Source: Methanoregula sp. (lineage in GTDB: Archaea > Halobacteriota > Methanomicrobia > Methanomicrobiales > Methanospirillaceae). Taken from it: a stretch of DNA of 41,436 nucleotides. Position numbers and translations under genes: made by a program. Below the pieces are notes generated by a model, which saw only the letters and a program-made list of their open reading frames with translations, ran no database searches and was not told the origin of the DNA. The stretch is from NCBI GenBank assembly GCA_026394655.1, contig JAPKXU010000050.1:1-41436 (forward strand), in the 5' to 3' direction. Within the stretch, counting starts at the first letter, position 1; each line of letters opens with the position of its first letter. Below, piece by piece: positions 1 to 41,436 of this stretch.

Positions 1-61
1 CGTAGATAAAGACACAGATCACAAGCACAAGAATGCCGGCAAGGATATGGCTGAGTTTCAT
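1..61 (-). CDS. N-terminus of an exported or membrane protein (partial)
   Basis: Only the first 20 codons lie in the window. They read MKLSHILAGILVLVICVFIY, which is one basic residue followed by a long hydrophobic stretch. That is a signal peptide or an N-terminal membrane anchor. The ATG (complement of 59-61) has a GGAG Shine-Dalgarno about 8 nt upstream, and T/A-rich TATA-like runs lie further upstream on the minus strand (about 97-124). The rest of the gene lies to the left of the window, so no function can be given. The start call is fairly secure because signal-like sequence, RBS and ATG agree. Confidence 0.6.
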   Translation of the reverse strand, partial: MKLSHILAGILVLVICVFIY

Positions 62-320
62 AACAATTCTCCGGTTCTTGTATGATCGTTTTACCCATAA
101 AAGCGTGGCGGGAATTTTAAATCATTTTCCTGATGTGTTGCCACCCGGTAATGCCACGAAAACCAAGTGATTCCAGCGGCGTGCCAGTTCACCTCATTCA
201 TGACACGCGAGTGCTGGTGTGACCGTCAATTTGTTCGCAGCATTGTTGAATCACTCTTCATCGGAAAAATGGGCAAATTCTCGTTCGCACTAACTCCGCC
301 CTTTCTACATGGGAACTGCC

Positions 321-489
321 GATGAACCGAAGATGCCACAACCATACGTGATGAAAATGTGCGAGACAGTCCCTGTGAAAATCCCCGGGCATTATCATTT
401 TTCATGCCTGTATCCAGATGGGAATTACGTACGTTTCTTAAGAACCCCCGATGATCCGCCGATCGCACAAACATACGTCATGAAAATGT
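321..489 (+). repeat. Imperfect 40-bp direct repeat, two copies
   Basis: Positions 321-360 and 450-489 align without gaps over 40 bp with 7 mismatches; the core is CATACGT-N-ATGAAAATGT. The copies are exactly 129 bp apart, a multiple of three. A 61-codon plus-strand open frame (309-494) therefore reads both copies in the same frame, giving two related peptides that end YVMKM. Whether this is a tiny repeat protein or a pair of DNA/RNA sites cannot be decided from one sequence. Confidence 0.6.
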
Positions 490-505
490 CGTGAGGCATT
501 TTCAT
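480..505. other. Inverted repeat / hairpin (9-bp stem)
   Basis: ATGAAAATG (480-488) and CATTTTCAT (497-505) form a perfect 9-bp stem around an 8-nt loop. The left arm is the end of the second copy of the 40-bp direct repeat. It lies just upstream of the TATA-like region of the next gene, so it could be an operator. There is no T-run after it, so an intrinsic terminator is unlikely. Confidence 0.5.
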
Positions 506-528
506 AAGAAATCATCCCCACTGTGCAG

Positions 529-545
529 AAAATAAAAACATAAAT
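529..545 (+). promoter_or_regulatory. Probable TATA box for the serine hydrolase gene
   Basis: An A/T-only run interrupted by a single C (529-545) lies about 27-43 nt before the GTG start at 572. This is suitable for an archaeal promoter with a very short leader. Confidence 0.4.
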
Positions 546-571
546 GGTACCTTCACCAAGCAGAAGTCAGG

Positions 572-1783
572 GTGTCTGAATTGAATAAAACCTTCCCTTT
601 CGTTATCGTCGTGTGTATTCTCCTTGGAGGAATCATCCTTTCTGCCGGATGCACGCAGCAGTCTGCCTCCACGGCAAAACCGGTTGATACACGATACAAT
701 CCCCCACCCCCGGCTGTCAGCACCGACCTTCAGGGCATCATCAGTTCCGGCATCACAAAAGCCGGGGTTCCCGGTATCCAGATCGCAATCTCAACCCCGC
801 AATGGACATGGAATTCCGCGGCGGGCAATTCCTCCCTGTCTCCAGCAATTCCCGCACAACCGGACATGCGGTTTGTCATCGCAAGTGTCACTAAGTCCTT
901 TACTGGAGTTGCGATCGCGAAACTTGTTGATGATGGAAAACTCTCGCTCGATGATCCTATCAACCGCTGGCTACCCGAAGATGTAGCGAAGAAAATTCCC
1001 AACAGCTCGGCAATCACCGTCCGCCAGCTTCTCGACCATACGAGCGGCATTGCCGATTACGATGAGATGGGAATCATCGATACCGAATTAGAAAGTCCGG
1101 ATGCACCGGTATCCTACCAGACCGCGATGTGGCAGGGAATTAGCGCGAGCCCGTTATACCCCCCGGGAGCAGGATACACGTACTCAAACGTGAATTATAT
1201 CCTTCTCACGCTTGTCATCGACAAGGCTGCCGGCGTTCCTTATGAGGATTACATGACCCGGAACATCTTTGTTCCCGCTGGCATGAACGACACGTTCATT
1301 CACCGGACAAACCAGATTCCCGGACCCCACATGGAATGCATTGATACTATTGGCAATACCAGCACCATGAAAGATTACACGAACGTCTATATCCAGTTCG
1401 ATCGCGGTGCAGGGGATATTGTCAGCACGGCAGCGGATCTCAACCGTTTCCATCATGCGTTGCAGACAGGACAACTGATCAGCCGGCAGTCGCTCGCTCG
1501 TATGCAGGAGCCCGCACCTCAATCTATTGTTGTCACACCGATACCAGGTTCCGGAAACCTTACCTCAGGATCCGGTCTTGGGTATAGCATCATGCGTTAT
1601 CCCCCGTCGTACAACCTCACCTTATACGGGCACCAGGGCGGGTATCCCGGCTCTAGTACATTCTGGTTTTACTGGCCGGAGAAGGATACCTACATTTCAT
1701 TTAACGTAAATTCAATGATGAAAGAAGCAGGAGTACAGGAGAATATTTTCAATCCGGTCCTCGTCTACTTGTCGAAGAAATAA
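572..1783 (+). CDS. Beta-lactamase-family serine hydrolase, lipoprotein
   Basis: This is a 403-residue secreted serine hydrolase of the class C beta-lactamase / DD-peptidase-like family (PF00144). The N-terminus is a lipoprotein signal: a hydrophobic segment, then LSAGC with Cys27 as the lipidated residue, then a Ser/Thr/Pro-rich spacer. The family motifs are visible: S105-V-T-K108 (nucleophile and lysine), Y204-S-N, and H354-Q-G near the C-terminus. The start is a GTG at 572, and the signal peptide supports it; TTG at 581 is an alternative. Archaea lack murein, so the substrate is more likely an ester or a small peptide than a cell-wall crosslink. This is inference. The gene stands alone and converges on the S41 peptidase. 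Confidence 0.88.
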   Translation: MSELNKTFPFVIVVCILLGGIILSAGCTQQSASTAKPVDTRYNPPPPAVSTDLQGIISSGITKAGVPGIQIAISTPQWTWNSAAGNSSLSPAIPAQPDMRFVIASVTKSFTGVAIAKLVDDGKLSLDDPINRWLPEDVAKKIPNSSAITVRQLLDHTSGIADYDEMGIIDTELESPDAPVSYQTAMWQGISASPLYPPGAGYTYSNVNYILLTLVIDKAAGVPYEDYMTRNIFVPAGMNDTFIHRTNQIPGPHMECIDTIGNTSTMKDYTNVYIQFDRGAGDIVSTAADLNRFHHALQTGQLISRQSLARMQEPAPQSIVVTPIPGSGNLTSGSGLGYSIMRYPPSYNLTLYGHQGGYPGSSTFWFYWPEKDTYISFNVNSMMKEAGVQENIFNPVLVYLSKK

Positions 1784-1864
1784 GAACTATATTCATTTTT
1801 TATACGAAACCGGCTCGCGGCATCTTCAGGTTTTTTGGTGTGCAGGCGGACGCTTTCATGTGCG

Positions 1865-1872
1865 TTTTTTTT
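1865..1872 (+). terminator. T-run terminator after the serine hydrolase gene
   Basis: Eight consecutive T residues in the convergent intergenic region (1784-1998), about 80 nt after the stop codon. T-tracts are the usual archaeal intrinsic termination signal. Nothing else gene-like is seen between the two convergent genes. Confidence 0.45.
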
Positions 1873-1998
1873 ATATCACCACATATCCGGCAGCGTTTCC
1901 ATCCGGGTAGATTCCTCCCGTTCTCTCAATGCCCCAATATCATCATGCCACCCGGTCAAGTCCGTGATACCCAGGAACGTACCCTGAAAAATAGGAAT

Positions 1999-3678
1999 TT
2001 ACTTTCTTCTCCCTATAACCATGAGAAGCCCAACTGCGAGTAATACGATTCCAATCCCCGGTGCTGCCTTTTGTGTCGGCGTGGAGGTTGCTGAAGTTGC
2101 TGCCGGAGTTTGCGGTTTCTGCTGTGAATCCAGCCATTTCAGCGCGTAAGTAAGCTGGACGTCCTCGCCCGCCATGGACCGGGCAACGGTATCCTCGTTC
2201 AACGGCACCCGGATCTGCGGCGCTACCCCGCCAACGAGCGACGCATTGCTGTCGTCCTGGATCATCCGGTTCTGGTCAAGCGACGCCCCATCAGGGAACG
2301 CGATGATCAAACCAAACGGCATGATAGCCTGTGGTGCATTCATACCGAACGCACCGTTCGTCCCGTACCATGAGATGATCTTTCCGGTTCCGGAATTCGC
2401 AAACATCAACGGGAGCCCCTCACCCGAACTGATGGTGTACGGGCTTACCATGACCGCGATCGGTCCTTTGTAAGCGTTCGGTCGGGGTTGTGTCCAAGCC
2501 TCTGAGGTAATGGCGAACTGTTTGGCGCCGGGGTCGTACTTGGTGGCATATTCGTAGAAGACCGGTTTATTTACAAACCAGCCGGCAAAACAGGACGCAA
2601 TGTTGTCGTCCCCGCCTCCATTGTACCGGAGGTCGATGACGATACCCGGCGTATTGTTTGCCATCGCGGAGAGCATTGCCGCTTTAAATGGCTGGTATGC
2701 CGGATAGCTCTCGCCATAGATCGCAATATACGAGTACCCGCCCGGCAGCGTCCGGTAGGTTACAGTATCGTTACTCAACTGTGGCTGCACATCGTCCCAT
2801 GGATGAGCGGTTCCGACATCTTTGACCTGCTTTCCAAGAAAAGTAGTGGTTTTCGTAAGCGTGTCGTATCCATCGTCAGACGCGGTGAGATTAATGGTCC
2901 GGGACGGTGAACCGGCACTCGCGAGAACAACTGTGGCAGGAGTCCCGACCGGTGCCCGCGTGAGGAACCGTTGTTTCTGGAGGAGGATGCCTTCAGCAGT
3001 GGATGGTTTTGTAGCCGACCAGATATGGGGCGTTGCATTGATGGCATCAGCAACAGGTTTCCCGTTCCATGCAATCACATGGTCCCCGGGACGGATGCCT
3101 GCGATATCAGCCGCACTCCCGTTCGCGACATAACTTACGCCGAACTTCCCGGAATCGAGCTGCGTCACCGCAAAACCGAACCCGCCGCCAACGTCAGCAT
3201 ACTTCGCGCCAAAATCACTGTCTGCCAGGACACCGACATGGGCGTCCGGGATTTCGAACAGGTATTGGCGGAGAGCCCGGTAATACAAAGCTTTGTCCTG
3301 ATTCTTCTCGGCATCGGCAATCTTTGGTGCATAGGTTTTGTAAAGCGTGTCCCAGTCGATGGATCTCCATTGGGTGAATGCATATCTCTCTTTCATGAGA
3401 TTATGAAGGCTAAGGAACGCCGAGCTCGCCGGGAGCATGCTGAAGTCGGCGTATGGGGTTAGGTTTTTTGCAATCTGCGAGTTTGCCGCCTCCGATTCCA
3501 CATTATACGCAGTCTCATTGTTCAGCTCGAACGGGACGCAGGTATCCTTCCAGACCATCCCGCAGCTTGGGCAGTCAGAAGAGCCGACGGACTGTGCAGT
3601 GACAGGGAAAATCAAAAAGACAAGGAGGGCAGAAACAAGAAGTCCTGCGATAACCAATGAATTTTTCAAACTCTGCAT
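1999..3678 (-). CDS. S41-family peptidase with PDZ domain, cell-surface anchored
   Basis: A 559-residue exported protease of the C-terminal-processing / tail-specific (S41) family. It shows a signal peptide (about 1-29), a CPSC motif at 36-39 in a region with another Cys at 47, a PDZ domain at about 160-260 (GIRPGDHVIAWNG), and the S41 core at about 310-450. The core has IDLRYNGGG (348-356) and the catalytic segment ISSGEG (416-421; Ser418 is the likely nucleophile). A Thr/Pro/Ala-rich stalk and one C-terminal membrane helix ending in RRK follow, resembling the archaeal PGF-CTERM type of anchor. The start has a GAGAGG Shine-Dalgarno. The CPSC and Cys47 may bind metal or form a disulfide. The target proteins are unknown. 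Confidence 0.87.
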   Translation of the reverse strand: MQSLKNSLVIAGLLVSALLVFLIFPVTAQSVGSSDCPSCGMVWKDTCVPFELNNETAYNVESEAANSQIAKNLTPYADFSMLPASSAFLSLHNLMKERYAFTQWRSIDWDTLYKTYAPKIADAEKNQDKALYYRALRQYLFEIPDAHVGVLADSDFGAKYADVGGGFGFAVTQLDSGKFGVSYVANGSAADIAGIRPGDHVIAWNGKPVADAINATPHIWSATKPSTAEGILLQKQRFLTRAPVGTPATVVLASAGSPSRTINLTASDDGYDTLTKTTTFLGKQVKDVGTAHPWDDVQPQLSNDTVTYRTLPGGYSYIAIYGESYPAYQPFKAAMLSAMANNTPGIVIDLRYNGGGDDNIASCFAGWFVNKPVFYEYATKYDPGAKQFAITSEAWTQPRPNAYKGPIAVMVSPYTISSGEGLPLMFANSGTGKIISWYGTNGAFGMNAPQAIMPFGLIIAFPDGASLDQNRMIQDDSNASLVGGVAPQIRVPLNEDTVARSMAGEDVQLTYALKWLDSQQKPQTPAATSATSTPTQKAAPGIGIVLLAVGLLMVIGRRK

Positions 3679-4069
3679 GGATTATTCCTCTCTACGACAA
3701 CCCGGGAATTGCCCGCAACCCCGCGATCGTTTGAGTATTTTATCTGATTCACCTGAGACGGTAAAAGATTTGCCAATGTTTTTTTAGTTCAATATAAGGT
3801 ATGTCCATTCATTCTTTGCAGCGCTTGTCTCCCGAACCCGGATATAAAGCCCGCACTGCACTAAAACCCTCCCCCACATGACATAACAAGCCAATCCATT
3901 AAGCTCTTCGTCAAAATGTGTGAGTCAGAGAATTGATTTATTCAGATTACACGCAGTCACAAAAACCGCCTTGCAGACCCCCATCAGGAGGGGGAAATCC
4001 TCCAATGCCGTGATTAGATAGTGGCAACCGAAATGATGCTATTATGGGACTTATTTTTGCCCACACAAA
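3679..4069. other. 391-nt intergenic stretch
   Basis: It separates the divergent S41 peptidase and DUF169 genes. The only distinctive content is the structured repeat at 3963-4012 (its own entry). No ORF of note is present. Confidence 0.5.
3963..4012 (+). repeat. Structured intergenic repeat, copy A
   Basis: This 50-nt block begins AAACCGCCTTGC, continues with ACCCCCATCAGG and AATCCTCC, and ends CAATGCCG. The same order of blocks recurs at 41256-41333. Copy A can form CCCCC (3978-3982) with GGGGG (3990-3994), or alternatively GGAGG (3987-3991) with CCTCC (3999-4003); the two hairpins exclude each other. It lies between divergent genes and overlaps no supported CDS. Confidence 0.65.
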
Positions 4070-4891
4070 ATGACGATAAGCAAATCCATTATATCCCACG
4101 AATGCACAAAACAGCATCACATGGACACTGCAATTCGCGATCGTTTTACTACCGCGTGGCAGAAGTACTGCCCCGGTGCAGAGCTGCCTGTCACATTTGA
4201 GATCAGTGATGAATACAACATAACAGAACAGGCAAAACCCCCAAAAGGCTGGCGGTGCATCATCTGTGACCTTGCACGGGTGCGACGCGGGAAATCGCTC
4301 GTCTTTGACCGTTCATCAGTTACCTGCAACGGTGGTTTGTTTTATCTTGGTTACGACACGCAGCGCACCGAACACTTTCGGTACTTCCTTTCACAGGGAA
4401 AACCAGGGGTGGTTGAAGGGGAACGGTACAAAAATACTCCGGAGATCGTCGATGAGATGGACGCACGGCACGAGTCCCCCCACCTGCCCGGCAAATACTA
4501 CACATTCAAACGCTGGGATATGCTCACAGAGACCGATAATCCTGATGTAGTGATCTTCTTCGCCCGCCCTGAAGTGCTGTCATGCCTCTTTACACTTGCA
4601 AACTTCGACCGTGCTGAGCCGAATGGTGTCATCGCTCCATTTGGTTCCGGGTGCTCTTCCATCGTCCACTATCCCCGGCTGGAACAGAAGAGCGATCACC
4701 CACGTGCAGTGATCGGCATGTTTGATCCATCAGCACGCTCCTGTGTTCCGGTTGATGTCCTGAGTTTCGCTATGCCGATGAAGAGATTTTTGATGTTAAT
4801 CGATTACATGGACGAGAGTTTTCTTGTGACAAAGACGTGGAACAAAGTGCAAAACAAGATCCTCCGGAGCAACACGCTGCATTCACAATAA
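4070..4891 (+). CDS. DUF169 family protein
   Basis: This 273-codon frame matches the archaeal/bacterial DUF169 family (PF02596) in pattern: a WRCIICDLARVRRG block, then GGLFYLGYD, then a C-terminal FGSGCSS...YPR block rich in conserved Cys and Gly. The family has no established function. It is cytoplasmic, with no signal or membrane helix. The start is uncertain. ATG 4070 and ATG 4121 (which would give 256 aa) both lack a Shine-Dalgarno, and the residues before 4121 look non-conserved, so 4121 may be the true start. A terminator hairpin follows the gene. Confidence 0.75.
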   Translation: MTISKSIISHECTKQHHMDTAIRDRFTTAWQKYCPGAELPVTFEISDEYNITEQAKPPKGWRCIICDLARVRRGKSLVFDRSSVTCNGGLFYLGYDTQRTEHFRYFLSQGKPGVVEGERYKNTPEIVDEMDARHESPHLPGKYYTFKRWDMLTETDNPDVVIFFARPEVLSCLFTLANFDRAEPNGVIAPFGSGCSSIVHYPRLEQKSDHPRAVIGMFDPSARSCVPVDVLSFAMPMKRFLMLIDYMDESFLVTKTWNKVQNKILRSNTLHSQ

Positions 4892-4936
4892 GGTGGCATC
4901 GTCGCGTCCGGCAAAAAATCTTTCCGGTTGCGCAAT

Positions 4937-4974
4937 GATTACAGACTAACGTAATCTAGTATCCTCCTTTTTTT
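4937..4974 (+). terminator. Hairpin plus T-tract terminator
   Basis: GATTAC (4937-4942) pairs with GTAATC (4951-4956) around an 8-nt loop, and a T7 tract follows at 4968-4974. It lies downstream of the DUF169 gene, in the convergent gap 4892-5093. Confidence 0.5.
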
Positions 4975-5084
4975 AGTCTCTGACGGGCGAAAAACATTTC
5001 GTGAAAAACCCGGGACTGGGGTCACAGAACAGAAATATCCGGGACAATAATTGCACTCGCATCGTTACCGGGACTATCGTCGTT

Positions 5085-5092
5085 AAAAAAAA
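5085..5092 (-). terminator. T8 tract directly after the DUF3821 gene
   Basis: Eight A residues on the plus strand give a T8 run on the minus strand, one base after the TAA stop codon of the DUF3821 gene. This is a typical archaeal termination signal. Confidence 0.5.
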
Positions 5093-5093
5093 G

Positions 5094-6125
5094 TTACCGG
5101 TTCCGCCGGCAGATAAAGATCAGCCCAACGATACCGATACTGAGCAGACTAATCCACTCAGGCAGCGGCTGGAACGTGGGCTTGGGTGTGGGCTTTGTTG
5201 TTGGGGTCATGACCGTATTAACCGGCGTGACCGGGGTAGGTGGGAGTTGTTTTGCCTCAATCGTTTGTGCAGCAGTCGTCAGCTGTGGGGCTACAGTCGG
5301 AGAATTCGTGCGCACATCTTCAATAAACGTGATGGTCTTGTCCCCACTTGTCACTTTGCCGATCCGGGCTGTTGGATCAGTCGCGTTGTATGAATCACTC
5401 ATCGAGTTCAGGTTCTGCGTGAGACTGAACGTATAGGTACCGGCTGGATAGATGATCGAGCCATCGGCACTCCGGGCGTTCCTGTCCCAGTCTTTACCAG
5501 CACTCCACAAATACGGTGACGTGGTGACGGCAGGATGTATCTCAACATTTAAGATTTGGGTATTTTTTCCGCCAATATTCCCGGTATAAATCTGGGTGAG
5601 GGGGAGCCCGTTTGGTTTCGTGAGTGTAACGGTGAAGAACTGCAGGTCGCTTGGGTTATAGTCCGGTCGCGACTGGTACTTTCCCGCGAGGTACAGGTTT
5701 GTATCGATCCGGTACGTGATATTTGTGGACATGGGGACCGATTGACCGGTGACATCCCGGTTATTGGTCACATCCCACACCTTGAGATCGAGCTGTGGCT
5801 CCATCACGTCAAAGACGAGGACATTCGGAGCTTTGTCGTACGTGTACCATTTTCCGGTACGCCCGGTAAAAATATCCGGGCTTATGGAAAATTTTGCCAT
5901 ATCATCTGTGCTGATGGTGATGGTTTTGTCCGGTGTCACGCTGGTATCAGTACTATTCGCCCACCATGCGAGCACGCTATGCCCGTTCATGCCGGAAGAT
6001 ATATCGAGATCTCTTTCACCAATAAAGACTGGCGCACCCGCTGCAATCTTGTGCAGGTTGGCAGAAACAGGGACAACAAGGATTAGTAAGGCACAGAGAA
6101 AAACGAGAATCCGGTATCTATTCAT
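5094..6125 (-). CDS. DUF3821 cell-surface protein
   Basis: A 343-residue exported protein. The N-terminal signal peptide (MNRYRILVFLCALLILVV...) is followed by the DUF3821 signature: a GAPVFIGERDLDIS block, then WW, then FTGRTGKWY. This family (PF12863) is typical of Methanomicrobiales surface proteins. The middle looks like beta-rich repeats. A Thr/Pro-rich stalk (about 290-320) leads to a C-terminal membrane helix ending RRNR, so the protein is probably anchored to the outer face of the membrane. The frame is open upstream to a GTG at 6182, but ATG 6125 starts directly at the signal peptide and is preferred. A TATA-like TTTATCATAA lies about 25 nt upstream of it. Function unknown. Confidence 0.82.
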   Translation of the reverse strand: MNRYRILVFLCALLILVVPVSANLHKIAAGAPVFIGERDLDISSGMNGHSVLAWWANSTDTSVTPDKTITISTDDMAKFSISPDIFTGRTGKWYTYDKAPNVLVFDVMEPQLDLKVWDVTNNRDVTGQSVPMSTNITYRIDTNLYLAGKYQSRPDYNPSDLQFFTVTLTKPNGLPLTQIYTGNIGGKNTQILNVEIHPAVTTSPYLWSAGKDWDRNARSADGSIIYPAGTYTFSLTQNLNSMSDSYNATDPTARIGKVTSGDKTITFIEDVRTNSPTVAPQLTTAAQTIEAKQLPPTPVTPVNTVMTPTTKPTPKPTFQPLPEWISLLSIGIVGLIFICRRNR

Positions 6126-6403
6126 GAAAAGTAATTTCAAAACCCTTATGATAAAGATTATGACATTGATTTGATCAGGCACTGTAACCCGTGATGAGGT
6201 TCCCTAATGGGAATACTCCTTATGAGATCTGCCATGTTACCCCGCAGAGCACCGTCATACAGAAAACAAAAGACCGGTGTATTGTTATACACACGATGTG
6301 CGCGGCATCATATCCCGTGCATATCTTTCGCACCAGATCGGCGGATGTACCTTGAAATGATCGAATACAAGAGCACAAAACACCATACGGTGTACAAGGA
6401 CTG

Positions 6404-7378
6404 ATGCGCATGGACGAAAACCACACTATCTGGATCGAGAAGTACCGCCCGGCACACCTTACCGAAATTGTCGGGCAGGACGAGATCGTGGAGCGGCTCT
6501 CCTCCTACGTCAGGACCAAAAACCTCCCGCACCTCCTCTTCACCGGGAGTGCTGGTGTTGGGAAGACTACTGCGGCGGTCACGCTCGCACGGGAGTTCTT
6601 TGGCGAAACATGGCAGATGAACTTCCGCGAATTAAACGCGTCCGATGAACGGGGTATCGAGGTAGTACGAAACCAGATCAAGCAGTTCGCCCGCACTTCC
6701 CCGCTTGGAGACGCAACTTTTAAAGTACTCTTCCTTGACGAAGCTGATGCACTCACGACCGACGCCCAGTCGGCACTGCGGCGCACAATGGAGACGTATG
6801 CCCAGACCTGCCGGTTCATCCTTTCCTGTAACTACTCCTCAAAGATCATCGACCCGATCCAGAGCCGGTGCGCGATCTACCGGTTCAAACCCCTCAGCGC
6901 GCATGCAATAAAAACGGAGATCAGCCGGATTGCTACCCGTGAAGGGTTGTCCGTAACTGCGGGCGCACTGGATGCGATCGTGTACATCGCTCAGGGAGAT
7001 ATGAGGAAAGCAATCAACGCGCTGCAGGGTGCGGCGATCATCAGCCCGGAGATCGAAGAGAAGCGGGTCTATGCGATCACGTCAAATGCACGCCCTGATG
7101 AGATCGAGGATTTACTTGCAGTCTCAATTTCGGGAGATTTTGATGGCGCGGAATCGCTTCTAGCGAACCTCCTGCACGAACGGGGAATCGCCCCGAACGA
7201 ACTGATCAACCAATGTTACCGAACGCTCGTCAAGCGAAAGATGGACCGGAGCTTAAAGGTGCAGATGATTGATCTGCTTGGCGAGGCGGATTTCCGGTTG
7301 TCAGAAGGGGCAAACAGCGATATCCAGATGGAAGCGCTGATCGCACGGTTCGTGCTTGCCACCCAGAAGAACCCGTGA
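6404..7378 (+). CDS. rfcS: Replication factor C small subunit
   Basis: This is the 324-residue small subunit of the archaeal clamp loader, which opens PCNA and loads it at primer ends using ATP. The AAA+ motifs are intact: Walker A GSAGVGKT (48-55), Walker B LFLDEAD (Asp112, Glu113), the RFC box ELNASDERG (76-84), and the arginine finger SRC (154-156). A C-terminal collar domain follows. ATG 6404 and ATG 6410 are both possible; AGGA just upstream suits 6410. It is followed 9 nt later by mcm, so clamp loader and helicase are probably co-transcribed. A small inverted repeat (ACACC-N4-GGTGT, 6380-6393) sits just before the start. Confidence 0.95.
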
Positions 7379-7387
7379 GGACTTGTT

Positions 7388-9499
7388 GTGGAGAAGACTG
7401 CTGATAAAAACGAGGCGGAACGATCCGAGGACTGGAGCCGGTTCTTAAAGAGCCGGTACAAGAAGCAGATTGGTGAACTCTCCCGCGAGTATCCTTATAA
7501 GCGGTCGCTTGTTATCGATTACCGGGACATCGAACGGTTCGGCAAAGCCGGGATTGTCCTCGCTGATGAACTTTTAGAGAACCCTGGCGCGGTACTCGAA
7601 GATGTCTGGGACGCAATAAAAGACAACCAGTTGATCCGTACAAAGGATGGCAAAGAACCGCGCGGGATCAATATACGGTTCACCAATCTCCCGAAAAAGA
7701 CGGCGATACGAAACATCCGGTCCGAGGATATCAACAAATTTGTTTCTGTTGAGGGCATCCTCCGGAAGATCACCGAAGTCCGACCCCGTGTTATTGAAGC
7801 GATCTTCAAATGTCCTGCCGGGCACTTCACAGTAAAGAAACAGAAGTACGGTAAGTTTATCGAACCTGACGGATGCTCTGTAGATGGCTGCACGTTCAAA
7901 AAACTGGAACTGATCGCGAAACGTTCCAAGTTTGTCGATTCCCAGAAACTCCGTGTTCAGGAATCTCCTGAAGGGCTCCGGGGCGGGGAACAACCCCAGA
8001 CGCTCGATATCGATGTGACTGACGACCTCGCGAACAAGGTAGCGCCGGGCGATCGGGTGATTATAAACGGTATCCTCCGCTCGATGCAGCGCATCGTGAA
8101 AGGCGAGAAGAGCACCGTCTTTGATATCTTCCTTGAATGCAACTCGATCGAGATCGCAGAGAAGGAGTTTGAAGAGGTCGAGATCGATGAGACAGCAGAA
8201 AACGAGATCAAAAAACTTTCCACAGACCCGCAGATCTACCGGAAGATCATCCACTCGATCGCACCCACCATCTACGGCAACGAAGACGTGAAAGAGGCGA
8301 TTGCCCTGCAGATCTTTGGCGGCATCGCAAAGGACATGCCGGACCAGACCCGGCTGCGCGGCGACATCCATGTGCTCCTCATCGGAGATCCCGGTATCGC
8401 CAAGAGCCAGCTGTTGCGGTACGTGGTGAAACTTTCGCCGCGTGCGATCTACACGAGCGGGCAGTCCTCCACCTCTGCCGGGCTCACGGCAACTGCGGTA
8501 AAGGACGAGTTCGGGGACGGGCGCTGGACACTCGAAGCAGGGGCGCTTGTGCTCGCCGACATGGGTATAGCTGCCGTCGATGAGATGGACAAGATGGAGA
8601 AGGGGGATCGCTCCGCGCTGCACGAGGCGATGGAGCAGCAGACCATCAGCGTTGCAAAAGCCGGGATCACGGCGACCTTAAAGTCCCGGTGTGCCCTCCT
8701 GGGTGCCGCGAACCCGAAGTACGGGAGGTTCGACATGTACGGCGACATCTCCGACCAGATCAACATGCCCCCGTCCCTCCTTTCCCGTTTCGATCTCATC
8801 TTTATCATGACCGATATACCGGAGCAGAAACGTGACCTTGCGATCGCTGAACACATTTTAAAGGCACATACTGTCGGGGAACTGATGGCGCAGCACAAGA
8901 AAACGCCCATTCCCGGGGTAACGGATGAGTACATCCAGCAGCAGTTGAAGCCGGTGATGCCGGACATCGATCCCGGGCTCTTCCGCAAGTACGTCGCGTA
9001 CTCGAAACGCTCCTGCTTCCCGCTTCTCTCGCTCGAAGCAAAGGAGGCGCTTGTCTCCTATTATCTCAAGCTCAGGGGTATCGCAGCGCCAAACAAGCCG
9101 GTGCCGGTGACTGCGCGGCAGCTCGAGGCGCTCGTACGGCTTGCCGAGGCAAGCGCCCGTATACGGCTCTCAAACACGATCGAGCTTGCCGACGCAGAGC
9201 GTGTCATCCATATCGTGGACGCCTGCCTGCGCCAGATCGCATATGATGCGAAGACCGGAAACTTTGACATCGACAAGGTGGTAACAGGCATATCGAAAGA
9301 GAAGCGGGACATCGTGCGGGTGATCAAGGACGCGATCCGCGACATTGGCGGGGAAGGACGTCGTGCCGCAATCGAACAGGTGATCGAAGCGGTGGCATCC
9401 AAGGGGTTCGCCCATGACAAGGTGCGGGAGGGGATCGATATGCTTCTCCGTAATGGTGAAGCGATGGAACCCAAGTCGGGGATCATCCAGTTAATCTGA
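7388..9499 (+). CDS. mcm: MCM replicative DNA helicase
   Basis: A 703-residue minichromosome maintenance protein, the hexameric 3'-5' helicase of archaeal replication. The order is an N-terminal domain with a zinc site (Cys142, His146, Cys163, Cys168), an OB-fold region, then the AAA+ core. The core has Walker A GDPGIAKS (333-340), Walker B AAVDEMD (395-401) and the arginine finger SRFD (466-469). A C-terminal winged-helix region starts at about 630. The start is GTG 7388; a GAGG Shine-Dalgarno overlaps the rfcS stop, supporting translational coupling. There is no intein, unlike some archaeal MCMs. Length and motifs are normal for the family. Confidence 0.96.
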   Translation: MEKTADKNEAERSEDWSRFLKSRYKKQIGELSREYPYKRSLVIDYRDIERFGKAGIVLADELLENPGAVLEDVWDAIKDNQLIRTKDGKEPRGINIRFTNLPKKTAIRNIRSEDINKFVSVEGILRKITEVRPRVIEAIFKCPAGHFTVKKQKYGKFIEPDGCSVDGCTFKKLELIAKRSKFVDSQKLRVQESPEGLRGGEQPQTLDIDVTDDLANKVAPGDRVIINGILRSMQRIVKGEKSTVFDIFLECNSIEIAEKEFEEVEIDETAENEIKKLSTDPQIYRKIIHSIAPTIYGNEDVKEAIALQIFGGIAKDMPDQTRLRGDIHVLLIGDPGIAKSQLLRYVVKLSPRAIYTSGQSSTSAGLTATAVKDEFGDGRWTLEAGALVLADMGIAAVDEMDKMEKGDRSALHEAMEQQTISVAKAGITATLKSRCALLGAANPKYGRFDMYGDISDQINMPPSLLSRFDLIFIMTDIPEQKRDLAIAEHILKAHTVGELMAQHKKTPIPGVTDEYIQQQLKPVMPDIDPGLFRKYVAYSKRSCFPLLSLEAKEALVSYYLKLRGIAAPNKPVPVTARQLEALVRLAEASARIRLSNTIELADAERVIHIVDACLRQIAYDAKTGNFDIDKVVTGISKEKRDIVRVIKDAIRDIGGEGRRAAIEQVIEAVASKGFAHDKVREGIDMLLRNGEAMEPKSGIIQLI

Positions 9500-9595
9500 T
9501 GTGGTAAAACGAACCGTTGCGACTCCAAAAAGAACCATATGCAACGGGATACTGCAATTGCTGCGAAAAAACGAAGCGGACGTGTGGAGATGACA

Positions 9596-9949
9596 ATGAA
9601 AAGCGACAGGGAACTGGCATGCTTTGAAGCGGGGATCAAACTCGGGGCGCTCTATCACCAATGGGTAGGGACACCTATATCCAGAAAATCAGCGGAGAGC
9701 GTGGAGACCGCGATTGAGAAAGCGGTAGTCCTTCAGCCGTTTGTGGAAGAGATCACGGTGCGTCTCGACCGGAAACTGATGACAGAGAACGTCTTTGGGT
9801 ACAGTGAACTGTCGGGGCTGATGTTTGACGTTGAAATCACGACACGCGTCGGGTTTGCGTATTGCCGTGCACGACTTCACCCGGATGCAAAATATCCCCT
9901 GATGCAGATCGTGGAGTGTCATGAAATCCCCCACATTTCCCATCACTGA
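9596..9949 (+). CDS. mptD: Archaeal dihydroneopterin aldolase MptD
   Basis: A 117-residue protein of the DUF372 / MptD family (PF04038), which cleaves 7,8-dihydroneopterin to 6-hydroxymethyldihydropterin in methanopterin synthesis. Recognised by FEAGIKLGALYHQWVGTP near the N-terminus, the FGYSELSG segment and the C-terminal YPLMQIVE. The frame is open upstream to 9539, but GGAG at 9586-9589 is ideally placed for ATG 9596, and the family starts close to this point. It overlaps the next gene by 29 nt. It belongs to the plus-strand run rfcS-mcm-mptD-TatD-like. Confident of the family; the reaction is taken from characterised homologues. Confidence 0.83.
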   Translation: MKSDRELACFEAGIKLGALYHQWVGTPISRKSAESVETAIEKAVVLQPFVEEITVRLDRKLMTENVFGYSELSGLMFDVEITTRVGFAYCRARLHPDAKYPLMQIVECHEIPHISHH

Positions 9950-10751
9950 TGACCATATCCACCTCGACCCGTTGAACGGACGGGGTATCGCGGCGGCAAA
10001 GGATTTTTTGCACGCTGGGGGCACTCATCTCTTTCTCGTCTCAAAGCCGTCATGGTCGCTCTCGGTTCACCCGGATTGCGGCGCTGACTATGCACGAGTC
10101 TTTGACGAGACACTCCGCGTCGCTGAACTGGTATCAGCTACCGGGATTGTCGTTTTTCCGGTGCTTGGCGTGCACCCGGCAGAGATCAGCCGGCTTGCGG
10201 AACGAATGCCTCTCCCCCGTGCTGCGGAAGTGATGCAGGAAGGGCTTGACTGTGCAGCCCGGTATGTCCGGGAAGGTCGGGCTGTTGCACTCAAGAGCGG
10301 CAGACCGCATTACGAGGTCACGACAGAGGTTCTTGCAGCATCGAACATTGTCCTTGCCCATGCACTCACGCTTGCTCACGATTGCCGGTGCGCCCTCCAG
10401 GTTCACGCAGAGACCGGTCCGTGCAGTGATATCATCGGCATGGCACAAACAGCCGGTGTCCCGGTCGAGCGTGTAGTGAAGCATTACGGTTCACCGGATA
10501 CACCACTGCACCCGTCACTCATCGCAAAGCACGAAGCAATTCCGGCAATGGCGCGGGAACACCGGGTGTTTACGATGGAGAGCGATTACATGGACGAGAA
10601 CTCGCGACCCGGTGCGGTGATTGGTCCGAAATCGGTACCGAGGTTCACGAAGAAATTGCTCGATGCAGGATTAATTGATGAGGATGCCTGTCACCGGATC
10701 CATGCGGAAACCATCGAACGGGTGTATGGGGTTACGATCTCCCTTGCCTGA
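9921..10751 (+). CDS. TatD-like metal-dependent hydrolase
   Basis: A 276-residue TIM-barrel amidohydrolase of the TatD-related group. Metal-ligand motifs are in the family order: DHIHLD (His12, His14) near the N-terminus, LKSGRPHYEV in the middle, QVHAETG, KHYG, and ESDYMDENSRPG with the late Asp. Bacterial TatD proteins are 3'-5' nucleases, but this archaeal branch is uncharacterised, so the substrate is open. The start ATG 9921 has GTGGAG 4 nt upstream and lies inside mptD, so the two are probably translationally coupled. Cytoplasmic; no signal or membrane segment. Confidence 0.78.
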   Translation: MKSPTFPITDDHIHLDPLNGRGIAAAKDFLHAGGTHLFLVSKPSWSLSVHPDCGADYARVFDETLRVAELVSATGIVVFPVLGVHPAEISRLAERMPLPRAAEVMQEGLDCAARYVREGRAVALKSGRPHYEVTTEVLAASNIVLAHALTLAHDCRCALQVHAETGPCSDIIGMAQTAGVPVERVVKHYGSPDTPLHPSLIAKHEAIPAMAREHRVFTMESDYMDENSRPGAVIGPKSVPRFTKKLLDAGLIDEDACHRIHAETIERVYGVTISLA

Positions 10752-10765
10752 CGCTCCAACTCACA

Positions 10766-10773
10766 CTTTTTAA
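10766..10773 (+). promoter_or_regulatory. TATA box of the DUF424 gene
   Basis: CTTTTTAAT is centred about 28 nt before ATG 10798, with no Shine-Dalgarno between. This is the spacing expected of a leaderless archaeal transcript. It would start a second transcript inside the plus-strand gene run. Confidence 0.5.
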
Positions 10774-10797
10774 TCCCTGCCTGTCAATTAGTGATCA

Positions 10798-11091
10798 ATG
10801 TTTTTGAAGATCCACCGTTCGCCCGGCTGCCCGGACGTGATTGCTGTCTGTGATGCTGAACTGTTGAACACGACCATTACCCATGGCGATCTCGCGGTGC
10901 AGGTGCATGACAGTTTTTATGGCACGCAGCGCGTGAATGCGGCTGAGGTTGAAGAGGCATTGAATAAGGGAGATAGCATCAACCTCATGGGGGAACGAGT
11001 GGTTGCCATTGCTATCAAAATGGGACTCGCTGGCAAGAACGACTGTATCATGATCGGTCAGGTACCTCATCTCCAGATCTACAACTTATGA
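10798..11091 (+). CDS. DUF424 family protein
   Basis: A 97-residue protein matching the archaeal DUF424 family (PF04242): MFLKIHRSPG at the start, DSFYG, and the end block NLMGERVVAIAIKMGL. Function unknown; in many euryarchaea it sits next to translation and ribosome-biogenesis genes, as here beside NMD3. Its ATG is preceded by a TATA-like box at leaderless spacing. The stop codon overlaps the start of the 40-codon ORF by ATGA. Confidence 0.82.
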   Translation: MFLKIHRSPGCPDVIAVCDAELLNTTITHGDLAVQVHDSFYGTQRVNAAEVEEALNKGDSINLMGERVVAIAIKMGLAGKNDCIMIGQVPHLQIYNL

Positions 11092-11210
11092 TGACATCCA
11101 ACGAATGCGGTGAATCTGATCAGGATCAGATTCAAAATCATAACAGCGACTACGATAATCACGATGATCAAAATCAGGTGCTTACCGGTTTTTCGCAGGA
11201 AGGAGTGTAA
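11088..11210 (+). CDS. Candidate 40-residue acidic/amide-rich small protein
   Basis: This short frame fills the gap between the DUF424 gene and the NMD3-like gene. It begins MMTSNECGESDQ, continues with a run of Asp, Asn, Gln and His, and ends TGFSQEGV. Its ATG overlaps the DUF424 stop (ATGA), the same coupling used by proven gene pairs in this window, and its TAA lies 2 nt before the NMD3 ATG. The NMD3 Shine-Dalgarno (GGAAGGAG) lies in its last codons. No family is recognised and the composition is low-complexity. It could be a real small protein, a leader that couples translation, or chance. A second ATG follows the first directly. Confidence 0.4.
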   Translation: MMTSNECGESDQDQIQNHNSDYDNHDDQNQVLTGFSQEGV

Positions 11211-11212
11211 GT

Positions 11213-12280
11213 ATGGCAGAACAAGAACCATCAGCGCTTAAAAATATCCAGCAGCGGTTCTGCCCCAAGTGTGGGAAACCATCGGAAAATGACGGGCTCT
11301 GCAACCAGTGCCGGGTAAAAAATACTGAATGGGTTACCTGTGATCGGCGGGTGACACATATCCATTGCCCGAGTTGCGGTGCGGCAAAACAGGTGAATAC
11401 CTGGACAGATACAGACCGGGAACGAGCTGATCTGGCACCGGAACTGGCACGGAGCGCGGTACACTTTCATCCCGATGTGAAGCGATCTTCAATCGCTGTC
11501 ACCGTGCTGGACCTGAGTGTCAACCGTTCCCGCGCCACACTCATGATCAAAGGGACGCTCTATGGGCTTCCGGTTGAGAAGGAATGTACGGTCGAGCTCG
11601 CGTGGCACAAAGAGCAGTGCGACCGGTGCAACCGGATCACTGGCAGTTATTACGAAGGGCTCGTGCAGGTCCGGGCAGAAGACCGGCTGCCAAGTCCGTT
11701 TGAGATCCAGACTGCGGGCACGATCGCGACACATCTTGAAGATTCGCTACAGGCAGGGGGCGAGCGTTTGTCCTATATTTCGGATGTTACTGAGACAAAG
11801 GACGGGCTCGATATCACGGTTGGTTCCCAGCACATCGGTTTATTAATTGTTCAGGGAATCACCGCACAGCTCGGAGGCAGGTATACCACGCACCCGAAAC
11901 TAGTCGGCGAAAAGAACGGCAGGCAGCTCTTCCGGATCACATACCTCGTTCGCCTTCCATATTACCAGAGGCACGATGTCGTGCTGGTCGGGAAAAATTA
12001 TGCCGAGGTGGAGCAGGTCGAGACACGCCGGGTGAGGATCTTCGATCTCACAGAGGGCAGGGGTCGTTCGATCAATACTGATATGGTCACTCGGCGGATC
12101 GGGAATGCGCGGTTGGCAGAGCAGGCACTTGTTGCGTATGTCACCGGTGACATGGTAGGCGTGCTTGATCCCGTTACCTGTGCGACAACTGAATGCCGGA
12201 AGATGCCGTGGCTTGAGACAAAAGCCGGGGAGTATGTCCATATCCTGCGGGATGGCGCACGGCTCGTCCTTGTCAGGTGA
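11213..12280 (+). CDS. NMD3-like protein, large-subunit export/biogenesis factor homologue
   Basis: A 355-residue archaeal homologue of NMD3, which in eukaryotes escorts the 60S subunit. The N-terminal 150 residues carry several zinc-binding pairs: FCPKCG (17-21), CNQC, CPSCG, CDRC. The NMD3 N-terminal domain and then beta-rich OB/SH3-like parts follow, with AEVEQVETRRVRIFDL in the C-terminal third. Archaea have no nuclear export, so the role is presumably ribosome biogenesis or quality control (inference). A strong GGAAGGAG Shine-Dalgarno fixes ATG 11213. Four nucleotides separate it from taw2, consistent with an RNA/translation operon. Confidence 0.85.
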   Translation: MAEQEPSALKNIQQRFCPKCGKPSENDGLCNQCRVKNTEWVTCDRRVTHIHCPSCGAAKQVNTWTDTDRERADLAPELARSAVHFHPDVKRSSIAVTVLDLSVNRSRATLMIKGTLYGLPVEKECTVELAWHKEQCDRCNRITGSYYEGLVQVRAEDRLPSPFEIQTAGTIATHLEDSLQAGGERLSYISDVTETKDGLDITVGSQHIGLLIVQGITAQLGGRYTTHPKLVGEKNGRQLFRITYLVRLPYYQRHDVVLVGKNYAEVEQVETRRVRIFDLTEGRGRSINTDMVTRRIGNARLAEQALVAYVTGDMVGVLDPVTCATTECRKMPWLETKAGEYVHILRDGARLVLVR

Positions 12281-12283
12281 AGG

Positions 12284-13162
12284 ATGAGAGTTCGGGCTGT
12301 GCCAAAGGACCAGCTCCCGAAAATTTCCGGAGAGAGCTGGATCGACCGGAACCGGAGCCCGTATGCGGAGGGAGAGACTGCATGGGTTCCGGTGCGGGAC
12401 GGCGAGCCATACACCCGCGAGATCCCGGAACGCTGCCGGTACGCGGGCAGGGGATTTGTCATGATCGGGAACGTGGCGGTATGCCACGGGAAAAGACCGC
12501 CCCAAAAAGAAGTTGACGAGATTGTCAGCTTCCGTCATCCGGATGGGGTTCTCTGGATCGATGCGCTGGAGGATGCGACCCGTACTCCAAAGACTGAGGT
12601 GCTCTGGGGCACTGCCGGGGAGGTATGCCACCGTGAAAGCGGGTATGTCTACTTCCTTAACCCCCGCACCGTCATGTTTGCGCAGGGGAACCGGAACGAG
12701 AAAATGCGGATGGCGAGGCTCGTCCGTGACGGGCAGACTGGTGCGCGGGTGGCGGATATGTTCGCCGGTATCGGGTACTTCACTATCCCGATGGCAGGAA
12801 GCGGTGCCTCCGTTCATGCGATGGAGATAAACCCGGTGGCATTTGGATATCTCACGCGCAATATCGAAGAGAACCATCTTTCCGTGCAGGTGCAGCCGGC
12901 ACTTGGAGATTGTCGGGATCTCATGACCGGCGAATATGACCGTGTCGTGATGGGGCACTTTGATGCAATTTGCATGCTCCCAAAGGTCATGAAACATGTG
13001 CATCCCGGGAGCGTTATCCACGTCCACAGCATCGGTGCTGTAGAGAATGAGATCAAAACTGTCATTGAAGGCGCAGGTTTTTCTGCCACGATCGAAGTAC
13101 ATAAAGTGAAGAAATACCGCCCGCACGAATGGCACCTCGTGCAGGATGTGGGATTATCATGA
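12284..13162 (+). CDS. taw2: tRNA wybutosine-synthesis aminocarboxypropyltransferase Taw2
   Basis: A 292-residue SAM-binding enzyme of the Trm5/Tyw2 group. It transfers the 3-amino-3-carboxypropyl group of SAM to 4-demethylwyosine at position 37 of tRNA-Phe. Visible features are the NRNEKMRMARLV block, the SAM motif DMFAGIGYFTIPMA (about 166-179), and DRVVMGH. The last has Gly where the Trm5 m1G37 methylases have Asn-Leu-Pro, which favours Taw2 over Trm5. The start ATG is 4 nt after the upstream stop and the end overlaps coaBC by ATGA. Trm5 remains the main alternative. Confidence 0.82.
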   Translation: MRVRAVPKDQLPKISGESWIDRNRSPYAEGETAWVPVRDGEPYTREIPERCRYAGRGFVMIGNVAVCHGKRPPQKEVDEIVSFRHPDGVLWIDALEDATRTPKTEVLWGTAGEVCHRESGYVYFLNPRTVMFAQGNRNEKMRMARLVRDGQTGARVADMFAGIGYFTIPMAGSGASVHAMEINPVAFGYLTRNIEENHLSVQVQPALGDCRDLMTGEYDRVVMGHFDAICMLPKVMKHVHPGSVIHVHSIGAVENEIKTVIEGAGFSATIEVHKVKKYRPHEWHLVQDVGLS

Positions 13163-14334
13163 CCATACAGACGCTTGCCGGTAAACAGATCGTGATCGGT
13201 GTAACGGGGAGCATCGCTGCCGTTGAAACGGTGAAGCTCGTCCATGCGCTCCGCCGCAAGGGGGCAGATGTCATTCCAATCATGAGCGCTGCGGCGCAAG
13301 GGATTCTCCATCCTGATGCACTGACCTATGCGAGCGGACACCCGGCAATCATCCGGCTGTCAGGTGCGGTGGAGCATGTCACGTACTGTGGGGATGGTGG
13401 GAGTGCTGCACTCCTGCTCATCGCGCCCTGCACGGCAAACACGATCGGCAAGATCGCGTGCGGGATTGACGATACCCCGGTCACCACGTTTGCAACGACT
13501 GCGCTTGGCAGCGGCAAACCGCTCGTTGTCGTTCCCGCGATGCACCACAGCATGTACCGGCACCCGGCGGTGTGTAAGAATATCGAGACCTTAAAAAAGT
13601 GGGGCGTCGAGGTTGTCGACCCGTTAATCGAAGAAGAGAAGGCAAAGATCGCGGGCACTGATGAGATCGTCCTCCGGTGCGAGCGCGCTCTGATGGGACG
13701 CCCGTTAAAGGACAAGCGCGTCCTTATCACGAGCGGGCAATGCCGTGAGCCGGTTGATGATGTCCGGGTGTTGACGACTCGGTCCAGCGGGCTGATGGGG
13801 AGGGAACTGGCACTCCAGGCATTCCGGTTGGGGGCAGATGTGACGATTGTCCATCACGACACTGCCCCCTGTGTAAAAAACATCGCGGTCGAGACTGCAG
13901 GGGAGATGCGGGAAGCAGTGCACCGGTGTCTCCGACAGAATGGTGCAGACTATTACATCAGCGCGGCGGCGATCTCGGATTTTGCCCCGAAGAGAACGAA
14001 AGGAAAGATCCCAAGCGGCAGACCGTTGAAACTGGATCTCGAACCCCTCCCAAAGATCCTTGATGAAGTGGCAAAGGAATATATGACAAAAATCATCGCG
14101 TTCAAGATCGGGGAAAATACGGAGAAACAGGCGAAGGCGATGCTTGGGAAAGGCGCTGTAATGGTCGTGACAAATACTCCGGAGACCATGGGAAGCGAGC
14201 GAGGGGAGTATATCTGCCTGACAAAAGAGGCCCGGGTGCCGGTATCGGGCACAAAAGAGGAGATCGCTACTGCAATCTGGGATGTGATCTTTAAGGAAGT
14301 ACCGGTAAGGCGCGAAACTTTATCTAAAAAATGA
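13159..14334 (+). CDS. coaBC: Bifunctional phosphopantothenoylcysteine decarboxylase / phosphopantothenate-cysteine ligase
   Basis: A 391-residue CoaBC, performing two steps of CoA synthesis: ligation of cysteine to 4'-phosphopantothenate and FMN-dependent decarboxylation. The N-terminal flavoprotein domain (about 1-175) has GVTGSIAAVE, IAPCTANTIGKIACGI and PAMHHSMY with the catalytic-type His. The C-terminal ligase domain has VLITSGQCREPVDDVRVLT, SSGLMGRELA and ISAAAISDFAP. ATG 13159 overlaps the taw2 stop; an in-frame ATG at 13129 exists but would extend into taw2 and adds non-conserved residues. The other archaeal CoA genes start 412 nt downstream. Confidence 0.94.
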   Translation: MTIQTLAGKQIVIGVTGSIAAVETVKLVHALRRKGADVIPIMSAAAQGILHPDALTYASGHPAIIRLSGAVEHVTYCGDGGSAALLLIAPCTANTIGKIACGIDDTPVTTFATTALGSGKPLVVVPAMHHSMYRHPAVCKNIETLKKWGVEVVDPLIEEEKAKIAGTDEIVLRCERALMGRPLKDKRVLITSGQCREPVDDVRVLTTRSSGLMGRELALQAFRLGADVTIVHHDTAPCVKNIAVETAGEMREAVHRCLRQNGADYYISAAAISDFAPKRTKGKIPSGRPLKLDLEPLPKILDEVAKEYMTKIIAFKIGENTEKQAKAMLGKGAVMVVTNTPETMGSERGEYICLTKEARVPVSGTKEEIATAIWDVIFKEVPVRRETLSKK

Positions 14335-14746
14335 TTTTTCGAACTGGGTCACCGCACGTTTTAGGATCCTTCAGCCGTTTGAAGCAGGTAGATTTTTTCA
14401 ATCGATTTTCTTACGAGAAAGGTAAATGAGCCGCCGCGGGGGCGTCCCTTCGGGCACGGCGGAATCCTCGTTCGCGAGGGTTTGAGGTCGGAGCGAGATC
14501 TCCCAATCAACATGATACATCAAAATGAATTTTCCACCATATTTCACTAAAGAACTGGTTAATCGTTGCGAGACCCGTTTGCATTTCCACTTGCTGCCGA
14601 ACTATTCCCCACAGACCCTTCCCGAATTCCCCCTAGTGCCAGGACAATAAACGGGTACCAGATACACAAAAATCCCTCGCCAACCGGTGATCGCAACTCC
14701 TTAAAGCACCGCACACCAAACCTCTTCACACATACTGCTGACAGCC
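14335..14746. other. 412-nt intergenic stretch with GC-rich structured block
   Basis: No gene is seen. The A/T-rich flanks enclose a GC-rich, hairpin-forming block at 14431-14503 (separate entry). TTAAAG at about 14700 may be a weak TATA for the pantoate kinase gene. Confidence 0.45.
14431..14503. other. GC-rich cluster of hairpins, possible structured RNA or element remnant
   Basis: Three stems follow one another: CCGCCG (14431-14436) with CGGCGG (14457-14462); CCTCG-TTCG-CGAGG (14466-14479), a perfect 5-bp stem with a tetraloop; and GGAG (14490-14493) with CTCC (14500-14503). The flanks are A/T-rich. It shares the string GGAATCCTC with the repeat near the right end of the window, but the rest does not align. 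No CDS is supported here. Confidence 0.45.
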
Positions 14747-15613
14747 ATGACTCCTCCATCTGTGACTGCATTCTGTCCGGGGCATATCTCCGGGTACTTC
14801 AAGCGCGTTGACGGGCACGATCTGGCAACCACGGGAAGCATTGGCGCCGGCATCGTTATCGATGAAGGGGTGACTGCCACTGCCCACACCTCCCGCACGC
14901 CAGTCGTCCGTATCGAGCAGATCGACCGGAACGGTCGGCGCCATGAGATTGCGCAGGACTCACCGCCTATCATCTCTGCCATGAACCGCATCGGTATATC
15001 GGCATCGGTTGTCACAACATGCCGTCTTCCTATCGGTGCCGGTTTCGGGCTCTCCGCAGCCGCACTGCTGGCGAGCCTGACCGCCATAAACCGTCTGGCA
15101 GAATGTAGCATGAACCCGGAGGAGATCGCAGAGATCGCGCACGAGACCGAGGTCACCTACCGCACCGGGCTCGGGGATGTCGCTGCGTGCCAAGGGGGCG
15201 GGCGGGTAGTCCGTTCCGGTGCGGGGATCAAAGGACAGATCGAACGCCGGTATGATCTTACCGAACCGCTCTTTGCAGTCAGTTTCGGACCCATCCACAC
15301 ACCAACTGTACTCGGTTCACCAGCACAGATGGCACGGGTGACTGCTGCATTCCCTCCGGCATCGCCCGGAAGCGTCGCAGATCTTTTCCGGCTCTCCCGT
15401 GAATTTGCGGAGAAGAGCGGGCTCGTAACCCCGAAAGTGAGAGAAGTGCTTCTCGCGTGTGACACGGTCAATGTCCCGGTGAGCATGACGATGCTGGGAA
15501 ACGGTGTCTTTGCCTATGGAGCCCGCGCTGGTGCAGTGCTCCGGGCATTTGGCGAGCTATACGAGATGCATATGGCTGAATGCGGTGTCCGTATCGTGGA
15601 GACATCGCCATGA
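14747..15613 (+). CDS. Pantoate kinase
   Basis: A 288-residue GHMP-family kinase of the archaeal pantoate kinase group, phosphorylating pantoate to 4-phosphopantoate. It shows FCPGHISGYF at the N-terminus, the GHMP ATP loop PIGAGFGLSAAAL (about 96-108), and a C-terminal SMTMLGNGVFAYG block. The next gene encodes the partner enzyme and overlaps by ATGA, which strongly supports the assignment. In most archaea this pair replaces bacterial PanC and PanK. The start ATG 14747 gives the usual family length. No clear Shine-Dalgarno. Confidence 0.9.
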   Translation: MTPPSVTAFCPGHISGYFKRVDGHDLATTGSIGAGIVIDEGVTATAHTSRTPVVRIEQIDRNGRRHEIAQDSPPIISAMNRIGISASVVTTCRLPIGAGFGLSAAALLASLTAINRLAECSMNPEEIAEIAHETEVTYRTGLGDVAACQGGGRVVRSGAGIKGQIERRYDLTEPLFAVSFGPIHTPTVLGSPAQMARVTAAFPPASPGSVADLFRLSREFAEKSGLVTPKVREVLLACDTVNVPVSMTMLGNGVFAYGARAGAVLRAFGELYEMHMAECGVRIVETSP

Positions 15614-16341
15614 TTCCTCCGGATCACCCGCGGTACCGGTCGCTTGTTGTCCGCGAGCGGATGGCAGCATGTGCACGACAGGGTATCGTCTCGTGGGAAG
15701 GGCTCACGGCACACGGGCGGGGCGAAGCGTTCGATTACCTGATTGGGGAGCGGACAACCGACAGCGCACGTGTTGCCGAGCGGACTGCTGCCGCGATGCT
15801 CCTCGCTGCACGCCATCCGGTCATCTCCATCAATGGCAACACCGCGGCTCTTGCCGCGCCGGAGATCGCCGCGCTCCAACGTGCCTGCGGGGCTATCGTT
15901 GAGGTGAACCTCTTTCATCGCACCGAAGAGCGTGTCCGGCAGATTGAGGCACTGCTTCGTGACGCGGGGGTTGCTGTATTCTCCGGCGAGGCTGAACAAC
16001 TGCTCCCACTCTCCCATGACCGGGCATGGTGCCGTAGAGAGGGGATGTATGCGGCTGACCTGGTGCTCGTCCCGCTGGAGGATGGCGACCGGTGCGAAGC
16101 GCTTGTCCGCATGGGAAAAAAAGTAATCGCGATCGATCTCAATCCACTCTCCCGAACTGCCCGGACAGCCACCCTCACCGTTGTCGATGAACTGACACGC
16201 GCTCTTCCGGCAATTGCCAATGCCTGCACGGCGCTCTCTGTATCCGAGAGAAAACACCTCATTGACTCACTGGACAACCATTATCTTTTGCAAGAAGCAA
16301 TTGTTGAAATGACTACGAGGCTTGCACATGCTCTGGACTGA
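15610..16341 (+). CDS. 4-phosphopantoate-beta-alanine ligase (phosphopantothenate synthetase)
   Basis: A 243-residue protein of the archaeal DUF137 family (PF02006), joining 4-phosphopantoate and beta-alanine with ATP to give 4'-phosphopantothenate. Recognised by the N-terminal PPDHPRYRSLVVRERM, the INGNTAALAAPEI block, VNLFHRTEERV, and AIDLNPLSRTA. The upstream frame is open to 15580, but ATG 15610 sits in an ATGA overlap with the pantoate kinase and matches the family start. Its product feeds CoaBC, encoded just upstream. It overlaps the second RFC small subunit by 14 nt. Confidence 0.92.
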   Translation: MIPPDHPRYRSLVVRERMAACARQGIVSWEGLTAHGRGEAFDYLIGERTTDSARVAERTAAAMLLAARHPVISINGNTAALAAPEIAALQRACGAIVEVNLFHRTEERVRQIEALLRDAGVAVFSGEAEQLLPLSHDRAWCRREGMYAADLVLVPLEDGDRCEALVRMGKKVIAIDLNPLSRTARTATLTVVDELTRALPAIANACTALSVSERKHLIDSLDNHYLLQEAIVEMTTRLAHALD

Positions 16342-17323
16342 GAAGTACCGCCCCACCCGGCTTGAGGAGATCTGCGGGCAGGAGCCGGTAACAAACCTGC
16401 TCTCGTCATTTGCCACATCCGGAAATGTGCCGCATCTCATGCTCACCGGTCCGCACGGGACCGGGAAGAGCGCTGCCATCGAGTGCTTTGCGAAAAAACT
16501 CTACGGGGAGAATTGGGAGATTAACACTTCCGTCTTCCAGACTGCTGACCTCTTCTCGCAAGGTAAAAAAATGCTGGAAGAGGATGAGCGGTATGCCCAC
16601 CTGTACCAGAAAAGCCAGAGCCTGATTGTTAATTTCAAGTATATCCTCAAGTGGTATGCTTCGATGCGTCCTCTCGATGCGGCATTTAAACTGATGGTTT
16701 TTGAAGATGCCCACGCACTCACCCGCGACGCACAGCAGGGACTGCGCAGGATCATGGAACGCTACAGCGGCACATGCCGGTTCATCTTCTCGACGACAAA
16801 CCAGAGTGCGATCATCCCGGCAATCACGTCACGGTGCCTACCGCTCTTCTTTTCGCCGGTCAACACGGATGTGATAAGCTCCCGTTTAAGTATGATCCGG
16901 GCGCAGGAGGATGGCGGGGCGTTTCCCTGCTCTGACGATGATCTCGAGCTCATTGCACAGGCAGCCCAGGGGGATCTTCGTAAAGCAATACTGTTACTCC
17001 AGGTTGCTCTCCAGCACGGGCAGTGTCAGGATGTATCCGGAATTTCCCAGTCTGAGACCGGCACCATTACTGCTTCAGCCCTTGATGCGATCCGTAAAGG
17101 AGATCCTCGTTCAGCAATCCTCCAGTTCGAGTCACTCATGATTGATTACGGGCTCTCTGCACGAGAAGTGCTCTCACTGGTCCAGCAGATTACACACCGG
17201 GATTATAACCATCCTCGTCTCGCCATCGCCATTGCCGACGCAGATTACCGTGTCGGGCACTGCAACAGCGAGTACGTCCAGATCGATGCCTTTGCAACAG
17301 GCATCAGGGATGTCTTTGTATGA
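16328..17323 (+). CDS. Divergent second RFC small-subunit paralogue
   Basis: A 331-residue AAA+ clamp-loader protein related to RfcS (WTEKYRPTRLEEICGQ at the N-terminus) but clearly divergent from the copy at 6404. Walker A GPHGTGKS (41-48) and the SRC arginine finger (168-170) are intact. The Walker B pair is reversed: VFED (Glu126, Asp127) where RfcS has LDE. The NASDERG box is missing and is replaced by a longer segment (about 65-120). ATG 16328 has GAGG 7 nt upstream; a TTG at 16322 is less likely. It is locked between a CoA gene and a methyltransferase by overlaps. It may be a non-hydrolysing subunit in a heteromeric clamp loader, as seen in methanogens with several RFC small subunits (inference). 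Confidence 0.87.
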   Translation: MLWTEKYRPTRLEEICGQEPVTNLLSSFATSGNVPHLMLTGPHGTGKSAAIECFAKKLYGENWEINTSVFQTADLFSQGKKMLEEDERYAHLYQKSQSLIVNFKYILKWYASMRPLDAAFKLMVFEDAHALTRDAQQGLRRIMERYSGTCRFIFSTTNQSAIIPAITSRCLPLFFSPVNTDVISSRLSMIRAQEDGGAFPCSDDDLELIAQAAQGDLRKAILLLQVALQHGQCQDVSGISQSETGTITASALDAIRKGDPRSAILQFESLMIDYGLSAREVLSLVQQITHRDYNHPRLAIAIADADYRVGHCNSEYVQIDAFATGIRDVFV

Positions 17324-18054
17324 GTACAGCAAAGCAGGAGAAGATCCAAGAGCACTATGACGCAATCGCCGATATATATGATAATCATTACGATCTTCCC
17401 CATGGCAGGTGCTACCATACGCACATCAGCCGGCACCTGATGCGGTCGCTCCCCCACGGTGCTGCACTGCTTGACATCGGGTGCGGGACAGGGCTTTTTA
17501 TTGAGAAATATATGAGTGCCGGCGGCAACGCGGTGGGAATTGATCTCAGCCAGCGGATGATCGAGCGCGCCCGTCTCCGTTGTGCAACATCAGATTTTAT
17601 GATAGGGGCGGGAGAGACCATTCCCTTTGCTGACAATTCGTTTGATGCCGTTTCAAGCCTTCTCGTCTTCAGTTACCTGCGGGATCCGGAATCGATGCTC
17701 CGTGAGGCATACCGGGTCCTTAAACCCAGAGGTACCATCGCCATCTGCACACTCGGGAAAAAACTCATCACCCGCGGGATTCCGGCACTCTACCTGATCA
17801 GCGAGAAGATGAAGGTTAAGCATGTAGTCATGAAGGATTTCGGGGAGCATTACTATGATGAGGGCGAGATGTACGATATTTTTTCTTGTGCCGGATTCAC
17901 GAATATCCGGGTAACATGGTGCTCGTTTGCCCATATCGACATGATCGACCCGCTCTTCCAGTTTGCGCGCAAAGTGGAACCATTTGTCGAACGGCGCATC
18001 CCTCAGCTCGCGTATAACATCTGCGTGACAGCAACAAAGCCGGAAGAAGAGTAA
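17320..18054 (+). CDS. Class I SAM-dependent methyltransferase
   Basis: A 244-residue methyltransferase of the UbiE/Methyltransf_11 type. It has an N-terminal YDAIADIYDNHYD segment, SAM motif I LLDIGCGTG (about 50-58), VGIDLSQRMIERA, FADNSFDAVSS, and EAYRVLKPRGTIAI. The acceptor cannot be told from sequence; small molecules or lipids are usual for this group. ATG 17320 overlaps the stop of the RFC paralogue by ATGA, so it is co-translated with it, though no functional link is evident. The gene converges with the AIR-synthase-like gene, leaving only 6 nt between stops. Confidence 0.85.
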   Translation: MSTAKQEKIQEHYDAIADIYDNHYDLPHGRCYHTHISRHLMRSLPHGAALLDIGCGTGLFIEKYMSAGGNAVGIDLSQRMIERARLRCATSDFMIGAGETIPFADNSFDAVSSLLVFSYLRDPESMLREAYRVLKPRGTIAICTLGKKLITRGIPALYLISEKMKVKHVVMKDFGEHYYDEGEMYDIFSCAGFTNIRVTWCSFAHIDMIDPLFQFARKVEPFVERRIPQLAYNICVTATKPEEE

Positions 18055-18060
18055 TGGGTT

Positions 18061-19398
18061 TTATGCAGGGGATTTCCTCTCCTGCATCAGCTGCCGGAGG
18101 ACGCGCTGTTTCTTTTTTATCGCAGATTCCGATGCTCTCTTTACGTCTTTCTTCATCTCCTCGAAGTCGCGGACATCAGTATCGACAACCTTTTTCACCG
18201 GGGTATACGCGGATTCCCGGAACCGGGGCGTGAAATCCTGCTCTTTGCCATTGACCATGAGCACTGACTCCGGCTTTCCTCGTTCCACGTACCCGACTTC
18301 GTGGCACTCCACACCGGTAGACCGGACGGTCCGGCAGATCTCTTCAGATACCGGTGCCGGGGCAACGATGAGGAGTGAATCGAGCGATACACCGAGATAA
18401 TCGATCCGGAGTGTTTCGAGCATCTCCCTTACGTGGGGTTCAACAAGCGAACTCGTGGCTTCTTCCCGGATGACCATCCGGCACTTCGCAGTCTCTGCCA
18501 TCTCGAATGCATCGCCCCGGAGACCCCCATTTGTGACATCGGTCATGGCATGGATTTCAGGGAACACCGGGCTTTTGATCAGCGCTTCGCAGGTGATAAG
18601 GAAGTTCAGGTTGATCGTCTCTTCGACAACTTCGGGAAATCCGGAATAGATTGCCGCGGTTGCGATCGTGCCGCCGCCGGCGCCCTGTGTCATTAAAACG
18701 ACATCTCCCGGTGCGGTTGACTTACGGGCAGTCAGGTGCTGTGCAACCCCAACTGCACCGACACACCCTGTGAGCCGGCTACCGAGTACCATATCCCCCC
18801 CGATCCGCAATGTCGAACCTGTTACAAGGGGCACGTTCATCGCTTCGCCGACGGTCGTGACCCCGGCAGTGTAATCAAAGATCTTTGCCACATCACCATC
18901 ATCAGCCACATGGATATCTGAAAAGAGCATAACCGGTTGAGCACCCATCACGTACAGGTCGCGCAGCGTCGCACGGGTCACATGGAACCCGGCAAGGAAC
19001 GGGTAATCAGAGAGCCGGGAGTGCATGCCGTCAACTGTACAAACTATGTACTCACCACCGGCTTTGACCGCCCCGGCATCATCCATCTCGTCCACTCCTA
19101 CTGACGCATTCGTTTTGCCGATAATTCGGGCGATCTCCCGGTGAGCAAAAAAGTCCCCTTTCCCTCGCGAACCGACACCGAACTCCCCCATCTTCACGCC
19201 AGCGGGTTCAAATTCAAAAAAATCCCCATGCAGCCCCTGGGTGTTCTTTACTTCTTCAATAACCGCGTGGGCGAATGCAGATGCATATGCCGGTCTCGCA
19301 TTTTTGATGGAAATAATATGATCCGTAAGTTTTTTTAAAACAGCCTCTTCAGGTTCGCCGGCACCGAGCCCCCGACGGACTAACTCCTCAACATCCAT
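18061..19398 (-). CDS. AIR synthase-related (PurM/HypE/SelD-fold) protein
   Basis: A 445-residue protein with the two-domain PurM/HypE-like ATP-binding fold. Seen are GVGSRGKGDFFAH, a VGVDEMDDAGAV block like the Asp-rich PurM N-terminal motif, VTRATLRDLYVMGA, the Gly-rich TQGAGGGTIATAA, and AMTDVTNGGLRGD. It carries an extra N-terminal helical part and a Lys/Arg-rich C-terminal tail. Similar proteins in methanogens are annotated only as AIR synthase-related; the substrate is unknown. The frame runs upstream to a GTG at 19467, but ATG 19398 has a TATA-like box 28 nt upstream and is preferred. A methanogenesis-marker role is possible but unproven. Confidence 0.8.
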   Translation of the reverse strand: MDVEELVRRGLGAGEPEEAVLKKLTDHIISIKNARPAYASAFAHAVIEEVKNTQGLHGDFFEFEPAGVKMGEFGVGSRGKGDFFAHREIARIIGKTNASVGVDEMDDAGAVKAGGEYIVCTVDGMHSRLSDYPFLAGFHVTRATLRDLYVMGAQPVMLFSDIHVADDGDVAKIFDYTAGVTTVGEAMNVPLVTGSTLRIGGDMVLGSRLTGCVGAVGVAQHLTARKSTAPGDVVLMTQGAGGGTIATAAIYSGFPEVVEETINLNFLITCEALIKSPVFPEIHAMTDVTNGGLRGDAFEMAETAKCRMVIREEATSSLVEPHVREMLETLRIDYLGVSLDSLLIVAPAPVSEEICRTVRSTGVECHEVGYVERGKPESVLMVNGKEQDFTPRFRESAYTPVKKVVDTDVRDFEEMKKDVKRASESAIKKKQRVLRQLMQERKSPA

Positions 19399-19420
19399 AG
19401 GTTCCGGTTCGTGCGGGAGC

Positions 19421-19430
19421 CATAAATAAC
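19421..19430 (-). promoter_or_regulatory. TATA box of the AIR-synthase-like gene
   Basis: GTTATTTATG on the minus strand is centred about 28 nt before ATG 19398, with no Shine-Dalgarno. This fits a leaderless start and decides against the upstream GTG at 19467. Confidence 0.5.
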
Positions 19431-19466
19431 AAAGGTTTGGTGCCGTAAAAATGGTCGATCCGTGCA

Positions 19467-20459
19467 CTACCGGGCGAGGATTCCCAGCACTTCGTTAAAA
19501 GAGCGGATACCCTCGTCCACGTTTCCGCTCTTCAACAACCTCATACCCTTGACAAGACCTGCCCGGATATCGTGGATATCGATATAATATGCCTGATCGA
19601 ATGCCCGTGCCGAGGCTTCGAGATTCCCGGTAAAGAAGTAGGAGTTCGATAACACCACCCATGCATCAGCAATAGAGGGATTGATCTCAAGGGCGTGTGT
19701 CAGGCACCCGATGGCTTCATCATGCCTGCCCAGCTTCGCGAGTGAGAGCCCTTTCCGGTACAGGGCATTGGCATTGGTGGGATCAACTTCAAGCACCTTG
19801 TCAAGCAGTAGAAGTGCATCGCGATAGCGTTTGAGGTGGATGAGGGCAACCGATTTGCGGATGAGGGCAGAAAAGTAATACGGGTAGATTTTCAGCGCGC
19901 GATCGTAGGAGGCGCATTCTTCGTCATAACGTTTGAGTTTGCCCAACGCATATCCCTTGTTCACCCACGCAGACAGGTAGCGCGGGCGCAGGGCAATCGC
20001 TCTATCAGAGCACCGGATCTCCGCGGCATATTCTCCCATCATGCCATGAGCAACGCCCATGTTGTTCCATGCCGTTGAGTTCTCGGGATCTATCTCAAGT
20101 GCCTTTTTGCAGCACTCCACCTTCACAGAAAACCGCGACAGTCTGCCAAGAGCAAATGCCTTGTTGTTCCAGGCATCGATACAGTATGGATCGATCTCCA
20201 AAGCCTTGTCACAACACTCGATCTCATCCTCAAACTGTCCCAGTTTGCCGAGTGCAAACCCACGCCCCACCCATGCAAGGGCAAGTGTGGGATCGACTTC
20301 AAGCGCACGCGCAAACGCATCAAGGGCTTCCTTGTGCCTTCCCTCTCTGCCGAGCCTGCACCCTTCCTGGTACAGACTCCACCCACTCCCGTGAGAATCA
20401 GCATCGGTGATGAAATCCCGTAACGGCATCGTCGCCTCCGGTGTTTGCGGTAAACTCAT
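19467..20459 (-). CDS. Tetratricopeptide-repeat protein
   Basis: A 330-residue protein made almost wholly of TPR units (about eight), each with the W-x-G/N-K-x-A-L-x-x-L and A-L-E-I-D-P pattern. Examples begin at about 45 (ALDAFARALEVDP), 80, 114, 148, 182, 216 and 250. TPR arrays are protein-protein scaffolds; no catalytic domain, signal or membrane helix is present. Methanomicrobiales carry many such genes. The start ATG 20459 is chosen because a TATA-like AAAATATAAA lies about 30 nt upstream; a TTG at 20474 is the longer alternative. The partner is unknown. Confidence 0.85.
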   Translation of the reverse strand: MSLPQTPEATMPLRDFITDADSHGSGWSLYQEGCRLGREGRHKEALDAFARALEVDPTLALAWVGRGFALGKLGQFEDEIECCDKALEIDPYCIDAWNNKAFALGRLSRFSVKVECCKKALEIDPENSTAWNNMGVAHGMMGEYAAEIRCSDRAIALRPRYLSAWVNKGYALGKLKRYDEECASYDRALKIYPYYFSALIRKSVALIHLKRYRDALLLLDKVLEVDPTNANALYRKGLSLAKLGRHDEAIGCLTHALEINPSIADAWVVLSNSYFFTGNLEASARAFDQAYYIDIHDIRAGLVKGMRLLKSGNVDEGIRSFNEVLGILAR

Positions 20460-20676
20460 AATGCCCAGATTCAATAATTGCTTAACAGGTTTATATTTTG
20501 GTGGATTCTGTCACGTTCGGGTAATCCTCCTCGTTTATACCATTGATCAATCTGATCTTTTAGATGTAGATCCGGTTTTTATCCATTTATGGCGAAAAAA
20601 AACTGCGATCAATCGTAGTAAATTTCCAAATACTTATCTGGGTTCATCTATAATCGTCAGATCAGTGTCTTCCGAT
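20460..20676. promoter_or_regulatory. Divergent promoter region (TPR gene / pilin-like gene)
   Basis: On the minus strand AATATAAACC (about 20487-20497) serves the TPR gene. On the plus strand AAATACTTATC (about 20628-20638) could serve the pilin-like gene. Between them is an inverted repeat, CTGCGAT (20603-20609) and ATCGTAG (20612-20618), with one G-T mismatch, which may be a regulator site. No gene is seen here. Confidence 0.4.
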
Positions 20677-21174
20677 ATGATGAGTGAATCGGATGCAAAT
20701 TCGCATTCGATCGCAATAGTTTTGATGCTGGTTGTTCTCTTTGTGTTCGCTGCACTCGTTCTTGTGATGTTGTTGAGGTTCCCCCAATTCGCGTTGGGTG
20801 AGGAATCTGATGTTCCGGCAATCTTTCAGATTACCAGTATCTCCCATGGCAAGAATTACGACAGCATTGTGGTGTTGCTCCATACCGGATCTGTCACGTA
20901 CACGAACAGTAACCTTATGGCAAAATTCTATAAGAACGATCAACTCTTTCACTGTGATATCCTGACATTGAACGGGTATGATTTTATCAATACGATACAC
21001 CACGGAGTTCAGACAATTGGTGGCGGGGGTTGTTCAGGAAAAACATGGTTACCGGGCGAACGCCTTACCATCAATTTCAACGATAAGACGTTTCATCCGG
21101 GCGATTTGGTGAGAGCCGAGATTTATGACACCACCACCGGGTTGATCATTTCAAGTCATTCGTACCGCGCATGA
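20677..21174 (+). CDS. Type IV pilin-like exported protein
   Basis: A 165-residue protein with a short hydrophilic leader (MMSESDANSHS) followed by a single strong hydrophobic helix (about 12-34) and a beta-type extracellular domain containing GGGGCSGKTW. This layout resembles archaeal type IV pilin-like proteins (DUF1628 group), whose N-terminal helix packs into a fibre core. A clear class III signal-peptidase site is not obvious, so a plain anchored surface protein is also possible. The frame is open upstream to 20407, but those residues overlap the TPR gene and look random; ATG 20677 (or 20680) is preferred. Confidence 0.6.
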   Translation: MMSESDANSHSIAIVLMLVVLFVFAALVLVMLLRFPQFALGEESDVPAIFQITSISHGKNYDSIVVLLHTGSVTYTNSNLMAKFYKNDQLFHCDILTLNGYDFINTIHHGVQTIGGGGCSGKTWLPGERLTINFNDKTFHPGDLVRAEIYDTTTGLIISSHSYRA

Positions 21175-21335
21175 TTTCCGGAGTGCACCCGCATCCCGCA
21201 GAGAACGAGAAGAATTATTTTGGCAGGATGCCGGTTTCCGGATGATTAACTGGGGAACACTTCATCCAGAATGATTGGACGACAGATCAATAACGGCGCG
21301 CACAATAACCCTATGTGCCAGAAAGATGCCAGTTT

Positions 21336-21527
21336 TTAGTCATCGAGCCGTTTGAATACACCTTTTTTGGCTTTTAGGATATTGCATTCCGGGCAGCGCC
21401 ACGTATCCGGGAGATCTTCAAAGGCAACACCGGGAGGAATGCCTCCCTTCTTGTCCCCTTTTGCTGGATCATAGATATAGTGGCATTCAAGACATACCCA
21501 CCGGGAAAGTTTAGTCATCTGTGTCAT
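21336..21527 (-). CDS. Rubredoxin
   Basis: A 63-residue rubredoxin, a one-iron electron carrier. The two CxxC hairpins that bind Fe are Cys12-Cys15 (WVCLECHYIYDP) and Cys45-Cys48 (WRCPECN), with the usual GGIPPGVAFEDLPDTW between. The C-terminal tail is Lys-rich. GAGGT 9 nt upstream supports the ATG at 21527; ATG 21518 is the alternative. In methanogens rubredoxin commonly serves oxygen-detoxifying enzymes such as rubrerythrin or F420-oxidase partners; none is encoded next to it here. Confidence 0.93.
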   Translation of the reverse strand: MTQMTKLSRWVCLECHYIYDPAKGDKKGGIPPGVAFEDLPDTWRCPECNILKAKKGVFKRLDD

Positions 21528-21623
21528 CAGGTATTACCTCAGGATCTGGTATTCATCTCATTTTCCCGTGAAAAATATGAATGCTCCTGTATCGGCACAC
21601 CGGGGACTATCATACCGACACTT

Positions 21624-21658
21624 AAAAAAACGATTTGCACCAGTGTGCATAAAATCGT
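21624..21658 (-). terminator. Hairpin plus T7 terminator of the DUF99 gene
   Basis: On the minus strand, ACGATTT and AAATCGT (21652-21658 and 21630-21636) close a stem with an inner GCAC/GTGC helix and a 3-nt bulge, followed at once by T7 (21624-21630). This is a complete intrinsic-terminator shape, which is unusual in archaea, where T-runs alone often suffice. It lies between the DUF99 stop and the rubredoxin gene. Confidence 0.6.
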
Positions 21659-21696
21659 ATTCCCAATTTTAACTGTTGAACCGGTGATCGCAAATC

Positions 21697-22335
21697 TCAT
21701 CGTGTTTTATTCGGGGGTATGTCAATATTCCAATAAGGATCTGGTGTATATTTTTGGTCTTTTGAACCCGGGTGAACTGCATGAGCTGCATGAGCCGCCC
21801 GTGCACAGAGCCGTGCAACACGGAGAGGTTCCGGGATCTTTCCCCCCAGCGTAAAATCCTTACAGAGGCGGGCAGCATCCATACGTGAAATACCCCAGCT
21901 CCGGATAAAGTGCTCCTGCCCAGTCGGGAGCTGGATCCGCTCGCGTTCTCCCAGCTTGAGGTATGCAGCGAGACGATTGTCGTCGCCGGGAAAATGTGTT
22001 TTAATCTCCGGTTCGAGCCCTTCAGAATTCTCGTACGTCACGCAGATCACCGGAATCTTTGTCTCATCCCAAATGGCAGAAGGATCCATCACGTTAAACC
22101 ACGCGATCACGCACCCGGAGAGCATGATCACGTTGATGTCCCGGCGGTCAAGTTCCTGCACGATCCGGCAGACTGCACGAGTTGCATCCGTCCCGCCAAC
22201 CGTTGCAGTCGCAAAGGCAAACCCGTCGATCTGTAAGTCTTTACGCATTACAACACCGGCAAGGGTCGAATACTGCCTCCCGGAATAACTCTCAGCAATA
22301 CCGAGTACACGCAGCCCCTTTTTCGGGATGTGCAT
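21697..22335 (-). CDS. DUF99 family protein (endonuclease V-like fold)
   Basis: A 212-residue protein of the archaeal DUF99 family (PF01949), structurally related to endonuclease V. Recognised by LRVLGIAES near the N-terminus, the VGGTDAT block, DINVIMLSGCVIAWFNVMD, PVICVTYE, and the end block PEPLRVARL. The function is unknown; the fold suggests nucleic-acid binding or cleavage. After the family end there is an unusual roughly 35-residue tail with an Ala/His-rich run (ARAAHAAHAVHPG). ATG 22335 has no Shine-Dalgarno but a TATA-like TATTTTTAAT 25-28 nt upstream, so it is probably leaderless. Confidence 0.82.
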   Translation of the reverse strand: MHIPKKGLRVLGIAESYSGRQYSTLAGVVMRKDLQIDGFAFATATVGGTDATRAVCRIVQELDRRDINVIMLSGCVIAWFNVMDPSAIWDETKIPVICVTYENSEGLEPEIKTHFPGDDNRLAAYLKLGERERIQLPTGQEHFIRSWGISRMDAARLCKDFTLGGKIPEPLRVARLCARAAHAAHAVHPGSKDQKYTPDPYWNIDIPPNKTR

Positions 22336-22373
22336 AGAAGCACTTATGATACCTGATTAAAAATACTATACCA
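22336..22373. promoter_or_regulatory. Compact divergent leaderless promoter pair
   Basis: Only 38 nt separate two divergent start codons. The minus-strand TATA (22356-22365) and the plus-strand TATA-like CTTATGA (about 22343-22349) each lie 25-28 nt before their ATG, so the two core promoters overlap face to face. Expression of DUF99 and the glycosyltransferase may be mutually affected. Confidence 0.45.
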
Positions 22374-23294
22374 ATGAAATTTAACAAAGATGAGGTCTGT
22401 ATCCTCATTCCTACCTTAAACGAGAACCTGACTATTGGCACGGTGGTCCGGGAGTTTGTAGCATTGGGATACAGTCATATTCTGGTTATAGATGGAAAAA
22501 GCACGGACAATACAGTTAAGACTGCCCGTGAAGCCGGAGCCAATGTCCGCACCCAGTCCGGAAAAGGGAAGGGCAACGCGATTATCGAAGCTTTTGAGGT
22601 GATCGACCAACCGTATATCCTGATGCTTGACGGTGATGGCACGTATTCGGCAAAAGATGCTGAGAAGATGCTGACCCCGCTCTTTTTGGGCTTTGACCAG
22701 GTAATCGGAGACCGGCTCGTTAATGCAGAAGAGGGGGCATTCTCCCGGCTCAACCTCTTGGGCAACCACATGTTAAACATGCTCTTTAAAATTGCCCATA
22801 GCAGGGATCTTCACGATATCCTGTCTGGTTATCGGGCATTCACCCGGCTCGCCATCCAGCAGATGAACCTGAGAGAGAAGGGCTTTGAGATCGAGACTGA
22901 GATCTCTGTAGAATCTGTGAGAAACGGGCAGCGGATTATGGTAGTGCCGGTAAGATATTCACGACGCCCGGGAACAGCAACCAAACTCTCCCCGCTGCAC
23001 GACGGCGTGAAGATCGTTACTACCATTTATCGGCTTGCGCGGGTGAACAACCCGATGTTTTATTTCGGGATGATGGGACTTTTTACCTCACTTTTGGGGG
23101 TTCTTACGGGTATATATGTGCTGCTCGAATGGATGCGCCGTATAGACCATATCCCACTCACCATACTTACGGTACTCCTTATCGTTGTTGGTATCGAGAT
23201 TTTCATGTTCGGCATGATCTCAGATATGCTCCTTGTCTTTCACCGGGAGATCATCCGGGAGATCCAGCTCAACCAGCCAAAAAATCCAAAATAA
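22374..23294 (+). CDS. Family 2 glycosyltransferase, AglJ/Dpm1-like
   Basis: A 306-residue membrane-bound GT2 enzyme. The GT-A domain has PTLNENLTIG, VIDGKSTDNT, the QSGKGKGNAI segment, and the metal/nucleotide motif D86-G-D88-G (MLDGDGTY). DILSGYRAFTR and GFEIETEIS follow. Two C-terminal membrane helices lie at about 228-250 and 262-285. This is the layout of AglJ, which puts the first sugar on dolichol phosphate for N-glycosylation in haloarchaea, and the motif spacing fits that group best. Other dolichyl-phosphate hexose synthases are possible. The ATG follows a TATA-like element at leaderless spacing. Confidence 0.8.
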   Translation: MKFNKDEVCILIPTLNENLTIGTVVREFVALGYSHILVIDGKSTDNTVKTAREAGANVRTQSGKGKGNAIIEAFEVIDQPYILMLDGDGTYSAKDAEKMLTPLFLGFDQVIGDRLVNAEEGAFSRLNLLGNHMLNMLFKIAHSRDLHDILSGYRAFTRLAIQQMNLREKGFEIETEISVESVRNGQRIMVVPVRYSRRPGTATKLSPLHDGVKIVTTIYRLARVNNPMFYFGMMGLFTSLLGVLTGIYVLLEWMRRIDHIPLTILTVLLIVVGIEIFMFGMISDMLLVFHREIIREIQLNQPKNPK

Positions 23295-23318
23295 GTTTTC
23301 CTGAATTTATCATCCCGA

Positions 23319-23326
23319 TTTTTTTT
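23319..23326 (+). terminator. T8 terminator after the glycosyltransferase
   Basis: Eight T residues lie 25 nt after the stop, in the 131-nt convergent gap to the aldolase gene. Confidence 0.45.
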
Positions 23327-23413
23327 CCCAGCCATATTCCGGACGTATTTCGTGATCAATATCCAGATCATTATCCGTTTTTTATCCGAACATTTCGGTA
23401 GGAATGCCCCTAT

Positions 23414-23432
23414 CCTTTAAGTATTTTAAAGG
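23414..23432. terminator. Perfect 7-bp hairpin between convergent genes
   Basis: CCTTTAA (23414-23420) and TTAAAGG (23426-23432) pair around a 5-nt loop. The right arm contains the stop codon of the aldolase gene. It probably marks the end of the minus-strand secF operon or limits read-through from the glycosyltransferase side. Confidence 0.4.
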
Positions 23433-23962
23433 AATTGTTTCCTGAATGCAAGGATTTTGCACGCGTACTCGGCAAGAGAAGTTAACTGGAACGCTTCGTC
23501 AAGATTATTACCGGTGGCAAACGTCCCATGTCCACGCGCAATGACCAGTTTTGAATGGACAAGGGCACCAGCTACTTTTTCTGCGAGATCGTCCGTACCC
23601 GGCGCTCCATTGACCACCGGGATGAGTGGGCAGAATTGTTCTCCTTCGCTGTCGAGTGGTTTTATCGAGTCCATAATAAGCGAAGCAGCGACAGCAAATG
23701 GCGGGTGAGCGTGCACTATGGCACGATGAGGGGTCCTCATGTAAACTGCACGGTGGACCCGATACTCGCTCGATGCCTCCTTTGGGACTGCCCCCTCAAA
23801 TGGCACAAAGACATATTCACCGGGATCATCAAGGTACGCGCCCGTCCGTTTGATTAAAAATCCACGGTCTCCTTTCCGCATACTCAGGTTCCCGAAATTC
23901 CCGCCAATAAGGTGCTCGGCAAAGAGCCGCCTGCCTATCCGTTCAAACTCGCTATCTGACAC
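23426..23962 (-). CDS. Class II aldolase, L-fuculose-1-phosphate aldolase-like
   Basis: A 178-residue zinc aldolase of the FucA/AraD family. It shows GNFGNLSMR, the base-type Glu66 in SSEYRVH, the zinc ligands His84 and His86 (VHAHPP), and His145 (ARGHGTFA). In methanogens the homologue MJ1418 is an L-fuculose-1-phosphate aldolase thought to supply lactaldehyde for the lactyl unit of coenzyme F420. Here it shares a minus-strand gene run with npdG, an F420 enzyme, which fits that idea. The start is GTG 23962 with GAGGTG about 8 nt upstream. It overlaps the glycosylase gene by 28 nt. Confidence 0.82.
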   Translation of the reverse strand: MSDSEFERIGRRLFAEHLIGGNFGNLSMRKGDRGFLIKRTGAYLDDPGEYVFVPFEGAVPKEASSEYRVHRAVYMRTPHRAIVHAHPPFAVAASLIMDSIKPLDSEGEQFCPLIPVVNGAPGTDDLAEKVAGALVHSKLVIARGHGTFATGNNLDEAFQLTSLAEYACKILAFRKQFL

Positions 23963-24570
23963 TCGTCACACCTCTTCTTCTGACAACACCGTTTTGAGTA
24001 TTCAACGATATGCGCATGGGTCTGCCGATACAGGATCAGATCAACAGGGAGGACAGTTTCGAAGAGATCTTTTATTGCGGATGGTTTCTCCCGAACACCG
24101 GCGCAGTGCAGGATCCGGTCCGTGTAGGCATCGACGACAAAACACGTCCGGGAAAAACCGTAACAGAGGATGCTGTCCGCTGTCTCTTCCCCGATCCCAT
24201 TCACCGTCAGGAGCGATGCCCGTAGTTTACCGGTTGGTATCGCTGCCATCTGCTCCACTCCTCCATACGTATCCATGACAAGCGCAGCAAGCGCTTTTAA
24301 CCGCCGGGCTTTGATCCGGAAGAACCCGGTACATCGTACTGCCTCTTCAAGGTCTGCCACATTTGCCGCATGGATCGCTGCCATAGTCGCGAGGCGATCT
24401 GCTTTTAACCGGCTGATTGCCGTCTCCACGTTCTCCCACCGGGTCTGCTGGGTCAGGATGGCGCCGATCATCACCTCATCTGTGTCCCATGCCCACCAGC
24501 GGATTACCCCGAACCGGTTCGCGAGGAGATCGACAATCGTTCCTACTTTAATGGAACTGGATCCCGACAT
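23935..24570 (-). CDS. HhH-GPD DNA glycosylase, MagIII-like (endonuclease III-related)
   Basis: A 211-residue base-excision glycosylase of the endonuclease III superfamily (COG2231 type). It has LTQQTRWENV (39-48), the helix-hairpin-helix LTVNGIGEETADSI (121-134), and the catalytic Asp147 (VVDAYTDR). The lysine that gives endonuclease III its lyase activity is replaced by Glu129, as in the monofunctional 3-methyladenine glycosylase MagIII of Helicobacter. The C-terminal cysteines (195, 196, 201, 204) do not follow the C-x6-C-x2-C-x5-C pattern of the Nth iron-sulfur cluster. So the prediction is an alkyl-base glycosylase without lyase activity. It starts inside the end of npdG (23-nt overlap). 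Confidence 0.8.
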   Translation of the reverse strand: MSGSSSIKVGTIVDLLANRFGVIRWWAWDTDEVMIGAILTQQTRWENVETAISRLKADRLATMAAIHAANVADLEEAVRCTGFFRIKARRLKALAALVMDTYGGVEQMAAIPTGKLRASLLTVNGIGEETADSILCYGFSRTCFVVDAYTDRILHCAGVREKPSAIKDLFETVLPVDLILYRQTHAHIVEYSKRCCQKKRCDECQIASLNG

Positions 24571-25198
24571 CCTTCATCTTGTTGTAACGCGCGATATTCA
24601 GGACAAGGGGAGTGAGCGACTCGACCATTGATGAAACAGCGAGTGGACCAGCATTGAATGCCTGTAATTTTGAGATTTGGTTTACGATCGCCATGACATC
24701 CCGTTTCGCTCCGTCATCGTCCCCACATACCGGAACTGAAAGTTCGAGTTCCTCATCAAGCGCCTTCCACCGGTTCGCCGCGATCGTGTTAAAGGCGGTA
24801 CAGACTTTTGTATCCGTTGGCAGGAGACGTTGGATCATCAACGCTGCTGAACCTTCCTGTGGTGGAACAAAGGTGAAATAATCCCGTTTCTCCATCGGGT
24901 TCACCGGGCTTATCACTGTTTTGCCTTCAAACCCGTGCAGGGTTGCCAGTGTCGGTACGACATGCTTGAACGGGATTGCAAGGATCACCACATCCGCATA
25001 GTCAACCGCTTCCTGGTTGGATACTCCGCTGCAGCAGCAGGGCAGACCGCGTTTCTGCAGGATATCCTGGCAGCACTTGGTTGAACTGATCGCCTTATCC
25101 ACCTCACGCGACCCGATAATCACTTCGAATGTGGTTGAGAGGCGCAGCGCCATTCCCTCACCGATGTCACCCGTGCCACCGACAATGCCGATCTTCAC
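24548..25198 (-). CDS. npdG: F420H2:NADP oxidoreductase
   Basis: A 216-residue F420-dependent NADP reductase, which moves hydride between reduced F420 and NADP+ to supply NADPH in methanogens. The N-terminal Rossmann motif MKIGIVGGTGDIGEG and the NADP-binding IIGSRE (residues 28-33) are clear, followed by VVILAIPFKH, ISPVNPM and CTAFNTIAANRW, all typical of NpdG/Fno. The start is GTG at 25198, directly after the thioredoxin stop codon, with GGTGGGA just upstream. Thioredoxin and npdG next to each other suggest a redox unit. Confidence 0.92.
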   Translation of the reverse strand: MKIGIVGGTGDIGEGMALRLSTTFEVIIGSREVDKAISSTKCCQDILQKRGLPCCCSGVSNQEAVDYADVVILAIPFKHVVPTLATLHGFEGKTVISPVNPMEKRDYFTFVPPQEGSAALMIQRLLPTDTKVCTAFNTIAANRWKALDEELELSVPVCGDDDGAKRDVMAIVNQISKLQAFNAGPLAVSSMVESLTPLVLNIARYNKMKDVGIQFH

Positions 25199-25471
25199 TT
25201 ATCCCACCAGCGGCTTTAAGATGTTCTCAAGTGTGACGGCATCGGTGACACCTTCCATCGTATGGACAACTGCCCCATCCTTCTCAATGATTAGTGTCGG
25301 CACGACACGGATACCGAATTTTTCCGCAAGCGCCATGTTCTGGTCAACATCAATTTTTTTTACTTCGATGGCGCTGCCCATCTTCTTCTCCAGTTCTTCA
25401 AGAATCGGCGTCTGCATCCGGCACGGACCACACCATGTGGCAAAAAAGTCATACAAAATTGGCTTTGTCAT
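25199..25471 (-). CDS. Thioredoxin-like protein
   Basis: A 90-residue thioredoxin fold with the redox motif WCGPC (Cys14, Cys17) after YDFFAT, and the cis-Pro segment VVPTLII. It is short, as methanogen thioredoxins are. ATG 25471 is preferred to the TTG one codon upstream. A T9 tract and a TATA-like ATTTATC lie upstream, so this gene may begin a new transcript (trx-npdG-glycosylase-aldolase) after the sec genes. The electron donor may be a F420- or NADPH-linked reductase; npdG, next door, makes NADPH. Confidence 0.9.
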   Translation of the reverse strand: MTKPILYDFFATWCGPCRMQTPILEELEKKMGSAIEVKKIDVDQNMALAEKFGIRVVPTLIIEKDGAVVHTMEGVTDAVTLENILKPLVG

Positions 25472-25497
25472 CAAACATTCCCGGAACAGTAGTCGAT

Positions 25498-25506
25498 AAA
25501 AAAAAA
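25498..25506 (-). terminator. T9 tract between secD and thioredoxin
   Basis: A run of nine A on the plus strand is a T9 on the minus strand, about 20 nt after the secD stop. ATTTATC (25507-25514), about 40 nt before the thioredoxin ATG, overlaps its edge and may act as a TATA box. Confidence 0.45.
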
Positions 25507-25524
25507 GATAAATGTATGGTATTG

Positions 25525-26984
25525 TTATTCGGAGAGGATCTCCATGATAATCTTCCCGTACGCGGGACGGGTGACGATCACGCCCACGAGGACACCCATC
25601 ATCGTGATAATGGCAAATCCTTTCAGGGTGGAGAGATCCATGAGCGCGAGGGGCAGCATTGCGATGAGGACTGTTGCTGCAGCAACAACGATGATGCCAA
25701 GAGCACGCGACAGCCGTTTCAGGTACAGGTTCGGGGACGGGACCTTTCCTTCATGCAGGATCTCATCGGTGATCACGACCAGCTGGTCGATGCCCGTTCC
25801 GACAACAGCAATTAAACCAGCGATGGTCGGGAGATCCATCTGGAACTTGATCAGGCTGATGAACCCTAAAGGATGATAATCTCCGAGGCATTGATCAGTA
25901 CCATCGGGAGAACGATACTTGGCTCGCGGTACCGGTAATAAATTACGAATGCGACCGTGATGAGGGCAAGGATACCGGCGATGATCGCCATCATCTTGAA
26001 GTGTTCTCCCAGCGCTGCTGAAGTCGAACCTGATCCGGCAACACTTACATCAATGGGCAGGGCACCCGCACGGAGATGGATCTCAAGGTTCGTTGCCTGC
26101 TGCATACCGGTATTTCCGGAGCCCGTGGATGCAAAGAGCTGCCGGGTAGGTTGTCCCTGCAATTGTCCGGCAAGGTCTTCGGATAGCGGCGCGGAATAGA
26201 CGGTCTTGTTGTCGAGCAGCATCGCAAGCTGGTGTTTATTGGGATCTGTAGTGGCGCCATACTTGATGGCACCTTCCCTGAACGCCGCAGCCCCGGCTTC
26301 ACTTAACGTAAACCCGACACCCCACTTGGCGCTGCCGGGCGGTTCCTGGCTTGGCACCTGCACGCTCGTAATTGAATCGCCGTACAGGATATGCTCAGTG
26401 GCATTTCCGACTGATTGTATACGGATCTCGAATTTACCCTGCTTCCCGACGATCTCCTGTGCCTGCTTCATGTCGACACCGGCTAGTTCGACACGGATAT
26501 ACCGGGCGACGTTATTCAAGCCAGTAAGAGTGTTGACCTTCGCATCCTTCGTACCCATTGTATTGATTTTGCTCTCAAGGATGCGTTTCACGAGATTTGC
26601 GGTCTCCTTTGAGACGCCCGGCTGGTAGGATGTGAGCTTCCCGCCGGAGGCAGCGATGAGCGGATCCAGTACTTCCTGCGTGTAAGGTTTACGGATCTCT
26701 ATGTGGTTGGCATCGACAAGCAGCACCTCAGTGTCGAGGCTCTTCGAGAGGTTCGTAATAAACTCTGAAGTTGGGAGATCCGTAGTGAACCCGACAACCT
26801 CAGCCTTAAACTCGAGCTGGAGCCACGCACCCTGCTGTAAATCGAGACCATACTGGAGGTTTGTTGCAAGATTCCCTTTGTTGTCAAAGTGTGGATATAT
26901 AACAATGACCGAGAGGACAACAAGAACAAGGAGCGTAATCACCCGCCAGTCTTTGACAAGGTCCCGTATTCGTGCCTGCTTCAT
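25525..26984 (-). CDS. secD: Protein-export membrane protein SecD, interrupted by a frameshift
   Basis: SecD is a membrane partner of SecF that aids protein translocation through SecYE. ATG 26984 (ATGA overlap with secF, AAAGGAGG upstream) opens a 372-codon frame with the first membrane helix (VITLLVLVVLSVIVIYP), GLDLQQGAWLQLEF, the P1 domain and the second and third helices. It ends at TAG 25866-25868, just after SEIIIL. The missing C-terminal half continues in another frame from that point (LGFISLIKFQMDLPTIAG, then GTGIDQLVVITDEI, to 25525). One extra T in the minus-strand TTT at 25868-25870 would give SEIIILLGF and restore a normal SecD of 486 residues. So this is a one-base deletion, a sequencing error, or much less likely programmed frameshifting. 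Confidence 0.9.
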
Positions 26985-27835
26985 TTCCCGCCTCCTTTTA
27001 ACACATACCATTTCAGGATGCCGACGTTTGTCAGCCATGTGTTCATGATATCAAAGAAAAGCCCGATAAGGAGTACCGCGGAGATTTCGTAGATTACCTG
27101 TACCTGACCAAACCATGAGACAATAAAGAGAACGACGACAGCTGCAATAGTTGTTGAAGTCATGATGATACCGGTATGGAACGCACCCATGAGCTTGTCG
27201 TTGAGTTTGCCCTGCCGTTTTAACACGCGGGTGGTGAGCAGGATATCACTATCAACGGAATATCCGATGAGCATGAGGAGTGCAGCAGTCGTTCCGAGCG
27301 TGAGGGGAATGCCGATAATATTCATCAACGCCGCAGTCATGACCATGTCCGCAAATGCCGAGAGTACGACAGCTGCGGATGGGACAAAAGTACGGAACGA
27401 TAAAAAGATGACGATCGCCATCCCGATGAACGCAAGAATGACTGCGATCACTGCCTGGGTCTGGAGGATCTTGCCGAACGACTCACCAATCTGGTCAACT
27501 TTTGCATTGGGATATTTCTGTTCGATCAAGGATGAGAGCGCGTTGAATTTTTCGTCATCCATTGTCCCGAACCGAATAAATTTCCCGTTGTTCACCCCTT
27601 CACCGATATCAACGAGCGGATACGCGGCGAATGTTGCCTGTATCTGATCCTTGGTATCGGGCGTAATAACCGTCACTGCGGTTCCACCGGAAAAATCGAT
27701 GCCCGGTGTTACCGGCATACCTGTCATTGCCATCGTAAACGCAAGCGATACAATCGCAATGACAAGGATTGCTAACGGGATTACTACCAACTGTTTCGGG
27801 GAATATTTTTCGATATTGTAGTTGAATAATCCCAT
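26981..27835 (-). CDS. secF: Protein-export membrane protein SecF
   Basis: A 284-residue SecF with six membrane helices. It shows the N-terminal helix (LVVIPLAILVIAIVSLAF), the family motif GIDFSGGTAV, the periplasm-side domain (about 50-115), then IGYSVDSDILLTTRVLKR in the fourth-to-fifth helix loop. The order secF-secD with an ATGA overlap is the usual archaeal arrangement; the two proteins form one RND-like unit. A TATA-like ATTATTTAATC lies about 30 nt upstream of the ATG, so this gene probably starts the minus-strand operon. Confidence 0.94.
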   Translation of the reverse strand: MGLFNYNIEKYSPKQLVVIPLAILVIAIVSLAFTMAMTGMPVTPGIDFSGGTAVTVITPDTKDQIQATFAAYPLVDIGEGVNNGKFIRFGTMDDEKFNALSSLIEQKYPNAKVDQIGESFGKILQTQAVIAVILAFIGMAIVIFLSFRTFVPSAAVVLSAFADMVMTAALMNIIGIPLTLGTTAALLMLIGYSVDSDILLTTRVLKRQGKLNDKLMGAFHTGIIMTSTTIAAVVVLFIVSWFGQVQVIYEISAVLLIGLFFDIMNTWLTNVGILKWYVLKGGGK

Positions 27836-28051
27836 GTCCTAATCATCTGTTGACTAACGATTAAATAATTACCAGATGCCAGTGTCACTAACGCGGATGT
27901 CTCTGTCATCAAATACCAATGTTGGCGGAAGTGCCCAAAAAATTTTGATACATACAGTGATGATCCAAAAAAAATCCCGTCGGTGTTCCTTCCGGAATTC
28001 CACCGGAAAAGATCAGAAAATATATATACAAAAACCGGAGACAATAAAGAT
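27836..28051. promoter_or_regulatory. Divergent intergenic region with two TATA boxes
   Basis: The minus-strand TATA for secF lies at about 27862-27872. The plus-strand TATA AAAATATATATAC (28017-28029) lies about 28 nt before ATG 28052. No gene is seen between. Confidence 0.5.
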
Positions 28052-28363
28052 ATGAGATCTCCTTCCGAGATCAAAAGAATGATTGAAGGACGTCTGAAGT
28101 CTTATCTTTCCCGGGACAAGACCGGTATCCGTCGCGAAGTGCTCAGGCTTTTTGTCAGGATTAAATCGATGACGATCGCTGAACTTGCGGCGGAACTGGA
28201 GCACCAGTTCACTGTTTCGTTCCATGCGATCGCTTCGATGGTTGGCATCATTGCCTCTCGCATCGGCATTCTTCGTGCAACCCGTAATACTGATGGCGTA
28301 AATTCCTACGAGCTCAAAGAGAAGTACATCGATCTTGTCGTACGGATTGTTGGAGTCAACTGA
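28052..28363 (+). CDS. DUF2551 family protein, likely winged-helix
   Basis: A 103-residue basic protein of the methanogen DUF2551 family (PF10826): MRSPSEIKRMIEGRLKSYL, GIRREVLRLFVRIKSMTI, then a helical part ending VRIVGVN. The pattern AELAAELEHQFTVSFHAIASMVGIIASRIGIL looks like a winged-helix DNA-binding fold, so a transcription factor role is plausible but not shown. The frame is open upstream, but ATG 28052 has a strong TATA box at 28 nt and matches the family start. It is followed 58 nt later by the small CxxC gene. Confidence 0.8.
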   Translation: MRSPSEIKRMIEGRLKSYLSRDKTGIRREVLRLFVRIKSMTIAELAAELEHQFTVSFHAIASMVGIIASRIGILRATRNTDGVNSYELKEKYIDLVVRIVGVN

Positions 28364-28421
28364 TCCTTTAAGTCCAAAACCATAACCGTTTTTAGTGCTC
28401 CGTTCCAATAATAGCAGCATA

Positions 28422-28712
28422 ATGTCTGATTATTCTGGTGATAGTGCCGGCTTGGGCGAAGTGAATGTGGCTCCTGCGGTCATTGAATATATTGAGAAGC
28501 GGAACTGCGATTTTCGTATATGCACTTCCTGCGGGGGTCCCATCCTCCTGCCGACACGGGTAAAACCCCCGAAAAAAAGCGATGTCCTGTTAAAAGCCGG
28601 CACTCACACTATCTATATCTCGATCCACCAGGCACGGTTTCTCACCGATATCCGTATCGATATGATCCCATTCTTTGAAGATGAAGATCCGGTCAGGAAC
28701 GAACGCGGATGA
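28422..28712 (+). CDS. Hypothetical protein with a CxxC zinc-ribbon-like motif
   Basis: A 96-residue protein with no family I recognise. It has an acidic N-terminus, a CTSCGGPILLPT segment (CxxC), a basic stretch PTRVKPPKKSD, and a C-terminal ISIHQARFLTDIRIDMIPFF that looks like beta strand and helix. Only one CxxC is present, so a full zinc ribbon would need a second protein. Its stop overlaps the archease ATG (ATGA), so it is translated with archease and might take part in RNA ligation or tRNA splicing; this is inferred from context only. ATG 28422 is preferred over the frame opening at 28395. Confidence 0.65.
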   Translation: MSDYSGDSAGLGEVNVAPAVIEYIEKRNCDFRICTSCGGPILLPTRVKPPKKSDVLLKAGTHTIYISIHQARFLTDIRIDMIPFFEDEDPVRNERG

Positions 28713-29116
28713 GTTTTGAAGAATTATCCCATACAGCTGATGTGAAGATCCGGGTACGTTCCCCAACACTTGACGCGCTCTTCTCTGAAGCCTGCATAGC
28801 ACTTATGCAGGTGATGTACGGAAAGGATCGAAAACCGGGTATTTGTAAGAAGATTTCACTCGGTGCCGCCGACACCAAGTCATTACTCTCTGATTTTTTG
28901 TCCGAGATCCTCTTTCTCTCTGAAGTGGAGAGCCTTGTGATCGCCCGTGCGGATGTAAAAATTGAAGGGTCGCACCTTACGGCAATCCTTGCGGGAGAGC
29001 CGTTCGATCCTCTGCGGCATAACCAGGGAACAGAAGTGAAAGGGATCTCCTACTCGGGTATGCTTATTGAGAAGGAGACGAATGGCTACATGCTCGAAAT
29101 CCTCTTTGATGTGTGA
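28709..29116 (+). CDS. Archease, RtcB activator
   Basis: A 135-residue archease (PF01951). Archease speeds guanylylation of the RNA ligase RtcB and allows multiple turnover. Recognised by FEELSHTADVKIRV at the N-terminus (the Asp in HTADV is a metal ligand), DFLSEILFLSEVE in the middle, and KGISYSGMLIEKE...LFDV at the C-terminus. The start overlaps the upstream stop by ATGA. The rtcB gene lies 459 nt downstream on the same strand, so the splicing-ligase pair is kept together, and the window also holds an intron-containing tRNA that would need it. Confidence 0.93.
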   Translation: MSFEELSHTADVKIRVRSPTLDALFSEACIALMQVMYGKDRKPGICKKISLGAADTKSLLSDFLSEILFLSEVESLVIARADVKIEGSHLTAILAGEPFDPLRHNQGTEVKGISYSGMLIEKETNGYMLEILFDV

Positions 29117-29575
29117 TAATGATGAGTCAATGCAGATAATCTCCAGTTGGTACTTCCTTTTTTTGTGATGCAACGGCACACATTTTCAGTTCAACCGGGA
29201 TCTGGTGGATGTTTTATTACCAGATCCAACAACTATGCAGGCTGCCATCACAATGCAATTGATCACAAATCCTCCACCAAAAGCATACCGCATTACTGCC
29301 AGATTTACTCTTTTGTGGGTCAGAACTCCTGCAATCAAAACGTGCGCGCCTGAGAGCACGGGTGCTATGCAGTGCAGCTCAACCGATCTGACCGTTTTTG
29401 CGCTGGTTATTTTACGCTCGTCATGCACCCGTACAGCACTAAAGACTTCAGGAGGCATCCCAGCCCACAGTAAGGATCTTCTTTTTTATCCCCAAAAACT
29501 CACATGAGATACAATTCAATACAATCCAAGAATGAGCACCCGGATTATTTTCGGGAATTGACGGGGAGATTAGGT
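29117..29575. other. 459-nt stretch between archease and rtcB, with open frames on both strands
   Basis: A minus-strand frame (29186-29458, 90 codons) and a plus-strand frame (29205-29507, 100 codons) overlap almost fully. Neither has a recognised domain, a promoter or a Shine-Dalgarno, so I do not call a gene. The minus-strand product would contain one hydrophobic segment (GGGFVINCIVMAACIVVG). CTTTTTTATC (29481-29490) looks like the TATA box of rtcB, giving a leader of about 60 nt. Confidence 0.4.
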
Positions 29576-31009
29576 ATGCTTGAAGGTGTGAACCGGGCAG
29601 GAACAAACGAATGGGAAGTCCCTGTGGGATATGTACCCGGTATGCGGGTACCGGGAAAGATCTTCCTCTCGGAATCCCTTGGTGCCACGCTCGAACCGGG
29701 CGCCGTGCAGCAACTCGCCAACGTCGCAACGATGCCAGGGATTATCAAAAACGCGCTTGCCATGCCGGATATCCACTGGGGCTACGGGTTTCCCATCGGG
29801 GGCGTTGCAGCATTCTCTCTTGACGAGGGCGTGATCTCGCCGGGGGGTGTCGGGTTTGATATCAACTGCGGGGTGCGCTTATTCACCACACCGCTTATCG
29901 CGCATGATATCAAAAAACCAAAGGAACTCATTGAGCAGCTCTTTCATGCGGTTCCAACCGGTGTAGGTGCAAAGAGTTCCCAGAAAATTTCACCGCTGGC
30001 ACTTGACACGATGATGATAAAAGGCGCACGCTGGGCGGTTGATGCGGGATACGGCGTCGAGCGGGATCTGGTACGGTGCGAAGAGGGGGGCGCCATGAAA
30101 CAGGCAGACACCCGTGCAGTCTCACAAAAAGCCCACCAGCGCGGGATGCCACAAGGCGGGACGCTGGGGTCCGGCAACCATTTTCTTGAAATTCAGGTAG
30201 TGAGTGAAATTTTTGATGACCCCGCAGCAAAGGCATTTGGTATTACCGCCGGGCAGTGCTGTTGCATGATCCATTGCGGCTCGCGCGGATTGGGGCACCA
30301 GGTATGCACCGATCACTTAAAAGTGCTCGAAAGCGCGACAAAACGGTATCACATCGAACTGCCTGATCGCCAGCTTGCCTGCGCACCGGTAACCTCTCCG
30401 GAGGGCATGGCATATTTCGGTGCGATGGCTGCATCGGCAAACTATGCGTGGGCAAACCGGCAGATGATCATGCATGCTGCCCGGTTACAACTGGCAAAAA
30501 TCTTCGGGATCGATTACGAAAGTATGCCGCTCGTATACGATGTCGCGCATAACGTCGCGAAGCTGGAGGAGCATACGGTCGATGGAAAGAGGACGAAAGT
30601 CTGCGTGCACCGTAAAGGTGCCACACGGTCATTCGGGGCGGGATCACCGGATCTTCCCCATGAACTCGCACAATACGGGCAACCGGTAATCATTCCCGGC
30701 AGCATGGGGACGTCCTCATTTGTACTGCGCGGCACACAGACAGCGATGGAACGCACATTCGGGAGCACCTGTCACGGTGCGGGGCGCGTGATGAGCAGAT
30801 CGCAGGCAAAAAAGCGCCTCAGCGGAAAAGAGGTAGCAATGGAACTGGAGCGTGCCGGGATCTATGTGCGGGCACCCAACGAAGCCGCCATCGCAGACGA
30901 AGCCCCGGCAGTGTACAAGTCCAGTGACGAAGTAGTGCGGGTGGTGCATGAACTCGGGCTTTCGATGCTTGTTGCACGCCTTTCGCCAATTGGGGTGATC
31001 AAGGGGTGA
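29576..31009 (+). CDS. rtcB: tRNA-splicing ligase RtcB
   Basis: A 477-residue RNA ligase that joins 2',3'-cyclic phosphate and 5'-OH ends with GTP and Mn. Motifs are complete: GFDINCGVR (Asp95, Cys98), GSGNHFLEI (His202), IHCGSRGLGHQ (His233), AHN (His325), and FGSTCHGAGR with the guanylylated His400. Numbering agrees closely with the Pyrococcus enzyme when ATG 29576 is the start. That ATG has GGGGAG 7 nt upstream, while ATG 29504 would lie upstream of the transcript start predicted from the TATA at 29481-29490. No intein is present. It acts with archease on tRNA exon halves. Confidence 0.95.
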   Translation: MLEGVNRAGTNEWEVPVGYVPGMRVPGKIFLSESLGATLEPGAVQQLANVATMPGIIKNALAMPDIHWGYGFPIGGVAAFSLDEGVISPGGVGFDINCGVRLFTTPLIAHDIKKPKELIEQLFHAVPTGVGAKSSQKISPLALDTMMIKGARWAVDAGYGVERDLVRCEEGGAMKQADTRAVSQKAHQRGMPQGGTLGSGNHFLEIQVVSEIFDDPAAKAFGITAGQCCCMIHCGSRGLGHQVCTDHLKVLESATKRYHIELPDRQLACAPVTSPEGMAYFGAMAASANYAWANRQMIMHAARLQLAKIFGIDYESMPLVYDVAHNVAKLEEHTVDGKRTKVCVHRKGATRSFGAGSPDLPHELAQYGQPVIIPGSMGTSSFVLRGTQTAMERTFGSTCHGAGRVMSRSQAKKRLSGKEVAMELERAGIYVRAPNEAAIADEAPAVYKSSDEVVRVVHELGLSMLVARLSPIGVIKG

Positions 31010-31581
31010 GTTGCCGGGCGGGATTTGTCTGGGACACTCCCCAGCATTTCAATCGCTACATCGAAGACTGCGGGATTGCATGCGAACTTGTTACCCCATA
31101 CATGCTCGCTGCACCATTCTTCCGTGGCACCTTCAACTGCCTGATCGTCCCCACCGGTTTTGCAAACCCGGCGTACTCCCGGCTGCTGCCTGCGCTCCGG
31201 GCGTCCTCTGACCGTATAGAACGGTTCGTGGAGAATGGGGGAAACCTGCTCATCTTCGGTGCAGCGATCGATCGTGCGGATGCCTATGACTGGCTCCCGT
31301 TTCCAGTCACGTACCATCACGACTGCCACCCCCGTAGTTTGGATTGCGCCACCTCACCAATGACCAGTTCCCTTGTGGAGGATTATGACCCGGCACGGAT
31401 CGAGTGTGACGGCATATTCCCCACGTATGAGGGAGATGCCACCGGCAATTCGAGTGAAGGGGTTATCCTTGTTGAAAAACGCATTGGCAAAGGCACCATC
31501 ATTGTGACGAGCATCCACGAATTCCCGTCCCGTGGGTTTTTAAAAAACTTCTGCACCGCGGGGACACAAACCTTATTCTAG
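31006..31581 (+). CDS. Hypothetical protein with a GATase-like fold
   Basis: A 191-residue protein. The segment VENGGNLLIFG and the earlier FNCLIVPTGFAN are typical of class I glutamine-amidotransferase-like folds (ThuA/GATase-like). No catalytic Cys-His-Glu triad is evident, so it may bind rather than hydrolyse. Several Cys and His residues (THYHHDCHP-like region, about 100-108) might bind metal. The start is a GTG at 31006 that overlaps the rtcB stop, so translation is coupled to rtcB. The link to RNA ligation is only positional. No family name can be given with confidence. Confidence 0.6.
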   Translation: MSCRAGFVWDTPQHFNRYIEDCGIACELVTPYMLAAPFFRGTFNCLIVPTGFANPAYSRLLPALRASSDRIERFVENGGNLLIFGAAIDRADAYDWLPFPVTYHHDCHPRSLDCATSPMTSSLVEDYDPARIECDGIFPTYEGDATGNSSEGVILVEKRIGKGTIIVTSIHEFPSRGFLKNFCTAGTQTLF

Positions 31582-31613
31582 ATAGAAATGGGACAGGTTT
31601 ATGAGGTACATCG

Positions 31614-32036
31614 ATGCACCGCTATACTTTTTCTGCGAGCGCTGATGCAACCGCATTTGAACCCCTCATTCTTGCCGTTCACGAACTGCTTCACCGCCTT
31701 CCGATGACGGCACGATCCGTGGAGAAGCTTGGCTTACGGGTAGAGGATGGCAGGGTAATCGACCGCAATTATGATGGTCCGATCCTTGTCGAAGCGATTG
31801 CATCGAAGCAAATGATCAAGACTACCCCAAAGAGCGGTGCGTATAAAGGAGTGCCCGTCACTGTTGCACCCATTAAAGACGAGGATGGCGAAGTGATCGG
31901 AGCGATCGGGATCGTCGATATCACCGGCATCTTTGATCTTGCCACCCTCATGGAAAACCAGTCAGCCATCTTAAAGCAGGTATGCGGGAAGGATCCCTGC
32001 CCACTGCCTTCTGAACAGACCAATTCGAAACGGTGA
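31614..32036 (+). CDS. DUF2111 family protein
   Basis: A 140-residue protein matching the methanogen DUF2111 family (PF09884): HRLPMTARSVEKLGLRVEDG, VIDRNYDGPILVEAI, PKSGAYKGVPVTVAPIKDEDGEVIGAIGIVD. The last block looks like a PAS/GAF or roadblock-type sensor strand pattern, so a ligand-sensing role is possible. GAGGT 6 nt before ATG 31614 fixes the start. It is 5 nt from birA's ATG with no room for a promoter, so the two are co-transcribed. A role in biotin control is speculative. Confidence 0.8.
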   Translation: MHRYTFSASADATAFEPLILAVHELLHRLPMTARSVEKLGLRVEDGRVIDRNYDGPILVEAIASKQMIKTTPKSGAYKGVPVTVAPIKDEDGEVIGAIGIVDITGIFDLATLMENQSAILKQVCGKDPCPLPSEQTNSKR

Positions 32037-32041
32037 TCGCA

Positions 32042-33022
32042 ATGCCGGACTCTGCATTCAAAGTACTTGAAATTCTCGAACGATCCGACGCGCCCTTATC
32101 TGGGGAGACCATCAGTAACGAACTCGGGATCACCCGATCAGCAGTCTGGAAGCATATCAACGAACTGCGCATGATGGGCTACGATATCTCCTCCTCCCAG
32201 AAAGAGGGGTACCGGCTTACGCGCACGAGCAGCAAACTGCTTCCGTACGAGGTTCATAAGAAGCTCCGGACGCAATTTGTCGGCAAGAAGATGCGCTATC
32301 TTGAGAACACCCCCTCAACGATCTGGGTGGGAAAACAGATCTGTTCTGAAGGAGATGTGGAGAAGATGCACGGGATGGTGATCATTGCTGAAGAGCAGAC
32401 GGGTGGTATCGGCAGGATGGGACGTGCATGGATCTCCCCGAGTGGGGGGATCTGGATCACCGTCGTTTTAAAGCCCCACATCCCTATCGAGCGCATCTTC
32501 ATGATCACGATGGCAGGTTCCGTTGCGCTGGCGCGGGCGATCAGAAAAGAGTTCGATCTTGGGGCATTGATCAAGTGGCCCAATGACATCTTCATCGGCA
32601 ATAAAAAAGTGGCAGGACTCCTCCTTGAGCTCGCGGCTGAATCAGATAACGTCCATTACTGCCTCTTGGGCATGGGCATTGATGTGAATGTTCAGCTCGA
32701 CCAGTTCTCGCCCGCCCTGCAAAAAGAGATCACGTCAATCTCTGCGGAAGTCGGGCACGAGGTTGACCGGGCAGCGTTTTTAGCCCGTATATTAAAAGAG
32801 TTCGAGAACCATTACCTCCTCATCGAGAGCGGAGAGTATGATGCCATTATACGGGAATGGAAGAGTCTCTCCTGCACGCTCGAACGCCGTGTGGATATCA
32901 GGACATTAAAAAACAGTTTCGAAGGCGAAGCCATAGACATCGACGAGTTCGGGGCGCTCATCATACGAAAAGACAACGGCAAACTCGAGCGCGTCATCGC
33001 CGGCGACTGCCATAATCTTTGA
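32042..33022 (+). CDS. birA: Biotin-protein ligase / biotin repressor BirA
   Basis: A 326-residue bifunctional BirA. The N-terminal winged helix (about 1-65: FKVLEILERSDAPLSGETISNELGITRSAVWKHI) binds DNA. The catalytic domain makes biotinyl-AMP and attaches biotin to the carboxylase. It shows EEQTGGIGRMGRAW (the GRGRRG loop with one Arg replaced by Ile), LIKWPNDI with the catalytic Lys, and KVAGLLLE. The target is PycB, encoded in the same locus. ATG 32042 with GGTGAT upstream is preferred over GTG 32033. A BirA-type dyad stands in front of bioY just downstream, so autoregulated biotin control is likely. Confidence 0.93.
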   Translation: MPDSAFKVLEILERSDAPLSGETISNELGITRSAVWKHINELRMMGYDISSSQKEGYRLTRTSSKLLPYEVHKKLRTQFVGKKMRYLENTPSTIWVGKQICSEGDVEKMHGMVIIAEEQTGGIGRMGRAWISPSGGIWITVVLKPHIPIERIFMITMAGSVALARAIRKEFDLGALIKWPNDIFIGNKKVAGLLLELAAESDNVHYCLLGMGIDVNVQLDQFSPALQKEITSISAEVGHEVDRAAFLARILKEFENHYLLIESGEYDAIIREWKSLSCTLERRVDIRTLKNSFEGEAIDIDEFGALIIRKDNGKLERVIAGDCHNL

Positions 33023-33039
33023 TGGGATTACCCTTTTAT

Positions 33040-33069
33040 CGTCAACCAATTAAATTTTAGTGGTTGACG
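33040..33069. promoter_or_regulatory. Probable BirA operator in front of bioY
   Basis: CGTCAACCA (33040-33048) and TGGTTGACG (33061-33069) are a perfect 9-bp inverted repeat with a 12-nt A/T-rich spacer. It runs from the end of the TATA-like TTTTATC (33034-33040) to the base before the ATG at 33070, so it covers the transcription start. Known BirA boxes have the form GTNAACC-N14-16-GGTTNAC; here GTCAACC-N14-GGTTGAC fits. The upstream gene encodes a BirA with a DNA-binding domain. Confidence 0.7.
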
Positions 33070-33579
33070 ATGTTTGGCGATCTCCGGCGATCTCGAATCG
33101 TGGCATATTCTGCAGCTTTTGTCGCACTTATCACGATGGGCAGCTGGGTCTCGATCCCGTTTTTTCCGGTCCCCATCACTCTCCAGACACTGTTTGTCCT
33201 CCTCGCGGGTGCCGTCATGAAGCGTTACGGCGTGATCCCGGTTACCCTGTATGTCCTCTTTGGTGCCATTGGCTTACCCGTGTTTCACAACGGTATTGCA
33301 GGAATAGGAGTGCTGCTGGGACCGACCGGCGGCTACCTTATCGGTTTTATTCCGGCTGCGCTTATTGTTGGTTTCGCATATGAACGGCAATCACATCTTA
33401 TGCACATTTTTGGACTTGCCACCGGTTCAATGGTCATCCTCATTTCCGGTGCGTCATGGCTTTGCTACTCCACGGGCATGCTGCCGGTTGCCGCACTCAT
33501 TGGCGGTGTGTTGATCTTCCTTCCCGGTGATGCGGTAAAATCTGGTGCCGCGTATCTCATCGCCAAACGGTTGCCATGA
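33070..33579 (+). CDS. bioY: Biotin-specific ECF transporter S component BioY
   Basis: A 169-residue membrane protein with about six helices and the BioY family pattern: FFPVPITLQTLFVLLAGA near the N-terminus, and GVLLGPTGGYLIGF in the middle. It captures biotin at the membrane and works with the energy-coupling module encoded next to it. ATG 33070 follows the operator directly; a TTG at 33064 is unlikely. TTTTATC about 33 nt upstream suggests a leaderless transcript. The next gene overlaps by ATGA. Confidence 0.93.
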   Translation: MFGDLRRSRIVAYSAAFVALITMGSWVSIPFFPVPITLQTLFVLLAGAVMKRYGVIPVTLYVLFGAIGLPVFHNGIAGIGVLLGPTGGYLIGFIPAALIVGFAYERQSHLMHIFGLATGSMVILISGASWLCYSTGMLPVAALIGGVLIFLPGDAVKSGAAYLIAKRLP

Positions 33580-34247
33580 TTACTATACACGCGCTCCGGT
33601 TTCGTTCCCTTGCTATCGATACGCTCACGATTCCCCCCGGCATCACATCTGTTATCGGACCAAATGGCAGCGGCAAAACGACACTGCTCCGGCTCTGTGC
33701 CGGGATCGTGGTTCCGGATGCGGGGCAGATCATGATCGATGGCATCCCACCGCGCGAGACCGAAACCGGATGGGTAAACGAGTTCCCGGACAAAAATATT
33801 CTCTTCCCGCGCGTGTACGATGAATGTGCATCTGCGCTCCGGTTCCGTCACTCGCCCTGCCATGAAACAGATGAGTCGGTTCACCGGATTGTGGATACGA
33901 TGAAGATCAGGTACCTGCTTTCACGGGAGATGCGTGTGATCTCCGGAGGAGAGAAGGTGCTGGTGGCTCTTGCTGCTGCGCTTGTCACTTCACCACGATT
34001 GCTCATTCTTGATGAGTATGACTCTCATCTTGACACCACGTGCTGCGACCACATAGAAAATGTCATACGGAACTCAGGGGCATCCTACGTAATCCGCTGC
34101 ACCCAGCAAATGGAGATCGCAGCCCAAAGCGATCACCTGCTCTTTCTTGAAAATGGGCGTGTGAAATATGCAGGGACACCCGCTGAAGTCTTTTTGTCAT
34201 TATCCGGAACTGCATTTTATCCCCTCTCGTGGCGGTGCGGCATATGA
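33576..34247 (+). CDS. ECF transporter ATPase 1 (BioM/EcfA-like), with altered Q- and H-loops
   Basis: A 223-residue ABC ATPase of the biotin energy-coupling module. Walker A GPNGSGKT (28-35), signature ISGGEK (122-127) and Walker B LLILDEYD (142-149) are present. The Q-loop position is Glu69 (NEFPD), not Gln. The switch-loop His is Gln177 (CTQQME). Both changes lie in the same subunit. Its own ATP site should be weak or unable to hydrolyse, while its signature motif can still serve the partner's site. It starts by an ATGA overlap with bioY and ends in another with the second ATPase. Confidence 0.9.
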   Translation: MITIHALRFRSLAIDTLTIPPGITSVIGPNGSGKTTLLRLCAGIVVPDAGQIMIDGIPPRETETGWVNEFPDKNILFPRVYDECASALRFRHSPCHETDESVHRIVDTMKIRYLLSREMRVISGGEKVLVALAAALVTSPRLLILDEYDSHLDTTCCDHIENVIRNSGASYVIRCTQQMEIAAQSDHLLFLENGRVKYAGTPAEVFLSLSGTAFYPLSWRCGI

Positions 34248-34942
34248 AGATAGTGCTCAACCATCTTCATGTCCAGCGTGGCGCATGGTCTCTTGTCGCC
34301 CACGGGACATTTGAGGAGGGGATTCACCTTGTCAGCGGAGCAGTCGGGAGCGGGAAGTCCACTCTTGCTCTTGCTATGGCAGGGCTACTGACTCCAGTTC
34401 GGGGAACGGTGGAGCGGGAAGATACAAAAAGCCTGATGCTCTCAACGCAATTTCCCGAATTCCATATCACCGGACTTTCGGTTGCTGACGAATGTGGATC
34501 ATGGGGGCTTGATTTTAAGACGGTAATACGGTCTGCCAAGCTGGAGATTGACGGCGATGCGTCACCACTTACCCTGAGCCGGGGGGAACTGAAACGTCTT
34601 CACCTTGCCTGTGTCCTCGCCCGGCAATATGACCTGCTACTCCTGGATGAACCGTTCAGCTCCCTTGACTGTACAGAGAAAGAACGGTTATGCCGGGAAC
34701 TTTCCGGGCGGGATTCGGGAATCACGATCATCTTCACTCATGAGCAGAGCATATTCCCGCGCGTGGATCAACTCTGGGAAATCACCGGTGGAGAACTGTG
34801 TGCACTCGGCAGGACGCCGGAATCTCTCACGCGGTGGCAGCATGCACCCGTACTCGTAAAAAAACTCATCGCTGCGGGAAGATGCCCGCGTAATCTCACA
34901 CCAGGGGATATCCGGGAGGCGGCATGCAGGACGCACGAATAA
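34244..34942 (+). CDS. ECF transporter ATPase 2 (EcfA'-like)
   Basis: A 232-residue ABC ATPase with a full motif set: Walker A GAVGSGKS (32-39), Q-loop Gln69, signature LSRGE (111-115), Walker B LLLLDEP (131-137, Asp135, Glu136), and switch His166 (FTHEQ). It pairs with ATPase 1 to drive the biotin importer. ATG 34244 overlaps the upstream stop by ATGA. A C-terminal extension (about 190-232) is predicted helical. In the presumed heterodimer it carries the catalytic site. Confidence 0.9.
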   Translation: MKIVLNHLHVQRGAWSLVAHGTFEEGIHLVSGAVGSGKSTLALAMAGLLTPVRGTVEREDTKSLMLSTQFPEFHITGLSVADECGSWGLDFKTVIRSAKLEIDGDASPLTLSRGELKRLHLACVLARQYDLLLLDEPFSSLDCTEKERLCRELSGRDSGITIIFTHEQSIFPRVDQLWEITGGELCALGRTPESLTRWQHAPVLVKKLIAAGRCPRNLTPGDIREAACRTHE

Positions 34943-35577
34943 GACTTGCGAGTGCTGCCCTCGTCTCGGTTGCTGCATTTACCAGTACCTGGGGTGCGCT
35001 TGCGGTCTTTCTCTGGTGGCTTGTCTTTTCGCCGCGCTTGCAACGGATGAAAAATCGCATGGTGATACTTGGGATGATCGTCCTCATCAGTGCAGTCGCG
35101 CTCCTGATCTGGATTTCCGGTGGGGATGGGTTCTCGTATTTTCTCCGAATGGGGGTTATAGTGCTTATCGGTTCATGGTTGTATACCGAACAGGAACCCG
35201 GAGATTTCCTCTCAGTCTCGGTATGGGCGCTCGGGAGACGAACCGGGTTTGATCTGGGGATGATCGGGGAATGCGCGATGCAGCACGCAGAATCGCTCTC
35301 CCGTGATCTGGTGCGAATTCAGATCGCGACAAAACTAAAAGGCGAAGCGTGGGGAGTAAGAAACCTTGTACCGGCTGGATTCATCCTGATCCACGATGCG
35401 CTGGTGCGGGCTGACGATATGTCCGAGATCTTAGCGGTAAGAGGGTACCATAAAGGTGGTGTTTTGTGTCCTGGATTTCAAAGATGCCATTGGGATTGGG
35501 TTGCGGGGATCTGTGCAATCTGCGCCTTTTTTTTCGCGATCATACCAGTTAGTGAATTTTTTATACTTTACCAGTGA
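34924..35577 (+). CDS. ECF transporter transmembrane component, EcfT/BioN-like
   Basis: A 217-residue protein with about five hydrophobic helices (the last FAIIPVSEFFILYQ) and a long cytoplasmic loop holding EILAVRG (Ala171-Val-Arg-Gly174), the A-x-R-G motif that couples EcfT to the ATPases. Only one such motif is seen, where many EcfT proteins have two. It links the ATPases to BioY. GGGAGG just before ATG 34924 fixes the start, which lies 19 nt inside the ATPase 2 gene. Sequence divergence makes BioN versus a general EcfT undecidable, but the neighbourhood says biotin. Confidence 0.82.
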   Translation: MQDARIRLASAALVSVAAFTSTWGALAVFLWWLVFSPRLQRMKNRMVILGMIVLISAVALLIWISGGDGFSYFLRMGVIVLIGSWLYTEQEPGDFLSVSVWALGRRTGFDLGMIGECAMQHAESLSRDLVRIQIATKLKGEAWGVRNLVPAGFILIHDALVRADDMSEILAVRGYHKGGVLCPGFQRCHWDWVAGICAICAFFFAIIPVSEFFILYQ

Positions 35578-35583
35578 ATTTTT
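35551..35583 (+). promoter_or_regulatory. pycB promoter with an 11-bp direct repeat flanking the TATA box
   Basis: AGTGAATTTTT occurs at 35551-35561 and 35573-35583, 22 bp apart (about two helical turns), with TATACTTTA (35562-35570) between. The TATA lies about 30 nt before ATG 35594, so the carboxylase genes can be transcribed apart from the transporter. The repeats do not match the bioY dyad, so a different regulator is implied. Confidence 0.5.
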
Positions 35584-35593
35584 GAGAGGCTGA

Positions 35594-37366
35594 ATGTTCT
35601 ATTACGGAAGCTCTGAGGTTTCCACAATGCGTTCTCGCGGTTCCCATAAAATCCATATTACTGATACTACACTCCGGGATGCCCATCAGTCCCTTATTGC
35701 CACACGCCTCCGTACCGAAGATATGATCCCGCTTGCACGCGAGATCGATAGCTGCGGGTTTTTCTCGGTTGAGGCATGGGGCGGCGCCACGTTCGACACG
35801 TGTATCCGGTTTTTGAACGATGACCCATGGGACCGGCTCCGCTCCCTAAAAGCGGAACTCTCCCACACACCAATCCAGATGCTCCTCCGGGGGCAGAACC
35901 TTGTCGGTTACCGGCATTATCCTGATGACGTGGTCGATCATTTTGTTTCAGCCGCGCACAAGAACGGGGTAGATGTCTTCCGGGTCTTTGATGCCCTCAA
36001 TGATATCCGGAACATGAAACGCTCGATGGAACAGGTAAAAAAGACAGGGGCACACCTGCAGGGCGCCATCTCGTATACCACCAGTCCCGCACATACGACG
36101 AAGACATTCATCGAATTGGCAAAGGAGCTCCACGCGCTTGACTGCGACTCGATCTGTATCAAGGACATGGCGGGACTGATCATGCCGGAAGCGACCCGCG
36201 AACTGATCACCGGCATCAAGGATGCAGTCGATACAAAAGTCTGCCTGCACAGCCACTCGACGAGCGGGATCGCCCCCATGAGTTACCAGACTGCGATTGA
36301 GGCGGGCGTCGATATCCTTGACACTGCGATGTCCCCATTCTCCATGGGGACGTCCCAGCCACCAACCGAAAGTGTCGTTGCCACCCTCATCGGGACGCCC
36401 CAAGATACAGGCATTGATCTCATCCGGCTCCGTGCAGTCCGGAACATCTGCATCCAGATCCGCGAGAAGTACGCCGGGCTCTTAAATCCAATATCAGAAC
36501 GGGTTGACAGTGACGTGCTCATCTACCAGTTGCCGGGCGGGATGATCTCAAACCTCGTCTCACAATTACAGGAGCAGGATGCACTCAACCGGATGGATGA
36601 AGTGTTCGCGGAGATCCCGCGCGTGAGAAAGGATCTTGGCTATCCGCCTCTCGTCACCCCAACGAGCCAGATTGTCGGGACACAGGCTGTGCTAAATGTC
36701 CTTGTCAACGGGCAGAGGTACCGGAATGTCACCAAAGAAGTGAAAGATTACGTCCGGGGCTTGTACGGCAAGTCACCGGCACCGGTCAGTGACGAGATCA
36801 GACAACTGATCATCGGAGATGAAGAGGTAATCACCGTCCGCCCGGCTGATCTCCTTGAACCTGCCTACGAGAAGATGAAGGCAGAGGCGGAGAAGGCAAA
36901 CCTCGTAAAAAGAGAGGAGGATATCCTCACCTACATCCTCTATCCTGCAATCGCTCCCTCATTCTTAAAAGGAGAACGGACGATCGAAGAGATCCCAAAA
37001 AAGCAGACCACGGGAAAACCAGCGACCGGTATCCCGGACCAGATGGAGGTCGAGGTTGACGGGGAGATCTTTTCAGTACGGATCGTCTCTGTTGGCGGGA
37101 GCAAAGTTGAAGTTGCAGGAGTCACCCCTCATAAAGCACCACGGGGTGAGATCGCCGGGGGCATCCGCAGCAACATGCAGGGCATGGTACTCCAGGTGAT
37201 CACGAGCCGGGGAGCAACCGTGAAAAAAGGAGATACGCTCCTTGTACTCGAAGCGATGAAGATGGAGAACCCCATCCACAGCCCGATAGACGGCAAAGTC
37301 ACGGAAATTTTTGTTGATGCCGGCGATGTCGTCCAGAACGGCGATGTCCTGCTGGTGGTGCAATGA
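35594..37366 (+). CDS. pycB: Pyruvate carboxylase subunit B (carboxyltransferase and biotin carrier)
   Basis: A 590-residue subunit of the archaeal two-subunit pyruvate carboxylase. It turns pyruvate, bicarbonate and ATP into oxaloacetate, which feeds the incomplete reductive TCA branch for amino acids. The N-terminal TIM barrel carries DTTLRDAHQS (24-33), the metal/pyruvate site. The conserved region follows, and the C-terminal biotinyl domain has EAMKMEN with biotin on Lys556. The GAGAGG before ATG 35594 supports this start. The next gene (pycA) overlaps by ATGA. BirA, encoded upstream, would attach the biotin. The 5' end overlaps a promoter with direct repeats. Confidence 0.95.
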   Translation: MFYYGSSEVSTMRSRGSHKIHITDTTLRDAHQSLIATRLRTEDMIPLAREIDSCGFFSVEAWGGATFDTCIRFLNDDPWDRLRSLKAELSHTPIQMLLRGQNLVGYRHYPDDVVDHFVSAAHKNGVDVFRVFDALNDIRNMKRSMEQVKKTGAHLQGAISYTTSPAHTTKTFIELAKELHALDCDSICIKDMAGLIMPEATRELITGIKDAVDTKVCLHSHSTSGIAPMSYQTAIEAGVDILDTAMSPFSMGTSQPPTESVVATLIGTPQDTGIDLIRLRAVRNICIQIREKYAGLLNPISERVDSDVLIYQLPGGMISNLVSQLQEQDALNRMDEVFAEIPRVRKDLGYPPLVTPTSQIVGTQAVLNVLVNGQRYRNVTKEVKDYVRGLYGKSPAPVSDEIRQLIIGDEEVITVRPADLLEPAYEKMKAEAEKANLVKREEDILTYILYPAIAPSFLKGERTIEEIPKKQTTGKPATGIPDQMEVEVDGEIFSVRIVSVGGSKVEVAGVTPHKAPRGEIAGGIRSNMQGMVLQVITSRGATVKKGDTLLVLEAMKMENPIHSPIDGKVTEIFVDAGDVVQNGDVLLVVQ

Positions 37367-38838
37367 AATTTTTTGACAAGATCCTGATCGCCAACCGTGG
37401 TGAGATCGCCATCCGGGTCATGCGAGCCTGCCGTGAGCTCGATATTGAAACAGTTGCCATTTACTCGTCTGCTGATACAAACTCGCTCCATGTCAAATAT
37501 GCCGACGAGGCATTCCCGGTGGGGGAGGCACATCCCTCCAAAAGTTACCTCAACATAGAGCGGATCATTGACATCGCCAAAAAGAGCGGTGCGGAAGCGG
37601 TGCATCCCGGCTACGGTTTTTTAGCGGAGAATTACCGTTTCGCCAAAATCTGCCAAGATGAGGGCGTGATCTTCATCGGTCCCCGGTCAAAGACCATACA
37701 GGCGATGGGATCGAAGATCGATAGCAAGAAGATGATGAAAGACGCCGGTGTCCCCGTGCTTCCCGGTACTGATGATGGTGTCCGGGATATCGAAGACGCA
37801 AAAAAGGTTGCTTTTGAGATCGGTTACCCGGTGATTGTGAAAGCCAGTGCCGGTGGTGGCGGCATAGGCATGCAGATCGTCAATGATGAGCCCGCACTCG
37901 AAGAGGCAATCACGGCAAGCATGCGGATTGCAAAGTCCGCGTTTGGAGATGCGACAGTTTTTATCGAGAAGTATCTCGTGAAGCCCCGGCATATCGAGTT
38001 TCAGGTATTGGCAGATGAACACGGGCATGCGGTACATCTCTATGACCGCGAGTGTTCGATCCAGCGCCGGCACCAGAAACTGGTCGAGGAAGCCCCCTCT
38101 CCGATCATGACGCCGGAACTGCGCGAGCGGATGTCAAGTGCCGCACTCAAGGTGGCTGAAGCGTCTGCCTATTCTAATGCCGGGTCTGTAGAGTTCCTCT
38201 ACAGCAATGACAATTTTTACTTCATGGAAATGAATACCCGTTTGCAGGTAGAGCATACCATCACAGAGTTTATCACGGGGATCGATCTCGTACGGCAGCA
38301 GATTGCGATAGCCGCCGGGGAGTCGCTTCCGTTCGATCAATCGGACATCTCGATCCGGGGGCATGCGATCGAGTGCCGGATCAATGCGGAAGACCCGTTC
38401 AATAATTTCAGCGCGGACCCCGGTAAGATCAGCCGTTATCGTTCACCGGGTGGACCGGGCATCCGGGTCGACAGCGGGATACACATGGGATACATGATCC
38501 CCCCCAATTACGACTCGATGATAGCAAAACTCTGCGCCTGGGACAGTACCCGAATCGAGGCGATCAAACGGATGCGGCGCGCGATATCGGAATACATCAT
38601 TCTCGGTGTCCAAACCACCCTCCCCCTCCACTATGCGATCATGAACAGCCCCCAATTTATTGAAGGGAATACGCATACGCACTTTTTGCAGGAAGAGCAC
38701 ATCATAAAGACGCTCGAACGCTACAAGCGGGATGAAGAGGCGCGCATGCAGACACTTGCGGGATCGTTCGGGCAGGGCAAGAAAGTAGCGGCGATCACGG
38801 CAGCAGTGAACGTGTATCTCCAGCATCAGAAAGAATAA
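37363..38838 (+). CDS. pycA: Pyruvate carboxylase subunit A (biotin carboxylase)
   Basis: A 491-residue ATP-grasp biotin carboxylase, which carboxylates the biotin on PycB. It has the N-terminal FDKILIANRGEIAIRVMRA, VHPGYGFLAEN, the glycine-rich ATP loop KASAGGGGIGM, the catalytic RECSIQRRHQK-like region (YDRECSIQRRHQ), and the EMNTRLQVEHTITE segment with the active-site Glu and Arg. It overlaps pycB by ATGA. The C-terminal 45 residues are a charged helical tail. This is the last gene of the biotin locus; the tRNA follows in 67 nt. Confidence 0.96.
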   Translation: MKFFDKILIANRGEIAIRVMRACRELDIETVAIYSSADTNSLHVKYADEAFPVGEAHPSKSYLNIERIIDIAKKSGAEAVHPGYGFLAENYRFAKICQDEGVIFIGPRSKTIQAMGSKIDSKKMMKDAGVPVLPGTDDGVRDIEDAKKVAFEIGYPVIVKASAGGGGIGMQIVNDEPALEEAITASMRIAKSAFGDATVFIEKYLVKPRHIEFQVLADEHGHAVHLYDRECSIQRRHQKLVEEAPSPIMTPELRERMSSAALKVAEASAYSNAGSVEFLYSNDNFYFMEMNTRLQVEHTITEFITGIDLVRQQIAIAAGESLPFDQSDISIRGHAIECRINAEDPFNNFSADPGKISRYRSPGGPGIRVDSGIHMGYMIPPNYDSMIAKLCAWDSTRIEAIKRMRRAISEYIILGVQTTLPLHYAIMNSPQFIEGNTHTHFLQEEHIIKTLERYKRDEEARMQTLAGSFGQGKKVAAITAAVNVYLQHQKE

Positions 38839-38905
38839 TGCCCGAATTAACGCCTTATCAGAACCTTTAATAATTTTTACGGCGTTTTTACTATGCACTT
38901 TTTGT

Positions 38906-39021
38906 GCTGCGGTGGCCTAGCTGGTTAGGGCGCCAGACTCATAGGGTTTATCGACGCTTCATTATGCGTTTTATGACTTTGAGAGATCTGGAGATCGGGG
39001 GATCGTAACCCTCTCGCAGCA
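38906..39021 (+). tRNA. tRNA-Met (CAT), with a 42-nt intron
   Basis: The two halves fold into a full cloverleaf: acceptor GCTGCGG/TCGCAGC with G7-T66 wobble and discriminator A39021; D-arm GCCT/GGGC; anticodon stem CCAGA/TCTGG around loop CTCATAA with anticodon CAT (38940-38942); T-stem GGGGG/CCCTC. The intron is 38944-38985, after position 37. CTCA (38938-38941) can pair with TGAG near the intron's 3' end, giving 3-nt bulges TAG and AGA, a bulge-helix-bulge. CCA is not encoded. An elongator tRNA-Met is most likely; tRNA-Ile2 (CAT) is possible. The T-loop is ATCGTAA, with A54 and T58 in place of T54 and A58. Confidence 0.88.
38944..38985 (+). other. tRNA-Met intron at position 37/38
   Basis: 42 nt, bounded by TA|G and AG|A bulges as expected for the archaeal splicing endonuclease. 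The inner part pairs ACGC with GCGT. RtcB and archease, encoded in this window, are the enzymes that would join the exons. Confidence 0.75.
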
Positions 39022-39025
39022 TTTC

Positions 39026-39030
39026 TTTTT
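39026..39030 (+). terminator. T5 tract after tRNA-Met
   Basis: A short T-run begins 5 nt after the tRNA end. The gap 39022-39186 holds no gene. Confidence 0.35.
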
Positions 39031-39186
39031 AACAGGTTTCTCTTCCAGAAGAATCCCCATAATGTATAACTCTAATGTTTAAGCCCGAAATTCCATTTTC
39101 TCACTGTTTAGAATCTGTTTTTGAATTTCCACAATATCTTTATTTACGATTTTATCTAACACACTAGAGATAATTGAGGTGAATTT

Positions 39187-39687
39187 GTGCTTCTTGTAAA
39201 TGCAGTTATTGGACTCATCCAGTTAATTATCGCAATTGTCTTTGCGGTTATTGCATTGTATATCTGCTTTACTGTTTTTGGAAAGGTAACCGGGAACATT
39301 GATGAGCAGAAAGAACTGGCAAAAGGAAATGTGGCATTTGGTATCGTTGTCGCAGCAATCTTTGTGGCAATTGCCGTTGTTGTACAGTCCGGTGTTTCCG
39401 GTATCTCCGTTGGTATTGGAAAGGCAACCGCACACGGGCTTGCCTCTGTTGACGGGATGATCGCTATCGGCGTCGCATTTGCACAACTGATCCTTGGTAT
39501 ACTCCTCGCAATCGGTGCAATTTACCTTGCGTTAAACATCCTTGATAAACTCACAAAGGGTATTGAGGAGTTTGAAGAACTGAAAAAAGGCAATGTCGCT
39601 GTGGCGCTCGAGATGGCTGGTGTGATTATCGCAGTCGCATTGATCATCCAGTCTGGTATCAGTGGTATTACTGCTGCATTGATCTGA
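39187..39687 (+). CDS. DUF350 membrane protein with two tandem units
   Basis: A 166-residue protein with four membrane helices in two similar halves. Each half has a long helix (about 5-30 and 90-118), a charged loop (NIDEQKELAKGNVAFG and GIEEFEELKKGNVAVAL), and a second helix followed by VVQSGVSGIS / IIQSGISGIT. This internal duplication is the DUF350 pattern (PF03994). The function is unknown; in bacteria DUF350 proteins accompany phage-shock-type and membrane-stress genes. GTG 39187 has GAGGTG 7 nt upstream. T7 after the gene (39705-39711) ends it. Confidence 0.82.
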   Translation: MLLVNAVIGLIQLIIAIVFAVIALYICFTVFGKVTGNIDEQKELAKGNVAFGIVVAAIFVAIAVVVQSGVSGISVGIGKATAHGLASVDGMIAIGVAFAQLILGILLAIGAIYLALNILDKLTKGIEEFEELKKGNVAVALEMAGVIIAVALIIQSGISGITAALI

Positions 39688-39704
39688 TAAAATCACTAAT
39701 TTTC

Positions 39705-39711
39705 TTTTTTT
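39705..39711 (+). terminator. T7 terminator after the DUF350 gene
   Basis: Seven T residues 17 nt after the stop codon, in the short convergent gap to mmp10. Confidence 0.4.
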
Positions 39712-39735
39712 GGGGTAATTTCAGAACGTTTGGAG

Positions 39736-40962
39736 TTATCTCCCGTACATATTAATCGCACGGATTAGTTCAGCAAACCCATCCATCTCCATCGAGAGCA
39801 CTTGCACTTTTGTCATGCCCATGCTTGTCTCTGCATCAGCGGTGAGCATGTCGGGACCCCGTATCACTTCGCGGTCAATTCCGTCACGGCTGAGCACTTC
39901 CTGTGCTTCGGCATCGTGAACAAATGCCCGCCCGGGAATAATGACGGTCTGCTCAAGCTGCCGGAGATCGAGTTCTTTTAAATCATCGATGGTTATCAGG
40001 CATGCGATCTCTTTTTTCACCGGTACGGTTGGGATTGTAGCACCACATGCAAAGAGCACGGCATCGATGAAGGGTGCGGCAACACTCCCGGTAATGACGG
40101 ATGCCATGCGCTGAACCTGCGGGAGTTTTTTTATCAGTGCAGGTTCGTACCGGATTGCAAATGGAGAGCCTATTTCCGGATCCCAGAGAGGGGTGCCGGA
40201 AATCTTCATCCGAATTTTTTTTTGTAAGCTGGTTACGGTATCACGGAAAGATTCAACGGATTGCACCTGCTGCCCTTTGATGATCGGGGCATTACCTAGG
40301 ATCAGTCCTTGCTCAGTTGCATTTGCAAAACGCATGAGGATAAGCCCCTTTGCTCCGCGCTCTTCCAACCATTCGGAGGTGTGTTCAAGGACCGCACCAT
40401 CGTTGATGCCGGGAAGGACAACTGCGGCGGCATAGACATCGATCTCTCCGCATAACTTCTCCAGTATGTTCAACGATATATCTGGTGTGGGGTCATGCAT
40501 CCAGCGTTTGCGGAGCGCCGAGTCTGTGGCAAAAACCGTGAACGAGATTTCGGAGAGCCCATTATCAATCAGGAGGTCCGCAATCTTCTTGTCGTCCCAG
40601 CCTTTGCCACTCGTGTACCCGATATGGAGCGGGGCTTCCATCGCGCCCAAGAGTTCGATGAGATCGGTGAATTGCGGGTAACAGCTGGGATCCCCGCCGC
40701 CACTGATCGTGATGCGATCGAGGTCGCCGGATTTTGTTTGCAGCGCGGCGAGGATTTCATCTGCAATAGTTTTGAGATCCTTGAAACCACTGTACTCTTC
40801 TTTGACACCTTTGGTACAATAATCACAGCCTTTTTTAAAGGGGAGACAGTACCGGCAGCCAAAGGCTTTGACATCTTTTACATGCTTGAAGTAACAGTAT
40901 TCACAGAATCCGCGGCAGTCGATGCCTGCGCGTCCCCCGATATCAACGGTCAGCTGTGCCAT
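39736..40962 (-). CDS. mmp10: Methanogenesis marker 10, radical SAM protein (McrA arginine methylation)
   Basis: A 408-residue radical SAM protein. The cluster motif is C16-x3-C20-x2-C23 (DCRGFCEYCYF), followed at once by a second Cys-rich part (GCRYC, KKGCDYC), as in the Mmp10 family. ISGGGDPSC is the SAM GGE-like segment. In methanogens Mmp10 adds a methyl group to an arginine of the alpha subunit of methyl-coenzyme M reductase, using cobalamin. The ATG at 40962 is preceded by an A/T-rich stretch without a Shine-Dalgarno. Its presence marks the organism as a methanogen. No mcr genes are in the window. Confidence 0.88.
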   Translation of the reverse strand: MAQLTVDIGGRAGIDCRGFCEYCYFKHVKDVKAFGCRYCLPFKKGCDYCTKGVKEEYSGFKDLKTIADEILAALQTKSGDLDRITISGGGDPSCYPQFTDLIELLGAMEAPLHIGYTSGKGWDDKKIADLLIDNGLSEISFTVFATDSALRKRWMHDPTPDISLNILEKLCGEIDVYAAAVVLPGINDGAVLEHTSEWLEERGAKGLILMRFANATEQGLILGNAPIIKGQQVQSVESFRDTVTSLQKKIRMKISGTPLWDPEIGSPFAIRYEPALIKKLPQVQRMASVITGSVAAPFIDAVLFACGATIPTVPVKKEIACLITIDDLKELDLRQLEQTVIIPGRAFVHDAEAQEVLSRDGIDREVIRGPDMLTADAETSMGMTKVQVLSMEMDGFAELIRAINMYGR

Positions 40963-41436
40963 TATTATTGATTAGTCAGTTGTTGAGTGTAAAATGTGTT
41001 TGGAAATGATGAGATAAACCGGTTAATAATAATAAGGCGATTGGGGAGAATTCCCCCTAATCATCAGTAACGATGGGCATTGTACAAACAATGAATTTTG
41101 GAGACATCATGAAACTCGTGTTTGAGAATAAAAAGGCTCTTCTCCCGATTTAGGATTTTTAGTCATATATAAAGGATTGCACAAAATCGAGCGGGAAAAA
41201 TCATACGCAGCGGGGAGCCATCTAATGTGAGTTGTGGGACCTCATTATCTCCCATAAACCGCCTTGCCCAAGCGCGACCCGACGAGGCGTCGCGCCGACC
41301 CCCATCAGGGGGTGGGAATCCTCACAATGCCGGGGTTTTGGGGCGGCAGTCCCCTTTACTATGTTTGCCAAGACCGTGATTTACAAACATAAATGATGAT
41401 TACCCGAATAATTTATATCACTGGAACAAAAAATTG
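40963..41436. other. 474-nt right-end stretch with a structured repeat
   Basis: No supported gene. A 26-codon frame (41073-41153) is too short to call. GGGGA (41043-41047) and TCCCC (41052-41056) form a small hairpin. The main feature is the repeat at 41256-41333. A promoter for mmp10 is likely in the A/T-rich part 40985-41035. Confidence 0.45.
41256..41333 (+). repeat. Structured intergenic repeat, copy B (with an extra hairpin)
   Basis: It begins AAACCGCCTTGC like copy A at 3963, then has about 29 extra nt (41268-41296) that fold as GCGCGAC (41272-41278) with GTCGCGC (41289-41295). The shared part resumes: GACCCCCATCAGG, then AATCCTC, then CAATGCCG. CCCCC (41299-41303) pairs with GGGGG (41308-41312) around ATCA. 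CCGCC near the left end can also pair with GGCGG just after the block. Confidence 0.65.

Follow-up and report, generated by a model that had tools for sequence, protein, structure and literature searches.

A predicted BirA operator on the start of bioY in Methanoregula and a second conserved box location at ppcA in Methanomicrobiales

Does the inverted repeat on the start of bioY in a Methanoregula genome serve as the operator of the biotin protein ligase BirA encoded just upstream? We examined this in a 41,436-nt contig, analyzed over its whole length and hereafter called the window, and in a sample of 150 genomes of the order Methanomicrobiales. An earlier note on this DNA had reported a 9-bp perfect inverted repeat at 33040-33069; the repeat is present, but its arms are perfect over 11 bp (33038-33048 and 33061-33071, 12 bp apart), and that interval takes in just 8 bp of each. 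The predicted operator is thus ATCGTCAACCA-N12-TGGTTGACGAT (33038-33071, no strand assigned). Its core, GTCAACC-N14-GGTTGAC, which the note had likened to known BirA boxes, lies at 33041-33068, has the form of the published consensus (PMC545781) and occurs a single time in the genome assembly (2.26 Mb, 82% complete). The right arm reaches into the start codon of bioY (ATG, 33070), and most of the dyad falls within the 47-bp gap between birA and bioY. A candidate TATA element, TTTTAT (33034-33039, + strand), touches the operator to the left of the core; its promoter role is a prediction, as are a leaderless bioY and the position of its transcription start. Among 78 aligned boxes, a T-rich tract is kept at the place of TTTTAT (0.7-1.2 bits at the best positions).

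A dinucleotide-shuffled window holds 0.87 inverted repeats by expectation when arms must reach 10 bp or more and gaps span 4-20 bp; the dyad alone is therefore not significant, and a claim of significance from the dyad alone was dropped; its significance is in exact form, place and conservation. Searches for additional sites in the same genome with up to 3 mismatches returned noise (196 matches, versus 160 for a reversed control). The sole 1-mismatch match (C242:5355) was likewise set aside as noise, since it sits within a 687-codon open frame.

The gene preceding the dyad, birA (32042-33022, + strand, with an alternative GTG start at 32033), encodes a biotin protein ligase with HTH_11 (2.6e-15), BPL_LplA_LipB (8.2e-19) and BPL_C (1.6e-10) domains. 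HTH_11 spans BirA residues 7-59, which bears out the winged helix ascribed to a BirA just upstream, and the recognition helix reads GITRSAVWKHINEL. With an N-terminal winged helix, a ligase domain and a C-terminal domain all found, the protein belongs to the Group II biotin protein ligases; it matches S. aureus and E. coli BirA over near full length, with S. aureus BirA as its closest solved relative (8.3e-40). The translation contains TGGIGRMGRAW (a GRGRRG-like loop) and IKWPNDIF (KWPND), which we take to be the counterparts of the E. coli BirA ligase motifs. A DUF2111 gene (31614-32036) lies directly before birA, overlapping the alternative GTG start, and the two are possibly co-transcribed.

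Beyond the operator, the first gene is bioY (33070-33579, + strand), whose identity as the biotin-binding importer subunit was confirmed by Pfam (PF02632, 9.9e-38) and whose product is 82% identical to BioY of Methanoregula sp. STB_182. It is followed on the same strand by two ABC ATPase genes (PF00005), ecfA (33576-34247, overlapping the bioY end) and ecfA' (34244-34942), and by a probable ecfT for the transmembrane subunit (34924-35577), so assigned from its hydrophobic product and its place between ecfA' and pycB, as it has no Pfam match. Domain searches identified the last two genes as pycB (35594-37366), a pyruvate carboxylase subunit with a Biotin_lipoyl domain, and pycA (37363-38838), the biotin carboxylase subunit of the same enzyme. 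All six genes point in the same direction and overlap or are separated by a 16-bp gap, and the pyc genes are presumably part of the bioY operon; across the order, 126/139 genomes in which both were found have a PYC_OADA domain on the bioY strand, 2.8-4.9 kb 3′ of that gene. The Biotin_lipoyl domain of PycB is the only one found in the assembly (82% complete). Because bioB fell below the cut-off in the window genome, as in 145/150 genomes of the order altogether, import is probably its only source of biotin. Elsewhere in the window, archease-like and RtcB RNA ligase-like open reading frames, judged by eye, stand side by side (28709-31009).

The earlier note had proposed looking for the dyad at the bioY promoters of relatives, and its reading was not refuted: a box stands at the matching position in 109/141 bioY loci of the order, spanning 4/6 families, when sites with up to 2 mismatches, or of the TTGTwwAC type carried by one genus, are admitted. 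By family, the counts are 30/33 (f1), 27/28 (f2), 31/32 (f5) and 21/26 (f6), against 0/10 (f3) and 0/12 (f4). The exact pattern, GTYAACC-N13..16-GGTTRAC, was found in 89/150 genomes, compared with 6/150 for the reversed pattern used as control. BirA boxes are expected at biotin promoters and rarely elsewhere, and the distribution is of this kind: the window genome has one exact box, at bioY, and 105 of the 110 exact boxes in the order lie at bioY (88, spread over 86 genomes, two of which have tandem boxes) or at ppcA (17). Among the five located elsewhere, the one examined (G022) is in a coding region.

Alignment of 78 distinct N14 boxes shows no variation at 10 of the 14 core positions and hardly any at the remaining four; the arms read GTYAACC with near-invariance, and the spacer is variable and A/T-rich. 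Spacing is N14 in 79 boxes and N15 in 20. A fixed core around a variable spacer fits contact of a symmetric dimer with a DNA operator. Outside the order, bioY stands directly at the box in 25/36 box loci examined, and bioY loci from further families of the phylum have the box as well; the predicted bioY operator is on this account old and widespread.

Several individual loci depart from the common arrangement. Methanoculleus loci L046/L158 (G010), L192 (G076) and L047 show a tandem pair of boxes upstream of bioY, spaced 40 bp apart, and the second one looks degenerate in L047. In genus g24, five genomes possess a true bioB, which is divergent from bioY; the interval separating the two genes holds an E. 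coli-like TTGTwwACC box (L240, L244, L245, L246, L248). Finally, a record titled Spirochaetia bacterium UBA5368 (L044) has a Methanofollis-type BioY locus whose upstream sequence does not differ from that of L045, and is probably misbinned or mislabeled.

The box recurs in one other place, ahead of a gene encoding a protein that starts ...MSTQHPDN..., namely PpcA (PF14010), the archaeal-type phosphoenolpyruvate (PEP) carboxylase. The distance from the first core position to the conserved MSTQ codon is 73-115 nt in nearly all cases. Both promoters were readable in 41 ppcA genomes; with 0-2 mismatches allowed, 27 of these have the box at both ppcA and bioY (box loci L253-L258, L260, L261 and L264-L270; ppcA loci L275-L304, L329 and L330), 14 at neither, and none at only one. 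The 14 are made up of the f4 clade together with G047, G136 and G149, which amounts to at least 3 changes on the tree. PF14010 was not detected in the window genome (assembly 82% complete); four genomes of the same genus (G064, G085, G093, G140) carry ppcA together with its box. Outside the order no ppcA box was seen, the best matches at 7 ppcA loci of other families having 3-5 mismatches, and in our comparison the extension to ppcA thus appears confined to Methanomicrobiales. The co-occurrence of the ppcA and bioY boxes suggests a switch from pyruvate carboxylase to PEP carboxylase under biotin scarcity. BirA would then probably act as a carbon-metabolism switch in Methanomicrobiales, with biotin shortage turning on both BioY-mediated uptake and a PpcA route to oxaloacetate that replaces pyruvate carboxylase. 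No link between BirA and PEP carboxylase was found in the open literature searched, an absence that is no proof of novelty; according to a recent review, no allosteric activators are known for PEP carboxylases of the archaeal type (PMC8100219). If true, the ppcA extension would account for the presence of two enzymes that form oxaloacetate in some methanogens, and for the choice made between them.

The box is usually adjoined by birA. Across 116 genomes with a complete BioY and a complete, adjacent BirA, an [VI]WK motif in the recognition helix is kept in 92/92 box-bearing genomes; among the box-less ones it is kept in only 4/24 and absent in 20/24. The set lacking both motif and box consists of family f4 (Methanofollis-like; loci L005-L009, L011-L013, L016, L018, L021), in which the recognition helix reads, for example, IPGSSVARHIKSL; family f3 (L014, L028, L144, L148, L189, L197, L202, L205), in which three box-less genomes have no HTH altogether; and the single genome G123, in which box and motif are both gone within a genus that otherwise has both. 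In f4 and f3 the winged helix has drifted or been lost alongside all boxes, a case of regulator decay within one order. These families offer a natural experiment, in that those that lost the box are also without a DNA-reading BirA helix. Mapped onto the tree, box state switches 6 times and helix state 3 times, and independent box-helix pairs show no disagreement in direction; they are too few for significance, and phylogenetic significance of the co-loss is not claimed. Because independent contrasts are few, the association is strong as a pattern and weak as statistics. Four genomes have an intact-looking BirA helix and no bioY box (G047, L184; G077, L200; G136, L177; G149, L147), nor do they have a box at ppcA where that gene is present; in these the operator may have moved or changed. 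A search for an operator moved upstream of birA in box-less genomes gave 3-6 mismatches at best, none convincing.

The dyad might instead act as RNA. In a transcript of the region it can form a strong stem (-19.6 kcal/mol, z -3.6), its right arm extends to the ATG, and outer flank pairs covary (position -1/28 is paired in 70/78 boxes, versus 42 expected), all of which would suit a hairpin over the bioY start codon that controls translation or attenuates read-through from birA. Pairing alone, however, would not demand near-invariant letters in the core arms, and symmetric flanks are also explained by two-fold reading by a protein. Furthermore, because the ppcA box is farther upstream, away from the start codon, masking of that codon cannot be the shared role of the box, and box presence tracks the BirA helix. 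We consider an RNA hairpin very improbable.

If the dyad is a DNA operator, a transcription factor other than BirA might read it. BirA binding to the box is a prediction from sequence, and the four box-less genomes with a normal BirA helix would be at ease with a different factor. Set against this are the match to the BirA consensus, the adjacency of birA, the restriction of boxes to bioY and ppcA, and the loss of the BirA recognition helix solely in box-less genomes, which together make another reader very unlikely.

The best explanation, and one in which we have high confidence, is that the dyad serves as operator for the product of the preceding birA gene, which would repress the bioY gene run in a biotin-dependent manner. 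The reading of the dyad offered in the earlier note, as a BirA operator on bioY, is in this sense supported, with binding, repression and promoter positions all predicted. With ample biotin and PycB already biotinylated, BirA would retain biotinyl-5′-AMP and dimerize, and the dimer would bind the box via its winged helices. Bound BirA would cover the promoter-to-start region, block assembly of TBP, TFB and RNA polymerase on a promoter with a very short leader, and so repress bioY and the co-oriented ecfA-ecfA'-ecfT-pycB-pycA. Under biotin shortage, or when apo-PycB draws off biotinyl-AMP, BirA would be released and import turned on; because the gene for the only visible substrate of BirA lies in the bioY gene run itself, the sensor would report the charging of pyruvate carboxylase. 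In ppcA-bearing relatives, BirA release would also start PEP carboxylase, yielding oxaloacetate without biotin. Two points count against this explanation: transcription running on from birA into bioY would escape a block at the promoter, and the four genomes named above combine a normal-looking BirA helix with a bioY that has no box. The outcome is an order-wide, directly testable prediction of vitamin-controlled transcription in methanogens.

The direction of regulation is not readable from a sequence, so BirA might instead bind the dyad as an activator, or act independently of biotin. Yet the box overlaps the gene start, where bound protein would obstruct initiation, characterized BirA proteins are repressors, and B. 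subtilis BirA needs biotin and ATP to bind its operators (PMC4016012), all of which leave little room for such a role. A chance inverted repeat, although about one of this length is expected per window, is a negligible prospect given an identical sequence at an identical place in 109/141 loci and the 6/150 genomes with the reversed pattern against 89/150 with the box.

Bacteria are known to carry BirA operators ahead of bioY-type genes, and Rodionov, Mironov and Gelfand reportedly predicted the BirA signal of archaea in 2002, with the same regulator and the same kind of signal. Because archaeal BirA sites were predicted earlier, the window site belongs to a known kind and is a further case of it; the ppcA target is the unexpected part. 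In B. subtilis, yuiG is a bioY homologue. There, BirA operators lie at the bio operon, yuiG and yhfU, so that a box likewise precedes a bioY-type gene, and both the B. subtilis and the window BirA are Group II ligases with an N-terminal DNA-binding domain (PMC4016012). Binding in B. subtilis was shown by gel shift at bacterial promoters, whereas the window operator is archaeal and predicted from sequence. Against the published BirA consensus, TTGTAAACC-[N14/15]-GGTTTACAA (PMC545781), the window box, TCGTCAACC-N14-GGTTGACGA, departs solely at positions that are also variable in published sites. Boxes of Geobacter and Desulfuromonas, exemplified by the Geobacter site TTGTcAACC-N14-GGTTgACgA, resemble it in the GTcAACC-N14-GGTTgAC core and in numbering 1-2 sites per genome before biotin genes (PMC545781); they precede biosynthesis genes at bacterial promoters, whereas the window box sits where an archaeal import operon starts. 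The BirA regulon of Desulfovibrionales has likewise widened beyond biotin genes, to fabF, fabH and acpP in the pathway of acetyl-CoA carboxylase (PMC5343134), whereas the predicted widening in Methanomicrobiales would take in a biotin-independent enzyme that shares its product with pyruvate carboxylase.
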